Shown here: in pieces, positions 1 through 61,043 of the stretch
Layout: the number at the start of each line of letters is the position of its first letter
Position numbering within the stretch: the stretch's first letter is position 1
Origin: Gemmatimonadaceae bacterium
Lineage (GTDB): Bacteria > Gemmatimonadota > Gemmatimonadetes > Gemmatimonadales > Gemmatimonadaceae
NCBI GenBank assembly: GCA_035533015.1
Contig: DATLUQ010000012.1
Span: 1 to 61,043, forward strand
Direction of reading: 5' to 3'
DNA: 61,043 nt
Translations under genes and position numbers: made by a program
Notes under the pieces: model-generated
The model's database searches: none
Told to the model about the DNA's origin: nothing
Seen by the model: only the letters and a program-made list of their open reading frames with translations

Positions 1-142
1 GGAGGCGAACCAGCGAACCCTCACGCACCGCGCGCACGTCGACCGATTGCGCCGGAACGACCGCCGCGGTCGCCAACAGGGCGCATGCGAGCACGCCGCG
101 CCGCAGGCCGCGAGAACGGGTCGTCAGATCCCCGACATTCAC
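1..142 (-). CDS. Partial exported protein (N-terminus only)
   Basis: About 47 N-terminal residues are visible before the window edge. I chose a GTG start at 142 because it opens a frame with a short basic stretch (residues 9-15) and a hydrophobic Leu/Ala/Val segment ending in PAQS, a typical signal peptidase I site. No clear Shine-Dalgarno precedes it. It lies 94 bases downstream of the propeller gene on the same strand, so it may be the third gene of the receptor operon. The function cannot be told from this fragment. Confidence 0.45.
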   Translation of the reverse strand, partial: MNVGDLTTRSRGLRRGVLACALLATAAVVPAQSVDVRAVREGSLVRL

Positions 143-236
143 ACATCCAAATAGTGGGAGCAGAACGCCCCCCAGTCCATCAGCAGTCCCCTGACGGACC
201 GCCGGTAGAACCGCGGCCTCGGACCCGCGCGCCAGC

Positions 237-1595
237 TTACTTGATACGCGCCCGTTCGAGGTGCACCACACCCACGCTGTCGGTGACGCCCATGTACACG
301 ACCCCGGGCCCGAATCCGGCAATCGTGCGGTACGCCGGAAGCTGGACGCGATCGGTGAGCTGACCCTGACGGTTGACCACGTCGTACACCGGCCGGCCGT
401 CGCTGGCCTGCGACGTGCGGATCCACAGATTGCCGTCCAGGTCGCTCCGCGTGGCGCCGGCGCCGAATGCCGGCCGGTAGTCCGGCAGCTCGTAGGGCGC
501 CACGAACTGCAGCGGCGGCATCGTGATCTGGGTGGCCGCGCCGCCGCGCAGGGGCGGTGCACCGCCCCGCCCGCCGCCGTCGGTGCGCATGACCATCACC
601 ATCTCGCCCATGCCACCACCGCCGCCGCCCGGATCGCCCCCGACCGTGACCCGCTGCTGCTGCCCGTTGCCGGTGAGTTTCCGCGTGGAGTCGAGCGCGG
701 CGATTCGCTCCTGGCGCCGCTGTTCCATGACCTGTTTGGCGGAATCGATGACGGCCGCCTTCTGGTCGTCCGTGAGCCGCTGCCAGTCGAAGGGAATCTT
801 GGGCGACGACGCGGTCGTGCCGTCCGGGTGGTACCAGTCGACGTGAAAATCGCTGCCGCGCACCACCGCCACCGTGCCGTCGGGGAGCAGCGCCCAGTCG
901 TCCACGATCGGCAGCGGGTTCACGATCGCACTGGCCGTGAATCCGTTGTCGTTGCGCACGACGACCATCTTCGTTGGGGGAATCTTGAAGAACGCCACCG
1001 TGTCCTCGCCGCGCGTGGCAAGGTTGACCCGCACGATCGGCGCCGAATCGGGGAACTGGGGCGTGAAACTCTTGACATCCGCCGGACTCGACGGCGTGCG
1101 CACCAGGTTGGTGTTTCCGCGATAGACCAGGCGGCCCGCGGGATCGAATCCGGACATCCCGAACGGACCGCCGATCAGATAGATGGCCTCGTTGGGACGC
1201 GGCACCGCCATCACGCGTGCGACCTTGCCCGAGTCGTCGAACACCAGCATCGACAGCGACGCGGGATCGATGAACAACGTCGAATCGCCGCGATATGGGA
1301 TGAGCCCGCCCGGCATGTTCCCGTACGCGTTGGCCGTGCTGGCGGTGGAGTCGGCCACCGGCGTGGCGTGCGACAGCGTGGAGTCGAACAGCAGCACGCG
1401 ATGCGAGACGATGTCGTTGACGAGCACCCGGCGTCCGCTCAGTTCGCGCACCGCGGAGACCGCGCGCATGGGCACCGTGGATACGTGCTCGATGGGCCCG
1501 AGCGGGCGGATCGGCGGCAGCGATTGCTGGGCGAGGGCCGGCGCCGCCATGGCGGTAGCCCACAGGCCGAGGAAGAGGACGAGTCGGCGGATCAT
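237..1595 (-). CDS. Secreted beta-propeller-like protein of the receptor operon
   Basis: 452 residues. The ATG at 1595 has GGAG about 8 bases upstream and begins a signal peptide ending in ALAQQ. The body shows repeated short motifs of the kind found in six-bladed NHL/6-bladed propellers (for example VLVNDIVSHRVLLFD, LIGGPFGMSGFDPAGRLVYRG). A helical segment at about residues 275-305 and a Gly-rich insertion at 318-352 interrupt the propeller. It starts 52 bases after the TonB-dependent receptor gene, so the two are probably co-transcribed. A surface or periplasmic partner of the receptor is a reasonable guess, but no catalytic motif is visible. Confidence 0.7.
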   Translation of the reverse strand: MIRRLVLFLGLWATAMAAPALAQQSLPPIRPLGPIEHVSTVPMRAVSAVRELSGRRVLVNDIVSHRVLLFDSTLSHATPVADSTASTANAYGNMPGGLIPYRGDSTLFIDPASLSMLVFDDSGKVARVMAVPRPNEAIYLIGGPFGMSGFDPAGRLVYRGNTNLVRTPSSPADVKSFTPQFPDSAPIVRVNLATRGEDTVAFFKIPPTKMVVVRNDNGFTASAIVNPLPIVDDWALLPDGTVAVVRGSDFHVDWYHPDGTTASSPKIPFDWQRLTDDQKAAVIDSAKQVMEQRRQERIAALDSTRKLTGNGQQQRVTVGGDPGGGGGGMGEMVMVMRTDGGGRGGAPPLRGGAATQITMPPLQFVAPYELPDYRPAFGAGATRSDLDGNLWIRTSQASDGRPVYDVVNRQGQLTDRVQLPAYRTIAGFGPGVVYMGVTDSVGVVHLERARIK

Positions 1596-1647
1596 GATCT
1601 GGCTCCAGTGATTGCGGCGGGGCGCACGCGGGCGGCGGCGCGGAAAG

Positions 1648-4600
1648 TTACCTGCTGATGATAACGCGCATGCCGCCGCCCCCGGCATCTACCGTGAAGG
1701 ACGTGCCGGCGTTCGGGCCGAATCCGGAGTTGGCAAGCCCCGCGGTGCCCGAACGAATAGCCGCGAGATAGCGTGGATCGAGGTAGCTGGCCACGATAGC
1801 GGGCAGCTTGCGCCGCTGTTCGGGCGTGAGCAGCCCCTTGATGGCGGGCGCGAGCTTGAGCAACAGATCCACCGATCCCTCGCGCCCGCGCCGGTACCGG
1901 TCGTAGGCCTGATCCTCGTCGAACCGATCGGGAAGACCGGCGAAGTATCTGGTGATGGGCGTCCAGATGGAATCCAACCGGATCACGTACCACCGGTTGA
2001 GCGTGGCGACGCTGTCGGCCTGCCGCGGGGTGAGCCCCAGGGTATCGAGCTGCCGCAGCATCACGGTCATCGGGTTGGTGAGGCCGCCGTTTCCATACAG
2101 GGCGCGCAGGATGGGCTCGCTGAGCTTGATGCCGTCGTGCGTGCGGCCCCGATCGAGTTGCTGGGTGAGCAGCTGTCGCTCGCGGGCAGGCCCCACGTCC
2201 ACGCGCAGCATGGCCGTGAGCGTGACCGGCGACCGGGCCGTGGTGAACTGCGGATTGGTGGCGCCGAACCGCTGGTTCACCTGGTACAGGTAGCTCTGCG
2301 TCTGGCCATCGAACCCCCGCACGTAGAGCAGGGACGCATCGGGAACGGCCGACTGGCCCCAGCCGTGCGTGTGGTTCTGGCCGTGCAGCAGGAGGTCGGC
2401 GGCGCCCAGCGGATTGGCGATCTGGAACGACAGCGTGGCCCGCTGCGGCATGTGCACCTTGATCGGGTTGAACGAGAACGTGAGGCTCGCCGAGGTGGTC
2501 CACGGGCCTTCGCAGCTGTTGCGTCCTGCGACCCGGCCGAGCTGCCCTTCGAGGCAGTCGCGCACCCGGCCCGACGACGATGCGAGCAGCGACTGCATGG
2601 CGGCGGCGAGCGTCGGGTCGGTGGTGTGCGCCGGGTCGAAGACGAAGGCGCGGTCGTTGGCGTACCCATCGCCATTGATATCGGTGGCGACCATCGGCGT
2701 AAACGGAGTGCCCGACCGGATGTTGCCGTACCAGTTGACGCGCACCCAATCGAAGAAGTTGTAGCCCAGGCTGTACTGAATCTGGTGCCGGGAATCGAAA
2801 CTCGACCGGCTCCACGACACGTCGAGTGGGTTGCCGGCCGTGCTGCCACCGCCAAAACCGCGCGTGCGCTCGCGGATGTCCTGGTACGTGTACGACAGGC
2901 TCCAACTGTAATTGGTGTTGAACGAGGCGGGTGCGATCTGGGCCGTGAACTGGGCGCTGCGCGACTGCATATCGGAGAGCATCTCCGTCACGTGGTTGAA
3001 CAGCGGCGACCGGTAGGCGTCGTTGAACGCGATGGCGCCCGTGATGGGCACGATGCTCCCCGGCTGCACGAACACCGGCCGGTTGCCTTCGCTGGCCAAC
3101 CGGAACGCCGCGTTGGGGTCGAAGTTGAGGTCGACGGACGACTGTTGGTTGACGTTGAGCGAGTACGTGGCGCCGAACGTGGCGTTGAAGCGGTTGTCGA
3201 GTATCGCCCCGGTCCACTGCAGGTTGGAGCGCAGGCTGCGCGGCGCGTTGTAGTCGTGCGCGAACAGGGTCACGTTGGGCGCCGAATTGGAGAACACGGT
3301 GCCGCTGCCGGCGCCCGCGCACGTCGTGGGAATGGACGCCGGATCGGCGAGGTAGCTGCTCCAATCGGGCACCGGAGCTGCCGCGCCCACGCAGGTGAGC
3401 TGCTGCAGGCCGCTCGCCAGGCCCGTGTTGTCCACGGCCGATCCGATGTCGGTCACGCGCCCCACGTTCTGGAACAGGCCGATGCCGCCGCGCACGACGG
3501 CGCGGGGGCCGCGCACGGCGCCCAGGAACCCGCCGATCTGCGGCGCCATGCCGTAGCTCCACGAGAATCCGATGCGCGGGCTCGCGTAGACGCGATTGGG
3601 CACGAGGTCGTTGGCCACGCCGAACGTCTGGGCCACGAGCGGGTTGGCGTTGGGCGCCGAGCCATACTGATTGCCGTCCAGGCGGACGCCGTACTGCACC
3701 TGAAGATCCGGGCTGTACCGGTAGGAATCGCCCAGGGACACGGCGCCCACCCATTCATCGCCGCTCCGCGTGCGGGGCCGCAGGGTGCGCGTGAACGACA
3801 CCGGCGCTCCCGACGCGAGTTCACCCAGCGAGTTATACGTGAAGGTGCCCAGCGGATTGGTGGTCTGATCGAGCGTGTAGCCGTCCTGGCGGATCTCGCT
3901 GGTGAGCTCGATCCGATGCTTGTTGTCGAGACTGAACCACGACAGGTGGTTGGTCAGATCCACGCTCCGGCTGGCGTTGCTCGTGTGGAGGAACGAACTG
4001 CCCCCGAAGCCCACCGTCTGGACGCCCGCCGTGCCGTCGGGGAAGTCGGAGTTCACGAGTACGTTTCCGCTCGGCAACTCGAGGTAGGGTGTCGCGTACC
4101 GGCGCGAGCCGCTCACCGAGAGGCCGGTCTCGGTGAGGATGCCGAATCCGAAGTAGGCGGAATGGCGGGCCTGGACGCCCGCGTTCCAGTTGGTCATCGA
4201 GCCGCTGCTCGCCGGCAACTGGGTGGTGCCGAGGGACAACGGATTGAACTTGAACCAGCTGCCGTTCACCGTGACGTCGAGGGCCTGGCCGGACGTCGAC
4301 GTGGGCGGCGCGAAGTCGAAGCTGCCCAGCACCACGCCCTGATCGGTGAGCTGCTGGCCGGGCACGCCGCGCACGGTGGCGGGCACCTGGTCCTGCTGGA
4401 GGATGCCGAGCAGCCGGCGCACGGAGTCGGGCGCGATGCCCGCCGTCTCCAGGCCGAGCGCGTCGGTATTGAGCAACGACCGCCACGGATTGGCCCGCTG
4501 GCCGAGCTGATAGGAGAAGTTGTAAAATGACTTGTCGAACTGGATGGGCCCCGACAGGCCACCGCTGAGATTGACATTCGTGTACTGCTGGCCGAGCGCG

Positions 4601-5394
4601 CGCGCCGCCGGATCGGTCCACTGCAACTGCGGCGCGTCGAACACCACGCTCGCCGACCGGTTGATGAAGTTGGTGCCCGACGCGGTGGTGATGTTGAACT
4701 GTCCGCCGCTGAACCCGCCGCGCGACACGTCGTACGGCGCCGTGACGAGCGAACTGCTCACCTGGGCGTCGCGCGGGATGTTCGACCCGCTGAAATCCAT
4801 GCCGTTGAGCGTGTTCGTGTTCTGGCTGCCGTCCAGGCCGAGCACCGAGAAGCCCGAGGGATCGCCATTCGCGCCCGGCACGAAGAGCACGCCGGGCAGC
4901 GACGCCGCCATCGCCGCCAGGTCTCCCTGCTGGGCGGCCGTCAGCGCGTTGCTGTTCACGGTGCGCTCGGTGCCGCCGATGTCGGGTGGCGTCTCGTAGC
5001 GGTTGGGCCGCGTACGACCGGCCTGTACGTGAACCGTGTCGAGCGTGGCCACGGTGCGCGATAGCTTCGTATCGGCTACGAGAATCTCCTGATCGGCCGT
5101 ACGCTTGACCTCGAACCGCTTGAGCGCGAACCCGGCGGCGTTGAACGCCACCATGTAGTCGCCGTCGCCGTTCGGAAAGATGATCGTGAACCGGCCGTCG
5201 CGATCGGTCCGTGCCGTGCGCGTCACGTTTCCGGAAATCGAGGTGGCCGACACCATCGCATTGGGCACCGGCAGCGACTCGGGGCTCGTGACCTGGCCGC
5301 GGATGACGTCGGCGCCCTGCGCCAGCACGGGTCGCGCGAGGATGAGGGCGGCCGCCACGAGAGCCAGTGATTGCAGAATGCGCCGAGCGGGCAC
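1648..5394 (-). CDS. TonB-dependent receptor, Oar-like, with C-terminal LTxxQ helical extension
   Basis: 1248 residues. A GTG start gives a signal peptide ending PVLAQG. Residues about 30-110 form a carboxypeptidase-regulatory-like (CarboxypepD_reg) Ig domain (VIRGQVTSPESLPVPNAMV). A plug domain follows (about 130-260, with DLAAMAASLPGVLFVPG), then a long beta-barrel rich in aromatic/polar alternation. Proteins of this Oar type import bulky substrates or act in surface adhesion, powered by TonB-ExbBD. From about residue 1064 the sequence turns helical and carries LTPRQ (1121-1125) and LTPEQ (1189-1193), like the LTxxQ motifs of Spy/CpxP. The true C-terminus is Gly-rich (GGGGMRVIISR), not the usual terminal aromatic strand. 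The substrate is unknown. Confidence 0.9.
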   Translation of the reverse strand: MPARRILQSLALVAAALILARPVLAQGADVIRGQVTSPESLPVPNAMVSATSISGNVTRTARTDRDGRFTIIFPNGDGDYMVAFNAAGFALKRFEVKRTADQEILVADTKLSRTVATLDTVHVQAGRTRPNRYETPPDIGGTERTVNSNALTAAQQGDLAAMAASLPGVLFVPGANGDPSGFSVLGLDGSQNTNTLNGMDFSGSNIPRDAQVSSSLVTAPYDVSRGGFSGGQFNITTASGTNFINRSASVVFDAPQLQWTDPAARALGQQYTNVNLSGGLSGPIQFDKSFYNFSYQLGQRANPWRSLLNTDALGLETAGIAPDSVRRLLGILQQDQVPATVRGVPGQQLTDQGVVLGSFDFAPPTSTSGQALDVTVNGSWFKFNPLSLGTTQLPASSGSMTNWNAGVQARHSAYFGFGILTETGLSVSGSRRYATPYLELPSGNVLVNSDFPDGTAGVQTVGFGGSSFLHTSNASRSVDLTNHLSWFSLDNKHRIELTSEIRQDGYTLDQTTNPLGTFTYNSLGELASGAPVSFTRTLRPRTRSGDEWVGAVSLGDSYRYSPDLQVQYGVRLDGNQYGSAPNANPLVAQTFGVANDLVPNRVYASPRIGFSWSYGMAPQIGGFLGAVRGPRAVVRGGIGLFQNVGRVTDIGSAVDNTGLASGLQQLTCVGAAAPVPDWSSYLADPASIPTTCAGAGSGTVFSNSAPNVTLFAHDYNAPRSLRSNLQWTGAILDNRFNATFGATYSLNVNQQSSVDLNFDPNAAFRLASEGNRPVFVQPGSIVPITGAIAFNDAYRSPLFNHVTEMLSDMQSRSAQFTAQIAPASFNTNYSWSLSYTYQDIRERTRGFGGGSTAGNPLDVSWSRSSFDSRHQIQYSLGYNFFDWVRVNWYGNIRSGTPFTPMVATDINGDGYANDRAFVFDPAHTTDPTLAAAMQSLLASSSGRVRDCLEGQLGRVAGRNSCEGPWTTSASLTFSFNPIKVHMPQRATLSFQIANPLGAADLLLHGQNHTHGWGQSAVPDASLLYVRGFDGQTQSYLYQVNQRFGATNPQFTTARSPVTLTAMLRVDVGPARERQLLTQQLDRGRTHDGIKLSEPILRALYGNGGLTNPMTVMLRQLDTLGLTPRQADSVATLNRWYVIRLDSIWTPITRYFAGLPDRFDEDQAYDRYRRGREGSVDLLLKLAPAIKGLLTPEQRRKLPAIVASYLDPRYLAAIRSGTAGLANSGFGPNAGTSFTVDAGGGGMRVIISR

Positions 5395-5602
5395 GGGGAT
5401 GATCCCAGGGGGTGGTGGCGCCTGATCGAGTTCGCGGGGAGGTCGCCAGCGATCCGAATTCTAACACCCGCCGGCCCGGCCCGTGGACGACGCGAATCCC
5501 GACGGAACGACCTCTTGGTCCCGGCCTGCGCCATCAGGGTTTACTGCGCCATCGCTGCCCGCGGCCGCTGGCGCGTCCGGGTCCCGCGTACCACATTCGG
5601 GC

Positions 5603-6451
5603 ATGCAGCGGCGCACCTTTCTCCACTCGCTCGGCCTCTCGATGGCCGGGTTGGCCTTCGCCCGACGCGCACCGTTCGATTTCGGAACAGCGCGGCACCT
5701 GGACCGCGTCGGCCTGCAACTGTACTCCGTGCGCAACGCCATGAAACGCGACCCCACCGGCACCCTCGCCGCCGTGCGCGACATCGGATACCGGGATGTC
5801 GAGTTGCTCTGGACGTTCGACAACTTCGGGCAGACGCCGGCGCAGGTTCGCTCCACGCTCGACGGGCTCGGACTCACGGCGCCCTCGGCGCACATCGCGC
5901 CCGAACTCCTGTTGGGAGACTGGGCCAGAGCGCTCGATCAGGCGAAGTACCTGGGCCACCAGTACCTGATCGTGCCCAGCCTGCCCGACGAGACCAAGAC
6001 GTCGCTCGACGCGTGGCGACATTGGGCGGACGTGTTCAACACCGCCGGCGCCGCGGCCCGGACCGCCGGCATCTGGCTGGCCCAGCACAACGAGCCCGAG
6101 CACGTGCATCCCATCGATGGGCAGATCCCGTACGACCTCTTCATCGAGCGCACCGATCCCAAGATCGTCCGCCTCCAGCTCGATTTCGGGAACATGGTCG
6201 TGGGCGGTGGTGACCCGATGGCGTATCTGAAACGGTACGGCGACCGCTACTGGACCTTCCACGTCAAGAACGTGGTGGCCGACCGGACGCACGACACGGA
6301 ACTGGACGCCGGCGTGCTCGACCTGAGCGCGCTGCTCGGCGCCGTCACGGATATCGATGCCAAACCCTGCTACGTGGAGCAGGAGAGTCCAGCCGACGAA
6401 CTGGCGAGCGCGCGCTCCAATTACGAGTACCTGTCCAAACTCGCCTTCTAG
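5603..6451 (+). CDS. Tat-exported sugar phosphate isomerase/epimerase-like TIM barrel
   Basis: 282 residues. The ATG at 5603 begins MQRRTFLHSLGLSMAG, a twin-arginine (RRTFL) leader with a hydrophobic stretch, so the protein is probably exported folded. The mature part matches the xylose-isomerase-like AP endonuclease 2 superfamily (GLQLYSVRNAMKRDPTGTLAAVRDIGYRDVELLW, LAQHNEPEHV, RLQLDFGNMVVGG, FHVKN). His and Glu/Asp in these strands are the expected metal ligands. Exported members act on sugars or inositols; the substrate is not predictable here. It is divergent from the receptor gene across a 208-base gap and converges on the next gene. Confidence 0.85.
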   Translation: MQRRTFLHSLGLSMAGLAFARRAPFDFGTARHLDRVGLQLYSVRNAMKRDPTGTLAAVRDIGYRDVELLWTFDNFGQTPAQVRSTLDGLGLTAPSAHIAPELLLGDWARALDQAKYLGHQYLIVPSLPDETKTSLDAWRHWADVFNTAGAAARTAGIWLAQHNEPEHVHPIDGQIPYDLFIERTDPKIVRLQLDFGNMVVGGGDPMAYLKRYGDRYWTFHVKNVVADRTHDTELDAGVLDLSALLGAVTDIDAKPCYVEQESPADELASARSNYEYLSKLAF

Positions 6452-6467
6452 ATCGCCGTCTCACCGG

Positions 6468-6514
6468 CCTACTGTCCTACTGTCCTTTCCGCATCCGGGC
6501 ATCCGGGCATCCGG
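6468..6514. repeat. Two short tandem repeats at the 3' end of the 592-residue gene
   Basis: CCTACTGT occurs twice in tandem (6468-6483) and CATCCGGG occurs almost three times (6492-6514). Both have 8-base units and lie across the stop codon and last codons of the minus-strand gene. Gain or loss of one unit would change the C-terminal reading frame. Confidence 0.7.
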
Positions 6515-8247
6515 AATCCGCCAACCCGCGTGGAGTACGTGTCGGCGCCCTTCCTGTAATAGTCGCCCACATACCAGATCGTGCAATCGTCACTCGGGTC
6601 CACGGCGGTCTGGCTGTAGTCTTCCCACCGGCGAGTGGCCGTCTGGGCGGCTTCGCCGTCGGCCAATACGGCTTCGTGAAGCGCAAGTTGTCCCGGGGGA
6701 TCGCCCGCCAGCCGCCCGGCGAATCGCTGGCCGGCAAACACGTTCGCTCCGCCGAACGAGTAACCGATGCCGATGTTTCCCGCTCCGTCCATCGCCGCGC
6801 TTCCCATCCAGCGGTAGTCGCTGTCGGGCGCGAAGGTGCCCTGCTGGTACAGCGACAGCGTGCCGCTCGCGCCCAGCCGGAACTCGTACCAACGCACCCC
6901 GCCGGCACCCTCCGTGGTGTTCACGGAATGCACCGCGACCACCGATTGCTGGTCGCCGATGCGACGATAGGTGAGGCGGGCCATCAGCTTGTCGCCCTGT
7001 GCATCGAGCCGGCGATCGGTGCCGGGCTGCGGTACGCAGTCCGAGAGTTGGCCGTCGCACAGATAGTGGTAGGGAGCCACGCCGATCTTCACGGGCCCCG
7101 ACAGCGATGTTCGGGTGGAATCCTTCCAGTCCACGTGGAACCGCCAGACGTACACCCCGTCGTCCTCCATCACGCCCTTGAGTTGTGTGCCGCCGGCCGC
7201 CATCACGATGGCCGGAGCGCCGGCGTCGGGCAACTGCGTGCCGTCCAGGTCGGCCACGTTGAGAAAGTTCGCGCCGTCCACGGTAACGCACTGCTCGGTG
7301 GCGGGCTCGCCGATCAACATGCGAGCGCGATCCACGGCGCATACGGTTTTCTGGATGACATTGTCGCCGCTGCTCGTGGCCACGTAGTACGCGTCGGGCC
7401 ATACCGCGGGGCGCGGATAGTCGGGAAAGAGATGGCGGCTGAACTCGTATCGGTAGTACGGCCCGAACGGACTCGCGCCCGCGCTCACCGCATAGCACAT
7501 CGCGTAGTGCCCCGCCGCCGTGTCGCCGCGCGCGAGCGTGGAGTCGGCGGGCGACAGCCTGGTGAAGATCGGCATCACGATCAACCACCGGCCGGCCAGC
7601 TGATCGTACCGCACCACGGCGTCGCCGTTGTTGTGGCTGGAGCAGGCGCCGGGGAATCCCGCGAACACACTGCGCGTTTCCACGGGGCCGTAGAGCACCT
7701 TGCCCGTGGTGTCGAAGGTGGCGCCCTTCTTGGTGAAGATGGCCATGCGGCTATTCACGATCTGCACGATATGGTCCGGCCCCACGGCCAGGGTGTTGTC
7801 CGACGGATTCCGCAGACGCGCCGCGCCTTGCGGCCCCTCGAACCCGGCGCCCAGCCCGTCGAAGCCGGCGACGATCGCGGGGGCCGCTTCGCGCCCCTGG
7901 GTCCGCTGTTCGACCGCCGCCGAACCGGGGGGCGTGGTGATGGGCGGCGGCACCACCCTTCCGTCGGCAACGCTGTCGTCGAGCGAATCAGGGGCCAGCG
8001 CGTAGGGTGGCAGTGGGTCGAGAGTCGGCGTCGGCTCGGCGGCGGCCCCGGTCATTGACGGAAGCGTGCCGAGCGGGCGAGACAGGTCGTGATGGACGGC
8101 CGCGCTGAACAGCACGTCGTGCGTGGCCACGAGCGGGTGCGATACGGCGGCCGCCGCGCGCGCGGCGCTGTAGCGGTCGGCCGCCACGAACGCGGCGATG
8201 GCGAGCAGGATGGCCGATGAGGCCATCGGTCTCAGATGACGGAGCAT
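6469..8247 (-). CDS. Exported protein of unknown function (592 aa)
   Basis: ATG at 8247 with AGGAA about 7 bases upstream. A hydrophobic N-terminal stretch (residues about 9-24) suggests a signal anchor or signal peptide. A disordered Pro-rich segment follows to about residue 120. The rest is compact and beta-rich, with recurrent Trp/Tyr/Asp turns (NTLAVGPDHIVQIVNSRMAIF, YEFSRHLFPDYPRPAVWPDAYYV, YRWMGSAAMDGAGNIGIGYS), which suggests a propeller or sialidase-like fold. I do not recognise a defined family or active site. It stands alone, converging on the isomerase gene with a gap of only 17 bases. Confidence 0.75.
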   Translation of the reverse strand: MLRHLRPMASSAILLAIAAFVAADRYSAARAAAAVSHPLVATHDVLFSAAVHHDLSRPLGTLPSMTGAAAEPTPTLDPLPPYALAPDSLDDSVADGRVVPPPITTPPGSAAVEQRTQGREAAPAIVAGFDGLGAGFEGPQGAARLRNPSDNTLAVGPDHIVQIVNSRMAIFTKKGATFDTTGKVLYGPVETRSVFAGFPGACSSHNNGDAVVRYDQLAGRWLIVMPIFTRLSPADSTLARGDTAAGHYAMCYAVSAGASPFGPYYRYEFSRHLFPDYPRPAVWPDAYYVATSSGDNVIQKTVCAVDRARMLIGEPATEQCVTVDGANFLNVADLDGTQLPDAGAPAIVMAAGGTQLKGVMEDDGVYVWRFHVDWKDSTRTSLSGPVKIGVAPYHYLCDGQLSDCVPQPGTDRRLDAQGDKLMARLTYRRIGDQQSVVAVHSVNTTEGAGGVRWYEFRLGASGTLSLYQQGTFAPDSDYRWMGSAAMDGAGNIGIGYSFGGANVFAGQRFAGRLAGDPPGQLALHEAVLADGEAAQTATRRWEDYSQTAVDPSDDCTIWYVGDYYRKGADTYSTRVGGFRMPGCPDAERTVGQ

Positions 8248-8401
8248 GGCGGGTTCCTGGCGAAGCGTGCCGGGGAGCGGGCGCTCTTCCTATGATAGCG
8301 AGGCGCGGGGGCGCGGGCGACCCGGAACCAGCCCCCCCTTGCCAGACTTTCTAGATTGACCGTTGGGCCCGATTCCCGGGCCAGGGAGTCCCGGAGGACC
8401 C

Positions 8402-9322
8402 ATGTCGATCAGACCCGTCAAGCGCATCGTCGAAGCCACGCCCACCATGGAAGGGGCGGGGGTCAAGCTCCGTCGCGCGTTCGGCTTCGGGGCCACCGAG
8501 GAGTTCGACCCGTTCCTCCTGTTCGACGACTTTCGGAACGAGAAGCCGGAGGACTTCCTGCGCGGGTTTCCGTGGCATCCGCACCGCGGCATCGAAACCA
8601 TCACGTACGTACTCAAAGGCACCGTGAACCACGGCGACAGCCTGGGCAATTCGGGCACGCTGGGTGCGGGCGACGTGCAGTGGATGACCGCGGGCAGTGG
8701 GATTCTTCATCAGGAGATGCCCACGGGCGACGCGGCCGGACGGATGCATGGGTTCCAGCTGTGGGGCAATCTGCCCGCGTCGCGGAAGATGACCGACCCG
8801 CGCTATCAGGACATCGGATCGAAGGACATCCCCGAGATCACGGACGACGACGGCACGATCGTGCGCGTGGTGTGCGGCGACTTCTGGGGCAAGACGGGCC
8901 CCGTGGACGGCATCGCCGCCGAGCCGCAGTATCTCGACGTGTCCGTGCCGGCCGGCGTGCGCAAGACGCTGCCGGTGGAGACGTACCGGCACGCGTTCGC
9001 GTACGTGTTCGAGGGGAGCGGCACGTTCAGCGGCGCGTCCGATCCGTTCGGTGCGCTCACCGAGCGGGTGGGCGACAACGGCGCCACGGTGGCCGAGGAG
9101 ACGGTGCGCGACACCGCGGGCAATCGGAGCCTGGTGCTGTTCGACAGCGGCGACGAGGTGACCGTGCAGGCCGGCGACGAGGGGATCCGGTTTCTGCTCG
9201 TGTCGGGCAAGCCCATCGCCGAGCCGGTGGCGTGGTACGGGCCGATCGTGATGAACACGCAGCAGGAGCTGCGGCAGGCACTCGACGAGCTGAACCGGGG
9301 GACGTTCATCAAGCACGCGTGA
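8402..9322 (+). CDS. Pirin family bicupin protein
   Basis: 306 residues. ATG at 8402 with GGAGG about 7 bases upstream. The N-terminal cupin carries the pirin metal site: HPHRGIETITY and GAGDVQWMTAGSGILHQEMP supply the His/His/His/Glu ligands, here near residues 60-115. A second cupin-like half follows. Pirins bind Fe and many have quercetin dioxygenase-like or redox-sensing roles; which applies here is unknown. It is monocistronic, between the unknown exported protein (divergent) and the Dph6-like gene (convergent). Confidence 0.92.
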   Translation: MSIRPVKRIVEATPTMEGAGVKLRRAFGFGATEEFDPFLLFDDFRNEKPEDFLRGFPWHPHRGIETITYVLKGTVNHGDSLGNSGTLGAGDVQWMTAGSGILHQEMPTGDAAGRMHGFQLWGNLPASRKMTDPRYQDIGSKDIPEITDDDGTIVRVVCGDFWGKTGPVDGIAAEPQYLDVSVPAGVRKTLPVETYRHAFAYVFEGSGTFSGASDPFGALTERVGDNGATVAEETVRDTAGNRSLVLFDSGDEVTVQAGDEGIRFLLVSGKPIAEPVAWYGPIVMNTQQELRQALDELNRGTFIKHA

Positions 9323-9358
9323 GGCGGGGGCCCACGACGGGCGCCGCCCGATCGCCGG

Positions 9359-10060
9359 TCAGTCCAGCATGAGATCGCAGTATTGGAACCGGCCGTCACG
9401 GAGCACGCGCTCCCCGAGCCGCACCGGCAGTTCGTCGCTCAGCAGCGGGCCGCCCACCAGGCACGAATGGAACTCGCCGTTCTCTCCGCACGGATCGGCC
9501 GTGGCCGGAAGATCGGCGAGCAAGGCCTCGTCGTACGGGCGCCCGGCAAAGCTCGCGGCGAGCTGTGTCGTATCCACGCAGGTGAGAATCGCCCGGTGGC
9601 CGCGCGCGATGAACTCGTGCGCCAGCTGGCGCGTATCCAGGCCCCAGAGCGGGTAGAGCCCCTCCCAGCCGAGGCGGCCCAGGAGCGCCTCACGATATTC
9701 GCGCACTTCGACGAGATACAGATCGCCGAACGCCACCGTGTCGAGCCCGGGCCACCGCTCGCGCAGCCGCGCCAGCGCATGGGAAAACGCCCCCTCATAT
9801 TCGGGGTTGGACGACTGCATCGGGATCTCGGCCACTTCCAACGGCAGATGGAGCGCCGCCGCCTGCCGGTCGAGGATCGCGCGCCGCACGCCGTGGATGC
9901 TGACGCGGTCGTAGCCGGCCGTCACGGTGGTGAGAAGCGCCACGACCTCGACGTCGGGATCCGCGAGCAAGGACTCGAGCATCAAGGTCGAATCCTTGCC
10001 GCCGCTCCATGAAGCGACGACGGCGCGCGCGGCCCCGGCCGCCGACCGTGTGGAAGTCAT
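9359..10060 (-). CDS. Dph6-like PP-loop ATPase (DUF71 / diphthine-ammonia ligase family)
   Basis: 233 residues from the ATG at 10060. The N-terminal PP-loop is VASWSGGKDS, the ATP-pyrophosphatase signature. Later blocks typical of the family are MQSSNPEYE, VAFGDLYLVEVREYRE, PLWGLDTRQLAHEF and CGENGEFHS. In archaea and eukaryotes this family amidates diphthine on EF2. Bacteria lack that substrate, so here it probably adenylates and amidates or thiolates another acid. It begins 10 bases after the small lipoprotein gene, which suggests co-transcription. Confidence 0.88.
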   Translation of the reverse strand: MTSTRSAAGAARAVVASWSGGKDSTLMLESLLADPDVEVVALLTTVTAGYDRVSIHGVRRAILDRQAAALHLPLEVAEIPMQSSNPEYEGAFSHALARLRERWPGLDTVAFGDLYLVEVREYREALLGRLGWEGLYPLWGLDTRQLAHEFIARGHRAILTCVDTTQLAASFAGRPYDEALLADLPATADPCGENGEFHSCLVGGPLLSDELPVRLGERVLRDGRFQYCDLMLD

Positions 10061-10070
10061 GACACCGGCC

Positions 10071-10427
10071 CTACTGGACGACCCGAACGGTCGATGCTCC
10101 GACGATGGTGCGGTCGAAAGTCGGCACTGCCGTGACGGCGACCGTTCCAACCGCGTGCGCCGTGGCGAGCCCGGTCAGCGAGTCCACGCTGACCACTGCG
10201 GGCGATGACGACGACCATCGGAACTGCGGCGCCGGGGTGCATCCCGGCATCGACGCCGAGAAGCGCAGCGTGTCGCCCACATTCAACGTCACGCTCAACG
10301 GCGAGACGATCGCCGTCTGCAAAGAGTTCCCGCAATTCTCGGCCATGTTGGCCGCCGTCGTCGTCTTCGCCCCACACCCCGCCGCACCCGCGAACACGAG
10401 CCCTGCAATCAAGCGTGACATTCTCAT
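10071..10427 (-). CDS. Small Ig-like (BIG2-type) lipoprotein
   Basis: 118 residues. ATG at 10427 with a strong GGAGG about 6 bases upstream. The N-terminus is a lipoprotein signal ending FAGAAGC, with Cys18 as the predicted lipidated residue. The rest is a single bacterial Ig-like domain (SPLSVTLNVGDTLRFSA, FRWSSSSPAVVSVDSLTGLATAHAVGTVAVTA). Such domains act in envelope structure or binding. The frame stays open far upstream, but the lipobox and ribosome-binding site fix this start. Confidence 0.8.
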   Translation of the reverse strand: MRMSRLIAGLVFAGAAGCGAKTTTAANMAENCGNSLQTAIVSPLSVTLNVGDTLRFSASMPGCTPAPQFRWSSSSPAVVSVDSLTGLATAHAVGTVAVTAVPTFDRTIVGASTVRVVQ

Positions 10428-10570
10428 CCGAGCCTCCGGAGTTCTGGATTGGCGTGTCACGTATTGCATGTACACTGATACCCCGATTCCGAGGCTCCGC
10501 AAGGCCCAACCGGTGGCATGCCGATCAGCCGGCGCGTTGGTGACGGCCGAGCCCGGCGTACGACGCGCTC

Positions 10571-11842
10571 CTAGGCGGCCGCCTCCGCCCCCCGGATCCT
10601 GCCCACGATCCACGCGAACAGCATCAGCGCCGCCACACCGAGTACCGCTTCCGTGTACAGCATCCCGTTCGTGTGCCATGCGTCGTGCGCCCAGCCGTCG
10701 ATCCGCAGCACGCCGAGCGTGAACAGCGTGTTCATCGCGAAGAAGAGATTGATCTTCGTGGCCGCCGCCGTGTGCCCCACGATCGCCAGCACGAGTCCGG
10801 TGAACGACGCCGCCACCATGCCCAGCGTGAACGTGTAGAACAGCGTGGATACCGTGTAGCCGAGCGCGGTCCGCGGCGACCAGGCCATGACCACGCAGGC
10901 CACGAGCCCCAGCGCGCAGCTCACCGCGTACGCCGTCGGCTTGTGGATCCGGTCGGCGAGCCGCCCTCCGGCGAAACACCCGGCGACGATCGCGATTCCG
11001 CCACCAAGCCCAAGTATTAGTGAAACAGTATCTGCCGACGCGTGCCATTCCGGGCCGAGCGAGCCGAAGAGGTCCTTGGCCGCGCCGGTGCCGATGGGCA
11101 GGATGGCGAGCAGCAACGCGATGCGCCCTGCCTTGGAGCGCATGATCCCCACGAGTTCCCGCCATGCGTCGCGCGCGCGCGCGCCGACCGACACCCCGGG
11201 GCGCGGGCGCTCGGGCTCCTCGACGAGCAGCAACGGCAGCGCGCACAGGAAGAGCACCACCGCCAGCCCGGCGCCCGCCATCCACGGCGCCGGCGTGTGC
11301 TGCATGAGCCAGAGCCCCAGTCCCCCGCCCGCCGTCTGCCCGAAATGGTTGCCCGACTGGAACCACCCCGCCGCCCGCCCCCGCGCCGCGACCGGCGTGT
11401 TGTGCACCATCAAGCCCTCGGTGGCAAACGCCACGAACGTCGCCGCCACGCTGGACAACAGGACGAGTAGTGAGAGCAGAGGCATGGTCTGCCGTGAGAG
11501 CGGCACGACCGTGATCGCGATGAACCCCGCCGATACGGTCGCGATGGCGATCAGGTACCACGCCTTGCGCGTGAGCGTGTAGTCGCCCACCGGTGCCCAC
11601 ACGAATTTCCACCCGGACGCGAGCAGCGTCATGCCCACCACGCCGGCGATGGCCGAAACCGAGACGCCGGCCCGCACCGCGAGGTAGCCGAGTGCGATGG
11701 AGGGGAAGCCGAACGACATCCCGAACGGAAAGTAGAGTACCGCCCATACCCACGGGTGGCGGGCTGCGGGGGGCGACGATGTGCCGCCGTCCGCCACCGG
11801 GGGAAGCAACTCCTCTGAAATCGCGGATTCGGCGGGCGCCAT
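10571..11842 (-). CDS. MFS permease, AmpG/PAT-like
   Basis: 423 residues with about 12 hydrophobic segments. The N-terminal half (FPFGMSFGFPSIALGYLAVRAG, WKFVWAPVGDYTLTRKAWYL) resembles the AmpG / acetyl-CoA transporter branch of the major facilitator superfamily, whose members import muropeptides or other bulky solutes. A cytoplasmic loop rich in Glu/Pro/Arg (about residues 205-235) separates the two halves. It is divergent from the M1 peptidase. Residues about 270-280 are encoded by AT-rich codons unlike the rest. The substrate is unproven. Confidence 0.8.
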   Translation of the reverse strand: MAPAESAISEELLPPVADGGTSSPPAARHPWVWAVLYFPFGMSFGFPSIALGYLAVRAGVSVSAIAGVVGMTLLASGWKFVWAPVGDYTLTRKAWYLIAIATVSAGFIAITVVPLSRQTMPLLSLLVLLSSVAATFVAFATEGLMVHNTPVAARGRAAGWFQSGNHFGQTAGGGLGLWLMQHTPAPWMAGAGLAVVLFLCALPLLLVEEPERPRPGVSVGARARDAWRELVGIMRSKAGRIALLLAILPIGTGAAKDLFGSLGPEWHASADTVSLILGLGGGIAIVAGCFAGGRLADRIHKPTAYAVSCALGLVACVVMAWSPRTALGYTVSTLFYTFTLGMVAASFTGLVLAIVGHTAAATKINLFFAMNTLFTLGVLRIDGWAHDAWHTNGMLYTEAVLGVAALMLFAWIVGRIRGAEAAA

Positions 11843-11966
11843 GACCGGCGAACATACGGAAGGGGCGGTCGCGGCGCGAATTCGGCACGTGGAAGCTGGA
11901 GGGGCACGCAGCGCCCCGCCGCTGTAGTTTGGTGGATCGCGTCCGCCACGCCTTCATGAGGTTCCC

Positions 11967-14021
11967 GTGCCGAACCACCTGCTCCCGGCGAGCCGCCGTC
12001 CCGCCATCCGCCTTGCATTCGCCGCCGCGTTCGCCGCAGCCCCACTCCTCGCGGCGCGCGCCGCCGCCCAGACCCAGTCTGCGCCGGCGTTCGACCCCGC
12101 CGCCACCGCCGCCGGCCCCCGCCCCACCCCGGGACCGGTGTACGAGTCCTTCGCCTTCAGTCGCGCCGTGGCCCGCGGCACGCGCACCCGCAGCGGCCTC
12201 CCCGGCCCCAACTACTGGGTGCAGCACCCACGCTATGCGATCGACGCCACGCTCGACCCGGCGCGCAATCGCGTGACCGGGCGCGAGACGGCGGAGTACG
12301 TGAACCACTCACCCGACTCGCTGCGCACGATCGCCGTGTATCTGCGGCAGAACGTCTTCGCGCCCGGCGTGCCGCGGCGCCAGCCGGCGCCCATCACGGG
12401 CGGCGTCACGCTCGGCCGCGTGACGGTGAACGGCCGCGCGATCGTCGGCGAGCGCCATCGCAACCCCGCGATGCCGATCACGGCACCACCGGAGCAGCCG
12501 CCGATGGTGGGGCAGTACGCCGTGGACGGCACGGTGATGTGGATTCCGCTCGCCCGGCCGTTGCTGCCGGGCGACAGCGTGCAACTGACGTTCGCCTGGT
12601 CGTACTCGCCGGCACCGGCCCCGGCCGATGGACGCGAGGGCCACGACGGGCACGTGTACTTCATGGGCTACTGGTATCCCGAGATCGCCGTGTACGACGA
12701 CGTGGACGGATGGGTGACCGACCCGTACCTGCTCGAGGCCGAGTTCTACATGGATCCGGCCGACTACGACGTGCGCGTCACCGTACCGCACGGGTGGGTG
12801 GTTGACGCCACCGGCACGCTCGCCAACGCGGACGCCATTCTCACACCCGCGGCGCGCGACAGCCTGGCCGCCGCGCGGCGCACCGGCCGCGTGGTGCGCG
12901 TGCTCACGCCGGGCGCTGCCGGGGTGTTCCGGCCGGGCGGCGCGACCACGACCTGGCACTTCGTGGCCCCCGACGTGCGCGACTTCGCGTGGGGCACGAG
13001 CGACCAGTATGCATGGGACGCGACGCGCGCCCTCGTGAACGGCGGGCTCGACACCGTGGCCATCAACAGCTTCTTCACGCTCACCGGGCCCGCCGCCGCC
13101 TGGCGGTTGGGCGGCGCGCGGTTCACGCGCGACGCGATCGAGCAGCTGTCGGCCTATCTGTGGCCGTATCCGTGGCCGAAGATGACGTCGATGGAAGGCG
13201 TGCTCAACAGCGGCGGCATGGAGTACCCGATGATGACGCTGATGCAGCCGTGGGCCGACACGCTCTCGCTGGCCGGCGACCTGATGCACGAGACCGGGCA
13301 CATGTGGTTCCCGATGCAGGTGGGGTCCAACGAGACGCGCTATCCGTGGATGGATGAGGGGTTCACGCAGTTCGACGTGGCACAGGGAATGCGCGCCCTG
13401 TACGCCGAGCCCCGCAGCGGCGGCCGCCCCAACGACTCCGAGCAGGGCCAGCGCGCGCTCTACGTGGGCAGCGTGCGCGCCGGGGGCGATGCGCCGCTGA
13501 TGCTGCCGGGCGACGAGTACCCGCAGGATCTGTACTTCGTCATGTACTACGACAAGACGGCACAGGCGCTGGCGGCGCTGCGCGCCATTCTCGGCCCCGA
13601 CACCTTCCATCGCGCGTTCGTCGAATACGGCCGCCGCTGGATCGGCAAGCATCCGCAGCCATATGACTTTTTCAATACCATGGCGAGCGTTTCTGGGCGC
13701 GACCTGTCGTGGTTCTGGCAGAGCTGGTTCTACCACGCCTGGCCGCTCGACCAGGCCATCGCCGGGGTGACGGCCGACGGCGATTCGGCGGCGATCACGA
13801 TCGTCGATCGCGGCCTGGCGCCGATGCCGGTGCCGCTCGCGGTCACGCGCGCCGACGGCAGCGTGCAGCGGCTGGAGGTGCCGGTGGAGGCGTGGCTCGC
13901 CGGCGCCCGGCGGGCCACGGTGCGGGTGGCGGTGCGGCCGGCGATCATCAAGGTGGAGATCGATCCGGATGCTGCCTTCCCGTACGTGGACCGCGCGCAC
14001 CTCACCTGGACGCCGCGGTGA
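11967..14021 (+). CDS. Exported M1 family zinc aminopeptidase
   Basis: 684 residues. GTG start with GAGG 6 bases upstream. The signal peptide ends around RAAAQ (residues 31-35). The zinc site is complete: HETGH at 441-445 and Glu464 in WMDEGFT, exactly 18 residues later (HExxH-x18-E). GGMEYP (417-421) replaces the classical GAMEN exopeptidase motif, which is common in bacterial M1 variants. The active-site Tyr is probably in YFVMYYDKTA. It probably degrades peptides in the periplasm or outside the cell, alongside the M28 peptidase 91 bases downstream. Confidence 0.93.
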   Translation: MPNHLLPASRRPAIRLAFAAAFAAAPLLAARAAAQTQSAPAFDPAATAAGPRPTPGPVYESFAFSRAVARGTRTRSGLPGPNYWVQHPRYAIDATLDPARNRVTGRETAEYVNHSPDSLRTIAVYLRQNVFAPGVPRRQPAPITGGVTLGRVTVNGRAIVGERHRNPAMPITAPPEQPPMVGQYAVDGTVMWIPLARPLLPGDSVQLTFAWSYSPAPAPADGREGHDGHVYFMGYWYPEIAVYDDVDGWVTDPYLLEAEFYMDPADYDVRVTVPHGWVVDATGTLANADAILTPAARDSLAAARRTGRVVRVLTPGAAGVFRPGGATTTWHFVAPDVRDFAWGTSDQYAWDATRALVNGGLDTVAINSFFTLTGPAAAWRLGGARFTRDAIEQLSAYLWPYPWPKMTSMEGVLNSGGMEYPMMTLMQPWADTLSLAGDLMHETGHMWFPMQVGSNETRYPWMDEGFTQFDVAQGMRALYAEPRSGGRPNDSEQGQRALYVGSVRAGGDAPLMLPGDEYPQDLYFVMYYDKTAQALAALRAILGPDTFHRAFVEYGRRWIGKHPQPYDFFNTMASVSGRDLSWFWQSWFYHAWPLDQAIAGVTADGDSAAITIVDRGLAPMPVPLAVTRADGSVQRLEVPVEAWLAGARRATVRVAVRPAIIKVEIDPDAAFPYVDRAHLTWTPR

Positions 14022-14112
14022 CCGGCGCGCCCGCGCCACCCGCTGGCGACCCCCGGTGCCGCGGCGTATGATTTCTTCGTCCCCCGCCCGACCGCCGTCC
14101 CAGAGGAGTGCC

Positions 14113-15345
14113 ATGCGCGCCACATCGCTATTTGCCGTCACCGTCGGACTCGCCGCAGTGCTCGCCGCCCCCGCCCCTGCCACGGCGCAGGGCGGCGCCG
14201 AGCAGGCCGCACCGGCCAACGATCCCATCGCCACACTCGTCGGCCGCCTCAGCCTCGACCAGTACAAGGCCAACATCAAAGGCCTCACCACCTTCGGGGA
14301 CCGCCGCCAGGGCACCGAGCGCAATCGCAAGGCGGTGGACTGGATCGAGGCCCAACTCAAGAGCTACGGCTGCACGGACGTCGAGCGGCTCACCTACATG
14401 TTCGAGCCCCCGCCGCCGCGCGGTCGGGGTGCGGGCCGCGGTGGTCGCGGTGGCCGCGGTTTCGCAGAGTCCGACATCGCGTCGGGAGGCGGACGGTATC
14501 GCGGCATCCGCGCCCGCACGGGTGTGAACAACGACTCGCTCAAGCAGCCCGACCTCGCCATCCGCGCCGAGGACGCCGAGGCCAGCGTGCCCGGCGAACG
14601 GCAAGAGGTGTATTGCACCAAGATCGGCACCACCCACCCCGACGAGATGTACATCGTGGGCGGCCACATGGACGGCATCGGCTGGGGCCAGGCCGCCAAC
14701 GACGACGGTTCGGGCGCGGCGCTCGTCATGCAGTTGGCGCGCGTGTTCAGCAACCCGGACGTCAAGACCGAACGCTCGATCCGCTTCATTCTATGGAACA
14801 ACGAGGAGTCGGGCCTCAACGGGAGCCGCGCCTACATCGCCCAACGATTCGCACTGCAGGGCAAGGAAGACCCGCCAGGTTCCGGCAAGTATCCCGAGCC
14901 CCGATGGCTGGGCATGATCCAGCACGACATGATGCTGTGGGACCACGGCATGCCGCGGGCCGACGGCACGGTGAGCAAGGAGCAACGCCCCGAGGCGAAC
15001 GTCAACATCGAATTCCAATCGAACTCCAAGATGGCCGCCGAGTCGCAACAGCTGGCCTGGACCTTCGAGGCGGCCAACGAGAAGTACGCCACCGACTATC
15101 CGGCCCAGGTGGGCCGCCACATGACCAACACCGACTCCGATCCGTTCAAGGACCTGGTGCCGGCTATTAGTCTTCGTGAAAACGAACGCGGGACGCAGAT
15201 CGGCGCCGGCTGGGATCCCAACTGGCACCAGCCCACCGACGTCTACACGACCTACCACGACAAGGATTTCCGATTGGGCCTCAACGCGGCCCAGACCACG
15301 CTGGCCGCGGTGGCCGAACTCACCGGCGCCACGATCCAGAAATAG
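14113..15345 (+). CDS. Exported M28 family zinc peptidase
   Basis: 410 residues. ATG at 14113 with AGAGGAG upstream. The signal peptide ends PATAQG (about residue 26). Metal ligands are visible: His185 (GGHMDG), Asp197/198 (NDDGSG), Glu231/232 (NNEESG), Asp in MIQHDMMLWD and His in WHQPTD. This is the co-catalytic two-zinc M28 set. A Gly/Arg-rich insertion (101-117) sits before the catalytic core. Codons 351-358 (AISLRENE) are AT-rich. It is probably an extracytoplasmic aminopeptidase working with the preceding M1 enzyme. Confidence 0.92.
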   Translation: MRATSLFAVTVGLAAVLAAPAPATAQGGAEQAAPANDPIATLVGRLSLDQYKANIKGLTTFGDRRQGTERNRKAVDWIEAQLKSYGCTDVERLTYMFEPPPPRGRGAGRGGRGGRGFAESDIASGGGRYRGIRARTGVNNDSLKQPDLAIRAEDAEASVPGERQEVYCTKIGTTHPDEMYIVGGHMDGIGWGQAANDDGSGAALVMQLARVFSNPDVKTERSIRFILWNNEESGLNGSRAYIAQRFALQGKEDPPGSGKYPEPRWLGMIQHDMMLWDHGMPRADGTVSKEQRPEANVNIEFQSNSKMAAESQQLAWTFEAANEKYATDYPAQVGRHMTNTDSDPFKDLVPAISLRENERGTQIGAGWDPNWHQPTDVYTTYHDKDFRLGLNAAQTTLAAVAELTGATIQK

Positions 15346-15368
15346 GCCGCCGATCCGTTTCGGCCGGC

Positions 15369-15404
15369 GACGCCGGCGTGCCGGATGCGCGGCGCGCCGG
15401 CGTC
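15369..15404. terminator. Candidate bidirectional hairpin terminator
   Basis: Perfect 10-bp inverted repeat GACGCCGGCG (15369-15378) and CGCCGGCGTC (15395-15404), with a 16-base loop. It lies between the convergent stop codons of the M28 peptidase and the rhodanese and touches the latter. There is no U-tract, so termination is inferred from position and stem strength only. Confidence 0.45.
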
Positions 15405-15684
15405 AGTCGTGTTTGAGGTCGCGCCGCACGGCGGCGAGGCCGCCGCCGTCCACCACGCGCTTGTAGCCGGCTCGCTTGAGCACGTCCACCGCCATCGCCG
15501 ACCGTGAGCCGCTGGCACAGTACACCAGGATCGACGCGTCCGGCGGAATGCCGCGCTGCGCAAGCGCCTCGCGCCCCACCTTCTGCACCGGGATGCACAC
15601 GGCGCCCGGCACGTGGCCGAACACGAACTCCAGTCGCGATCGGACGTCGATCACGACGGTCACCGTCTTGTTGCGATACTTCAT
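15403..15684 (-). CDS. Single-domain rhodanese-like protein
   Basis: 93 residues, one rhodanese domain: VVIDVRSRLEFVFGHVPGAVCIP, then the active-site loop VYCASGSRSA with the catalytic Cys, then KRAGYKRVVDGGGL. Single-domain rhodaneses move sulfane sulfur. It has no signal peptide, so it is cytoplasmic. It starts 14 bases after the SGNH hydrolase gene and is probably co-transcribed with it. Confidence 0.9.
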   Translation of the reverse strand: MKYRNKTVTVVIDVRSRLEFVFGHVPGAVCIPVQKVGREALAQRGIPPDASILVYCASGSRSAMAVDVLKRAGYKRVVDGGGLAAVRRDLKHD

Positions 15685-15698
15685 GAATCGATGCCTGG

Positions 15699-16952
15699 CT
15701 AATGATGGCCCGGGGTCGCCCGGAAGAGTCCGAGGTCGACGGACTCGGCCATGGCGCGGTAGCCGGCGTCGCCCGGGTGCAGATGGTCTCCCGAATCATA
15801 GGCCGGCAGGAATCGCGCCGGATGACTCGGATCGCGCGTCACGGCGTCGAAATCTATGACGCCGTCGAACGCCCCGCCGGTGCGGATCCAGGCATTCACC
15901 GCCTGCCGCTTGGCTTCCGACGCCGGCGAGTAGTAGTCCCCGGAGCCCTCGAACGGTGTGAGCGTGGCGCCGAGTACCGTGAGCCCGCGCTCGTGCGCCC
16001 GCTGGGCTAACTGCGACAGCCCGAAGATGATCTGCTCGGCGCTCACCGAGTCGTCCGGGTTCCTGGAGTCGTTCGCGCGGCCGATGTCGTTGATGCCCTC
16101 CATCACGATCACGTCCCGCACTCCGGGCTGCAGCAGCACGTCGCGGCCGAATCGCGCCAGCGCGCTCGGTCCCGCCCCCGGGTTCAGCACGCGATTGCCC
16201 GAGATCCCCGCGTTCACGACGCTCATGACCGGGGCGCCCGGTGTCATGAGCAGCCGTTGGGCCAGGTCGTCCGGCCAACGGTGGTTCGCGTTGGGCGTGG
16301 ACTGGTAGCCGTCGGTGATCGAGTTCCCGATCGCCACGATGGCGCCCGCCGCCAGCGGATTCGTCACGTCCACCCCGGTGAGAAAGACCCACATGTCGAG
16401 CGTCGTGTCGGGCGCGAACGCGGCGGCGGCCGCGACGTCGCCGGGCCCCGACACGTAGTTGGTCTGCAGCCCCAGCAGGTGGCGCGTGGAGGTTCGCGCG
16501 GAGTCGGGGAGATAGAGACTCACGACGAGGTCAGCCAGCGCCGGTACGCGATACGCGATGGGATCGCTGACCACCGCGGCGCCGGCCCCGATGGTCACCG
16601 TGGCGCGACCGCCGAAGGTGAGCGCCCGGTCGGAACCGGCGATCGCATTCGCCCCAACGGCGTGCAACGCCACGCGGGCATCGCCGATCACGAGGGGGCG
16701 GTCACCGTATTCGTTGGACAGCCGCACTCGCACACTGTCGCCGCCGAGCGTGGTGTGCACGATCTCGCGCAACGTGCGGTTCACGTACGTGGGCACGGGA
16801 TCGACGGTGCCGGCCGGCGGCCGCGCCGGCATCCACGACGCGCTCGGGGCCCAGGTGGCGATCCAGTGCGGCGGCGCGCTCCCCTGGGCGGCGGCCGGTG
16901 GAGCGGCGGCCGCCGTGAGCAGCGCCACGAGGGCGGGAAAGAAGCGTTTCAT
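15699..16952 (-). CDS. Exported SGNH/GDSL-type esterase
   Basis: 417 residues with a signal peptide ending PAAAQ. A beta-rich N-terminal domain precedes the SGNH hydrolase domain. Block I is AIGNSITDG with nucleophile Ser211, the Gly/Asn blocks are NAGISGNR and MEGINDIG, and block V is DHLH with Asp389 and His392. This layout resembles GDSL proteins that deacetylate or de-esterify polysaccharides or lipids. It lies 71 bases after the second RND gene on the same strand, so read-through from the pump operon is possible. Confidence 0.9.
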   Translation of the reverse strand: MKRFFPALVALLTAAAAPPAAAQGSAPPHWIATWAPSASWMPARPPAGTVDPVPTYVNRTLREIVHTTLGGDSVRVRLSNEYGDRPLVIGDARVALHAVGANAIAGSDRALTFGGRATVTIGAGAAVVSDPIAYRVPALADLVVSLYLPDSARTSTRHLLGLQTNYVSGPGDVAAAAAFAPDTTLDMWVFLTGVDVTNPLAAGAIVAIGNSITDGYQSTPNANHRWPDDLAQRLLMTPGAPVMSVVNAGISGNRVLNPGAGPSALARFGRDVLLQPGVRDVIVMEGINDIGRANDSRNPDDSVSAEQIIFGLSQLAQRAHERGLTVLGATLTPFEGSGDYYSPASEAKRQAVNAWIRTGGAFDGVIDFDAVTRDPSHPARFLPAYDSGDHLHPGDAGYRAMAESVDLGLFRATPGHH

Positions 16953-17023
16953 CTGAGCAATGGTCGTCGGTGAACGTTCAGACTAACGCATCGGGCGCTG
17001 GCTTCGGAAGCCCGGCGCGCACA

Positions 17024-20000
17024 TCAGTCGCCCGGAACGGCCTCGGGAATCGCGGCGCCGCCACTGTCCCGGGCGGCCGCCCGTCCGCGCGAGAACCAGG
17101 TCTGCAGCTCGTCCAGGTACGTGTAGAACACGGGCGTCACGTACAGCGTCACGAGCTGCGAGAACGCCAGGCCCCCCACGACGGCCACGCCCAGCGGCCG
17201 CCGCGTGGCCGAGCCGGCGCCCCACCCCACGGCGATCGGGATGGCGCCCATGAGCGCGGCCATGGTCGTCATCATGATCGGACGGAAGCGCACGCTCGCC
17301 GCCTCCAGGATGGCCTCGCGCGGCGACTTCCCGCTCCCGCGCTGCGCCTCGATGGCGAAATCGATCATCATGATCGCGTTCTTCTCCACGATTCCGATGA
17401 GCATGATCACACCCACGAACCCGTAGATGTCGAGATCGAGTCCCGCCAGCCAGAGCGTGCTCAGCGCCCCGAACGCCGCGAAGGGCAGTCCGGTGAGGAT
17501 CGTGACCGGATGGATGAAGCTCTCGTACAACACGCCGAGGATCACGTAGATCACGAACACGGCGAGGATGAGAAGCACCGCCAGCCCCGCCTGCGTGTCC
17601 ATGAACGCCTGGGCGATGCCCGAGAAGCTGCCGGTGATGTTGGCGGGCAGGATCCGGGCCGACGCCTGCGTGACCGCGGTGAGCGCGGTGCCCAGGGACA
17701 CCCCGGGCGCCAGATTGAACGAGATCGTCGCCGACGGGAGCTGGCCCGAGTGGTTCACGGTGACCGGCCCCACGCTGTCGTCGAACCGCGCCACGGTGGA
17801 CAGCGGTACCAGCGGCCCGCGCGACGACCGCACCCACAGCCCCCCCAGCGCGCCGACGTCGGACTGGTACTGCGGCATCAACTCCATCACCACCCAGTAC
17901 TCGTTGGTGGACGTGTAGATCGTGGACACCTGCCGTTGACCGAATGCGTCGTAGAGGGTGTTCTCGATCTCGGCCGCCGACACGCCCAGTTGTCCGGCCT
18001 GTTCGCGATCGATGTCCACGGTCACCTGTGGATTGTTGATCAGCAGGTCGCTGGTGACGTCGGTGAGGATCGGGAGCTTTCGCAGCCGCGCCTCGAGCGC
18101 GCGGGCCGCCGTGTCGAGCGCGCCCATGTTGGCGCTCTGGAGCGTGTACTGATAGAGGCTCTTGGACGCGAGGCCGCCGATCGAAATGGCCGGCGGATTC
18201 TCGATGAAGACCGCGATGTCGGGCACGCTGGCCACGGCGCGCGTGAGGTCGCGCGCGATCTCGTCGGCGCTGCGGTGCCGCTCGGTGATCGGCTTGAGGT
18301 CGATCGTCAGCTGCCCCTGGTTGGCCGCCGCCGTCGTGCCGACCGCCGACGTCACCGACCGTACGTCGGAATCCTGCGCCACGACCGCCGCCACCTGTTG
18401 CTGCCGCAGCGAGAGGGCGTCGAACGAGATGCCCTCCGCGGCCTCGGTGGTCGCGAGGAGTTGCCCGGTATCGTCGGACGGGAACAGCCCCTTGGGAACG
18501 GCCCAGAACAGCCAGCCGGTGACGACCAGCGTGACGAGCGAGAATGCCAGCGCCGCCGGCCGCCGCTGCATGACCCACGCCAGCGTGCGCTCGTAGATGC
18601 CCAGCCACCCGTCGAAGAACCGCTCGACGAGCAGGTAGAGCCGCCCGTGCACGCGGTTGTGCTCCGAGCGCAGGAAGCGGCTGGAGAGCATGGGCGTGAG
18701 CGTCAGCGACACGAAGCCCGACACCAGGATCGCTACGCCGATCGTGACCGCGAATTCGTGGAACAGCTTGCCGATGATGCCGCCCATGAAGAGAAACGGA
18801 ATGAACACCGCGGCCAGCGAGAACGTCATCGACAGGATGGTGAATCCCACCTCGGCGGCTCCGTCGATCGCCGCCTGTCGCTTGGATTTCCCCATCTCGA
18901 GGTGACGCACGATGTTCTCGAGCATGACGATCGCATCGTCGACCACGAAGCCCACCGCCAGGGTGAGCGCCATCAGCGACAGGTTGTCCAGACTGTAGTT
19001 CAGCAGGTACATCACCGAGAACGTCCCGATGATCGACATCGGCAGCGCGAGACTGGGAATGATCGTGGCCGAGAGGTTGCGCAGGAAGAAGAAGATCACG
19101 AGGACGACGAGCACCAGCGTCAGTTCCAGGGTGAACGTCACGTCGTGGACCGACGCCTGGATCGTGACCGAGCGATCGTAGAGCGTGGACACCTTGACCG
19201 TGGGCGGGATCTCCGCCTGCAGGCGGGCGATCGACGCCTTGACGCGATTGGCCACGTCCACCGTATTGGTGCCCGGCTGCCGTTGGATGGCGAGCACGAT
19301 CGACCGCTGCCCGTTGTACCAGCTGGCCGTCTTGTCGTTCTGCACGTCGTTGGTGATCCGGCCGAGCTCGCTCAGGTGCACCGGCGCGCCGTTGCGGTAG
19401 GCCACGATCACGTCGCGGAACTGATCGGCGTTGGAGAGCTGTCCGGTGGCCTGCACGGTGAGCGCCGTCTTCGGGCCCCACAACACGCCGGTGGGCAGGT
19501 TCACGTTCTGAGCGGCGATCGCCGTGGCCACGTCCTCGAGCGCGATGCCGCGCGTGGCGAGCTGCGCCGGGTCGAGCTGCACGCGGACGGCGTACTTCTG
19601 CGCGCCGTATACCAGTACCTGGGCCACGCCCCCCACCATGGACAGCCGCTGGGCCAGCGTCGTCTCGCCGATCTCGTCGAGCGTGGACAGCGGGACCTGG
19701 GTGGAGGTGAGGGCCAGCGTGAGAATGGGCGCGTCGGCGGGATTCGACTTCTGGTAAGACGGCGGCACGATGCCCTGCGGCAGGCTGCGCACGGTCTGGG
19801 CGATCGCGGCCTGCACGTCCTGCGCGGCGGCGTCGATGTCGCGGTCGAGCGCGAACTGGACCACGATCTGCGTCTGCCCGACGCTCGACGTCGACGTCAT
19901 GTTGTCGATGCCGGCGATGGTCGAGAACTGCTTCTCGAGCGGCGTGGCGACGGTGGCCGCCATCGTCTGCGGACTGGTGCCCGGCAGCGTGGCCGTGACC

Positions 20001-20137
20001 GTGATCGTCGGGAAGTCGACGTTCGGCAGGTCGCTCACCGGCAGCTGCCGGTAGGCCACGATGCCGAATACGAGAATGCCCACCATGACGAGCGTGGTCA
20101 TGACGGGGCGTTTGATGAACAGCGTCGTGAAATTCAT
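17024..20137 (-). CDS. RND efflux pump inner-membrane subunit (MdtB/MdtC-like, second copy)
   Basis: 1037 residues, normal for HAE1 pumps. ATG at 20137 begins MNFTTLFIKRPVMTTLVMV. Two halves of six membrane spans frame large periplasmic porter loops. The proton-relay motif GFVVDDAIVM is in TM4 and the conserved Lys in GIVEKNAIMMIDFA in TM10. It sits only 4 bases after the preceding RND gene. Two different RND subunits with one adaptor resemble MdtABC, where the two subunits form a mixed trimer. It probably expels drugs or lipophilic compounds. No outer-membrane TolC gene is in the window. Confidence 0.93.
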   Translation of the reverse strand: MNFTTLFIKRPVMTTLVMVGILVFGIVAYRQLPVSDLPNVDFPTITVTATLPGTSPQTMAATVATPLEKQFSTIAGIDNMTSTSSVGQTQIVVQFALDRDIDAAAQDVQAAIAQTVRSLPQGIVPPSYQKSNPADAPILTLALTSTQVPLSTLDEIGETTLAQRLSMVGGVAQVLVYGAQKYAVRVQLDPAQLATRGIALEDVATAIAAQNVNLPTGVLWGPKTALTVQATGQLSNADQFRDVIVAYRNGAPVHLSELGRITNDVQNDKTASWYNGQRSIVLAIQRQPGTNTVDVANRVKASIARLQAEIPPTVKVSTLYDRSVTIQASVHDVTFTLELTLVLVVLVIFFFLRNLSATIIPSLALPMSIIGTFSVMYLLNYSLDNLSLMALTLAVGFVVDDAIVMLENIVRHLEMGKSKRQAAIDGAAEVGFTILSMTFSLAAVFIPFLFMGGIIGKLFHEFAVTIGVAILVSGFVSLTLTPMLSSRFLRSEHNRVHGRLYLLVERFFDGWLGIYERTLAWVMQRRPAALAFSLVTLVVTGWLFWAVPKGLFPSDDTGQLLATTEAAEGISFDALSLRQQQVAAVVAQDSDVRSVTSAVGTTAAANQGQLTIDLKPITERHRSADEIARDLTRAVASVPDIAVFIENPPAISIGGLASKSLYQYTLQSANMGALDTAARALEARLRKLPILTDVTSDLLINNPQVTVDIDREQAGQLGVSAAEIENTLYDAFGQRQVSTIYTSTNEYWVVMELMPQYQSDVGALGGLWVRSSRGPLVPLSTVARFDDSVGPVTVNHSGQLPSATISFNLAPGVSLGTALTAVTQASARILPANITGSFSGIAQAFMDTQAGLAVLLILAVFVIYVILGVLYESFIHPVTILTGLPFAAFGALSTLWLAGLDLDIYGFVGVIMLIGIVEKNAIMMIDFAIEAQRGSGKSPREAILEAASVRFRPIMMTTMAALMGAIPIAVGWGAGSATRRPLGVAVVGGLAFSQLVTLYVTPVFYTYLDELQTWFSRGRAAARDSGGAAIPEAVPGD

Positions 20138-20141
20138 GGGG

Positions 20142-23100
20142 TCAGTCGCCCGCCGCCGGGACCGGCTGGCCGCCCGCGGTGGTGGTGGCGCCGGTGGCAC
20201 GCGCGAATACGCGGCCGGTCCAGCCCTGCAGTTCGTCGAGGTAGGTGTAGAACACCGGCGTGACGTAGAGCGTCACGATCTGCGAGAAGGCGAGCCCGCC
20301 CACGACCACGACGCCGAGCGGCCGCCGCGACGCGGCGCTCGCCCCCACGCCGATCGCGATCGGCAGCGTGCTGGCGATGGCCGACACGGTCGTCATCATG
20401 ATCGGCCGGAACCGCACGCTTGCGGCCCGCACGATCGCCTCGGCGGGCGTGCAGTGGTCCTCGCGCTCGGCGGCGATCGCGAAGTCGATCATCATGATCG
20501 CGTTCTTCTTGACGATGCCCACGAGCATGATGATCCCGACGTAGCCGTACACGCCGAGCTCCACGTGCGTGATCCAGAGCGCCAACAGCGCCCCGAACGC
20601 CGCGAACGGCAGACCGGTGAGGATCGTGATCGGGTGGATGAAGCTCTCGTACAGGATTCCGAGAATGATGTAGATGATGAATACCGTGATCAGGAACAGG
20701 AGGCCCATCCCCTGCTGCGACGCCTCGAACGCCTGGGCGGCGCCGGAGAAGCTGGCCGAGATCGTCGCCGGAAGCGTGCTGCGCGCCAGGCGGTTCACGG
20801 CGTCCACGGCGGTGCCCAGCGACACGTTGGGCGCGAGGTTGAACGAGATCGTCACCGACGCCATCTGGCCGGAGTGCGCCACACTGAGCGGTCCCTCGGT
20901 GTGCTCGAACGTCGCCACGTCCGACAACGGGATCATGCGGCCGTTGGAGCCCGGCACGAAGAACCGCTTGAGCACGTTGGCGTCGGTCTGCGCCGCGGCG
21001 ACCGTCTCCATGACCACCCAGTACTCGTTCGTCGGGGTGTAGATGGTGGACACCTGCTGCTCGTTATAGGCGTCGGCCAGGGCCTGTTCGATCGCCGCCG
21101 GCGTCACGCCCAGCGAGAGCGCACGGTTGCGGTCGATGTGCACCTGCAGGATCGGAGCGCGGTTCTCGAGATCCGACGTCACGCTGGTGAGCAGCGGCAC
21201 CCGCTGCATCCGCTCCATCAACTTCCCGGCCTCGGCGTACAGCGTGTCGATATCGTTGGCGCGCAGGGTGAACTGATACTGGGCCTTCGCCGAGCGGCCC
21301 CCGATGTGGATGGCGGGCGGATTCTGAAAGTAGACGGCGAGCCCGGGGATGCCCGAGAGGCGTTGCGTCAGTTCGTTGACCATGTCGTCCGCCGACGGCC
21401 GCTGCCCCTCCGGCTTGAGCGTCACATTCAGCCGTCCCTGGTTGGAGGACCCGAACCCGCCCCCGACCCACGAACTGAACGACTGGACGTTGGAATCGGT
21501 GGCCAGCCGCGCCATCGCGATCTTCTGCAGCCGCTCCATCTCCGGGAACGACGTGCCCTGCGCCGCCTCGGTCGAACCGTTGAGCTGCCCGGTGTCGTCG
21601 GGCGGGAACAGCCCCTTGGGAATGATGATGAACAGCCCGGCCGTCAGCACGAGGATCACGACTGAGAAGGCCAGGGCGTACCGGCGGTGCCGCATCACCC
21701 ATGCCAGACTCTGCTCATACGCATGCAACGTCCGCTGGAACATCCGCTCGGTGGCGTCGAACCAGCGGCCGTGGCGCTCCTCGCTCTTCGCCTTGAGCAG
21801 CCGGCTGCACAACATGGGGGTGAGCGTGAGCGAGACGAACCCCGAAACGAGGATCGCCACCGAGATCGTGATCGCGAACTCTCTGAACAGCCGCCCGATC
21901 TGCCCGCCCATGAACATCAGCGGGATGAACACCGCCGACAGCGACAGGGTCATCGACAGGATCGTGAACCCCACCTCCTGCGCGCCGTCGAACGCGGCGC
22001 GCATCGGCGGCTTTCCCATCTCCAGATGGCGTACGATGTTCTCGAGCATCACGATCGCATCGTCCACCACGAACCCCACGGCGAGCGTGAGCGCCATCAG
22101 CGACAGGTTGTCCACGCTGAAGTGCAGGATCGCCATGATCGAGAACGTGCCGATGATCGACATCGGCAGCGTGAGGCTCGGGATCAGCGTGGCCACGGCG
22201 CTCCGCAGGAACAGGAAGATCACCATCACCACCAGGCACAGCGCCAGGACGAGCGAGAACTTCACGTCGTGCACCGATGCCTGGATCGACACCGAACGAT
22301 CGTATTGCACGTGCACCGTGATCGTGGGCGGGAGCCCCCGCTCGATCTCCGCCAACGCTTCCTTCACCCCCGCGGCCACGGCCACGGTGTTCACGCCCGG
22401 CTGACGCATTACCGCCAGGCCGATCGCGCGTTCGTCGCCGATCCAACTCGCACCCTTGTCGTTCTGGATGTCGTCGAGCACGTTGGCCACGTCGCCCAGC
22501 CGCACCGCGCCGCCATTGCGATAGGCGATGATCAACTTCCGGAACTGGTCGGCGTTCGACAGCTGGCCGGTCGCCTGCACGGTGACCGTGCGATTGCGCC
22601 CGTAGAGCACCCCGGTGGGGAGCATCACGTTGTTGTTGCGGATCGCCGCCGCCACCTGCGACACGCCGATGCCGCGGGCCGCCAGCCTGGCGGGATCGAG
22701 CTCGACGCGCACGGCGTACTTCGCCGAGCCCCACACCTGCACCTCGGACACGCCTTCCACCATGGACAGCCGCTGCGCGATGTCCGTCTCGGCGTACTCG
22801 TCCACCTGCTGCATCGGCAGCACCGCCGAAGTCAGCGCCAGGAACAGGATCGGCGCCGCCGCCTGGTTCTGCTTGTGCATCGACGGCGGATGAATTCCCG
22901 CCGGCAGTGCCGGCATGGCCTGCGAGATGGCCGCGTTCACGTCCTGCGCCGCCGCGTCGATGTCGCGATCGGGCGAGAAGGTGAGGCTGACGTTCGTGGA
23001 GCCGAGCGAGCTGCTCGACGTGATCTCGTCGATGCCGGCGATGGCCGAGAATGCCTTCTCGAGCGGCGTCGCGACCGTGGCCGCCATGGTCTCGGGACTG

Positions 23101-23315
23101 GCGCCCGGCAAACTGGCGCCCACGCCGATGCTCGGGGAGTCGGTGATCGGGAGATCGCTCACCGGCAGCGTGCGATAGGAATACACGCCGAACACCAGGA
23201 CGCCGAGCATGAGGAGCGTCGTCATGACCGGGCGGCGAATGAAGAGCCCCGTGACGCTCATTGCCCCCGCGCCGGGCCGCGCGCCGGCTTTGTTGCCACC
23301 GTCCTGCACGGTCAT
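20142..23315 (-). CDS. RND efflux pump inner-membrane subunit (MdtB/MdtC-like, first copy)
   Basis: 1057 residues from the ATG at 23315, which overlaps the adaptor stop as ATGA. An alternative ATG at 23261 would begin MSVTGLFIRRP, the usual RND N-terminus. I keep the upstream start because of the coupling overlap. It has the same architecture as the next gene: GFVVDDAIVM for proton transfer, GIVKKNAIMMIDFA in TM10, and STIYTPTNEYWVVME in the porter domain. It has LGSTNVSLTF where MdtC-type proteins have a similar SSLGST block. It probably forms a hetero-trimer with the downstream subunit. Confidence 0.93.
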   Translation of the reverse strand: MTVQDGGNKAGARPGAGAMSVTGLFIRRPVMTTLLMLGVLVFGVYSYRTLPVSDLPITDSPSIGVGASLPGASPETMAATVATPLEKAFSAIAGIDEITSSSSLGSTNVSLTFSPDRDIDAAAQDVNAAISQAMPALPAGIHPPSMHKQNQAAAPILFLALTSAVLPMQQVDEYAETDIAQRLSMVEGVSEVQVWGSAKYAVRVELDPARLAARGIGVSQVAAAIRNNNVMLPTGVLYGRNRTVTVQATGQLSNADQFRKLIIAYRNGGAVRLGDVANVLDDIQNDKGASWIGDERAIGLAVMRQPGVNTVAVAAGVKEALAEIERGLPPTITVHVQYDRSVSIQASVHDVKFSLVLALCLVVMVIFLFLRSAVATLIPSLTLPMSIIGTFSIMAILHFSVDNLSLMALTLAVGFVVDDAIVMLENIVRHLEMGKPPMRAAFDGAQEVGFTILSMTLSLSAVFIPLMFMGGQIGRLFREFAITISVAILVSGFVSLTLTPMLCSRLLKAKSEERHGRWFDATERMFQRTLHAYEQSLAWVMRHRRYALAFSVVILVLTAGLFIIIPKGLFPPDDTGQLNGSTEAAQGTSFPEMERLQKIAMARLATDSNVQSFSSWVGGGFGSSNQGRLNVTLKPEGQRPSADDMVNELTQRLSGIPGLAVYFQNPPAIHIGGRSAKAQYQFTLRANDIDTLYAEAGKLMERMQRVPLLTSVTSDLENRAPILQVHIDRNRALSLGVTPAAIEQALADAYNEQQVSTIYTPTNEYWVVMETVAAAQTDANVLKRFFVPGSNGRMIPLSDVATFEHTEGPLSVAHSGQMASVTISFNLAPNVSLGTAVDAVNRLARSTLPATISASFSGAAQAFEASQQGMGLLFLITVFIIYIILGILYESFIHPITILTGLPFAAFGALLALWITHVELGVYGYVGIIMLVGIVKKNAIMMIDFAIAAEREDHCTPAEAIVRAASVRFRPIMMTTVSAIASTLPIAIGVGASAASRRPLGVVVVGGLAFSQIVTLYVTPVFYTYLDELQGWTGRVFARATGATTTAGGQPVPAAGD

Positions 23316-24625
23316 CCGCCGGTGGCCCCACCGCGCGCCGCCGAACTTCCACCCACGCCGCCCGCGCCGCCTGCGCCGCCCCGTTGGCCGCGCTTGGCCG
23401 TCATCGCCCCCGTGTCGGACGCGCTCCGCAACGTCGCCACCGCGCCCGGCGTCAGCCGCGACTGGCCTTCGGTCACCACCCGGTCGCCCTCGGCCAGCCC
23501 GGCCGCGATCACGGCGAGGCCGCTCGCCGTGCGCTCGACCACCACCGGATGCTGCTGCGCCTTGTTGTCGGCGTCGAGCGTGTACACGTACGTACCCTGC
23601 TGCCCGCTCTGGATGGCCTGCGCGGGCACGACCAGGGCCCCCCGCTCCACGTACAGCCGCATGCTGGCCGACGCGAACTGGCCCACCCACAGCGCTTCGT
23701 CCCGGTTGGCGAACGTCGCCTTGAGTTGCACCGTTCCCGTAGTGGTGTCCACCGCGTTGTCGATGAACGTCAACTCCCCCGTTTCGGGCCTGACGTCCGC
23801 GCCCTGCTGCGCGGCCAGCGCATCGGCCACGGGGGACGATTCGTCCATCGGCGAGGCGGTCGTCGTCGTGTCGAACGGCGCGGCGCCCGCGGTGCCGCCC
23901 CCGGGAAGCGCGGTGACCGGAAGCCCACCTTTGAGCGCGTAGCGCTGCAACTTGGGCAGTTCGGATGACGGCAGCGAGAACCGCACGGTGATCGGCCGCA
24001 CCTGGTTGATCACCACGAGCGGTTGGCCGCCTGCGGCCGACACCAGGTTTCCTACGCGCACGAGCACACTGCCCGTCTTGCCCGAGATGGGGGCCCGCAC
24101 CGTCGTATTGTCGAGGTTGAACTTCGCGCTCGCGACCTGAGCCGCGTCGGCGCGCATGCTGGCAGCGGTGGTGGCGGCGGTGGTCTCGTACTGATCGGCT
24201 TCTTCTTCGGTGATCACGCCCATGGCGACCAGCTTCCGGTAGCGGTCGCGCTCGCTGCGGGCATTGGCGGCGGTGGCCGAATCGCGCTCGAACGTCGCGA
24301 GCGTCTGTTGGTAGGTGGCCTGGTAGGGCACGGGATCGATCTGGAAGAGCACCTGCCCCTTGGTCACCTCCTGACCTTCCTGGAACGCCACCCGCGTCAC
24401 GATTCCGCTCACCTGCGGCGCCACGTTCGCGGTCTGGATCGGCGTGACGATGCCGTTGGCCTGAACGATGTATGGAATGTCGGCCCGCCGGGCGGCGACG
24501 ACGCTCACCGTCACTGGAGTGTGCGCGGGGCGTTGCGGCGCCTTGGAGCAGGCCGCGACTGCAAACGCGGCGCCCAACGCCGGAACGACGAGGATCGCGC
24601 GCGAAAATGACTGCTTGGATTGCAT
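23312..24625 (-). CDS. RND periplasmic adaptor lipoprotein (HlyD/MdtA-like)
   Basis: 437 residues. ATG at 24625. The N-terminus is hydrophobic and ends AFAVAAC, a lipobox. It has a barrel-sandwich (lipoyl-like) region (NVAPQVSGIVTRVAFQEGQEVTKGQVLFQIDP), a helical hairpin (about 95-160), then NTTVRAPISGKTG and beta-barrel domains. The C-terminal 27 residues are a Gly/Ala/Arg-rich tail (RGGAGGAGGVGG). It links the inner-membrane pump to an outer-membrane channel. It is first gene of the pump operon, overlapping the next by ATGA. Confidence 0.93.
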   Translation of the reverse strand: MQSKQSFSRAILVVPALGAAFAVAACSKAPQRPAHTPVTVSVVAARRADIPYIVQANGIVTPIQTANVAPQVSGIVTRVAFQEGQEVTKGQVLFQIDPVPYQATYQQTLATFERDSATAANARSERDRYRKLVAMGVITEEEADQYETTAATTAASMRADAAQVASAKFNLDNTTVRAPISGKTGSVLVRVGNLVSAAGGQPLVVINQVRPITVRFSLPSSELPKLQRYALKGGLPVTALPGGGTAGAAPFDTTTTASPMDESSPVADALAAQQGADVRPETGELTFIDNAVDTTTGTVQLKATFANRDEALWVGQFASASMRLYVERGALVVPAQAIQSGQQGTYVYTLDADNKAQQHPVVVERTASGLAVIAAGLAEGDRVVTEGQSRLTPGAVATLRSASDTGAMTAKRGQRGGAGGAGGVGGSSAARGGATGG

Positions 24626-24725
24626 CGAGTACGGTGCCGGAAGTAAGGGTCGCAAAAAAGTAGAACGTGGCGCACCGATCTTCCCTGCCAACGAGGATCG
24701 GCGCGGCCCATCTCGTTCCCATCAC

Positions 24726-24752
24726 ATCATACGTCCGAGCCCCCCCGGACGT
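24726..24752 (-). promoter_or_regulatory. Candidate promoter and operator of the RND operon
   Basis: On the minus strand a TATGAT hexamer (24726-24731) lies about 100 bases before the adaptor start. It abuts a perfect 7-bp inverted repeat, ACGTCCG (24731-24737) and CGGACGT (24746-24752), with an 8-base C-rich spacer. The position over the -10/-35 region would suit a repressor. No matching -35 is convincing and no regulator gene is adjacent. Confidence 0.35.
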
Positions 24753-24923
24753 TTGAAATTTCGACGGTTGCTCGCCGCTCGCCGGCGGCGGTCGAGCAGC
24801 GGTGGCCCGGCGCGCAACCGTCGACGCCAGCCATCCCCCACCGAAACCCCGGCCGCGCCGCGGCGCTCGCCCGGGTCGCAACGCCTAATCGCATGCACCG
24901 AATGGACTTATTGGCGCTGCGGG

Positions 24924-25280
24924 CTATCGGCGCTTGGGCGCGTTGTACAAAGATCCGCCGGCCTCAGCGATCTTCGCGCGCCACAGACCTTCGAGCGTGC
25001 GCAAGTCGTCGGTGGGATCGTAGGTCGGCTCGTCTGGGGGAGCCAGCGTGTCCAGGACCTCGAACGCGAACGCGTCGTCACCCATCGACCGCCAGTCTTC
25101 TTGCAACGCACGGTCCGGATGGCCGCCTAATCGGAGTTGCGACCGCAGGCGGTTCAGAATCGACGGCAAGTCGATGCTCGACCCGACGAAGACGCGGCCC
25201 GTTCGCGTGTTGCGGACCTGAAAGACCCCCATCGGCCGTCGGGCTTCCTTGTACTGGCGAATGAGCGACTTGCGATCCAT
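24924..25280 (-). CDS. GIY-YIG nuclease family protein (small, stand-alone)
   Basis: 118 residues. The domain begins GVFQVRNTRTGRVFVGSS, where VFQ and VFVGS occupy the GIY and YIG positions of the fold. It continues with LQEDWRSMGDDAFAFEVLD, a block typical of a widespread group of small stand-alone GIY-YIG proteins whose role is unknown. It is neither in an intron nor next to repair genes. It is the last gene of the OsmC-SDR-YdeI operon, 35 bases after its neighbour. Confidence 0.82.
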   Translation of the reverse strand: MDRKSLIRQYKEARRPMGVFQVRNTRTGRVFVGSSIDLPSILNRLRSQLRLGGHPDRALQEDWRSMGDDAFAFEVLDTLAPPDEPTYDPTDDLRTLEGLWRAKIAEAGGSLYNAPKRR

Positions 25281-25315
25281 GGGCGGGGCGCGGTTAGGGG
25301 ATGGGGGTCGAGGGG

Positions 25316-25951
25316 CTACGATCGCCGTTTGGCCGGACGCCCACCGGGCGGCCCGTGGAACGTCTCACCGCGCCCGAGCATGGCGACGAACTGCGCGATG
25401 CGCTTGGCCCGCGTCTCCGGCTTCACCGCGGTCTGGATGCGGAACAGAACGGCATAGCGGTTGGCACCGGTGAGCGTCGCGAAGAATACCCTGGCCTTCT
25501 CATGTCGATCAAGCGCGGCCTGAAGGTCGTCGGGCACCATCGCCCGGCTGTGCGGGTCGTAAGCCTGGTCCCACTGGCCGTTCTGTTTGGCGCGTTCCAC
25601 AGCGCGCAGCCCAGCGGGCTTCATCGCGCCACCGGCGATGAGCGCCTCGACTTTCTCACGATTGACCTTGGACCAGATGCTGCGTGCCCCGCGCGGCGTG
25701 AACTTCTGCAGGAACGACGCGTCGTCGTGGCTCTTCTTCTGGCTGTCGATCCAGCCGTGACGGAGGGCGACATCGAGCGCTTCCGCGTAGGTGATGGACT
25801 GCAGCGCCGCCGCCTTCTTCGCAATGCGCATCCACACCCCCGCCGACTCACCGTTGCGGGCAAGCCAGCGGTCCCATTCGCGCGTCGTCTCGAAAAGCAA
25901 AATCGCCAGTTCGGAGGCCGGGCCGGCGCTGCGTCCGCCCCGCGGGCTCAC
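25316..25951 (-). CDS. YdeI/OmpD-associated family protein
   Basis: 211 residues. A GTG start at 25951 overlaps the SDR stop as GTGA, supporting translational coupling. The N-terminal part (EWDRWLARNGESAGVWMRIAKK, YAEALDVALRHGWIDSQKK) and central RSIWSKVNREKVEALIAGGAMKPAGL match the YdeI family. The C-terminal helical block (LQAALDRHEKARVFFATLTGANRYAVLFRI) is the usual second part. Family members have been linked to bacteriocin and antimicrobial-peptide tolerance; the biochemistry is unclear. No signal peptide. Confidence 0.87.
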   Translation of the reverse strand: MSPRGGRSAGPASELAILLFETTREWDRWLARNGESAGVWMRIAKKAAALQSITYAEALDVALRHGWIDSQKKSHDDASFLQKFTPRGARSIWSKVNREKVEALIAGGAMKPAGLRAVERAKQNGQWDQAYDPHSRAMVPDDLQAALDRHEKARVFFATLTGANRYAVLFRIQTAVKPETRAKRIAQFVAMLGRGETFHGPPGGRPAKRRS

Positions 25952-26700
25952 GGATCGATACCCACCCGGTCATAGTACTCCACCACGCGATCGTGCGCGC
26001 CGGGGTTCGTGTACACGTCCGCCGCGCGCGACGCGATGACGCCGGCGATGACGGCCGCCACCTCCTCCGCGCTCTGCGATGCGGCGAACGACCGGGAGTC
26101 GGGGCCGCCGTGCCTGGCGTTCAGGCCGAAGTCCGTCCGGACCACGCCCGGCGACACGAGCGATACCTGGATGCCCGGATGCTCCGCCTGAACCTCCGCC
26201 CGGAAGGTCGCGGTGAGTGCGTTCAGGAAGTGCTTGGCCCCGCTGTAGGCGGAACGGAACGGGGCGAACGGAACGCGCCCGAGCATCGACGACACGTTGA
26301 CGATCTGGCCCTCGCCGCGCTCCCTGAAGTGCGGCAGCACTTCCTGCATGCCGTAGAGGGCAGATTTCACGTTGGCCTGGATCATTTCGTCGATGTCATC
26401 GTCGGTGAGCTGCGACGGCGGCCGCGAGATCCCGCGGCCCGCATTGTTCACCCAGACATCGATGCGCCCGAATTGGGCGAGCGACTCGCGCACGGCACGG
26501 CGGACGTCGTCGCGCCGCGTCACGTCGGCCACGATCACCACCGCGCGCCGGCCGCAGCGAGCGGCAACCGCGTCGAGTTCCGCCCGGCGCCGTGCCACGA
26601 GCACGACGGACGCGCCCTGCCCCGCCAGCAGTTCTGCCAGGGCTGCACCGATGCCGCCGCTCGCCCCCGTGATCACCACCACACGGTCCGTCATCCCCAT
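25948..26700 (-). CDS. Short-chain dehydrogenase/reductase (SDR)
   Basis: 250 residues. Rossmann motif TGASGGIG near the N-terminus, NNAG after strand 4, and the catalytic Ser (VNVSSMLG), Tyr and Lys (SAYSGAKH). This is a complete classical SDR. The preference for NAD or NADP is not certain, but the Arg-rich VARRRAE after strand 2 favours NADPH. Two ATGs are possible; the one at 26694 has the better-spaced GGAGA. It starts 22 bases after osmC. The substrate is unknown. Confidence 0.92.
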   Translation of the reverse strand: MGMTDRVVVITGASGGIGAALAELLAGQGASVVLVARRRAELDAVAARCGRRAVVIVADVTRRDDVRRAVRESLAQFGRIDVWVNNAGRGISRPPSQLTDDDIDEMIQANVKSALYGMQEVLPHFRERGEGQIVNVSSMLGRVPFAPFRSAYSGAKHFLNALTATFRAEVQAEHPGIQVSLVSPGVVRTDFGLNARHGGPDSRSFAASQSAEEVAAVIAGVIASRAADVYTNPGAHDRVVEYYDRVGIDP

Positions 26701-26722
26701 TCTCCGTCGCGGTTGGCGCCGC

Positions 26723-27151
26723 TCAAGCCGATGCGAGCTTGGCGTCGACCGTCATCGGCACGGCAGCGAGCGCGCGCGACACGATGCACCCGCTCTTCGC
26801 TTCCTCGGCCAGCTTCTTGAACTCGGCCTCGGTCACCCCGGGCACCACGCCGCGCGTCACGAGGTCGATGCCGCTGATCGAGAAGCCGGCGTCGTCCTTG
26901 GTGAGGTGTACGTTCGCCGTCGTCGTCACGCTCGTGCCCGGATGACCGGCGCGCTCCAGCGCCGACGACAGCGCCATCGAGAAGCATCCGGCATGCGCGG
27001 CGCCCAACAGCTCCTCCGGGTTCGTGCCGGTGCCGTTCTCGAACCGGCTGATGAAGGAGTATGGGCCGCTGAACGCGCCCGATCCCAGCTTTACGCTTCC
27101 GCTACCCGACTTGAGTCCGCCGTTCCAGCGGGCTTCGGCTCTGCGATCCAT
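26723..27151 (-). CDS. osmC: OsmC family peroxiredoxin-like hydroperoxide reductase
   Basis: 142 residues, the normal OsmC length. ATG at 27151 with GGAGGAAA upstream. The two redox Cys are present in AAHAGCFSMAL and SGCIVSRAL. The block GTNPEELLGAAHAG matches E. coli OsmC closely. OsmC reduces organic hydroperoxides as a dimer in the cytoplasm. It is first gene of a minus-strand operon with SDR, YdeI-like and GIY-YIG genes and is divergent from the glucan operon across 267 bases that presumably hold both promoters. Confidence 0.93.
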   Translation of the reverse strand: MDRRAEARWNGGLKSGSGSVKLGSGAFSGPYSFISRFENGTGTNPEELLGAAHAGCFSMALSSALERAGHPGTSVTTTANVHLTKDDAGFSISGIDLVTRGVVPGVTEAEFKKLAEEAKSGCIVSRALAAVPMTVDAKLASA

Positions 27152-27418
27152 GTGCTTTCCTCCGAGTGAGTCCTGGCGACACCGCGGCCCGTGCCCCGTC
27201 GATCATGGAGCCGGACCAGGGTACAGAGGAACGTATGCCGCCGTATAGGTCCGCCGAAAGGCTGGTCGTCACTGTGCAGCAACCCTACATTGGTGCATCG
27301 GTCCGCCACCCATGCGTTGCCGGACCGGCCATCCGATGGTCCCGCTCGTCCTCTCCCCACTCGAATCCCGCCCGGCGCCCCGGAGTTCACCCCGACGCCC
27401 GCTGTCCTGCTTCCCGCT

Positions 27419-29572
27419 ATGCCCCCACGCTTCCCCCTGCTCCCGCAGCGCCTCTCCGGGCTCGCCGAAATTGCCGGCGATCTATCCTGGAGCTGGAATC
27501 GCGATGCCCGCGCGATCTTCCGCACCATCGATCCGCAGATCTGGACACGTTGCCGGCACGATCCCATCCGGATCCTGAATGAAGTGAGCGGCGAGCGCCT
27601 CGCCCAGTGCGCCGCCGACCCCGACTTTCTCCAACAGTACGACACGGTCATGCGCTGGCACGCGTCGGAGGAATCGGACGAGTTGACCTGGTTCCGCCAA
27701 GCGCACCCCGACCAGCGCCACCGCACGATCGCCTACTTCTGCGCCGAATTCGGGTTCTACCACTCCGTGCCGATCTACTCCGGCGGGCTCGGCGTGCTGG
27801 CCGGCGATCACTGCAAGTCGGCTTCGGACCTCGGCGTTCCGATCGTCGGCGTGGGCATTCTGTACCGGCACGGGTACTTCGATCAGCGCGTCCGCTCCGA
27901 CGGATGGCAGGACGACGCGAGCGATCCATTCGACATCCACAACACCGTCCTCGAACCCATCGAGTCGCCCCACGGCAGGCCGTATCTCGCCGCGGTGCGC
28001 ACGTCGGGCCGCGACGTGTTCATCCGGGCATGGCGCCTGCGCGCGGGCCGCGTGTCGGTGTACCTGCTCGATACCGACTTCGAGGAGAACCATCCGGACG
28101 ACCGTCTGCTGCTCAGCAAACTCTACGCCGGCGGCCCCGAACTGCGCCTCAAGCAGGAGTGGCTGTTGGGCGTGGGCGGCGTGCGCGTGCTCCGCGCTCT
28201 GGGCATCGTGCCCGCCGTATGGCACGCCAACGAGGGGCACGCGGCGTTCATGCACATGGAACGGCTGCGCGAGTTCCTCCAGGGCGGCATCCCGCTGGAC
28301 GACGCCATCCGCCGGGTGCGCGCGACGAGCGTGTTCACCACGCACACCCCGGTGCCGGCCGGCCACGACATGTTCCACGTGGACCAGGTGCTGGCATGCA
28401 CGGGCCCGATCGACGAGGCCATGAACATCGATCGTGACACGTTCCTGATGCTCGGTCACCATCCCTTGATCGACCACGATACGTTTCACATGACGGCGGC
28501 GGCCATCCGGCTCAGCCGCCGTGTGAACGCCGTGTCGCGACCACATGCCGCCGTCACGCGGCGCCTCTGGGCGTCGCTCTGGCCGGACCGCCGCGAGGAT
28601 GATGTGCCGATCGGATACGTGACCAATGGAGTGCACCTCGCCACCTGGATGGCCAACTCGGTCATGGTGCTGCTCGAACGGCACCTGGGGGCCGATTGGG
28701 GCACGCGCGTGGACGATCCCCAGCTCTGGGAGCAGGTGCTGACGCTCGACGACGACGCGCTGTGGCGCGTCCACCGGCGCCTCAAAGAAACCCTCCTCAT
28801 GCACGTCCGCGAGCACGCGCGCCATGCCTTTGCGCGGCGCGCGCAGGCAGCCGACCAGCTCGTCGGCTCGGGGGTGCTGCTCGACCCGCACGCCCTGACC
28901 ATCGGCTTCGCGCGCCGGTTCGCGACGTACAAACGCGCCGACCTCATCTTCGAGAATCCCGAGCGGCTGCTGCGGATTCTCACCGACCCGGCGCGCCCCG
29001 TGCAGATCGTCTTTGCCGGCAAGGCGCACCCCGCCGACGACCATGGCAAGCAGGTGCTGCAGCGCGTGTACCAGGCCACGCGCGATCCGAGCTTCGAAGG
29101 CCGGATCGCCTTTGTCGAAGACTACGACCTGCACCTGGCGCACGTACTGGTCCAGGGCGTGGATCTCTGGATGAACCTGCCCCGCGTGCCGATGGAAGCC
29201 TCTGGCACCAGCGGCATGAAGGCGGCCCTCAACGGCGTACCCCAGCTCGGGACGGCTGATGGCTGGTGGGAAGAGGGCTTCAACGGACACAACGGCTGGT
29301 CGGTGGTGGAAGACCCATCGGCGTCGGAGGCCGAGGTGAGCACCCAAGCAGCGGCTCAGGTGTATCAGCTGCTCGAGCGCCGGGTGGTGCCCGAGTTCTA
29401 CGAGCGCGACAGCCGGGGCGTGCCGCATGGCTGGATCGAACACATGAAGCACGCCATCCGCGCGGCGGGATTGCACTTTACGGGAAAACGAATGCTCACG
29501 GAATACGTCCGCGATTATTACGTGCCACTGATCGTCGGTGACACGATGCCCGACGTCCCGCCCACCGGATAG
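27419..29572 (+). CDS. glgP: Alpha-glucan phosphorylase (GT35)
   Basis: 717 residues from the ATG at 27419; the frame stays open upstream, but that part is not protein-like. It begins with LPLLPQRLSGLAEIAGDLSWSWN, the start of the short bacterial phosphorylases. YFCAEFGFYHSVPIYSGGLGVLAGDHCKSASDLG is the next block in pieces typical of the family, and the PLP-lysine region is MEASGTSGMKAALNG (usually EASGTxxMK). It releases glucose 1-phosphate from glycogen or maltodextrin. It is first gene of the glucan operon; the next gene starts 7 bases on. No strong ribosome-binding site is seen, so the start is less certain than the product. Confidence 0.92.
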   Translation: MPPRFPLLPQRLSGLAEIAGDLSWSWNRDARAIFRTIDPQIWTRCRHDPIRILNEVSGERLAQCAADPDFLQQYDTVMRWHASEESDELTWFRQAHPDQRHRTIAYFCAEFGFYHSVPIYSGGLGVLAGDHCKSASDLGVPIVGVGILYRHGYFDQRVRSDGWQDDASDPFDIHNTVLEPIESPHGRPYLAAVRTSGRDVFIRAWRLRAGRVSVYLLDTDFEENHPDDRLLLSKLYAGGPELRLKQEWLLGVGGVRVLRALGIVPAVWHANEGHAAFMHMERLREFLQGGIPLDDAIRRVRATSVFTTHTPVPAGHDMFHVDQVLACTGPIDEAMNIDRDTFLMLGHHPLIDHDTFHMTAAAIRLSRRVNAVSRPHAAVTRRLWASLWPDRREDDVPIGYVTNGVHLATWMANSVMVLLERHLGADWGTRVDDPQLWEQVLTLDDDALWRVHRRLKETLLMHVREHARHAFARRAQAADQLVGSGVLLDPHALTIGFARRFATYKRADLIFENPERLLRILTDPARPVQIVFAGKAHPADDHGKQVLQRVYQATRDPSFEGRIAFVEDYDLHLAHVLVQGVDLWMNLPRVPMEASGTSGMKAALNGVPQLGTADGWWEEGFNGHNGWSVVEDPSASEAEVSTQAAAQVYQLLERRVVPEFYERDSRGVPHGWIEHMKHAIRAAGLHFTGKRMLTEYVRDYYVPLIVGDTMPDVPPTG

Positions 29573-29579
29573 CCGGCCC

Positions 29580-31106
29580 ATGAGCACACGGCGCACGGCG
29601 CCCCACAAGACCCGGCGGCCGGCCTCCGGTTCGCGGCGCGCCAAGCCCGAGGCCATGCGGCGGACCATCGTCCACCTCACGGCGGAATATTACCCGTACG
29701 CCCGCACCGGCGGCCTCGCCGAAGCGGTGGCCGGCCTGGCCACTTTCCAGGCTCGGGCCGGCGACCAGGTGGTGGTGTTCATGCCGCTCTACTCGCTGGT
29801 GCGCGAGACGGCCCCCGACCTCGAGCCGATCGGCCCCGCGTGCATGATCGCCATTGGCCCGCGCCTGGAAGAAGTGCGGTTCTACCGCGCGGACCGCGTG
29901 ACCGACGGACCACAGGTGATCTTCGTCGACGCGCCGGCCTACTTCAAACGCGCCGGTCTCTACGGCGAGAACGGCGCCGACTACCCCGACAACGATCGCC
30001 GCTTCGCGCTGTTCGCGCGCGCGGCGCTGGAGGGGATCGTCCGGTTCGTGCCGGGTCCCGTGCTCGTCCATGCCCACGACTGGCACACGGCGCTCGCCCC
30101 GGTGTACGCGCGCACCTACGATGCCCTCCTCGAGCGATTTGCCGGCACGCCGTTCGTCGTGTCGGTGCACAATGCAGGATATCAGGGCCACTTTCCCGAG
30201 TCGGCGATGGCCGACCTGGGACTGCCCTGGGAGCTGTGGACGCTCGACCACCTCGAATGGTACGGCAAACTCAACGTGCTCAAAGGTGGGCTCACGTCCT
30301 GCGACATGGCGGTCACGGTCAGCCCCACGCACGCCCGGGAACTCTGCACCCCGGAGGGCGGCTTCGGGCTCCACCATACGTTCCAGGACCTTGGAGACCG
30401 GTTGGTCGGCATCATCAACGGCATCGACCAGGAAGTCTGGAACCCGGCCGCCGACCAGTACATCGCCACGCACTATTCCCGCGACGACCTCGCCGGCAAG
30501 GCCGTGTGCAAGGCCGCCCTCCAGCACTCGTTCGGCCTCGCCGAGCGCCCCACGGTGCCGCTGTTCGGGATGACCGGACGGCTCGTGAAGCAGAAGGGGT
30601 TCGACATCATTCTGGAGAGCGCGCGCGTGCGGACGTACGACGCGCAGTTCGTGTTCCTCGGAGAGGGAGAGCCGGGCTACCGCGCCGCCCTGTCGTCGCT
30701 GGCCGCCGAACGACGGGACGCGGTGGCCGTGGACTTCGCGTTCACGGACGTGCTCGAGCACCGGCTCATGGCCGGATCCGACATCGTCCTCATGCCGTCG
30801 CTCTACGAGCCGTGCGGGCTCACCCAACTGCGCGCCCAGCGCTACGGCGCGCCGGTCGTGGGCCGGCGCGTGGGCGGCATCCGCGATACGGTGCAGGACG
30901 ACGTCACGGGGTTTCTGTTCGACGACTTCACGCCGGCGGCGCTCGACGGCGCCATCGACCGGGCGCTCGCCCGCTCCGCCAACCGCCGCGCCTGGACCGC
31001 GACGATGCGCCGGGCCATGGCATCGGATTTCGGATGGGAACGGGCGGCATCATCGTACGCCGGCGTGTACGCCCAGGCCGACCGCCTGGCGTCGACGAGG
31101 CGATGA
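29580..31106 (+). CDS. glgA: Glycogen synthase (GT5)
   Basis: 508 residues. It has a basic leader of about 25 residues, and a second in-frame ATG at 29655 would start at MRRTIVHLTAEYYPYAR. The N-terminal GT5 motif reads RTGGLAEAV where the family has KxGGLxD; the usual ADP-glucose-contacting Lys is Arg. Other GT5 blocks are normal: VHAHDWHTAL, VHNAGYQG, INGIDQEVWNP, GRLVKQKGFD and MPSLYEPCGLTQL with the C-terminal catalytic Glu. It extends alpha-1,4-glucan. It sits between phosphorylase and the GH57 branching enzyme, but no glgC is in the window. Confidence 0.93.
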   Translation: MSTRRTAPHKTRRPASGSRRAKPEAMRRTIVHLTAEYYPYARTGGLAEAVAGLATFQARAGDQVVVFMPLYSLVRETAPDLEPIGPACMIAIGPRLEEVRFYRADRVTDGPQVIFVDAPAYFKRAGLYGENGADYPDNDRRFALFARAALEGIVRFVPGPVLVHAHDWHTALAPVYARTYDALLERFAGTPFVVSVHNAGYQGHFPESAMADLGLPWELWTLDHLEWYGKLNVLKGGLTSCDMAVTVSPTHARELCTPEGGFGLHHTFQDLGDRLVGIINGIDQEVWNPAADQYIATHYSRDDLAGKAVCKAALQHSFGLAERPTVPLFGMTGRLVKQKGFDIILESARVRTYDAQFVFLGEGEPGYRAALSSLAAERRDAVAVDFAFTDVLEHRLMAGSDIVLMPSLYEPCGLTQLRAQRYGAPVVGRRVGGIRDTVQDDVTGFLFDDFTPAALDGAIDRALARSANRRAWTATMRRAMASDFGWERAASSYAGVYAQADRLASTRR

Positions 31107-31113
31107 GGGCATT

Positions 31114-32763
31114 GTGCAAGTGATGGATTTCGTCCTCGTTCTCCACTCGCACCTGCCGTACGTGCTGGGGCACGGCCGCTGGCCCCACGGCAGCGACTGG
31201 CTCATGGAAGCGGCCGTCGATTCGTACCTCCCGCTGCTCGACGCGCTGGAGCAGCTCGACGAGGAACACGTGTCGGCGCCGGTCACGCTCGGCGTCACCC
31301 CCGTGCTCGCCGCCCAACTCGCCGATCCCGAGTTCGGCGTCGAGCTGCGCGCGTTCTTCGCGCAGCGGCTGGCGGCGTGCGATCAGGCGGAACGCGAACT
31401 TGCGCACAGCGGCGACCACGGGCTCGTCCCCATCGTCCACGGGTGGCGCGACCGGTTACGCCGCCTCGACGCTCGGTTCGCCTCGCTCGACGGCAACCTG
31501 ATCGGTGCCCTGCGCGCGCTCGAGGCGGAGGGCCGGCTGGAACTGATGAGTTCGGCGGCCACCCACGGATTCCTGCCGCTGCTCGCGCGCGACGAGAGCA
31601 TTCGCCTGCAGTTGCACGCCGGCCGCCTGGAGCACGCGCGGCTGTTCGGCCGCGAACCGGCCGGCCTCTGGCTTCCGGAGTGCGCCTATCGTCCACGCGG
31701 CGAGTGGGCGCCCTGGCCGGGCGCCCCGGCGACGGGCATCCGCGCCGGCATCGAGACGCACGTGGCCGACGCCGGCTACCGCTACACCGTCATCGATTCC
31801 CACCTCGCGCGTGCCGGCCGGCCGCTCGAAGCGTACCACTCGCTGACCGCGGCCGCGGCGGGCGAAGCCCTGCGCTCGCCGTACCGAGACTACGCCATCG
31901 GCCATGCGGCCGGCGCCGTACGCGCGCTCGTGCGTGATCCCGCGTCCACCCGCCACGTGTGGAGCCGCGACGAGGGATATCCCGGCGCATTTCGTTATTT
32001 GGAATTTCATAAAATCCGCTGGCCCGGCGGACTGAAGCTCTGGGAAGTGACCGGCGCCGGCGTGTCGCTGGGAGACAAGCGCCCGTACGACGCGTCGGCC
32101 GCGCGGGCCCTGGCCCGCGAGCACGCCGGCCACTTCGCGGGGCTGCTCGACGACATCGCCCGCGATGCGACGCCGGCCGAAACCCTGATCGTCGCCCCCT
32201 TCGACTCCGAGCTGTTCGGCCACTGGTGGTTCGAGGGCCCCGACTTCCTGGCCGATACCTATCGCGCCCTGCGCGCGCATCCGCGCATCCGCCCAACCAC
32301 CGGCTCGGCGCACGTCGACGGGGCCGGCGAGCCCACCGCGCTCGACCTGCCCGCCGGATCGTGGGGCCGGAACGGTGACTTCAGCATGTGGCTCAATCCC
32401 GGTACGGCGTGGACGTGGACGCGGCTGTGGGACCTCGAAGAGCGGTTCTGGCGCGCCGCGCCCGCCGCCCTGGCCCTCCCCGCGGCTCACCCGGTGCTCG
32501 CCCAGGCCGCCCGCGAACTGTTGCTCGCGCAGGCGTCGGACTGGCAGTTCATCATCTCCACGGGCGAGGTGGCGGACTACGGCGAACGCCGGTTCCGCCT
32601 GCACGCCGACGCCACCGAAGCACTGGTCGCCGCACTCGAGAGCGGGCACGACCTGGCCGGCGCCGCCGCGCACGCCGACCAGCTCCGCGCGCGTGACGGC
32701 CTGTTTCCCGACGTGCTCGACGCCGTGGCCCGCGCGCTGGTACCGTCGGCCGCGATCGCCTGA
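31114..32763 (+). CDS. GH57 1,4-alpha-glucan branching enzyme (DUF1957 type)
   Basis: 549 residues. GTG start at 31114 with GAGGG about 6 bases upstream; the ATG at 31123 is less well spaced. The N-terminal block VLVLHSHLPYVLGHGRWPHG is typical of Thermus/Thermococcus GH57 branching enzymes. The nucleophile is Glu189 in GLWLPECAY, and the acid/base is Asp364 in APFDSELFGHWWFEG. The C-terminal helical domain (DWQFIISTG) is also conserved. It makes alpha-1,6 branches in glycogen. Codons for residues 292-300 (AFRYLEFHK) are strikingly AT-rich. Confidence 0.93.
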   Translation: MQVMDFVLVLHSHLPYVLGHGRWPHGSDWLMEAAVDSYLPLLDALEQLDEEHVSAPVTLGVTPVLAAQLADPEFGVELRAFFAQRLAACDQAERELAHSGDHGLVPIVHGWRDRLRRLDARFASLDGNLIGALRALEAEGRLELMSSAATHGFLPLLARDESIRLQLHAGRLEHARLFGREPAGLWLPECAYRPRGEWAPWPGAPATGIRAGIETHVADAGYRYTVIDSHLARAGRPLEAYHSLTAAAAGEALRSPYRDYAIGHAAGAVRALVRDPASTRHVWSRDEGYPGAFRYLEFHKIRWPGGLKLWEVTGAGVSLGDKRPYDASAARALAREHAGHFAGLLDDIARDATPAETLIVAPFDSELFGHWWFEGPDFLADTYRALRAHPRIRPTTGSAHVDGAGEPTALDLPAGSWGRNGDFSMWLNPGTAWTWTRLWDLEERFWRAAPAALALPAAHPVLAQAARELLLAQASDWQFIISTGEVADYGERRFRLHADATEALVAALESGHDLAGAAAHADQLRARDGLFPDVLDAVARALVPSAAIA

Positions 32764-32769
32764 GCCATC

Positions 32770-34203
32770 ATGCGCTCGGTTGTCGTCCACGGACACTTCT
32801 ACCAACCCCCCCGTGAGAATCCCTGGCTCGGCCGCGTCGAGGTCGAGCCCAACGCGGCGCCGTTCCACGACTGGAACGAGCGCATCACCCACGAGTGCTA
32901 CGCACCATGCGTCGCGGCGCGGATCCTCGATGCCGACGGGCACCTGCGCGGCGAGACCAACCTGTTCGCATGGATGAGCTTCGACGTCGGGCCGACGCTG
33001 CTCCGCTGGCTGGAACCCAACGCCCCCGACGTCTACCGTGCCATCATCGCCGCCGACGGGGAGAGCGCCCGGCGCCTCGACGGCCACGGCAACGCGGTGG
33101 CCATGCCGTACAACCACGTCATTCTCCCGCTGGCCTCGCGCCGCGACAAGATCACCGAGATCCGGTGGGGGCTGGCCGACTTCCGCCGCCGGTTCGGCCG
33201 CGACGCCGAAGGCTTCTGGATGCCCGAGACCGCCGTCGATGAGGAGACGCTCGTCGTGCTCGCCGAACAGGGAGTGAAGTTCACGATCGTCGCGCCGCGC
33301 CAGGTCGCGCAGGCCCCGACCAACGGCGAGCCGTTGCGCTTCGCGGCCGGCGGCGGCCGCGAGATCGCCCTGTTCGTATACGACGGCACGCTCGCCGCGG
33401 GCGTCGCGTTCGGACGACTGCTCGAGAGCGGCGACGCGTTGGCCCGCGCGCTGGATCCCGCCCCCGATGGAGCCACCGACGGCTTCGCGCTGCGCAGCAT
33501 TGCCACCGATGGCGAGACCTTTGGACACCACCACAAGTTCGGCGAGATGGCGCTCGCGCGCGCGCTCACCATACTCGCCGCGCACCCCGGCATCCGCGTG
33601 GAGAACTACGCGTCGGTGCTCGCCGGCTCCGCGCCCACCCGCGACGCGCTGGTGATCGAACCATCGTCGTGGAGTTGCACCCACGGCGTCGAGCGCTGGC
33701 GCTCCGATTGCGGCGACCGTATTACGCCCGGCACGTCGCAGGCCTGGCGGCGTCCGCTGCGCGCGGCGCTCAACTGGCTGGGCCGCGAAATCGACGCCCG
33801 CTTCGACGCGGAGGGGCCCGCGCTGCTCACCGATCCACCCGCCGCACTCGACGCCCTCGGCGCCGGTGCGGGCGCGTCCGCCGCCGAGCGGCGGGCCCTC
33901 GTCAGAGCGCACATCGCCCCCGGCGCCAGCGAGAAGCGCGCCGGCGAACTGCTCGACGCGATGTGGGCGCGCCATGGCATGTTCGGATCGTGCGCCTGGT
34001 TCTTCGACGACGTGGCCGGCCACGAGACCGTGCTCATGCTCTGGCGCGCGGCGTACGCCATCGATTGCCTGGGCGACTCCGCGCTCGAGCGCGGCCTGCG
34101 CGACCGGCTGGCCGCCGCGGCGAGCAACGATCCCGACGAAGGCGATGCCGAGCGCGTCTATCGCGCGCGGGTACTCACCGCACGTCCCAGGACCGCTGCA
34201 TGA
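32770..34203 (+). CDS. GH57 family protein with DUF3536-like C-terminus
   Basis: 477 residues. It begins SVVVHGHFYQPPRENPWLG, the start of the GH57 branch that carries DUF3536. The candidate nucleophile is Glu153 in EGFWMPETAV; the candidate acid/base is Asp247 in IATDGETFGHHHKFGE. The C-terminal part (LVIEPSSWSCTHGVERWRSDCG) fits DUF3536. Members are annotated as amylases or glucanotransferases, mostly without proof. It starts 6 bases after the branching enzyme and its stop overlaps the next start as ATGA. Its role in glycogen or maltodextrin remodelling is inferred from context. Confidence 0.87.
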   Translation: MRSVVVHGHFYQPPRENPWLGRVEVEPNAAPFHDWNERITHECYAPCVAARILDADGHLRGETNLFAWMSFDVGPTLLRWLEPNAPDVYRAIIAADGESARRLDGHGNAVAMPYNHVILPLASRRDKITEIRWGLADFRRRFGRDAEGFWMPETAVDEETLVVLAEQGVKFTIVAPRQVAQAPTNGEPLRFAAGGGREIALFVYDGTLAAGVAFGRLLESGDALARALDPAPDGATDGFALRSIATDGETFGHHHKFGEMALARALTILAAHPGIRVENYASVLAGSAPTRDALVIEPSSWSCTHGVERWRSDCGDRITPGTSQAWRRPLRAALNWLGREIDARFDAEGPALLTDPPAALDALGAGAGASAAERRALVRAHIAPGASEKRAGELLDAMWARHGMFGSCAWFFDDVAGHETVLMLWRAAYAIDCLGDSALERGLRDRLAAAASNDPDEGDAERVYRARVLTARPRTAA

Positions 34204-36122
34204 GCGACCACGCCGCGGTCCCCCCGGTGCGGCTCGTGTTCGGTGTGCACCTCCACCAGCCGGTGGGCAATTTCCATCACGTGTTCGCGACCCACGCGCG
34301 TGACGTGTACCGGCCTCTGCTCGCCCAACTCGAACGCCGTCGCCTCGGGCCGGCGCTGCTCCATATCTCGGGGCCGCTGCTCGAATGGATCGAGGAACAC
34401 GACCGGCCGCTGGTCGATCAACTCGGCAGGCTCGCCGCCGACGGCGCCGTGGAATTCCTGCTCGCCGGCATGTACGAGCCGATCCTCGCCGCCATTCCGC
34501 GCCCCGACCGCGTGGAGCAGATCGCCTGGATGCGCCAGGCGCTCCAGACGCGGTTCGGCGTTGCCGGCGACGGCCTCTGGCTCACCGAGCGTGTGTGGGA
34601 ACCGGAACTCGCCGCCGACCTCGCCGCCGCCGGCGTCCGCTACGCGCTCGTGGATGACCGGCACTTCCTGGTCGCCGGGTTCCGCCGCGACCAGCTGCAC
34701 GTCCCCTATCGCACCGAGAGCGACGGCCGGCCGGTGACGCTGCTCGCGATCGACGAGCGGTTGCGCTACCTGATCCCGTTCCGCCCGCCCCAAGAGATGG
34801 CGGACTACCTGCGCGCGCTCCACGCCGCGCGGCAGCCGCTGGCCGTGTTCGCGGACGACGGTGAGAAATTCGGCGGGTGGCCCGGCACACACGAGTGGGT
34901 GTACGACCGCGGCTGGTTCGATCAATTCTGCGACATGCTCGACCAGCTGCGCGACGACGGCGTGGTGCGGCTCTGCTCGGGTCGCGATGCGCTGAACGAG
35001 GTGCCGTGCGGCGGTATCGCCTACCTGCCCACCGCGTCCTATCGCGAGATGGAGGGCTGGGCCCTGCCACCCGACGCCGCCACCCGGCTCCTCGCGCTCG
35101 AGGCCGAACTCGGCACCGAGCGCATGGCGGGCCCCGACGGCTCCCTCGTACGCGGTTCGCATTGGCGCAACTTCCTGGTCAAGTACGCCGAGTCCAACCG
35201 GATGCAGAAGAAGACGTTCGCGCTCAGCACGCTCTGCCGGCAGCGCGGTGATCCGGTCACGGCGCGGCGCGCCATCGGACGTGCGCAATGCAACGACGCG
35301 CTGTGGCACGGGGTGTTCGGCGGGTTGTACCTGCCCCACCTGCGGGCCGGCGTGTGGAGCCAGCTCGCGATCGCCGAACGCGAACTCCGGCGCGACGAGG
35401 GCCTCGCCGCCGAGATGTTGGACCTCGACGGCGACGGGTCCGACGAGGTGTGGATCCACTCGGGCCGCTTCTCGGCCATCGTCGCGCCGGCCCGTGGCGG
35501 AGCGCTGGAGGAATACACGCGCTTCGACACGGGACGGAATCATGCCGACACGCTCACACGGCGCCTCGAGCCGTACCACCTGCCGCGACCGCACCACGCC
35601 GACGCGCCGGCCCACGAGGGGACCGCCAGCATCCACGAAATCGAAGCTTCCCTGGTATTCGACACGCCCCCGCCGGTCGATCTGGACGATCGCGCCATCG
35701 GAGTGCCGCGTATCGTCAGCGGCGACGTGACCGCCGACGACTACGCGCGGGCAGCGTACGAGCCGGTGGTGACGTTCGCCCGCACCCGCTGCGCCGCGCG
35801 CATCGAGCAGATCGGCCTCGACGTGGTCGTGCACTGCACCGCCGCCGGATACGCGGTGGCATGGCGCCTGTCCCCCGCGGGCACGATCAATGTTCGCTAC
35901 ACGTGGGACGGTGCCGCGCTGCCGCCGGGCGCGCGGTTCGCGCCGGAGTTGTCGCTCGCCCATCCCCTCGAACTCGACGCGCCCGGCGCCCACGAGGTAT
36001 GGCGCTACGAGATCGCCACCACCGCCAAGTCGGAGCGCGGCGTCGAACGGGTGCGGCAGGGCGAGGCGGTGACGCCGTTGTTCGATGCCGCGGCCGGCCA
36101 GGCCGCGCTCTCGCTCAGATAG
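34200..36122 (+). CDS. GH57 4-alpha-glucanotransferase/amylase (DUF1925/DUF1926 type)
   Basis: 640 residues, close to the roughly 660 of Thermococcus litoralis 4-alpha-glucanotransferase. ATG at 34200 overlaps the previous stop. It begins LVFGVHLHQPVGNF. The nucleophile is Glu130 in DGLWLTERVWEP, and the acid/base lies in FADDGEKFGGWPGT (Asp219 or Asp220). KYAESNRMQKK starts a helical DUF1925-like region, and the C-terminal beta domain (LHLRAGVWSQ onward) fits DUF1926. It disproportionates or trims alpha-glucans. It is last in the operon and overlaps the convergent GH15 gene tail to tail by 8 bases. Confidence 0.9.
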   Translation: MSDHAAVPPVRLVFGVHLHQPVGNFHHVFATHARDVYRPLLAQLERRRLGPALLHISGPLLEWIEEHDRPLVDQLGRLAADGAVEFLLAGMYEPILAAIPRPDRVEQIAWMRQALQTRFGVAGDGLWLTERVWEPELAADLAAAGVRYALVDDRHFLVAGFRRDQLHVPYRTESDGRPVTLLAIDERLRYLIPFRPPQEMADYLRALHAARQPLAVFADDGEKFGGWPGTHEWVYDRGWFDQFCDMLDQLRDDGVVRLCSGRDALNEVPCGGIAYLPTASYREMEGWALPPDAATRLLALEAELGTERMAGPDGSLVRGSHWRNFLVKYAESNRMQKKTFALSTLCRQRGDPVTARRAIGRAQCNDALWHGVFGGLYLPHLRAGVWSQLAIAERELRRDEGLAAEMLDLDGDGSDEVWIHSGRFSAIVAPARGGALEEYTRFDTGRNHADTLTRRLEPYHLPRPHHADAPAHEGTASIHEIEASLVFDTPPPVDLDDRAIGVPRIVSGDVTADDYARAAYEPVVTFARTRCAARIEQIGLDVVVHCTAAGYAVAWRLSPAGTINVRYTWDGAALPPGARFAPELSLAHPLELDAPGAHEVWRYEIATTAKSERGVERVRQGEAVTPLFDAAAGQAALSLR

Positions 36123-38076
36123 CCGGCGGCGACGCGCGATCCAGGTAGTCGTGCACGGCGAGCACGTACGCCGCGTGGCTCCACGTGAGCGGTGACACGG
36201 AGAGCGGTTCGCCGGTATAAGGATTCAACTGCTCCGCCATCACTCCCGACGGCAGCGCCCGCTCGGCCGCCCACTCGATGAGCGCGCGGCCGATCGCGCG
36301 ATCGTCCGGCGTGGCCCGCTTGATGTGGTAGCGCGCCAGCCAGAGCGTGGAGATGAACCACGGGTTCCCCTCCGCCACGTCGAGCTGCTGCGTCTCGACC
36401 TGGTGGTAGCGATCGTTCTCGTACCGCGCCATACCCCCGATGTCGGTGTGCACCCGCAGCCGCTCCGCGATCTGCCGCACCGTGGACTCCAGTTGGGCGT
36501 CGTCCGGCGGCAGGATGTCCAGTTCCACCAATCCGAACAGGCTCGAGTCCATGGTCATGTCCAGCGTGTAGCCCGACGGCGTCGGCGACGCCATACGGGC
36601 GAAGCGCTGCTCGCGGTCGTTCCACATGACGCTGCGGAACCCTTCGAGCATTCGGTCCGCGCCGGCGCGATAGCGCGCCGAGCGCTCGCCCTCACCGAAC
36701 GCATCCGACAGTTCGGCCGCCGCCCGCAGCCCGGCGATCACGGCGGCCACCGTGAACGCGTGCACGCCCCAGCGTTCCTCCCACAAGTCGAACGACGGTT
36801 TGGGCAGCCCGGTCTGCGGGTCCACGAACCCGAGCATGAAGTCTGCCGGCCGTGTGACCAGCGAACGGTAGAACGGCGCCGTGCTCTCGACGTCATGGAA
36901 TTTGACGAAGTTCTCCCACAGCGCCCACACGACCAGCGCCGTCTCGTCTTCCTGGATGGGCAGCACGGCCTGGCCGTCGCGCACGTACGGCTGCCACGTG
37001 GACGCGAGCGTGCCGTCGGGGTTGAACTTGTGGCGCAGGAATCCCTTGGGAGAGATCACGCGCGAGCAGAACTCGAAGAACCGCTCGGCTGGCCGCGCGT
37101 ACCCGGCGCGGATCAGCGCCACCGACACGAGGGAGCCGTCGCGCGGCCACACGTACGAGTAGGTGTCCCGGGCCTCGAGCGTCATGTCCGTATCGTTGGC
37201 CGCCAACACGGCCCCGTTGCCATCGATCTGCGAGCGCATGATGAGCAGACTCTGCGCATACCGTTCGAGCGCCCGCGCCGAGAGGTCGCTGTCGGCCCCG
37301 GGTCCGCGACCGCCCCACAGGGCCCAGTAGTTGTGCGTGCGGTCGAGCAGCCGTTCCGCCGTCTTGGCTCGCATGACGCGGTCGATGATCGCCACGACCT
37401 GGTATTTCGTGCCCGCCGCCATCCAGTACGACAGCTCCGCCGCCCCCTGCGCGGGCACGTGGAGCGTGATGCCGATCGTGGAATCCACCGATCCCTGGGC
37501 GATCGGATTGCCCTGCAGTTCGCCGTCCTCGGCGTCCCGCCAGGTCCCTTCCTTGCCGTCCACTTCCTTGTTTCCGCAGGCGTATTGGGGCACGCCCACG
37601 ACGCCGCCGCTGGCACAGTTCATCAGAAAGTAGCGGTCGTCCTTGTAGTGGATGATCGCCTGCGTGTCGGGATCGTAGAAGGCCGTGTCGCCCACGTCGG
37701 TGCCACTGATATGAAAATCATGATGGAAGAACACCCGGATGTCGCGCGGCCGCGCGGCCTCGTTGCGCACGACGATGTGGCGCACCAGGACGTTCTCGAA
37801 GAAATCCACCGCGTCGCGGCAGACGAGCGAGATCCCCAGCCCCCCGTGCCGCGCCCTGACGTCCGTGACCATCGTGTCGGCGGCGTAGCGCATGTCGGGC
37901 TGCCAGTCGGGACCCATCCACGCCATCTGCCCTTCGGTCCAGACGCCGAAGTGGAACGGGTGCCCGGTGGCGTGGTTGTCCTTGCCGATGTTCGGAAAAT
38001 AGATGTCGCGAATCACGTAGTCGCGACCGAAGCACACGAGCAGCGATCCGTTGGCGAGCGGAAGGTCACGAGGCAT
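36115..38076 (-). CDS. GH15 glucoamylase-like alpha-glucosidase
   Basis: 653 residues, no signal peptide. The N-terminal beta-sandwich (LANGSLLVCFGRDYVIRDIYFPNIGK) is followed by an (alpha/alpha)6 barrel. Barrel motifs are DTYSYVWPRDGSLVSVALI, FDLWEERWGVHAFT and AEQLNPYTGEPLSVSPLTWSHA; the two Glu of these last blocks are the likely acid/base pair. It should release glucose from alpha-glucan ends, probably in the cytoplasm with the glycogen enzymes it converges on. It is downstream of trhA-like and quinone-reductase-like genes with short gaps. Confidence 0.91.
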   Translation of the reverse strand: MPRDLPLANGSLLVCFGRDYVIRDIYFPNIGKDNHATGHPFHFGVWTEGQMAWMGPDWQPDMRYAADTMVTDVRARHGGLGISLVCRDAVDFFENVLVRHIVVRNEAARPRDIRVFFHHDFHISGTDVGDTAFYDPDTQAIIHYKDDRYFLMNCASGGVVGVPQYACGNKEVDGKEGTWRDAEDGELQGNPIAQGSVDSTIGITLHVPAQGAAELSYWMAAGTKYQVVAIIDRVMRAKTAERLLDRTHNYWALWGGRGPGADSDLSARALERYAQSLLIMRSQIDGNGAVLAANDTDMTLEARDTYSYVWPRDGSLVSVALIRAGYARPAERFFEFCSRVISPKGFLRHKFNPDGTLASTWQPYVRDGQAVLPIQEDETALVVWALWENFVKFHDVESTAPFYRSLVTRPADFMLGFVDPQTGLPKPSFDLWEERWGVHAFTVAAVIAGLRAAAELSDAFGEGERSARYRAGADRMLEGFRSVMWNDREQRFARMASPTPSGYTLDMTMDSSLFGLVELDILPPDDAQLESTVRQIAERLRVHTDIGGMARYENDRYHQVETQQLDVAEGNPWFISTLWLARYHIKRATPDDRAIGRALIEWAAERALPSGVMAEQLNPYTGEPLSVSPLTWSHAAYVLAVHDYLDRASPPAI

Positions 38077-38111
38077 GGACGGCCCCTCTCAGGAATGGGT
38101 GCGAATCAGGC

Positions 38112-38762
38112 TCAGCGCGGAATCCCGCTCGCATACGCCGCCACGGCCACGAATTGGCACGCGCTGCCGGCCAGCACGAACAGGTGCCAGACCAGATGGG
38201 CATACCGCATGCGGGGCCTGGTGTAGAACAGGACCCCGACTGTGTAGCTCAGGCCACCGGCGAGCAGCCAGGCCAGTCCGGCCGGCCCCACCGCCACCGC
38301 CAACGGGTGAATGGCGATCACGACCAGCCAGCCCATGAGCAGATACACGGCCGTGGACAGGCGCGGGTACGCGAACCCCACGCCCGCCTTGAGCACGATC
38401 CCCGCCACGGCGAGGGTCCAGATCGTGCCCAGCAGCGACCATCCCCACGGCCCGCGGAGCGCGCCCAGCGCGAACGGCGTGTACGTGCCGGCGATCAAGA
38501 GATAGATCGCCCCGTGATCCACCACGCGCAGCACCTGCTTGGCGTGCGACCGCGCCGGAACCGCATGGTAGAACGTGGACGCGCCGTAGAGCAGCACCAG
38601 GGTGCTGGCGTAGATGGCGCCGGCCACCACCTGCCACACGTCGTGACGCCGCACGCCGGCCATCACGAGCAGGGGCAATGCCGCGATGCTGGCCAACAGC
38701 CCAGCGCCGTGACTCACCGAATTCGCGATCTCCTCGCCGAGCGTCTGCGTACGATGTGACAT
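38112..38762 (-). CDS. trhA: Hemolysin III / TrhA family (PAQR-like) membrane protein
   Basis: 216 residues with seven hydrophobic segments. The conserved polar set of the family is present: EEIANSVSHG, STFYHAVP, RVVDHGAIYLLIAGTYTP and HLVWHLFVLAG, whose His/Asp/Ser residues form the metal site of PAQR-like proteins. ATG at 38762 with GAGGA 8 bases upstream. Family members tune membrane lipid state; the hemolysin name is historical and does not imply a toxin. It lies 11 bases after the reductase gene and 35 before GH15. Confidence 0.92.
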   Translation of the reverse strand: MSHRTQTLGEEIANSVSHGAGLLASIAALPLLVMAGVRRHDVWQVVAGAIYASTLVLLYGASTFYHAVPARSHAKQVLRVVDHGAIYLLIAGTYTPFALGALRGPWGWSLLGTIWTLAVAGIVLKAGVGFAYPRLSTAVYLLMGWLVVIAIHPLAVAVGPAGLAWLLAGGLSYTVGVLFYTRPRMRYAHLVWHLFVLAGSACQFVAVAAYASGIPR

Positions 38763-38773
38763 CTGTTATATCC

Positions 38774-39778
38774 TCACCCCAGGCTCACCACCATCTTGCC
38801 CGTGTTGCCGCCGCGGAACAGCTGCAGGAACGCCTCCGGCGCCCGTTCCAACCCCGCCACGATCGTTTCCAGCGCCCGCAGTCGCCCGGCGGCCAGCGCG
38901 CCGCGCGCCTCGTCGGCGAACGCCGGCATCTGCGCCAGGTGGTCGCCCACGATGAATCCCTTCACCGTCAGGCGCTTGCCGATCACCAGCGCCAGATTGC
39001 GCGGCCCCGGCGGGGGTACCGCCTCGTTATACACCGAAATGGCGCCGCAGGCGATGATCCGTCCGAAGGGACGCATGGCCGACAGCGCCGCTTCGAGGTG
39101 ATCGCCACCCACGTTGTCGAAATAGACGTCGATCCCCTGCGGCGCCGCGGCCGCCAACTGCCCCGCCAGATCGCCGTCCCGATAGTTGAACGCCGCATCG
39201 AACCCCAGCGTGCCGGTCAGCAGCGCCACCTTGTCCCCGGAGCCGGCACTCCCCACCACGAAGCATCCCCGGTGTCTGGCCAACTGGCCCGCAACGCTTC
39301 CCACCGCGCCGGCAGCCGCTGAGACGAACACGCGGTCGCCCGCCTTCACCCCCGCGAGGTTGAGCCCCACCCACGCCGTGAACCCCGTGATGCCGAGCAC
39401 TCCGAGCCACGCCGAACGCGGTTGCACCGCGGCGTCGACCTTTCGCAGCGCGGTCGCATCGGCCACGAACGCCTCACGCCAGCCGAGCATCGAGGTCACC
39501 ACGTCGCCGGCGGCGAACCCCTTGGCCCGCGACGCGATCACCTCACCCACCGCCGAGCCCTCCAGCGGTTGCCCCAGCGCGAACGGCGGTACGTACGACC
39601 GCACGTCGTTCATCCGGCCCCGCATGTAGGGGTCCACCGACATGAATTGGTTCCGCACCAGCACCTGCCCTTCAGCGGGCTCGCCCACTTCCACCGTCGC
39701 CACCGCGAAATTCTCGGCGGTGGGCGTCCCGCGCGGGCGGGACGCCAGACGGATCTGGCGGCTGACGGTGAGGGGCAT
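38774..39778 (-). CDS. NADP-dependent zinc-free MDR oxidoreductase (CurA/alkenal reductase-like)
   Basis: 334 residues from the ATG at 39778. N-terminal block VLVRNQFMSVDPYMRGRM is characteristic of the leukotriene B4 dehydrogenase / curcumin reductase branch of the medium-chain family. The nucleotide site is VFVSAAAGAVGSVAGQLARHRG, followed by DVYFDNVGGDHLEAAL. There are no structural or catalytic zinc ligands. It probably reduces alpha,beta-unsaturated aldehydes or ketones with NADPH, a detoxification role. First gene of the short trhA/GH15 operon. Confidence 0.91.
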   Translation of the reverse strand: MPLTVSRQIRLASRPRGTPTAENFAVATVEVGEPAEGQVLVRNQFMSVDPYMRGRMNDVRSYVPPFALGQPLEGSAVGEVIASRAKGFAAGDVVTSMLGWREAFVADATALRKVDAAVQPRSAWLGVLGITGFTAWVGLNLAGVKAGDRVFVSAAAGAVGSVAGQLARHRGCFVVGSAGSGDKVALLTGTLGFDAAFNYRDGDLAGQLAAAAPQGIDVYFDNVGGDHLEAALSAMRPFGRIIACGAISVYNEAVPPPGPRNLALVIGKRLTVKGFIVGDHLAQMPAFADEARGALAAGRLRALETIVAGLERAPEAFLQLFRGGNTGKMVVSLG

Positions 39779-39897
39779 GATGGCGGTTCCTCGAACCCTG
39801 AATGTTGATGAAGGATAACCGGCGCCCCTGCGCGTGGCTTGCCCGGCCCGCACGGAACGGCGATCTTCTGCCCCATCCCTCGCCAGGACCGCGTCCT

Positions 39898-40890
39898 GTG
39901 TCCGCTCTCGTCGTCGGTACCGCCACGGCGCGCCGCAGCGCCAAAGTATCGGGCTTCATCCACGTTCCGGACGCCGCCGATCCCGGCACCGACATCCCGG
40001 TCACGATCGTCGCAGGGGCAGTCGCCGGACCGGTGCTCGCGCTCGTCGCGGGCACGCATGGCTCGGAACCGTCGCCCATCCTGGCCCTGCAGCGCGTGCG
40101 CGCCGAACTCGACCCCACCGTTCTCAGCGGCACCGTCGTGATCGTGCAGATCGCCAACGTGCCGTCGTTCCAGCACCGTACCATCTACCGCGGCCCGTGG
40201 GATCAGAAAAATCTCAACCGCGTGTTCCCCGGCCGCGCCGACGGCTCGGCGTCGGAGCGCATCGCCCACGCCATCACCACGCAGGTCATCGACCGGTGCG
40301 ACTGCCTGCTCGACATGCACTCCGGAGACGGCAACGAGTCGCTGCGCCCTTACTCGTACTGGAACCATCTCGGCGTCGATCCGCGCGTGGACACGGTGGC
40401 GCGCGAGATGGCGCTCGCCTTCGGCCTCGACCACATCGTGATCGACCGCGGCCGGCCGCGCGACCTGAACGCCACGCTCTACTGCGCCAACACGGCACAC
40501 GTGCGGGGCAAGCCCGCCGTGACCACCGAGGCGGGCGGCGTGGGCGTGCCCACCGCCGACATGGTCGCCGTCAACGTGCGCGGCGCGTTCCGCGTCATGC
40601 GGTGCATCAACATGCTCCCGGGGCCGCGCGAACTGGTGGAACACCCGGTGTGGCTCGAGCCGTCGGAGGTGCTCACGAGTCCCGGGACCGGCCTCTGGTA
40701 CCCCGCCGTGCACGCCGACCAATTCGTCGCCAAGGGAACGGTGCTCGGCCACCTCACGAATTACTTCGGCGATCCGATCGGCACCGTCCGCGCCCCGTTG
40801 GCGGGAATCGTCATGTACGTCGTGGCGTCGCCGGCCATGGGCGAGGGCGAACCGGTGGCCATGGTGGCCGCCGTTGCCGCCGGTTCGTGA
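39898..40890 (+). CDS. Succinylglutamate desuccinylase/aspartoacylase (AstE/AspA) family deacylase
   Basis: 330 residues from a GTG at 39898 with AGGA upstream. An ATG at 39802 is in frame but its 32 extra residues are low-complexity and have no ribosome-binding site. Zinc ligands: His54 and Glu57 in GTHGSEPS, and the His of CLLDMHSG. RVFPG and TTEAGGVG (catalytic Glu) are conserved. The C-terminal beta domain (APLAGIVMYVVASPAM) is typical. It hydrolyses an N-acyl amino acid or a related amide; the substrate is unknown. Divergent from the reductase gene. Confidence 0.88.
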   Translation: MSALVVGTATARRSAKVSGFIHVPDAADPGTDIPVTIVAGAVAGPVLALVAGTHGSEPSPILALQRVRAELDPTVLSGTVVIVQIANVPSFQHRTIYRGPWDQKNLNRVFPGRADGSASERIAHAITTQVIDRCDCLLDMHSGDGNESLRPYSYWNHLGVDPRVDTVAREMALAFGLDHIVIDRGRPRDLNATLYCANTAHVRGKPAVTTEAGGVGVPTADMVAVNVRGAFRVMRCINMLPGPRELVEHPVWLEPSEVLTSPGTGLWYPAVHADQFVAKGTVLGHLTNYFGDPIGTVRAPLAGIVMYVVASPAMGEGEPVAMVAAVAAGS

Positions 40891-40932
40891 TCGCAGTTCG
40901 CCGATGAGCGCCGCGACGCCAGTCGCCCCATT

Positions 40933-41682
40933 CTACCGCACTTCGTTCTCCTGCCACGACCCGTAGTCCGGGTTCGGCAGCGCGAAATACTGCCGCCCGA
41001 ACAGCGCGTACGTCGCCGTGTCACCGCGCACGGCCTGCGTCAGCCGCGGGAAGTCCTGGATGTTGTCGCCCAGCCATTCGAGCACGGTCAACGGCGGGAG
41101 ATCCGGCGACGCCGTGCCGTTCAGCACGCGCGCGAAGCGCGGATTCTTGTCGTCCTGGCCCGGCAGCATGCAGAGCACGACGTCGGCGTCCACGCCCACC
41201 TTGCGCAGGTTGGCCCGCGTCTCCGCGCACACGGAGTCGTCGCGGTTGGTGACGATCACCACCCGCCCCCCCAAGGCGTGCACCCGGCGCGTGAACGCCA
41301 CGGCGCCCGGCACCGTTCCGGCGGCCTCCTCCTTCACCCACGTCGTCCAGCTCGGCTCGGTATAGCCGCTGTCGAGCCGCTCCCGGCGTACCGCGTATTC
41401 GCTGTTGTCGAGCACGGTCTCATCCGCGTCGAGTATCACCCCCCAACTTCCTCGCCCGATGGCCGGTGCAAGTTCTTCCAGTCGCTGCGCCGCCTGCCGG
41501 TACACCTCGCGTGTGATCGCGCGATACTCGGCCGAACGTCGCATCCAGCGCAGGGCGGGCGACAACTCGGCAGCGGGCGCCGGCGCCGGCGCCGGCCGCA
41601 CCGCCGACGTGCAGGCGGCCACTCCGGCCACCACCGCGGTCATCGCCAGGCGGCGCCATACGCCATTTTCGAGATGCTTCAC
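40933..41682 (-). CDS. Class C acid phosphatase lipoprotein (e(P4)/HAD type)
   Basis: 249 residues. A GTG at 41682 overlaps the upstream gene stop as GTGA. The lipobox is AGVAAC with Cys24 lipidated. The HAD motif I is ILDADETVLDN with Asp85 and Asp87; motif II is IVTNRD; LEWLGDNIQDFP is the later metal-binding block. Class C phosphatases such as e(P4) are outer-membrane lipoproteins that dephosphorylate nucleotides (NMN, 5'-nucleotides) for uptake. A cytoplasmic dehydrogenase as its coupled neighbour is unusual. Confidence 0.9.
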   Translation of the reverse strand: MKHLENGVWRRLAMTAVVAGVAACTSAVRPAPAPAPAAELSPALRWMRRSAEYRAITREVYRQAAQRLEELAPAIGRGSWGVILDADETVLDNSEYAVRRERLDSGYTEPSWTTWVKEEAAGTVPGAVAFTRRVHALGGRVVIVTNRDDSVCAETRANLRKVGVDADVVLCMLPGQDDKNPRFARVLNGTASPDLPPLTVLEWLGDNIQDFPRLTQAVRGDTATYALFGRQYFALPNPDYGSWQENEVR

Positions 41683-42530
41683 GATACCACCTCGCTCGAG
41701 ATGACCGTCCAGTCGTCCTGCGCGTGGCCCGCGTTCAACCACCGGTCCATCAGTTCGGCCGCCGCGGGAATGACGGTGAGCGCGCGACCCCCGTCGGCAG
41801 CGGCATCGAGCATCAGCCGGGCGTCCTTGCGCGCCATGGCCAGGGTCCACGAGGGGTGCTCGAAGTCGGCTTCGAGCATCCGCTTCAGGCGGGCGGGGAC
41901 CGCCGCCCCCGGATTGAACGCATCGAACAGCGCAGCCGCGTCGCGGGCCGGTATGTGCAGCGATTGGGCCAGCGTCAGGACGTCGGCCAGCCCCGCGATC
42001 ATCGCCACGAGAAACGAGTTCCCCAACAGCTTCAGCCCGGCGGCACGCTCCGGCTGCGGTCCGAAGTGCACGAGCTTGCCGGTCATCCTCGTGAGCTCGG
42101 GCTTGAGCCAATCGAACAATGCGCGGTCGCCCGACGCGAGCATCATCCCGCTTGCTTCCAGCGCGTTCTGCGGCCCCATGAACACCGGCGCGTGCTGGAA
42201 CGCCACACCGCGCTCCGCCCAGCGCGCCACCCGCGCGGCCGTGCCGTCCGCCGATGTCGTGGTGTGATCCACGATCACCACGCCCTCGCGGAACCCGGGG
42301 CGCGCCGATTCCAACACGTCGTCCACGGCGGCGTCGTCGGAGAGCGTGACGTGGACCCGATCGGCGCCGCGCACGGCGTCGGCCGGATCGAGAAATGCCT
42401 TGGCGCCGTCCGCCTCGAGCGCCTTCGCCTTGTCCCCCGATCGGTTCCAGACGTGTACGGTCTCGCCGCGCGTCAGGAGCGCGCGGACGAAACTCGATCC
42501 CAGGAGCCCTGTTCCCAGCCATGCTACCAT
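41679..42530 (-). CDS. NAD(P)-dependent beta-hydroxyacid dehydrogenase-like protein
   Basis: 283 residues. The N-terminal Rossmann motif is MVAWLGTGLLGSSFVRALL and the substrate block is about DHTTTSADGT. The catalytic Lys lies in AAGLKLLGNSFLVAMIAG, and the all-helical C-terminal half follows. This matches the 3-hydroxyisobutyrate / 6-phosphogluconate dehydrogenase-like family (including succinic semialdehyde reductases). The usual SxGT substrate loop reads TSADGT, so the substrate is open. Its stop overlaps the phosphatase start by GTGA. Confidence 0.9.
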   Translation of the reverse strand: MVAWLGTGLLGSSFVRALLTRGETVHVWNRSGDKAKALEADGAKAFLDPADAVRGADRVHVTLSDDAAVDDVLESARPGFREGVVIVDHTTTSADGTAARVARWAERGVAFQHAPVFMGPQNALEASGMMLASGDRALFDWLKPELTRMTGKLVHFGPQPERAAGLKLLGNSFLVAMIAGLADVLTLAQSLHIPARDAAALFDAFNPGAAVPARLKRMLEADFEHPSWTLAMARKDARLMLDAAADGGRALTVIPAAAELMDRWLNAGHAQDDWTVISSEVVS

Positions 42531-42651
42531 TGTCCCATCCCTCGCGATTGGGTCCCGCGCGCAATCTCATCGATCGCCCACCGCGACACCAGTCGTCCGC
42601 TGGAGACGGCGACCCGATCGCACGATGACCTCGGCAGCGGACCCGCGTTCC

Positions 42652-44091
42652 TCATGATCCGGAAGCGCGCGCGGCCTTGCGCCGGCTCGCCACGACGTAC
42701 AGTCCGATGCCGATGACGTTCGTTCCCACGACCACGGCGATGATCTTGGCCGCAAACGATTGCCCGCTCTTCACGTCGATGATCGGGAACACCGAGAAGA
42801 CGACGTAGAGCAGCGTCACCGCGAATCCGGACACGGCGGCCAGTCGGAGCCAGAGCGGCGGCTTGTCGAAGCCGCGCATGCCGACGATGGGCAGCGCGAA
42901 CATTGCCAGATACGCGATCGCGTACAGGATGCCCGCCGCGTTGTCGAGTAACTGGAACGCCTCCTGCAGCCCCACACCCACCAGGCTCAGCGCCGCGAAC
43001 ACCAGCGTCACCGCACCGACGAACAGGATCGAGTTGAGCGGCGTGCGGAACCGCGGGTGCAGGCGCGTGAACCAGGCGGGGAGCAGACCGTCCCAGCCCG
43101 CCACCATCGGCAGCCGCGTGTTCGCGGCGAACAGCAGATTCACGTTGGCGATGTGCCGTGTGAGCAGCAGCATCGTGAGCACCGGCACGATGTACACCGC
43201 AAACCCGAACGACCGCAGCCCCAGGGTGAGCGCCTGCGGGATCGGCGCAATGAGGTCGATCTTCCCGATGGGAGTGGCCGACAGCACGGCGCCGGTGCCG
43301 AGGATGAACATGAGCGCGATGATCGGCGTGGCGATCATCACCGACCGTCCGATGGCGCGCTTGGGGTCGCGTGTCTCACCGGCGAGGATCGCCACGTACT
43401 CGAACCCGGTGAGCGCTCCCAGCGCCAGCTTGCTGAAGATGTTCACCGACAGCAGCGAGGCCCTGGGCACCGCGACGGCGAACGGATGGTAGTTCGTGAT
43501 GGCATGATGCGACAGCGCGATCAGCGGCATCAGCAGGAGCGCGCCGAAGGTGATCAGGTGCGCGAGCCCGCCGGCGTCGTGCACCCACTTGCCCAAGCGG
43601 AGCCCGTACAACGACACGAGGATGATCGTGGCCACGACGAACCCGCTCACGGCGCCGTCGTACCACTTGGTGGACGTGAACCACGCCGCCCCCGGCCCGA
43701 GCGCATAGCTGAAGGTGTCGGCGATCACCAGCCCGTACGACGACAGCAGGATCAGCGCGAACACCCACAGGTTCCACGCGACGAGGAAGCCGATGCCGTC
43801 GTTGAACCCCAGCTTCGCCCACTGGTAGAGGCCGCCCTCGAGCGGCATCAGCCGGTTGAGATGGATCACGACCGCGGCCTGCGGCAGATAGAACAGCGCC
43901 ATGGCCAGCAGCCAGTAGAACACCTGGGCATGGCCGAGGATGGCCGCCGTGCCCACCCACTGGGCGCCGACCACGAACATCACCTGCGTGAGCACCAGGT
44001 CGAACAGACCCAGCTCGCGCTTCAATTCGGCGCTGTGCGCCTGCACGGCGCGCGCGTCCGCCGCTTCCGCCGCCGACGTCTTGGATCTCAC
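42652..44091 (-). CDS. APC family amino acid permease
   Basis: 479 residues from a GTG at 44091, with about 12 membrane spans. The N-terminal motif KRELGLFDLVLTQVMFVVGAQWVG and VIHLNRLMPLEGGLYQWAKLGF match the amino acid-polyamine-organocation superfamily; LGALTGFEYVAILAGETRDPKRAIGRS is the TM6-7 block with the family's conserved E-T-x-x-P. It transports an amino acid or amine; the substrate is unknown. It lies 70 bases after the giant propeller gene on the same strand. Confidence 0.9.
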   Translation of the reverse strand: MRSKTSAAEAADARAVQAHSAELKRELGLFDLVLTQVMFVVGAQWVGTAAILGHAQVFYWLLAMALFYLPQAAVVIHLNRLMPLEGGLYQWAKLGFNDGIGFLVAWNLWVFALILLSSYGLVIADTFSYALGPGAAWFTSTKWYDGAVSGFVVATIILVSLYGLRLGKWVHDAGGLAHLITFGALLLMPLIALSHHAITNYHPFAVAVPRASLLSVNIFSKLALGALTGFEYVAILAGETRDPKRAIGRSVMIATPIIALMFILGTGAVLSATPIGKIDLIAPIPQALTLGLRSFGFAVYIVPVLTMLLLTRHIANVNLLFAANTRLPMVAGWDGLLPAWFTRLHPRFRTPLNSILFVGAVTLVFAALSLVGVGLQEAFQLLDNAAGILYAIAYLAMFALPIVGMRGFDKPPLWLRLAAVSGFAVTLLYVVFSVFPIIDVKSGQSFAAKIIAVVVGTNVIGIGLYVVASRRKAARASGS

Positions 44092-44161
44092 GACCCAACG
44101 GTACGGCGCGCCTCCGCCCGGCGGAATACCCGCCGGGCCCTGCGGCTGACGGATCCCTGCT

Positions 44162-47100
44162 TCAGCAGCCCGGCGCTGCCACCGCCGCCGGCACGGCGAT
44201 CGCCGGCAGGCCATTCTGCTTCAGTGTCGCGTTGAACGCCGGCAGATCCTTGGTCACCACCGCCCGCCAATTATTGGCCGCCGTGCGGAGATCCTCGCAG
44301 GCCGCCGCATACCCCGCGCGCATGGGCGGATTCGGCGCCATGTCACCCGGTTCGAGCGTGGTCAGCACGCGGATCATCGCGCCGTTCACGACCCGGAAGT
44401 TCGGCGGCGCCGCGCCGCCGCCCCCACGGCCGAAGCCGAACCCACGCCCCCGCCCGCCCCCGGTGCCACCGCTCGCGCTGTCGAGCTTCGCCGCCAACGC
44501 CTTGGCCGCCGCCGTCACGGCCGCCGGCCCGCTCCCCGCCGCCAACTTTTCCACGGCGGCGTGCGTCGCGTTGGCCGCCTGGTAGCCGTCCCAGGCCGCG
44601 CGCGCGCCGTCGTATGCCTTCATCTCCAGCACGTGCTGCGCGCGCAGGTCCTCGAGCGTGGCCGGGGAGCGGGGATCGTTGGCGATGGACGCCGTCTGCG
44701 TGTAGCTCTTGCCGTCCACCGTGAGCTTGAACGTGTAGGTGCCCGGCAGGGCCAACGGCCCCTGCGGCGAAGCCGGCGTCAGCCCGGGATTCGCGTTGAT
44801 CTCGAAGCTGTGCGAGAACGCCGGCGGATCGGCGTAGCGCAGATCCCAATGCACGCGATTCGTGCCCACGGCCGTCGGCAGCGGCCTCGGCGTGGCCAGC
44901 CAGAAGTTCGGTTCCGGCGGATGGGACGCCTCTTCCACCGGCGTGATCGGCGCGCTCGACAGGCGGCGCACGAGGTGGCCCGATGCATCCAGCACGTCCA
45001 GCGTCACGTCGCCGCGCGGCGGCGCTCCCAGGTAGTAGTACAGCAACACGCCGTTGGGCGCGTTGAGCGAATGCGGCACTTCCGGCGGGAATGGCGTGTC
45101 CTGGTTCACGTTGCGGCGCACGCGAATCGCGTTGCCCGGCTTGAACAGGTGCGCCGTTTCGGACGCCAGCCCCGGCCCGATCTGCCGCAGCGGCGAGATG
45201 TCGTCCAGAATCCAGATGCCGCGCCCATACGTGCCGATCACGAGATCGTTGCCCTTGATCGTCGCGTCGCGCACCGACGTCGTCGGCAGGTTCAGTCGCA
45301 TCGACTGCCAATCGTCGCCGTCGTTGAACGACACGTACATCCCGCTCTCCGTGCCGGCGAACAGCAGGCCGGCCTTCTTCGTGTCGCTGCGCAGCACCCG
45401 CGCGAAACTCCCGGCCGGCTGCCCCGTGGGCAGCCCGTTCACGATCTTCGTCCACGTCTTGCCGTAGTCGCGCGTGCGGTACAGGTACGGCATGTAGTCG
45501 CCCGCCGCGTGCCCATCCACCGCCGCGTACGCCTCGCCGGCGTTCACGTGCGACGCGTCGATCGACGAGATGTCGGACCGCGACGAGTCCGGCAGATCGG
45601 AAATGCTCACGTCCTCCCACGTCTTGCCGTCGTCACGCGTGAGCTTGATCAACCCGTTGGTCGTCCCCGCCCAGATCACCCCCGCCGCTACCGTGGACGG
45701 CGAGATCGATTCGATCGAACCACCCACCGGACCACCCGCGCCCCCCCGGCCGCCACGCCCGCCGCGCCCCGCCGCGGCCTCCGGCGGCGGCGTCACGCCC
45801 TTGGGGTAGCCGAGGTCGGGACTCATCTTCGACCAGTGCGCGCCGCCGTCGGTCGTGGCCATCACGTACTGGAACCCGGCCATCAGCCGGTGCTGGTTCC
45901 ACGGCGCCCACACGAGCGGATTGGTGGAACTGCTGCGCAGGTGCAGACTCGGATCCTGGCTCGGGCTGACGTTGATCGTCTGCTCGCTCGGATAGCTGAT
46001 CCGCAGAATGCCCGATCCGCTGGCGAACACGAAGTTCGGATTCAGCGGATCGGCCACGATCGACCCCCACTCCCAACCGCCCACCGGATTCCAGTCGAGC
46101 GGCGTGATCTCGCCGAAGTTGCCGCGGCTGCGCACGCGGATCGCCCCCGCGTCCTGCTGCGGCGCGTAGATCCAGTACGGGTACGAATTGTCCACCGACA
46201 GGTGATAGACCTGCTCGGTGGACTGGTTGTACCACAGACTCCACGTGCGCCCGCCGTCGAGCGTGACGGTGGCGCCCTGGTCCATGCCGAGCAGCATCCG
46301 CTGGCCGTTCGTGGGATCGATCCACAACTGCTGTGGATCGTCGCCGCCCGGCGCGCCCTTGAACCCCGTGAAGGTATTGCCGCCGTCGCGCGATACGTAG
46401 CTGGACGTGTTGATCGTGTACACGACGTCCGGGTCCCCCGGATCGACGTACACGCCGCAGTTGTAGCCGCCCTGCCCGTTGCGGATGCGCGTATCCTCGG
46501 CATCCATCTGGCGCCAGGTCGTGCCGCCGTCGTCGGACCGGTAGAGCCCCGAATTCTGGATCAGGAACATGCGCTCGCCGTCGGTATGATTCGCCACCGC
46601 CACCGAGGTGCGCCCCGCCAGCTCGGGCAATCCGCCGCCTTTGATTTCGTGCCAGGTGAGTCCCTCATCCGTGGACTTGAACAGGTGCGTGCCGTTCTCA
46701 CCGCCGAACGCGCCGCGCCCCATGGCGCCCGGCGCCACGTAGTGCAGATCGGTCGTCGCGAGGATCACACTCGGCTTGTCGTGGGCCCAGGCCAACTTCA
46801 CCGCGCCCGTCTCGTCGTCCACGAACAGGGTCTTGGTCCACGTCTTGCCACCGTCGGTGGACCGGAACACCCCGCGCATGTCGCTCTTCTCGTGGATGTT
46901 GCCCTGCGCCGCGATCATCACGAGATCGGGGTTCGCCGGATCCACGAGGATCGACGGGATCTGCTTGGTGGCATCGAGCCCCAGATGCTGCCAGGTGTGG
47001 CCGGCGTCGGTGGACTTGTAGACGCCGTTGCCCTCGTTGATCGCGCCACCCGTGATGATATCGCCCGTGCCGACGTAGATCACGTTCGTGTCCGACGGCG

Positions 47101-47404
47101 CCACTTCGATCGCGCCTACCGACGACACGTCCTTCACCGAGTCGAAGATCGGCTCCCACGTGGTGCCCGCGTTGGTGGTCTTCCACACGCCGCCCGCCGG
47201 CAGGCCGGCATAGAACACCCCCGGTTCGCCGATCGCCCCCGTCACCGCCGCCACGCGTCCCCCACGCAGGGGACCGACGTTGCGCCAGACGAGGCCGGCC
47301 AGGAGATCGGGATGCACCGGCGACTTCGCGCCAGTGGTCATGAGCGCCGCCGCGGCAATGCCGACGGTGGACAGGAAGCGGGGCGACAGGACACGCTTGA
47401 GCAT
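44162..47404 (-). CDS. Giant exported BNR/Vps10-type propeller protein
   Basis: 1080 residues. I chose the ATG at 47404, giving a basic and hydrophobic leader; the open frame upstream begins with TTG. It carries repeated Asp-box motifs ([49 protein letters not shown] and more), spread over about 700 residues, enough for two seven-bladed propellers of the sortilin/Vps10 or xyloglucanase type. Two Gly/Arg-rich linkers interrupt it (around 545-565 and 990-1015). The C-terminal 300 residues contain a beta-sandwich and helices. Catalytic sialidase Arg/Tyr residues are not evident. Probably a large extracellular binding or peptidase-like scaffold. Confidence 0.85.
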   Translation of the reverse strand: MLKRVLSPRFLSTVGIAAAALMTTGAKSPVHPDLLAGLVWRNVGPLRGGRVAAVTGAIGEPGVFYAGLPAGGVWKTTNAGTTWEPIFDSVKDVSSVGAIEVAPSDTNVIYVGTGDIITGGAINEGNGVYKSTDAGHTWQHLGLDATKQIPSILVDPANPDLVMIAAQGNIHEKSDMRGVFRSTDGGKTWTKTLFVDDETGAVKLAWAHDKPSVILATTDLHYVAPGAMGRGAFGGENGTHLFKSTDEGLTWHEIKGGGLPELAGRTSVAVANHTDGERMFLIQNSGLYRSDDGGTTWRQMDAEDTRIRNGQGGYNCGVYVDPGDPDVVYTINTSSYVSRDGGNTFTGFKGAPGGDDPQQLWIDPTNGQRMLLGMDQGATVTLDGGRTWSLWYNQSTEQVYHLSVDNSYPYWIYAPQQDAGAIRVRSRGNFGEITPLDWNPVGGWEWGSIVADPLNPNFVFASGSGILRISYPSEQTINVSPSQDPSLHLRSSSTNPLVWAPWNQHRLMAGFQYVMATTDGGAHWSKMSPDLGYPKGVTPPPEAAAGRGGRGGRGGAGGPVGGSIESISPSTVAAGVIWAGTTNGLIKLTRDDGKTWEDVSISDLPDSSRSDISSIDASHVNAGEAYAAVDGHAAGDYMPYLYRTRDYGKTWTKIVNGLPTGQPAGSFARVLRSDTKKAGLLFAGTESGMYVSFNDGDDWQSMRLNLPTTSVRDATIKGNDLVIGTYGRGIWILDDISPLRQIGPGLASETAHLFKPGNAIRVRRNVNQDTPFPPEVPHSLNAPNGVLLYYYLGAPPRGDVTLDVLDASGHLVRRLSSAPITPVEEASHPPEPNFWLATPRPLPTAVGTNRVHWDLRYADPPAFSHSFEINANPGLTPASPQGPLALPGTYTFKLTVDGKSYTQTASIANDPRSPATLEDLRAQHVLEMKAYDGARAAWDGYQAANATHAAVEKLAAGSGPAAVTAAAKALAAKLDSASGGTGGGRGRGFGFGRGGGGAAPPNFRVVNGAMIRVLTTLEPGDMAPNPPMRAGYAAACEDLRTAANNWRAVVTKDLPAFNATLKQNGLPAIAVPAAVAAPGC

Positions 47405-47522
47405 GAGAACGAGGCTCCGGCTGAGGATCAAGATGTCGTGAAGCTTAGAGTTCGGAACGGGCTCCGGACAGGGGGACGGTCCGGAGGGGACCCGCTAAGA
47501 ATTTCCTAACACCCCCGGCGTC

Positions 47523-47543
47523 GGGCGGCGCCCCGCGCCGCCC
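47523..47543. other. Perfect 9-bp hairpin in intergenic region
   Basis: GGGCGGCGC and GCGCCGCCC separated by CCC, lying between the divergent propeller gene and the MgtC-like gene, 70 bases before the latter's ATG. It could be a leader hairpin or upstream terminator. There is no U-tract. Confidence 0.3.
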
Positions 47544-47612
47544 TCGGTCGCGCCGGAGCGGGCGGCCCGAGACTTGTAATCCCGCTCCCCGCCGCCATCA
47601 TTCGGATTCAGC

Positions 47613-48881
47613 ATGCAAAATGCCCTGCTCAACTCCCTTCCCCCGGACGCGGTCAAGCTCGCACTCGCGCTCCTGCTCTCGCTGCTCATCGGCCTGCAGC
47701 GCGAGGAGCAGAAGCTCGAGGCCGGGCACTACCGCTTTGGCGGCGCGCGCACCTTTCCCCTCATCGGCCTCCTCGGCTACGCACTCGCCCTCGTCGGCGG
47801 CGACAACCTGGTCCTCGTGGCGGCCGGCCTCGTGGTCGTGGGCGGGCTCATGCTGCTCTCGTACCGCTACAAACTCTCCACCGACGGAAGCAACGCCGGC
47901 ATCACCACCGAAATCTCCGCGCTCGGCACGTACGTGGTCGGGGCGCTGGTCGCGCACGATCACATCTGGGTGTCGTGCGCGCTGGCCGTGTTCAGCCTCC
48001 TGCTTCTCGACCTCAAGGGCGCGCTCGAGGGACTCGCCCGCAAGATCGCCCCCGACGAGATCGCCACCCTGGCCAAGTTCCTGCTGCTCACGGTGGTGCT
48101 GCTTCCCATCGTCCCCGATCAGGACTTCACGCAATTCCACCTGAATCCGTTCAGGACGTGGCTCGCCGTGGTCGCGGTGAGCGGTGTGTCGTACGGCAGC
48201 TACGTGCTCGAACGCCTGACGCGAGGCCGCGGTGGGCCATTGCTCTCCGCGATGCTCGGCGGCGCATACTCGTCCACCGTGACCACGGTCGTGCTGGCGC
48301 GCCGGGCGGCCTCCGAACACCGGCCGCACCTTTTTTCGGGAAGCATCGTGGCGGCGTCGGGTGTCATGTACGCGCGGCTCATCGTGCTGCTGGCGCTGTT
48401 CAGCGTGCCGCTGGCGGCACGGCTGGGCGGATCGTTCGCGCTGCTCGCCCTGGCCGGCACGCTGGGCGGCGCGTGGTGGAGCCGGCGGCCTGATGCCGCC
48501 GGCACGGCGCGGGCCGAGCCGCCGTCGGGACGCAACCCGCTCCAACTGCGCACGGCGTTGCTGTTCGGGGTCCTGTTCATGGGGCTCATCGTGATCACGC
48601 AGCTCGTGATGCAGCACCTGGGGCGCGGCGGCACTTACGCCCTGGCGGCCGTGATGGGCGTGACCGACGTGGATCCATTCGTCCTCGGCCTCACGCAGAC
48701 CGTCGGCGGCGCGACCCCGCTCGACGTGGCGGCGGCGAGTATCGTCATCGCCGCCGCCAGCAACAACCTGGTCAAGGGCGTGTACGCGTGGAGCCTTGCC
48801 CGGCGGAAGACCGGGGCTTACAGCTTCGCAGGGCTGGGGCTGCTCGCCGCGGCCGGGCTGCTCCCGCTGTTCTGGATCTGA
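47613..48881 (+). CDS. MgtC/SapB N-terminal + DUF4010 membrane protein
   Basis: 422 residues, about 12 hydrophobic segments. The N-terminal third (LALALLLSLLIGLQREEQ, GGARTFPLIGLLGYALALVG, GITTEISALGTYVVGALV) matches MgtC/SapB, including the conserved GLxRE and Arg-Thr-Phe blocks. The C-terminal two thirds (FHLNPFRTWLAVVAVSGVSYGSYVL, ALAAVMGVTDVDPFVLGLTQ) match DUF4010. The function of this fused family is not established; the MgtC part suggests membrane energetics or ion stress. Monocistronic, converging on the DinB gene. Confidence 0.9.
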   Translation: MQNALLNSLPPDAVKLALALLLSLLIGLQREEQKLEAGHYRFGGARTFPLIGLLGYALALVGGDNLVLVAAGLVVVGGLMLLSYRYKLSTDGSNAGITTEISALGTYVVGALVAHDHIWVSCALAVFSLLLLDLKGALEGLARKIAPDEIATLAKFLLLTVVLLPIVPDQDFTQFHLNPFRTWLAVVAVSGVSYGSYVLERLTRGRGGPLLSAMLGGAYSSTVTTVVLARRAASEHRPHLFSGSIVAASGVMYARLIVLLALFSVPLAARLGGSFALLALAGTLGGAWWSRRPDAAGTARAEPPSGRNPLQLRTALLFGVLFMGLIVITQLVMQHLGRGGTYALAAVMGVTDVDPFVLGLTQTVGGATPLDVAAASIVIAAASNNLVKGVYAWSLARRKTGAYSFAGLGLLAAAGLLPLFWI

Positions 48882-48906
48882 CGCTTCCGGGCCGCGCTCC
48901 CCGCGG

Positions 48907-49425
48907 TCAGATCGATTCGTCGGCCGACGGACCGTACACGCCCGGCACGGGGACGTCGAGCAGCCGGTAGTACACCCCGAGTTGTGCCCGGTGATGGATG
49001 AGATGGCTCACGACCATCAGCCGCATGAGCGACCGCTTCGTATCGCGCACGATCACCTGGTCACCAGCGCTCATGACCCAGTCGTGCGACAGGTCGTCGG
49101 GGGTGGCTTTGGCCAGCGCGCGCTGGAACTCGGCCACGTTGGCGTCGAATCGGGCAACCAGCTCGCCGGCCGGCGCCGGTGATCCGGCCGGTCGGGCGGT
49201 CGCCATGTCCAGCCCTTCCGTGGCCAGGATCATCGTGCCCCGCGTCGGGATGCCGGCGATGTGCGATGCCAGCTGGAGGAGCGTGCGCGACTTCGCGTGC
49301 GGCCGCCACTCGTCGTGGTCGCTGGGAAAGCGCTCGAGCACGCGGCGCGTGGCGGCGAACTCCCGGGTGAAATCCTCGAACAGGGGCGATGGCTCCTTGG
49401 GGGCAGCGGGACTGGACGGTGACAT
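48907..49425 (-). CDS. DinB superfamily protein
   Basis: 172 residues from the ATG at 49425. Four-helix bundle of the DinB/YfiT type: LFEDFTREFAATRRVLERFPSDH at the start, TLLQLASHIAGIP with the first metal-ligand His, and VVSHLIHHRAQLGVYYRLLDVPVPGVYGPS with the HxxxHR pair. The three His fit a metal-dependent thiol (bacillithiol/mycothiol-like) transferase, but the thiol is unknown. It is divergent from an HxlR regulator across a shared operator-like palindrome, so it is a likely regulon member. Confidence 0.9.
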   Translation of the reverse strand: MSPSSPAAPKEPSPLFEDFTREFAATRRVLERFPSDHDEWRPHAKSRTLLQLASHIAGIPTRGTMILATEGLDMATARPAGSPAPAGELVARFDANVAEFQRALAKATPDDLSHDWVMSAGDQVIVRDTKRSLMRLMVVSHLIHHRAQLGVYYRLLDVPVPGVYGPSADESI

Positions 49426-49482
49426 GAGGGAGGACCGGTGAGGGGTGAGTGCTGGGCCCGACGCCTCCAGTGTCGCACCGTG

Positions 49483-49499
49483 ACTTGATGATGTCAAGT
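49483..49499. promoter_or_regulatory. Operator-like palindrome between dinB-like and hxlR-like genes
   Basis: ACTTGA (49483-49488) and TCAAGT (49494-49499), a perfect 6-bp inverted repeat around TGATG. It lies just upstream of a TTGCAA-N17-TATACT promoter for the HxlR gene (49506-49534). Its minus-strand reading contains TTGACA facing the DinB gene. This arrangement suits an autorepressor controlling both genes. Confidence 0.55.
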
Positions 49500-49541
49500 A
49501 ATAACTTGCAATTTGATTCCATGCCCCGTATACTGGCCGCC

Positions 49542-50174
49542 ATGCGGTCCTACAATCAGTACTGTGGCCTGGCCAAAGCGCTCGACGTGGTGGGCGATCG
49601 TTGGATCTTGCTCGTCGTCCGCGAGCTGCTGGCGCACGATGGGGCGCGGTACACCGACCTGCGCGACGGGCTGCCGGGCATCGCGACCAACATGCTCGCC
49701 GGCCGGTTGCGCGACATGGAACGGGCGGGCCTCGTGATCCGGGAAGACGCCCCACCGCCAGTGGCCACCACCCTGTTCCGGCTCACCCCCCGCGGGCGCC
49801 AACTCGAGCCCGTGATCCGCGCCCTCGGCGCGTGGGCTGGCCCGCTGATGGAGGAGTGGACCCCCGGCCAGGAATTCCGCAGCCGGTGGCTGGCGCTGCC
49901 GGTGGAGTTGTACCTCACCGACGGGGCGCCGGACGCACCACCGGTGGCGCTGCAGCTCCGGACCGGCGAGGAACCGATGGTGGTGGAGGTGGCCGGGGGC
50001 ACGGTCCGGGCGCGGCCCGGCACCGCCGCCCATGCCGCGGCGGAACTCGCCGGCCCCCCACACGTGGTCATGGGCCTGTTGGCGGGCCGCCTCTCGCTGG
50101 CGGCGGCTCGCGCCAAAGGGCTGCACTTCCGCGGCGCGCTCAGGGCCGTGCGGCGCTTGCGGCCCAGGTCCTAA
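49542..50174 (+). CDS. HxlR family winged-helix regulator
   Basis: 210 residues. Start at 49542 (MRSYNQYCGLAKALDVVGDRW), chosen because a good promoter (TTGCAA, 17-base spacer, TATACT) ends at 49534, predicting transcription from about the start codon. The earlier ATG at 49521 would be upstream of that. The winged helix is WILLVVRELLAHDGARYTDLRDGLPGIATNMLAGRLRDMERAGLV, with Cys8 available as a redox sensor. A C-terminal domain of about 100 residues, like a small SCP2-type fold, is present in longer members. It probably represses itself and the divergent DinB gene in response to electrophiles or oxidants. Confidence 0.88.
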   Translation: MRSYNQYCGLAKALDVVGDRWILLVVRELLAHDGARYTDLRDGLPGIATNMLAGRLRDMERAGLVIREDAPPPVATTLFRLTPRGRQLEPVIRALGAWAGPLMEEWTPGQEFRSRWLALPVELYLTDGAPDAPPVALQLRTGEEPMVVEVAGGTVRARPGTAAHAAAELAGPPHVVMGLLAGRLSLAAARAKGLHFRGALRAVRRLRPRS

Positions 50175-50212
50175 CGCGCATCCGGATCACGGCCCACCCG
50201 GCGCCCGGTCCG

Positions 50213-51103
50213 TCACCCCGCCCCGGGCCCGAGTTTCCGTCGAACGAACGGGCGCACGAACGCCGCTGGCGGGTTGTGCGCGGTCGCCAGGCCATATGCT
50301 TTCTTATATAGCTCGTCGGCCCTCGCCTGCTGGCCCATCTTCTCGTAGGTCATGCCGAGCAGGCAGGTCATGAACGGATCGTTCTGGTTTCCGCGCATGG
50401 CCAGCATCTTGCCGAACTCGGCCTCCGCGGTCGCGAGGTCGCCGGTATAGAGCGCCACGTACCCCACCAGATACGGGAAGAATCGCTCCTGCTGAGCCGC
50501 CATGGCCGAGTCGCCGTCCAGCGCCCGGCGCGCGGCGGCGATCTGCCGCTCGGCTTCCGCCTTGTCGCCGCGGCGCGCGGCGATGCGCGCCAAGGCATGG
50601 GCCAGCCGGAAGTCCCACAGGCTCGCGGGATGCGTGCGGGGCTGCGGTTCCATGGTGCCCAACTCGTATCCCTTCCGGTACCACTGCTCGGCCGCGTTCA
50701 GATCGCCCGCGTCGATGCACACCCGCGCGCCCTCGTCGGCCATCTCGCCTTCCTGATAGAACGCGTTCTGCGGCTCCGCCTGCTCGCGGCTCTTCCAGTA
50801 GTCGATCACCATCTGCTCATACTTGAGCGTGTTGGCGCAGTCCGCGTCGAATGCATGGGACATGGCCATGGCGCGCTGCGCATTGGCCTTCGCTGCCGGA
50901 TCGGCGGCGGAGTCGATGATCGCCTGGAAGATCACGCGCGCCTGTGCGGTCTTCCCCTCCACGTCGAGTTGCGACGCCTCGGCCATGGGGCCGGAGCCGC
51001 GGCCCCCGCCGCGCTGGGCGGCCACGGACGGTGCGGAGAAGATCGAGGCGCCGGTCAGCGCGGCGGCCGCAACGAGACGGCGGCCAATGGGCAGGTTCGT
51101 CAT
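50213..51103 (-). CDS. Exported TPR-repeat protein
   Basis: 296 residues. Signal peptide ending SVAAQ, followed at once by a Gly/Arg-rich stretch (RGGGRGSG). The rest is helical with TPR-like units (LDVEGKTAQARVIFQAIID, AGDLNAAEQWYRKGYELG, RRGDKAEAERQIAAARRAL, TGDLATAEAEFGKMLA, KMGQQARADELYKKAYGLA). The codons for ELYKKAY are AT-rich compared with the rest. Its partner is unknown. It follows the penicillin acylase gene by 124 bases on the same strand. Confidence 0.82.
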   Translation of the reverse strand: MTNLPIGRRLVAAAALTGASIFSAPSVAAQRGGGRGSGPMAEASQLDVEGKTAQARVIFQAIIDSAADPAAKANAQRAMAMSHAFDADCANTLKYEQMVIDYWKSREQAEPQNAFYQEGEMADEGARVCIDAGDLNAAEQWYRKGYELGTMEPQPRTHPASLWDFRLAHALARIAARRGDKAEAERQIAAARRALDGDSAMAAQQERFFPYLVGYVALYTGDLATAEAEFGKMLAMRGNQNDPFMTCLLGMTYEKMGQQARADELYKKAYGLATAHNPPAAFVRPFVRRKLGPGAG

Positions 51104-51227
51104 GTTCGTCTCCCTTGTTCAGCGTACGTCCCGGGCCTGTTGCGCGTCTGTCGCTCGCCTTCCGTCACCATCGTTCGGGGTGCGACGCGGCGGACGCGCG
51201 TTCCCCGCCAATGCGGCGCGGTCGCCA

Positions 51228-53420
51228 TCAGCCTCCTGGGTGGTACTCGCGCTCGGTGTGTCCCTTGAGCTGCGACTTGTAGAAGTACACGACGCGCAGG
51301 TTCCCGGTGGCGTAGCGCTCGGCCTCGTCGTCGAAGTGCGGCGAATGAACGTCGCCGCTCTCGCCGCCCGCCGTCACGGCGCGGGCCCGGACGCTGTCGC
51401 CGAACTCCACCACCGCCACGAAGCTGTTGCCGCTCGTGCCGTACCACTTCTTGGTATTCGAGTAGGCGTGCGCCCCGAACGAGGCCAGGGAGCCCCACAC
51501 CGACGACGTGAACGGCACGGGGATGCTCGGCTCGGCGTCGTCGAAGTGCGGGTCGATGTCGTCGTTGATGCGCTGGAAGCGGTTGATGTCGCCCCAGGGC
51601 GTCTGCCAGTTGCCGAAATCGGCGGTGAGCGTGTCGGAGGCCGCGGCCAACGACGCGAGCAGTTCGTGCGGGCTGGCCCGCTGGGCCACGTAGTCCTCGG
51701 CCGACATCCCGGCCGCCCGCGCCTCGCGCCCCACGCGCCGCATCACGTCGGTGCCCCAGAACACGGCGAGCGACGTCGGGACGGAGTTGATCCCCCATCG
51801 ATAGTCCCAGGCGCGAAGCAGCGTCATCTGCTTCGTCAGCCGCGCCTTGAGCGGATCGCCCGCCGGGGTCGCGTCATACGCTTTGACCAGCGGCGGAATC
51901 ATGGTCGCGAACGCCGGCAGATAGCTGTCGAACGCCGCCGCCGTCAGCGACGACATGGTAAAATCCTTATGGCCGGGCAGCACGCGCAGGGCGTGGTAGC
52001 CGCGAGGGCTCTCCTCCGTGCCCGTCTCCACGTACCTGGGATAGTCACGCCGCTTGGGGCTGCTCGGCCCCGCCGCCGACCACGGCCAGTTGTTCGAATT
52101 GTACAACCAGCCGGTGGCCGGATTGAGCAGGCCCGGCGTCTGGTCGATCGTCAGCAGGCCGTGATAGTCGGTGGCCGGATTGCTGCCGTCCACCGGCTTG
52201 GTCCAATCGAAGCTCGTATCACGCCGCGGGATGTAGTTCGAATGGAAGTACGCGATGTTGCCCTCGGCGTCCGCGAAGATCGTGTTGTTGGAGGAGTTGG
52301 TGTGCAGGTGCATGATGTTCCGGAACGCCGCGTAATCCTTGGCCTTGGTGCGCGTGTACGACTGGATGAGCGCGTTCACCGGGCTCTGCATCAGGCTGAT
52401 GCTCACCCAGCGGTCCCCGTCCTGGCGAATGACCGGACCGTGCTGCGTGTAATAGGCGGTGAACGTCCGGCTGGCCATCCCGCTGGCCGTCTTGTACGGC
52501 ACGGTGATCTGCGTGGAGACCACGGGGAGTTCACGGTCGCCGTGCTTGTAGACGTAGCCGTCCCCCCGCTTGGTGACCGTCTCCAGGAATTCGTCGATGT
52601 TGTCCACGCCGCTCGAGGTGTGCATCCACCCGGCGGTCGGATTGAACCCCTGATAGATGAAGAACTGACCCCACGTGACCGCGCCGTACGCGTCCAGTCC
52701 CTCGTCGCTCACCATCTGCAGCTCCGAGCGGAAATAGAACGACGTGTGCGGGTTGATCCACAGCAGCGCGTGGTGGTCGAGCGTGTTCTTGGGCGCAATG
52801 GCGATGCCGTTGGAACCCGACGGCTCGGGCGGCGGCCCGTCGCCCTCCGCTCCCCGCCCACGTCCCGCCGGCAGCGGCACGCCGCCATAGAAGTTCGCCA
52901 GCCCGGCGAGGTTCACACGCTCGATGTCGCCGCCGATGCTGCCTTCGGTGAAGCTGAGCGCCATCCACGGCTCGAAATGCGTGATCACCCGAGGCTTCAC
53001 CTGCGGATGCGTATACAGATAGTAGTTGAGCCCGTCGGCGAACGCGTCCATGAGCGACCGCAGCCAGGCCGGGCTCTCGCCGTACATCTTCCGCAACGAA
53101 TCGGGATTGATGAACAGCTTCATGCGAAGGTCGCGCCAGACCTGTGACTCGCCCTCCGCCTCCGCCAGCCGCCCCATCGCGTCGAGGTAGTTGGTCTCCA
53201 CTCGGTTGAAGTCGTCCTCGGCCTGTGCGTATTCCATGCCGAATACAGCGTCGGCATCGGTATGGCCGTACACGTGGGCAATGCCCCAGTCGTCGCGAAT
53301 GATCGTCACGCGCTGGGCTTCCTGCTGCCAGCGTGCGACCTCCTGGGCAGACTGGGCGCGCGCGGCGCGGGGCGCCAAACTGGCGGCTGCCGCGGCACAG
53401 AGCACGAGGAACTTCTTCAT
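51228..53420 (-). CDS. Exported penicillin acylase family Ntn hydrolase
   Basis: 730 residues from the ATG at 53420. The signal peptide ends ARAQS. The alpha-chain block RVTIIRDDWGIAHVYGHTDADAVFGMEYAQAEDDF is present. The predicted self-cleavage site is Gly202-Ser203 in SGSNGIAI; Ser203 would become the N-terminal nucleophile of the beta chain. Later family blocks include VTWGQFFIYQGFNPTAGWMHTSSGVD and YFHSNYIPRRD. A Gly/Arg/Pro-rich segment lies directly before the cleavage site (186-200). Such enzymes hydrolyse amide bonds, including acyl-homoserine lactones; which substrate applies is unknown. Confidence 0.93.
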   Translation of the reverse strand: MKKFLVLCAAAAASLAPRAARAQSAQEVARWQQEAQRVTIIRDDWGIAHVYGHTDADAVFGMEYAQAEDDFNRVETNYLDAMGRLAEAEGESQVWRDLRMKLFINPDSLRKMYGESPAWLRSLMDAFADGLNYYLYTHPQVKPRVITHFEPWMALSFTEGSIGGDIERVNLAGLANFYGGVPLPAGRGRGAEGDGPPPEPSGSNGIAIAPKNTLDHHALLWINPHTSFYFRSELQMVSDEGLDAYGAVTWGQFFIYQGFNPTAGWMHTSSGVDNIDEFLETVTKRGDGYVYKHGDRELPVVSTQITVPYKTASGMASRTFTAYYTQHGPVIRQDGDRWVSISLMQSPVNALIQSYTRTKAKDYAAFRNIMHLHTNSSNNTIFADAEGNIAYFHSNYIPRRDTSFDWTKPVDGSNPATDYHGLLTIDQTPGLLNPATGWLYNSNNWPWSAAGPSSPKRRDYPRYVETGTEESPRGYHALRVLPGHKDFTMSSLTAAAFDSYLPAFATMIPPLVKAYDATPAGDPLKARLTKQMTLLRAWDYRWGINSVPTSLAVFWGTDVMRRVGREARAAGMSAEDYVAQRASPHELLASLAAASDTLTADFGNWQTPWGDINRFQRINDDIDPHFDDAEPSIPVPFTSSVWGSLASFGAHAYSNTKKWYGTSGNSFVAVVEFGDSVRARAVTAGGESGDVHSPHFDDEAERYATGNLRVVYFYKSQLKGHTEREYHPGG

Positions 53421-53530
53421 CGGGGCTCGCTGGAAAGGTCCAAGGGTGGGTGAGACGTCCGCCGGCAAACATGCCTGCCGAACCGGGAACGGTCCAGTCA
53501 GCCGCTCGGATGGCCGCCGTGCCGGGGCGC

Positions 53531-53556
53531 GTGGCCACCACGCCGTGGTGCGCCAC
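53531..53556. other. Imperfect hairpin upstream of penicillin acylase and FecR-like gene
   Basis: GTGGC-CACCAC, then GCC, then GTGGTG-c-GCCAC: an 11-bp stem with one bulged base and a 3-base loop. It lies in the 282-base gap between the divergent genes. It could be an operator or a leader structure for the minus-strand gene. Confidence 0.35.
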
Positions 53557-53580
53557 GACGCCGAGGACGCGCGATATCAA

Positions 53581-53609
53581 GCCAAGGGAAAGCGTCGGAA
53601 TTCCCTGGC
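53581..53609. other. Second imperfect hairpin in the same gap
   Basis: GCCA-a-GGGAA (53581-53590) and TTCCC-TGGC (53601-53609), one bulged A, 10-base loop. The right arm is also part of a GGAATTCC palindrome. Role unknown; it may be an operator in front of the FecR-like gene. Confidence 0.35.
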
Positions 53610-53624
53610 CATGCCCGAGAGCTG

Positions 53625-53694
53625 AACGTTCCTGCCAACTGAGACTTCCGCCGACTGGGTCAGTCGGGCATAGTTATCCAGACAAACGTTCCTG
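53625..53694 (+). repeat. Two direct copies of AACGTTCCTG, 60 bases apart
   Basis: AACGTTCCTG occurs at 53625-53634 and again at 53685-53694, the second ending in the GGAGG ribosome-binding site of the FecR-like gene. The spacing is close to whole turns of the helix. They may be binding sites for one regulator, or the trace of a small duplication. Confidence 0.5.
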
Positions 53695-53702
53695 GAGGTT
53701 CC

Positions 53703-54974
53703 ATGCCTGCAGTCCCGCCGCCGTCCGGCCCGGCGCCATCCGCCGGGCCACCCCTTCCTGACGAACGCGCGCTCGAGCGGGTGTTCCGCTCGCATTTTTC
53801 GGCCCTCATCGCAGAGGCCAAGAAACATCTCAAGGACTCCCCAGCGGCCGCGCCCCATGTGGTCGAAGGGCTCTTTCTCGGCGCTTGGGCTGGACGCGAG
53901 GAGTTCAAGACCGCCCAACAGCTCGAAGACTTCCTGCACGGCGAGGTGGCCCACGCGGCCGCGCGCGAATTGAGCCGCCGGGCCAGCGCCCATCACTTTG
54001 GCGGCTCGGGATCGCACGGCGGCGGCCACGCCGAGAAGGCGGCCAGCGTCGACGAGTCGTGGCAGCGTATTCACCGCACACTCCACCCCGATTCAAAAGC
54101 GGCCGCCGGCGCCATCGCCGCACATTCCAGACGGGATGCCGCCAGCCACGTGGCCGGCCTCGCCAAGCGTCGCTCGTACGTAGTGCCGATCACGATCGGC
54201 GTGATCGCGATCGCCGCTGCAAGTGGGGCGGCATGGTGGCTCAACCGGGCAGGGCGCGAGGGCGCCATCGTCGCCTCCCTCAACTCGCCCGGTGCACGCC
54301 CCCACCAGACGGGGCCCGGCCAGTTCGCCATCGTCAATCTGGACGACGGCTCCAAGATCATGCTCGCCCCGCAGTCCAAGCTCGTCGTGCCCGAGCACTT
54401 CGGGAACGACCTTCGGGTCGTGAGCCTTCAGGGCGCGGCAACGATCGACGTCGCCCCCGGGATGTCGGCCCCATTCGAGTTGCGGGCCGACAACGCGGTG
54501 ATCGACGTGCCCGGCACCAGCTTCGTGGTGCGCGCCGATACGTCCGATACAGCCATGGTCGTGTTCGTGAAGAACGGCAGCGCCACCGTACGCGTGGGTC
54601 AAGACACGAAGGACCTGCATCCCATCGCGTCCGGCGCCGCGCTGCGCATCACCGCGGGCGGCCAGGTGGCCGCGCCCACCCCCGACCAGCTCGCCGAGGC
54701 CACGTCGTGGACCGACAGCACGGTGACCATCGCGCACGAGTCGCTGGAACAGGCGCTGGCCGAATTGCGTCGCTGGTACGGCACGCACATCGTGGTGCTC
54801 GACAGCTCTCTGCTCACGCGCGACATCTCCATCCAGGCGCCGACCACCTCGTCCATGGCGGCCATCAACGCGATCGAGAAGAGCGGGAACGTCAAGTTCG
54901 AATACGAAGGGGAAACGATGGTGTTCCGGGACGCGACGCCCGCGCCCACGCCCAAGAAGCCGAAAAAGAAATAG
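53703..54974 (+). CDS. FecR-like membrane sensor with N-terminal sigma-region-2-like domain
   Basis: 423 residues. ATG at 53703 with GGAGG 5 bases upstream. Residues about 20-95 read like ECF sigma region 2 (ALERVFRSHFSALIAEAKKHLKD, then VVEGLFLGAW, then LEDFLHGEVAHAAARELSRR), but the usual acidic AEDxxQ block is PHVVEG. A Gly/His linker (97-110) and a DESW helix follow, as in FecR anti-sigma proteins. One membrane span lies at about 158-180, then a FecR beta domain (205-305) and an STN/DUF4974-like domain (340-410) ending in a Lys-rich tail. There is no sigma region 4 and no separate sigma gene nearby. Confidence 0.78.
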   Translation: MPAVPPPSGPAPSAGPPLPDERALERVFRSHFSALIAEAKKHLKDSPAAAPHVVEGLFLGAWAGREEFKTAQQLEDFLHGEVAHAAARELSRRASAHHFGGSGSHGGGHAEKAASVDESWQRIHRTLHPDSKAAAGAIAAHSRRDAASHVAGLAKRRSYVVPITIGVIAIAAASGAAWWLNRAGREGAIVASLNSPGARPHQTGPGQFAIVNLDDGSKIMLAPQSKLVVPEHFGNDLRVVSLQGAATIDVAPGMSAPFELRADNAVIDVPGTSFVVRADTSDTAMVVFVKNGSATVRVGQDTKDLHPIASGAALRITAGGQVAAPTPDQLAEATSWTDSTVTIAHESLEQALAELRRWYGTHIVVLDSSLLTRDISIQAPTTSSMAAINAIEKSGNVKFEYEGETMVFRDATPAPTPKKPKKK

Positions 54975-55003
54975 GCGTCGTGTCCCGTTGAGGGCGAGGG
55001 GGA

Positions 55004-55031
55004 GGGGAGCGGGGGTTACCCTCCGCTCCCC
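55004..55031. terminator. Strong hairpin terminator between convergent genes
   Basis: GGGGAGCGG (55004-55012) pairs with CCGCTCCCC (55023-55031), and an inner GGG-TTA-CCC extends it to about 12 bp with one bulged T and a TTA loop. It sits 30 bases after the FecR-like stop; the loop holds the stop codon of the convergent AHSA1 pseudogene. It can act in both directions. No U-tract. Confidence 0.55.
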
Positions 55032-55404
55032 TTCGTCAGCAGGCGAGCGAGCTTCACGAAACTGCCGCCCCAGCCTTCCTCCATCCTCATCTTGCGGAAC
55101 GCGCGGGCGTCGGCGGCCGAGACGAAGCGCGTGCTGATCGTGAGGCGCGTCTTCCCCGCCAACTCCTCGAAGATCACGGTGACCACGCTGTCGTCCACCG
55201 GCGTGCCCTTCGGCATCCCGCGCAACTCGTTGAGGGTATCGGTCCACGCTTCGGGCTGCCCCGACAGGTCCGTCGTGTACACGATGCGCTCCGGGTTCAC
55301 GCCTGCCACACCAGGCGGCGCGGCGCGTCGAACTCGCGCGTGATGACCACGTCCCGGTCGGACGCCGCCTGATCGGCGCGATTTCCACTACTTCTTTCTG
55401 CCAT
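55016..55404 (-). pseudogene. AHSA1/SRPBCC protein gene broken by an internal deletion
   Basis: From ATG 55404 the frame encodes a normal SRPBCC start (DRDVVITREFDAPRRLVWQA) and then meets TGA at 55297-55299. The second half of the same family continues in another frame (NPERIVYTTDLSG, then GKTRLTISTRFVSAADARAF and MRMEEGWGGSFVKLARLL) to 55016. The family's middle, about 50 residues from WTDPE to the conserved WGP/RPGG region, is absent. So an internal deletion with a frameshift is the best reading, not a sequencing slip of one base. The start overlaps the arsR-like end by 17 bases. A 97-residue product from GTG 55309 is possible but would lack half the fold. Confidence 0.75.
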
Positions 55405-55744
55405 GCGAAGCCTCCTTGGACTTGGCGCTCTGCAGATAGTCGTCCAGCCGGTCGAGGCGCCGCTCCCACAGCCGGCGGTACTGGCCCACCCAGTTGGCCA
55501 CGTCGCGCAGCGGCGCGGCGTCGAGACGGCAAGGCCGCCACTGGGCCTCCCGCCCGCGCGTGATGAGCCCAGCGCGTTCCAGCACCTTGAGGTGTTTGGA
55601 GACCGCCGGCAGGCTCATCTCGAATGGACCAGCCAACTCGGTGACCGTGGCCTCGCCTCTGGACAGCCGCGACAGGATGGCCCGCCGCGTGGGATCGGCG
55701 AGTGCGGCAAGCGTGGCGCTCAGGTTGTCGACGGCGGTGACCAT
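55388..55744 (-). CDS. ArsR/SmtB family winged-helix repressor
   Basis: 118 residues. LSATLAALADPTRRAILSRLSRGEATVTELAG opens the fold, and the recognition helix is MSLPAVSKHLKVLERAGLITRGR. The usual metal-binding Cys pair is absent (only one Cys, in WRPCRL), so it belongs to the non-metal branch usually paired with an AHSA1/SRPBCC gene. Here that partner is broken by deletion, leaving the regulator possibly without its target. The C-terminus is Lys/Arg-rich. Confidence 0.92.
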   Translation of the reverse strand: MVTAVDNLSATLAALADPTRRAILSRLSRGEATVTELAGPFEMSLPAVSKHLKVLERAGLITRGREAQWRPCRLDAAPLRDVANWVGQYRRLWERRLDRLDDYLQSAKSKEASHGRKK

Positions 55745-55760
55745 TCTGGTGAACCATCCA

Positions 55761-55785
55761 GTTAAATAACTTATAGGTTAAATAC
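55761..55785 (-). promoter_or_regulatory. AT-rich promoter/operator region of the ArsR-like gene
   Basis: A very AT-rich patch in GC-rich DNA. On the minus strand it contains TATAAG (55770-55775) as a -10 and the near-palindrome GTTA-TT-TAAC (55761-55770). TTAAATA is repeated directly at 55762 and 55778. It lies 17-41 bases before the start codon, where an ArsR-type autorepressor would bind. Confidence 0.45.
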
Positions 55786-55950
55786 AACCGGATTCCCACC
55801 CTGTCAAGGCGCCGTTGGGCGGCCGTGGGGACCCCATCGACCGCCTGGACGGGGACGCCCTGCCGGACGGCTCGGCGGGACGCCGGAGGATCGACAACGC
55901 CACCGGCGGCTGATATTCTGTCCGCCGGCGGATCAACGACGGAGGCGGTC

Positions 55951-57066
55951 ATGAGCGGGGTACGGGTGCTCGTCGGTACAAGAAAGGGTGCGTTCATTCT
56001 GACGTCCGACGGCAAGCGCAAGAACTGGAAGGTCGACGGCCCGCACTTCGCGGGGTGGGAGATGTACCACCTCAAGGGATCGCCGGTGAATCCCGACCGC
56101 ATCTACGCCTCGCAGTCCAGCAGCTGGTTCGGCCAGCAGATCCAGCGCTCCGACGACGGCGGCAAGACGTGGGACGCGGTGGACAACAAGTTCGTGTACG
56201 ACGGCATCACCGGCACGCACCAGTGGTACGACGGCACGGCGCACCCGTGGGAATTCAAGCGCGTCTGGCACCTCGAGCCCTCGCTCGCCGATCCCGAGAC
56301 CGTGTACGCCGGCGTCGAGGATGCGGCGATGTTCCGCTCCACCGACGGCGGCAAGTCATGGCGCGAACTGTCGGCCCTGCGCGGCCACGGCACCGGACCC
56401 AAGTGGCAGCCCGGCGCGGGGGGCATGTGCCTGCACACGATCCTCATCGATCCCACCAATCCGCGGCGCATCTTCATCGCCATCTCCGCGGCCGGCGCCT
56501 TCCGCACGGACGACGGCGGCGAGACCTGGAAGCCCATCAACCAGGGGCTGCGTTCCACCTACATCCCCGATCCCACCGCCGAGGTGGGGCACTGCGTGCA
56601 CCGCATCGCGCTGCACGGGTCGCGGCCCAACACGCTGTTCATGCAGAAGCACTGGGACGTGATGCGCAGCGACGACGCCGGCGAGTCGTGGCGCGAGGTG
56701 AGCGGCAACCTGCCTACCGACTTCGGGTTCGTGGTCGACGTCCACGCGCACGAGCCGGAAACCGTGTACGTGCTCCCCATCAAGAGCGACGGCGAGCACT
56801 TCGTGCCCGAGGGCAAGCTGCGCGTGTACCGCAGCCGCACGGGCGGCAACGAGTGGGAGCCGCTCACCAAGGGGCTGCCGCAGGAGAACTGCTACGTGAA
56901 CGTGCTGCGCGACGCGATGGCGGTGGACCGCCTGGACGAATGCGGCGTGTACTTCGGCACCACGGGCGGGCAGGTGTACGCATCGGCCGACGCCGGCGAC
57001 AGCTGGAATGCGATCGTCCGCGATCTGCCGGCGGTGCTGTCGGTGGAGGTGCAGACGCTCTCATGA
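55951..57066 (+). CDS. BNR-repeat beta-propeller protein (WD40/YVTN/BNR-like)
   Basis: 371 residues. ATG at 55951 with GGAGG 6 bases upstream; the open frame upstream is not protein-like. No signal peptide, so it is cytoplasmic. Asp-box motifs recur: [48 protein letters not shown], about one per blade. It opens [21 protein letters not shown]. This group is often labelled exo-alpha-sialidase, but I see no complete sialidase active site. Its stop overlaps the MoaD-like start by ATGA, implying coupled translation and joint function. Confidence 0.87.
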
Positions 57067-57362
57067 TCCGCGTGGTGTTGCCGGCGCCGCTCTACCGCCT
57101 GGCCCAACTGCCGGGCGGAGAGCTGGCGTTCGATGTCGCGGGCCCGGCCACGCAGCGGTCGGTGCTCGACGCGGTGGAGCTGCGCTATCCGGTGCTGCGC
57201 GGCGCCATCCGCGATCACGTCACGCAGCAGCGCCGGCCGTTCGTGCGCTTCTTTGCCTGCGAACAGGATCTGTCGCACGAGTCGCCCGACGCGCCGCTGC
57301 CCAACGCCGTGGCCGAGGGGCGGGAGCCGTATCTCGTGGTGGGGGCGATCGCGGGCGGGTAG
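57063..57362 (+). CDS. MoaD/ThiS-like ubiquitin-fold protein ending in Gly-Gly
   Basis: 99 residues, ATG at 57063 overlapping the previous stop. Beta-grasp layout: [24 protein letters not shown] at the start, [19 protein letters not shown] as the helix, and a C-terminus of LVVGAIAGG. The terminal Gly-Gly is the activation site of MoaD/ThiS/Urm1-type sulfur carriers. No MoeB/ThiF-type E1 and no molybdopterin or thiamine gene is in the window. A sulfur-carrier or conjugation role tied to the propeller is inferred from gene coupling. Confidence 0.82.
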
Positions 57363-57381
57363 GCCCGCCGGCAGATCGCCC

Positions 57382-57415
57382 TTGACACCTAGGTGTACTA
57401 TGTCACATAGTACAC
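57382..57415 (+). promoter_or_regulatory. Promoter and 23-bp perfect operator of the GntR/ABC module
   Basis: TTGACA (57382-57387), an 18-base spacer and CATAGT (57406-57411) form a promoter. Covering the spacer and -10 is a perfect palindrome: GTGTACTATGT, a central C, ACATAGTACAC (57393-57415). The GTG start codon follows at 57417. A dimeric GntR-type autorepressor bound there would block RNA polymerase. Confidence 0.75.
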
Positions 57416-57416
57416 A

Positions 57417-57818
57417 GTGCTTCCGTTCAGCGTCACCCTCAAGCCGGGCGAATCGCCCTACCGCCAGACCGTCTACGCGGCCACGCGGGCGATCGTCGCC
57501 GGCGAACTCGCGCCCGGCAGTGCCTTCCCCTCCGTTCGCGAGTTGAGCCAGGCGCTGAAGGTCAATCCCAACACGGCGCAGAAGGTGATCGCCGAGTTGG
57601 TGCGCGATGGGCTGCTGGAGGTTCGCCCGGGTATCGGGACCGTGGTCACCACGGGACGGCGCGCGTCAGCCGCGGAGCGACGGGCGTTGCTCGCCCATCC
57701 GGTGGAGCAGCTGGCCGTCGAGGCCAGGCGACTGGGGCTCACCCGAGACGAACTGCTCGAGGCGCTCGGCAAGCGATGGAGCGACCTCTTTGGAGGCGAC
57801 GGCGATGGCGCACGCTGA
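57417..57818 (+). CDS. GntR family regulator (YtrA-like)
   Basis: 133 residues, GTG start at 57417, about where transcription should begin, so the mRNA is probably leaderless. Winged helix: YAATRAIVAGELAPGSAFPSVRELSQALKVNPNTAQKVIAELVRDGLLEVRPGIGTVV. The short helical C-terminus (about residues 75-120) is the YtrA-type dimerisation region rather than a ligand domain. YtrA-type repressors usually control the ABC transporter next to them, here the two genes downstream. Spacing to the ATPase is 39 bases. Confidence 0.93.
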   Translation: MLPFSVTLKPGESPYRQTVYAATRAIVAGELAPGSAFPSVRELSQALKVNPNTAQKVIAELVRDGLLEVRPGIGTVVTTGRRASAAERRALLAHPVEQLAVEARRLGLTRDELLEALGKRWSDLFGGDGDGAR

Positions 57819-57857
57819 ACGTCGAACCACCGGAAGGACCCGCACCGGAGTGATGCC

Positions 57858-58778
57858 ATGCCAATGATCGAAGTCACAGGGGTGTCCTACGACTACGGGC
57901 GCGTCCGAGCGCTGGACGGCCTCGACCTCGGCGTTCCCGAAGGGGCGTTGTACGCCCTGGTCGGCCCCAACGGCGCCGGCAAGACGACGCTGATGCAACT
58001 CCTCATGGGACTGCGCCGACCGCAGGCCGGGCGCGCCATGGTGGACGGCCTTGACACCATGGTATTCGCCGCCCGCGATCGCGCGCGCATCACGTACGTC
58101 GCCGAGGGACAGCAGCTGCCGGAGTGGATGCGGCTCGACCAGCTCGACGCATATCTGGCGCCGCTCTATCCGACTTGGGACGCGGCGCTCGCGGCCGAGC
58201 TGGCAGCGCGGTTCCGGCTCGATCCGACCCGGCCGATCCGGACCTTCTCGCGCGGGCAGCGCATGAAGGCGGCGCTGCGCTGCGCGCTCGCGCCCCGCCC
58301 GAAGGTCGTGCTCATGGACGAACCGTTCTCCGGCATGGACGCGCTGGTGAAGGACGAGCTGGTGGGCGGGCTGCTCGAATCGGCGCGGTCGGAAGGATGG
58401 ACGATCCTCCTCTCGTCGCACGACATCAGCGAACTGGAAATGCTCGCCGACTGGGCGGGGTTCATGGCCGAGGGCCGCATGCTGTTCTCGGAATCGATGG
58501 AGTCGCTGCTCACACGCATGAAGCGCGTCGATGTGGTGGGGGCCACCACTGCGCCGTCGGGCGGCGCACTGCCCCGGGAGTGGACGTCGGTGGAGCGGGC
58601 CGGCGGCCACGTGACGTTCATGGTGACGCAGGGCGGCGACGGACTCGAGGCGCGGGCGCTGGCGCCGCTCTTCCCCGGCGCCACGCGCATCGACGTGCGG
58701 CGCCCCACGCTGCGCGAGGTGTTCATCGCACTGGCAAAGGAAACGGCCGCGACCGGCCGCACGGAAGTGACCATATGA
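57858..58778 (+). CDS. ABC transporter ATP-binding protein
   Basis: 306 residues. Walker A GPNGAGKT (36-43), signature FSRGQ (130-134, in place of LSGGQ, as in the Ytr/multidrug branch), Walker B KVVLMDEP (149-156), and switch His188. A C-terminal extension of about 80 residues (EWTSVERAGGHVTFMV and on) resembles the small domain of bacitracin- and Ytr-type exporters' ATPases. ATG at 57858; its stop overlaps the permease start as ATGA. Probably exports or protects against a cell-envelope compound. Confidence 0.93.
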   Translation: MPMIEVTGVSYDYGRVRALDGLDLGVPEGALYALVGPNGAGKTTLMQLLMGLRRPQAGRAMVDGLDTMVFAARDRARITYVAEGQQLPEWMRLDQLDAYLAPLYPTWDAALAAELAARFRLDPTRPIRTFSRGQRMKAALRCALAPRPKVVLMDEPFSGMDALVKDELVGGLLESARSEGWTILLSSHDISELEMLADWAGFMAEGRMLFSESMESLLTRMKRVDVVGATTAPSGGALPREWTSVERAGGHVTFMVTQGGDGLEARALAPLFPGATRIDVRRPTLREVFIALAKETAATGRTEVTI

Positions 58779-60346
58779 ACTGGCCGCAGCAGGTGTGGCA
58801 CCTGCTCTCCAAGGACATCCGGCAGGCGCGCGGGTATCTCGCGGCCTGGGCCGCGGCCACCGTCCTTGCTGGAATCGTCGGGATGGGACCCATCGTGCCG
58901 TCGTTCGCGACGCTCGACGTGCTCGCGGGTGTCGTCTTCGTACTCGGCGTACTCGCCCTAGCCGGAATCGTGCAGAGCGACTCGCCCACGAGAGTGGGGA
59001 GTTACTGGTCGACGCTCCCGCTATCGCCGACGGCCGTCTTGGCGGCCAAGCTGCTCCTGACCCTTGCGATCGTGCTTCTCCCGACGATCGTCGCGTTCCT
59101 CGTGTTCGGAAGCCTCGGGGTTCCGGCAGGTGCGGCGGCGGCGCCGATCCTGCTGGCGGCGGCGGGCTGCGGGCTCTTCCTCCTGGCGCTGTTCGTGATT
59201 GCCGCACTGACCACTGGGCTGCGGGATTTCTTCCTGGTCATCCTGCTCATTCCTGTCGCCGTGCTGCTGCTTCCCCAGGCGTTCGAGTGGATGACACACG
59301 TCCAACTCGACCCCGACCAGATGGCCCCCGGCGTGCCAGTTACGGTCGCGCTGCTCGCTGGAGCGGGCGTGCTCCTGCTGCTCGCCGACGTCTATCGGCG
59401 GCGCGATCTGCGCCGGGCGATCTGGCTGCCTGGGCTCTACCTTGCGTCGACAGCGATGGTTGCACCGTTCATGCACTCCACCGGGATGATCGCAGGGCCG
59501 CCGATGCCGCCCCACCCTGTTCTCCAATTCCACATGGCGCCGGACACCACCGCGGGTTCCCTCACGCCGTACCGCGCGAACATGTCGGTTTCGGTCGACG
59601 GCGCTCCGGCGGATCTCCGCGTGCAACTCATGGCCGAAGCCTCGGTGCTCCATCTGCGCGACGGCCGCACCATCCAGATGGGCCGACGCCCGCAGCTGAT
59701 AACGGCGCACCGCGCCACCATCGCGGCGTTCGAAGGACTGCAGTGGCCGTACGCCAGCCCGGAACACGACGCGATCTTCGCGCTCGCGCCCGACCCACGG
59801 GCACCGGCACCTCAGCCAGGCGCGGTCGCGAGCGTCGAGGTGTTCGCCGAGGTCCGCCTGGCGCGGCTGGTACCGCTCGGCGCGATCGCGCTCGCGCCTG
59901 GGGGCACCTTCCGGGCGGCCGGCGGCCGGGTGCGCCTCATGGGGTTCTCCCACAGGAACGGCTCCGTCCTCGTCACGACGCGCGTGCTGACGGCGAATGG
60001 CAGCCCGGAATTCGATCTCGACACACCGTTCAACATCTACGGCGATTTGAATCTGTCGCTCATCAATGAGAGTCGGCATGAGGCGATGGCGCTGTCCCCG
60101 GCGGGCTTTTTCGGTGGTGACGTCTGGCTCGTGATGCCGGGGGTCCGGGGGCGCGATTACGACGTCAAGTTCGCCACGAAACAGGCCGACTTCGGCGGAT
60201 CTGCGCCGACCCCGAACGATGAATGGTATGCCGGAGCAGACGTACAACTCGCCACGTGGGTCCCACAGCCGGGCTACTACCAGGTCCACCTCATATACAC
60301 TTCCCCAACCGACAAGCACGCTGCAACTTCCCGGGGTGTCCACTGA
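58775..60346 (+). CDS. ABC transporter permease with extracytoplasmic C-terminal domain
   Basis: 523 residues. The first 245 residues hold about seven hydrophobic spans (for example VLAAKLLLTLAIVLLPTIVAFLVF and FFLVILLIPVAVLLLP, given in part). The remaining 280 residues have no membrane segment and read as beta-sandwich repeats (SVSVDGAPADLRVQL, VEVFAEVRLARLVPLG, GYYQVHLIYTSP). A soluble domain this large is not normal for YtrC/D-type permeases. It presumably works with the ATPase, whose stop it overlaps. Confidence 0.82.
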   Translation: MNWPQQVWHLLSKDIRQARGYLAAWAAATVLAGIVGMGPIVPSFATLDVLAGVVFVLGVLALAGIVQSDSPTRVGSYWSTLPLSPTAVLAAKLLLTLAIVLLPTIVAFLVFGSLGVPAGAAAAPILLAAAGCGLFLLALFVIAALTTGLRDFFLVILLIPVAVLLLPQAFEWMTHVQLDPDQMAPGVPVTVALLAGAGVLLLLADVYRRRDLRRAIWLPGLYLASTAMVAPFMHSTGMIAGPPMPPHPVLQFHMAPDTTAGSLTPYRANMSVSVDGAPADLRVQLMAEASVLHLRDGRTIQMGRRPQLITAHRATIAAFEGLQWPYASPEHDAIFALAPDPRAPAPQPGAVASVEVFAEVRLARLVPLGAIALAPGGTFRAAGGRVRLMGFSHRNGSVLVTTRVLTANGSPEFDLDTPFNIYGDLNLSLINESRHEAMALSPAGFFGGDVWLVMPGVRGRDYDVKFATKQADFGGSAPTPNDEWYAGADVQLATWVPQPGYYQVHLIYTSPTDKHAATSRGVH

Positions 60347-61043
60347 CCTGACCGACCATCGATCGCGGCGCGCCCTCGCCACCGCCCTGCGCGCCGCACT
60401 CGCGGCCGCATGCACGCTCGCCGCGGGCGGGGCGCTTGCCCCCGCGCCCGCCGCCGCGCAACTGGCCCCCACCCACATCCGCACCCGCTGGGCGGCGGAC
60501 GTCAGCCCCACGCACCCCTGGCCCGAGTATCCGCGCCCGCAGCTCGTGCGCCGCGCGTGGACCAACCTCAACGGCCCCTGGCAATACGCCATCACCGACA
60601 GCGATGCCCCGCAACCGGCGCGTTGGGACGGGAAGATTCTCGTCCCCTTTCCGGTGCAGTCGCAGCTGAGCGGTGTGGAACGCCCGGTCACCGACTCGCA
60701 GGCGCTCTGGTACCACCGCACGTTCCTCGCGCCCGCCCTGCCGCGCGGCGGACATCTGCTGCTCCACTTCGGCGCCGTGGACTGGGAGGCCACGGTGTGG
60801 GTGAACGGCACCCGGATGGGCGAACACCGCGGCGGCTACGATCCCTTTACATTAGATATTACTGATGCCCTGCGCGGCACCGGCCCGCAGACCCTCGTCG
60901 TGCGCGTCTGGGACCCCACCGACCGCGGCGAGCAGCCCCGCGGCAAGCAGGTGCTCCGTCCGCACAGCATCTGGTACAGCGCCGTCACCGGCATCTGGCA
61001 GACGGTGTGGCTCGAGCCGGTGCCCGCCGCGTACATCACGCGC
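60336..61043 (+). CDS. GH2 family beta-glycosidase, N-terminal part (runs off window)
   Basis: 236 codons to the window edge. A GTG at 60336 overlaps the permease gene by 11 bases and begins a signal peptide ending PAAAQ. The mature part starts like GH2 sugar-binding domains: RRAWTNLNGPWQYAI, LVPFPVQSQLSGV, LWYHRTFLAP, LLHFGAVDWEATVWVNGTRMGEHRGGY, WQTVWLEPVP. The catalytic barrel lies beyond the edge. Codons for FTLDITD (60846-60866) are AT-rich. Probably an exported beta-galactosidase, glucuronidase or mannosidase type. Confidence 0.85.
   Translation, partial: MSTDLTDHRSRRALATALRAALAAACTLAAGGALAPAPAAAQLAPTHIRTRWAADVSPTHPWPEYPRPQLVRRAWTNLNGPWQYAITDSDAPQPARWDGKILVPFPVQSQLSGVERPVTDSQALWYHRTFLAPALPRGGHLLLHFGAVDWEATVWVNGTRMGEHRGGYDPFTLDITDALRGTGPQTLVVRVWDPTDRGEQPRGKQVLRPHSIWYSAVTGIWQTVWLEPVPAAYITR

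Follow-up and report, generated by a model that had tools for sequence, protein, structure and literature searches.

A FecR-type membrane sensor with a cytoplasmic head derived from sigma region 2 in the Gemmatimonadaceae

Sigma/anti-sigma pairs are one main route of bacterial signalling. The window analysed here (the whole stretch of 61,043 nucleotides, contig DATLUQ010000012.1 of a Gemmatimonadaceae genome) carries a gene in which such a pair has seemingly collapsed into a single protein, one not expected to function as a sigma factor. Table 1 lists the parts of this gene. The open reading frame is a real gene, its MP start being conserved among orthologues and its architecture being common to all 50 orthologues collected in a search of related genomes for the same fusion. 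The product is a single-pass membrane protein with a region-2 head homologous to FecI-type sigma factors, a helix resembling anti-sigma helix 4, and an ordinary FecR/FecR_C sensor in the periplasm. Both periplasmic domains, which had been recognised in a preliminary description of the sequence, score above the Pfam cut-offs (PF04773 and PF16344), and residues 205-407 match PDB 4m0n, the solved structure of a putative anti-sigma factor, at E 7.6e-13.

Table 1. Position of the gene and of its parts in the window, with the evidence for each
Feature	Position	Strand	Evidence
Whole gene; 423-aa single-pass sigma2-FecR fusion	53703..54974	+	Open reading frame and translation; about 50 full-length orthologues
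Residues 20-97; cytoplasmic sigma-region-2-derived domain	53760..53993	+	hhalign, NCBIfam and PDB profile matches, fold matches, dN/dS
Residues 49-56 (AAPHVVEG); former DAED..QE core-polymerase contact, lost or charge-reversed	53847..53870	+	Column counts, 50 fusions against 39 FecR-linked sigmas
Residues 116-127; equivalent of anti-sigma helix 4, W120 in 48/50	54048..54083	+	hhalign to ordinary FecR N-termini; AlphaFold2 helix, pLDDT 81-94
Residues 131-153; juxtamembrane helix, H149 in 50/50	54093..54161	+	AlphaFold2 secondary structure; column counts
Residues 159-181; predicted transmembrane segment	54177..54245	+	Hydrophobic stretch in translation; AlphaFold2 helix 160-193
Residues 201-292; periplasmic FecR domain	54303..54578	+	Pfam PF04773, E 3.5e-13
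Residues 345-406; FecR_C domain	54735..54920	+	Pfam PF16344, E 1.1e-6

Taken alone, the N-terminal domain matched Pfam Sigma70_r2 at E 0.022, which is below the cut-off, and orthologues were therefore gathered for profile work. NCBIfam TIGR02985 was matched by 29 of the 33 aligned orthologues (best 3.8e-8), and the PDB chains listed for a profile of the head were all sigma factors, the best at 1.2e-5. Aligned by hhalign with ordinary ECF sigma factors of the same class, the head gave a probability of 99.2% (E 6.6e-20) and a score of 113.6; none of 100 column-shuffled controls scored above 22.4. AlphaFold2 confidence was high over residues 21-99. The Foldseek E-values for this model were weak (best 0.17) and the realignment with VIA-align is taken as the usable fold result; in it ranks 1 to 38 were all sigma factors or sigma-factor models, with 9n9q_C first (Z 9.6, 95 aligned, rmsd 4.0) and region 2 of sigma-E, 4lup_A, at Z 9.5 (83 aligned, rmsd 2.7), values that helical folds may reach by chance, the sequence profile being the stronger evidence. 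By homology and fold, residues 20-97 are sigma region 2, and the likeness first proposed for residues 20-95 stands. They are not an ordinary FecR anti-sigma domain, the alternative raised at the outset: residues 1-100 gave 0.2% probability against ordinary FecR N-termini in hhalign, the three-helix anti-sigma bundle was not found there, and this candidate was rejected. The closest solved match, PDB 9n9q chain C, is RpoE in an RNA-guided transcription complex.

The nearest ordinary homologues of the fusion are FecI-type sigma factors encoded beside FecR genes. Nearly all loci picked solely by sigma score had a FecR gene within 4 kb, and several ordinary pairs were in tandem order, sigma and then FecR. 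Neither hmmsearch nor hhalign with the region 4 of relatives detected a region 4 in the fusion, and these searches also ruled out one concealed in the linker; the preliminary description had already reported the absence of region 4. The segment before the membrane does match helix 4 of ordinary FecR proteins in hhalign (75%, E 2.5e-5 over 23 columns; score 33.6 against a shuffled maximum of 15.0), where the matched motif reads 'vDvdaAW.rv..RL'. Within class I pairs, sigma regions 2.1/2.2 are the binding site of helix 4, and region 4 is that of helix 1 (PMC7406223); region 4 of FecI is bound by the N-terminus of FecR (PMC9249621). The helix-4 match together with these published contacts indicates that the fusion has kept region 2 with its partner helix, and lacks region 4 with the helices that would contact it.

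The residues of region 2 were then compared column by column between 50 fusions and 39 FecR-linked sigma factors. Position 51 is E in 37 of the 39 sigmas and in none of the fusions, and position 52, acidic in 39/39 sigmas, is R or K in 47 of 50 fusions. Position 55 changes from Q (38/39) to E (34/50), position 56 from D/E (37/39) to mainly G, S, A or T, and position 84 from N (36/39) to H or E. The DAED-type acidic core-polymerase contact of region 2.2 is absent from the fusions; the replacement of the acidic block noted earlier in this protein, where it reads AAPH, is seen across the set, mostly as AAPR, AAPK, GAPR or AAAR. Ser or Thr occurs only in scattered members, and activation by phosphorylation in the manner of ECF43 was ruled out on these motif positions. 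The hydrophobic core (A23, L24, F28, A39, L43, W62, L78) and R65 are retained. In every pair that allowed the calculation, the dN/dS of the head lies at 0.07-0.25, often lower than for the periplasmic part, and the head is therefore maintained by selection. The changes are read as re-specification under constraint and not as decay. A head so altered should not bind core polymerase, and a fusion that lacks half of the sigma and the greater part of the anti-sigma domain probably does not function as a sigma factor. Since sigma residues are lost yet the domain is under strong selection family-wide, the head has probably been turned into a new signalling part.

Some match to the fusion was found in 84 of the 99 genomes of the window's family, about 50 of them full-length. 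By a count of the match list, in which the entries from 7e-19 downward are ordinary sigma genes or similar, 61 of the 298 genomes sampled from the phylum carry the cytoplasmic part with E 1e-20 or lower, and every one of them belongs to the window's family. The named matches are Gemmatimonadaceae and Gemmatimonas. With one homologue as query three related loci were obtained, two of them under these names, and with the window protein as query for related loci none was found. Judged by their FecR parts, the fusions make up a single clade (100/100). Comparison of the orthologue flanks gave no neighbour gene recurring across genera; most of the clusters of open reading frames considered as conserved neighbours were rejected as spurious antisense frames in GC-rich DNA or were confined to one close group. 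No cognate FecI-type sigma gene adjoins the fusion on the window contig or in 20 orthologue flanks, where just one sigma gene (L055, about 3 kb off) and one weak match (L054) were seen. Since the flanking genes differ between genera, the fusion most likely acts in trans.

The window genome holds 15 sigma matches. None of them is on the window contig, in keeping with the preliminary description, which saw no separate sigma gene near the fusion. Its only FecR protein is the fusion itself, so the head is not titrating an ordinary FecR here. There was no STN domain at E 1e-3 in this 95%-complete genome, and STN was detected in control genomes; 17 TonB Plug matches are present, with no TonB receptor carrying the STN domain of cell-surface signalling. 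Two site-2-type (M50) proteases and four zf-HC2 matches were also found.

Several known systems share a part of this design. The nearest precedent is IutY of Pseudomonas putida, an ECF243 sigma/anti-sigma hybrid activated by proteolysis (PMC5411451), in which an N-terminal cytoplasmic FecI-type sigma part, one membrane span and a periplasmic FecR-like domain lie likewise in a single protein (PMC5411451, PMC9249621). IutY is however a complete sigma fused to FecR, with regions 2 and 4, becomes an active sigma after cleavage by Prc/RseP and adjoins the receptor gene iutA, whereas in the fusion region 2 stands alone, the core contact is charge-reversed and no neighbouring gene is conserved. The separate FecI-FecR pairs of the same class are the nearest homologues of both halves, and differ in being two proteins from adjacent genes, with a complete sigma and a complete anti-sigma domain. 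PhyR of Alphaproteobacteria also has a sigma-like domain within a signalling protein (PMC8103513), but it has a receiver domain and binds NepR, and the fusion is a membrane-bound region 2 only. RsoA of Bacillus subtilis is a region-2-type protein lacking region 4 (PMC8103513), but it is a separate protein which works with SigO in transcription. EcfP (ECF43) has lost the DAED core-binding motif as well (PMC8999054), but it carries a phosphorylatable Thr at the motif and is a working sigma once phosphorylated, where the fusion has mostly A-P-R/K. None of IutY, PhyR, RsoA and EcfP combines all the features of the fusion. A limited literature search gave no description of the half-sigma/FecR form, hybrids with a complete sigma such as IutY being already known, and no paper for Gemmatimonas with FecR and sigma factor.

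The earlier idea of a FecR sensor that has captured sigma region 2 without region 4, and that lies apart from any sigma gene, is supported. Its wording as a one-protein sigma/anti-sigma pair fits only loosely: such a protein already exists in IutY, with its complete sigma, and the fusion has lost half of the sigma and most of the anti-sigma domain. As for origin, we infer that a single internal deletion in a tandem fecI-fecR pair would have taken region 4 along with its anti-sigma helices, so that region 2 and its own helix came to lie in one chain; no intermediates were seen. At rest, the retained helix 116-127 may cap the region-2 groove in cis. The FecR/FecR_C part would sense a periplasmic signal, and a conformational change or intramembrane cleavage would open or free the head, which may then act as a sigma mimic much as PhyR does, binding a putative protein partner without starting transcription. 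The joint reading, a cis-capped sigma mimic under periplasmic-sensor control with the deletion origin and PhyR-like partner binding, is our leading one, at a little under an even chance. It is favoured by the helix-4 match, the FecI-type homologues beside FecR, the contact reversal, the low dN/dS, the single clade and the site-2-type proteases; against it stand the lack of a neighbour gene recurring across genera and of an ordinary FecR in the genome as partner. Tentatively, and with odds appreciably short of even, the protein may be described as a membrane-anchored sigma mimic, half a sigma and its anti-sigma helix fused by deletion, with an output head that controls an anti-sigma factor or other regulator and takes no part itself in transcription. 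Selection has retained the protein in most of the genera sampled from the family. It would be a natural example of a signalling domain made from a transcription factor, and the region-2/helix-4 contact as a stand-alone switch becomes a directly testable idea.

A set of conserved histidines precedes the membrane on the cytoplasmic side (H97, H109, H128, H144 and H149). H149 is invariant in the fusions, H144 and H128 occur in about 80% of them, and no accompanying Cys motif was found. Neither the juxtamembrane helix nor its histidines have a counterpart in ordinary FecR N-termini, and these histidines could be a metal or pH site. They lend some weight to the alternative that the head is a mere stable helical adaptor, which dimerises or binds a partner outside transcription and for which the sigma ancestry is irrelevant. 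The loss of sigma-specific contact residues with retention of the hydrophobic core, and a window genome without an STN transducer or ordinary FecR, would suit such an adaptor too; but anti-sigma helix 4 is retained, which implies that a contact of the sigma/anti-sigma type is still in use, and we consider the adaptor rather unlikely.

The preliminary description had favoured a decoy, that is, a head which tethers core RNA polymerase to the membrane or competes for the enzyme. The region-2 fold is retained, and the normal binding site of sigma region 2 is the beta-prime clamp helices (PMC7406223), but contact with beta-prime usually depends on the acidic residues of the DAED motif (PMC8999054). 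Since the otherwise invariant acidic contact is charge-reversed in the fusions, with the neighbouring E, Q and D/E gone, this decoy is improbable. No better a chance is given to an anti-sigma function in trans, by which helix 116-127 would engage a separate ECF sigma at its region 2, with the head as resting-state lid of the helix; the retained helix-4 motif and the number of sigma matches in the genome would allow it, but the three-helix bundle is absent and sigma genes are nearly lacking in the orthologue flanks. Still less probable is a split sigma half that, once freed by proteolysis, would be complemented by a region-4 protein encoded separately. SigO-RsoA does divide region 4 and region 2 between two proteins (PMC8103513) and the genome has site-2-type proteases, but in the fusion the core contacts and the conserved Asn at 84 are lost, the window contig has no sigma gene and no partner gene recurs. 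An annotation, assembly or frame artefact is already refuted by the same layout in 50 orthologues from separate genomes, with dN/dS well below 1.

Two minor observations were made on copy number. One genome of the set (G083) has, besides its full copy, a second copy of the N-terminal part of the fusion at a contig end (L133, G083:C185:3500-5100). FecR matches number about 30 in genome G007 and 21 in genome G047, far above the rest of the family.
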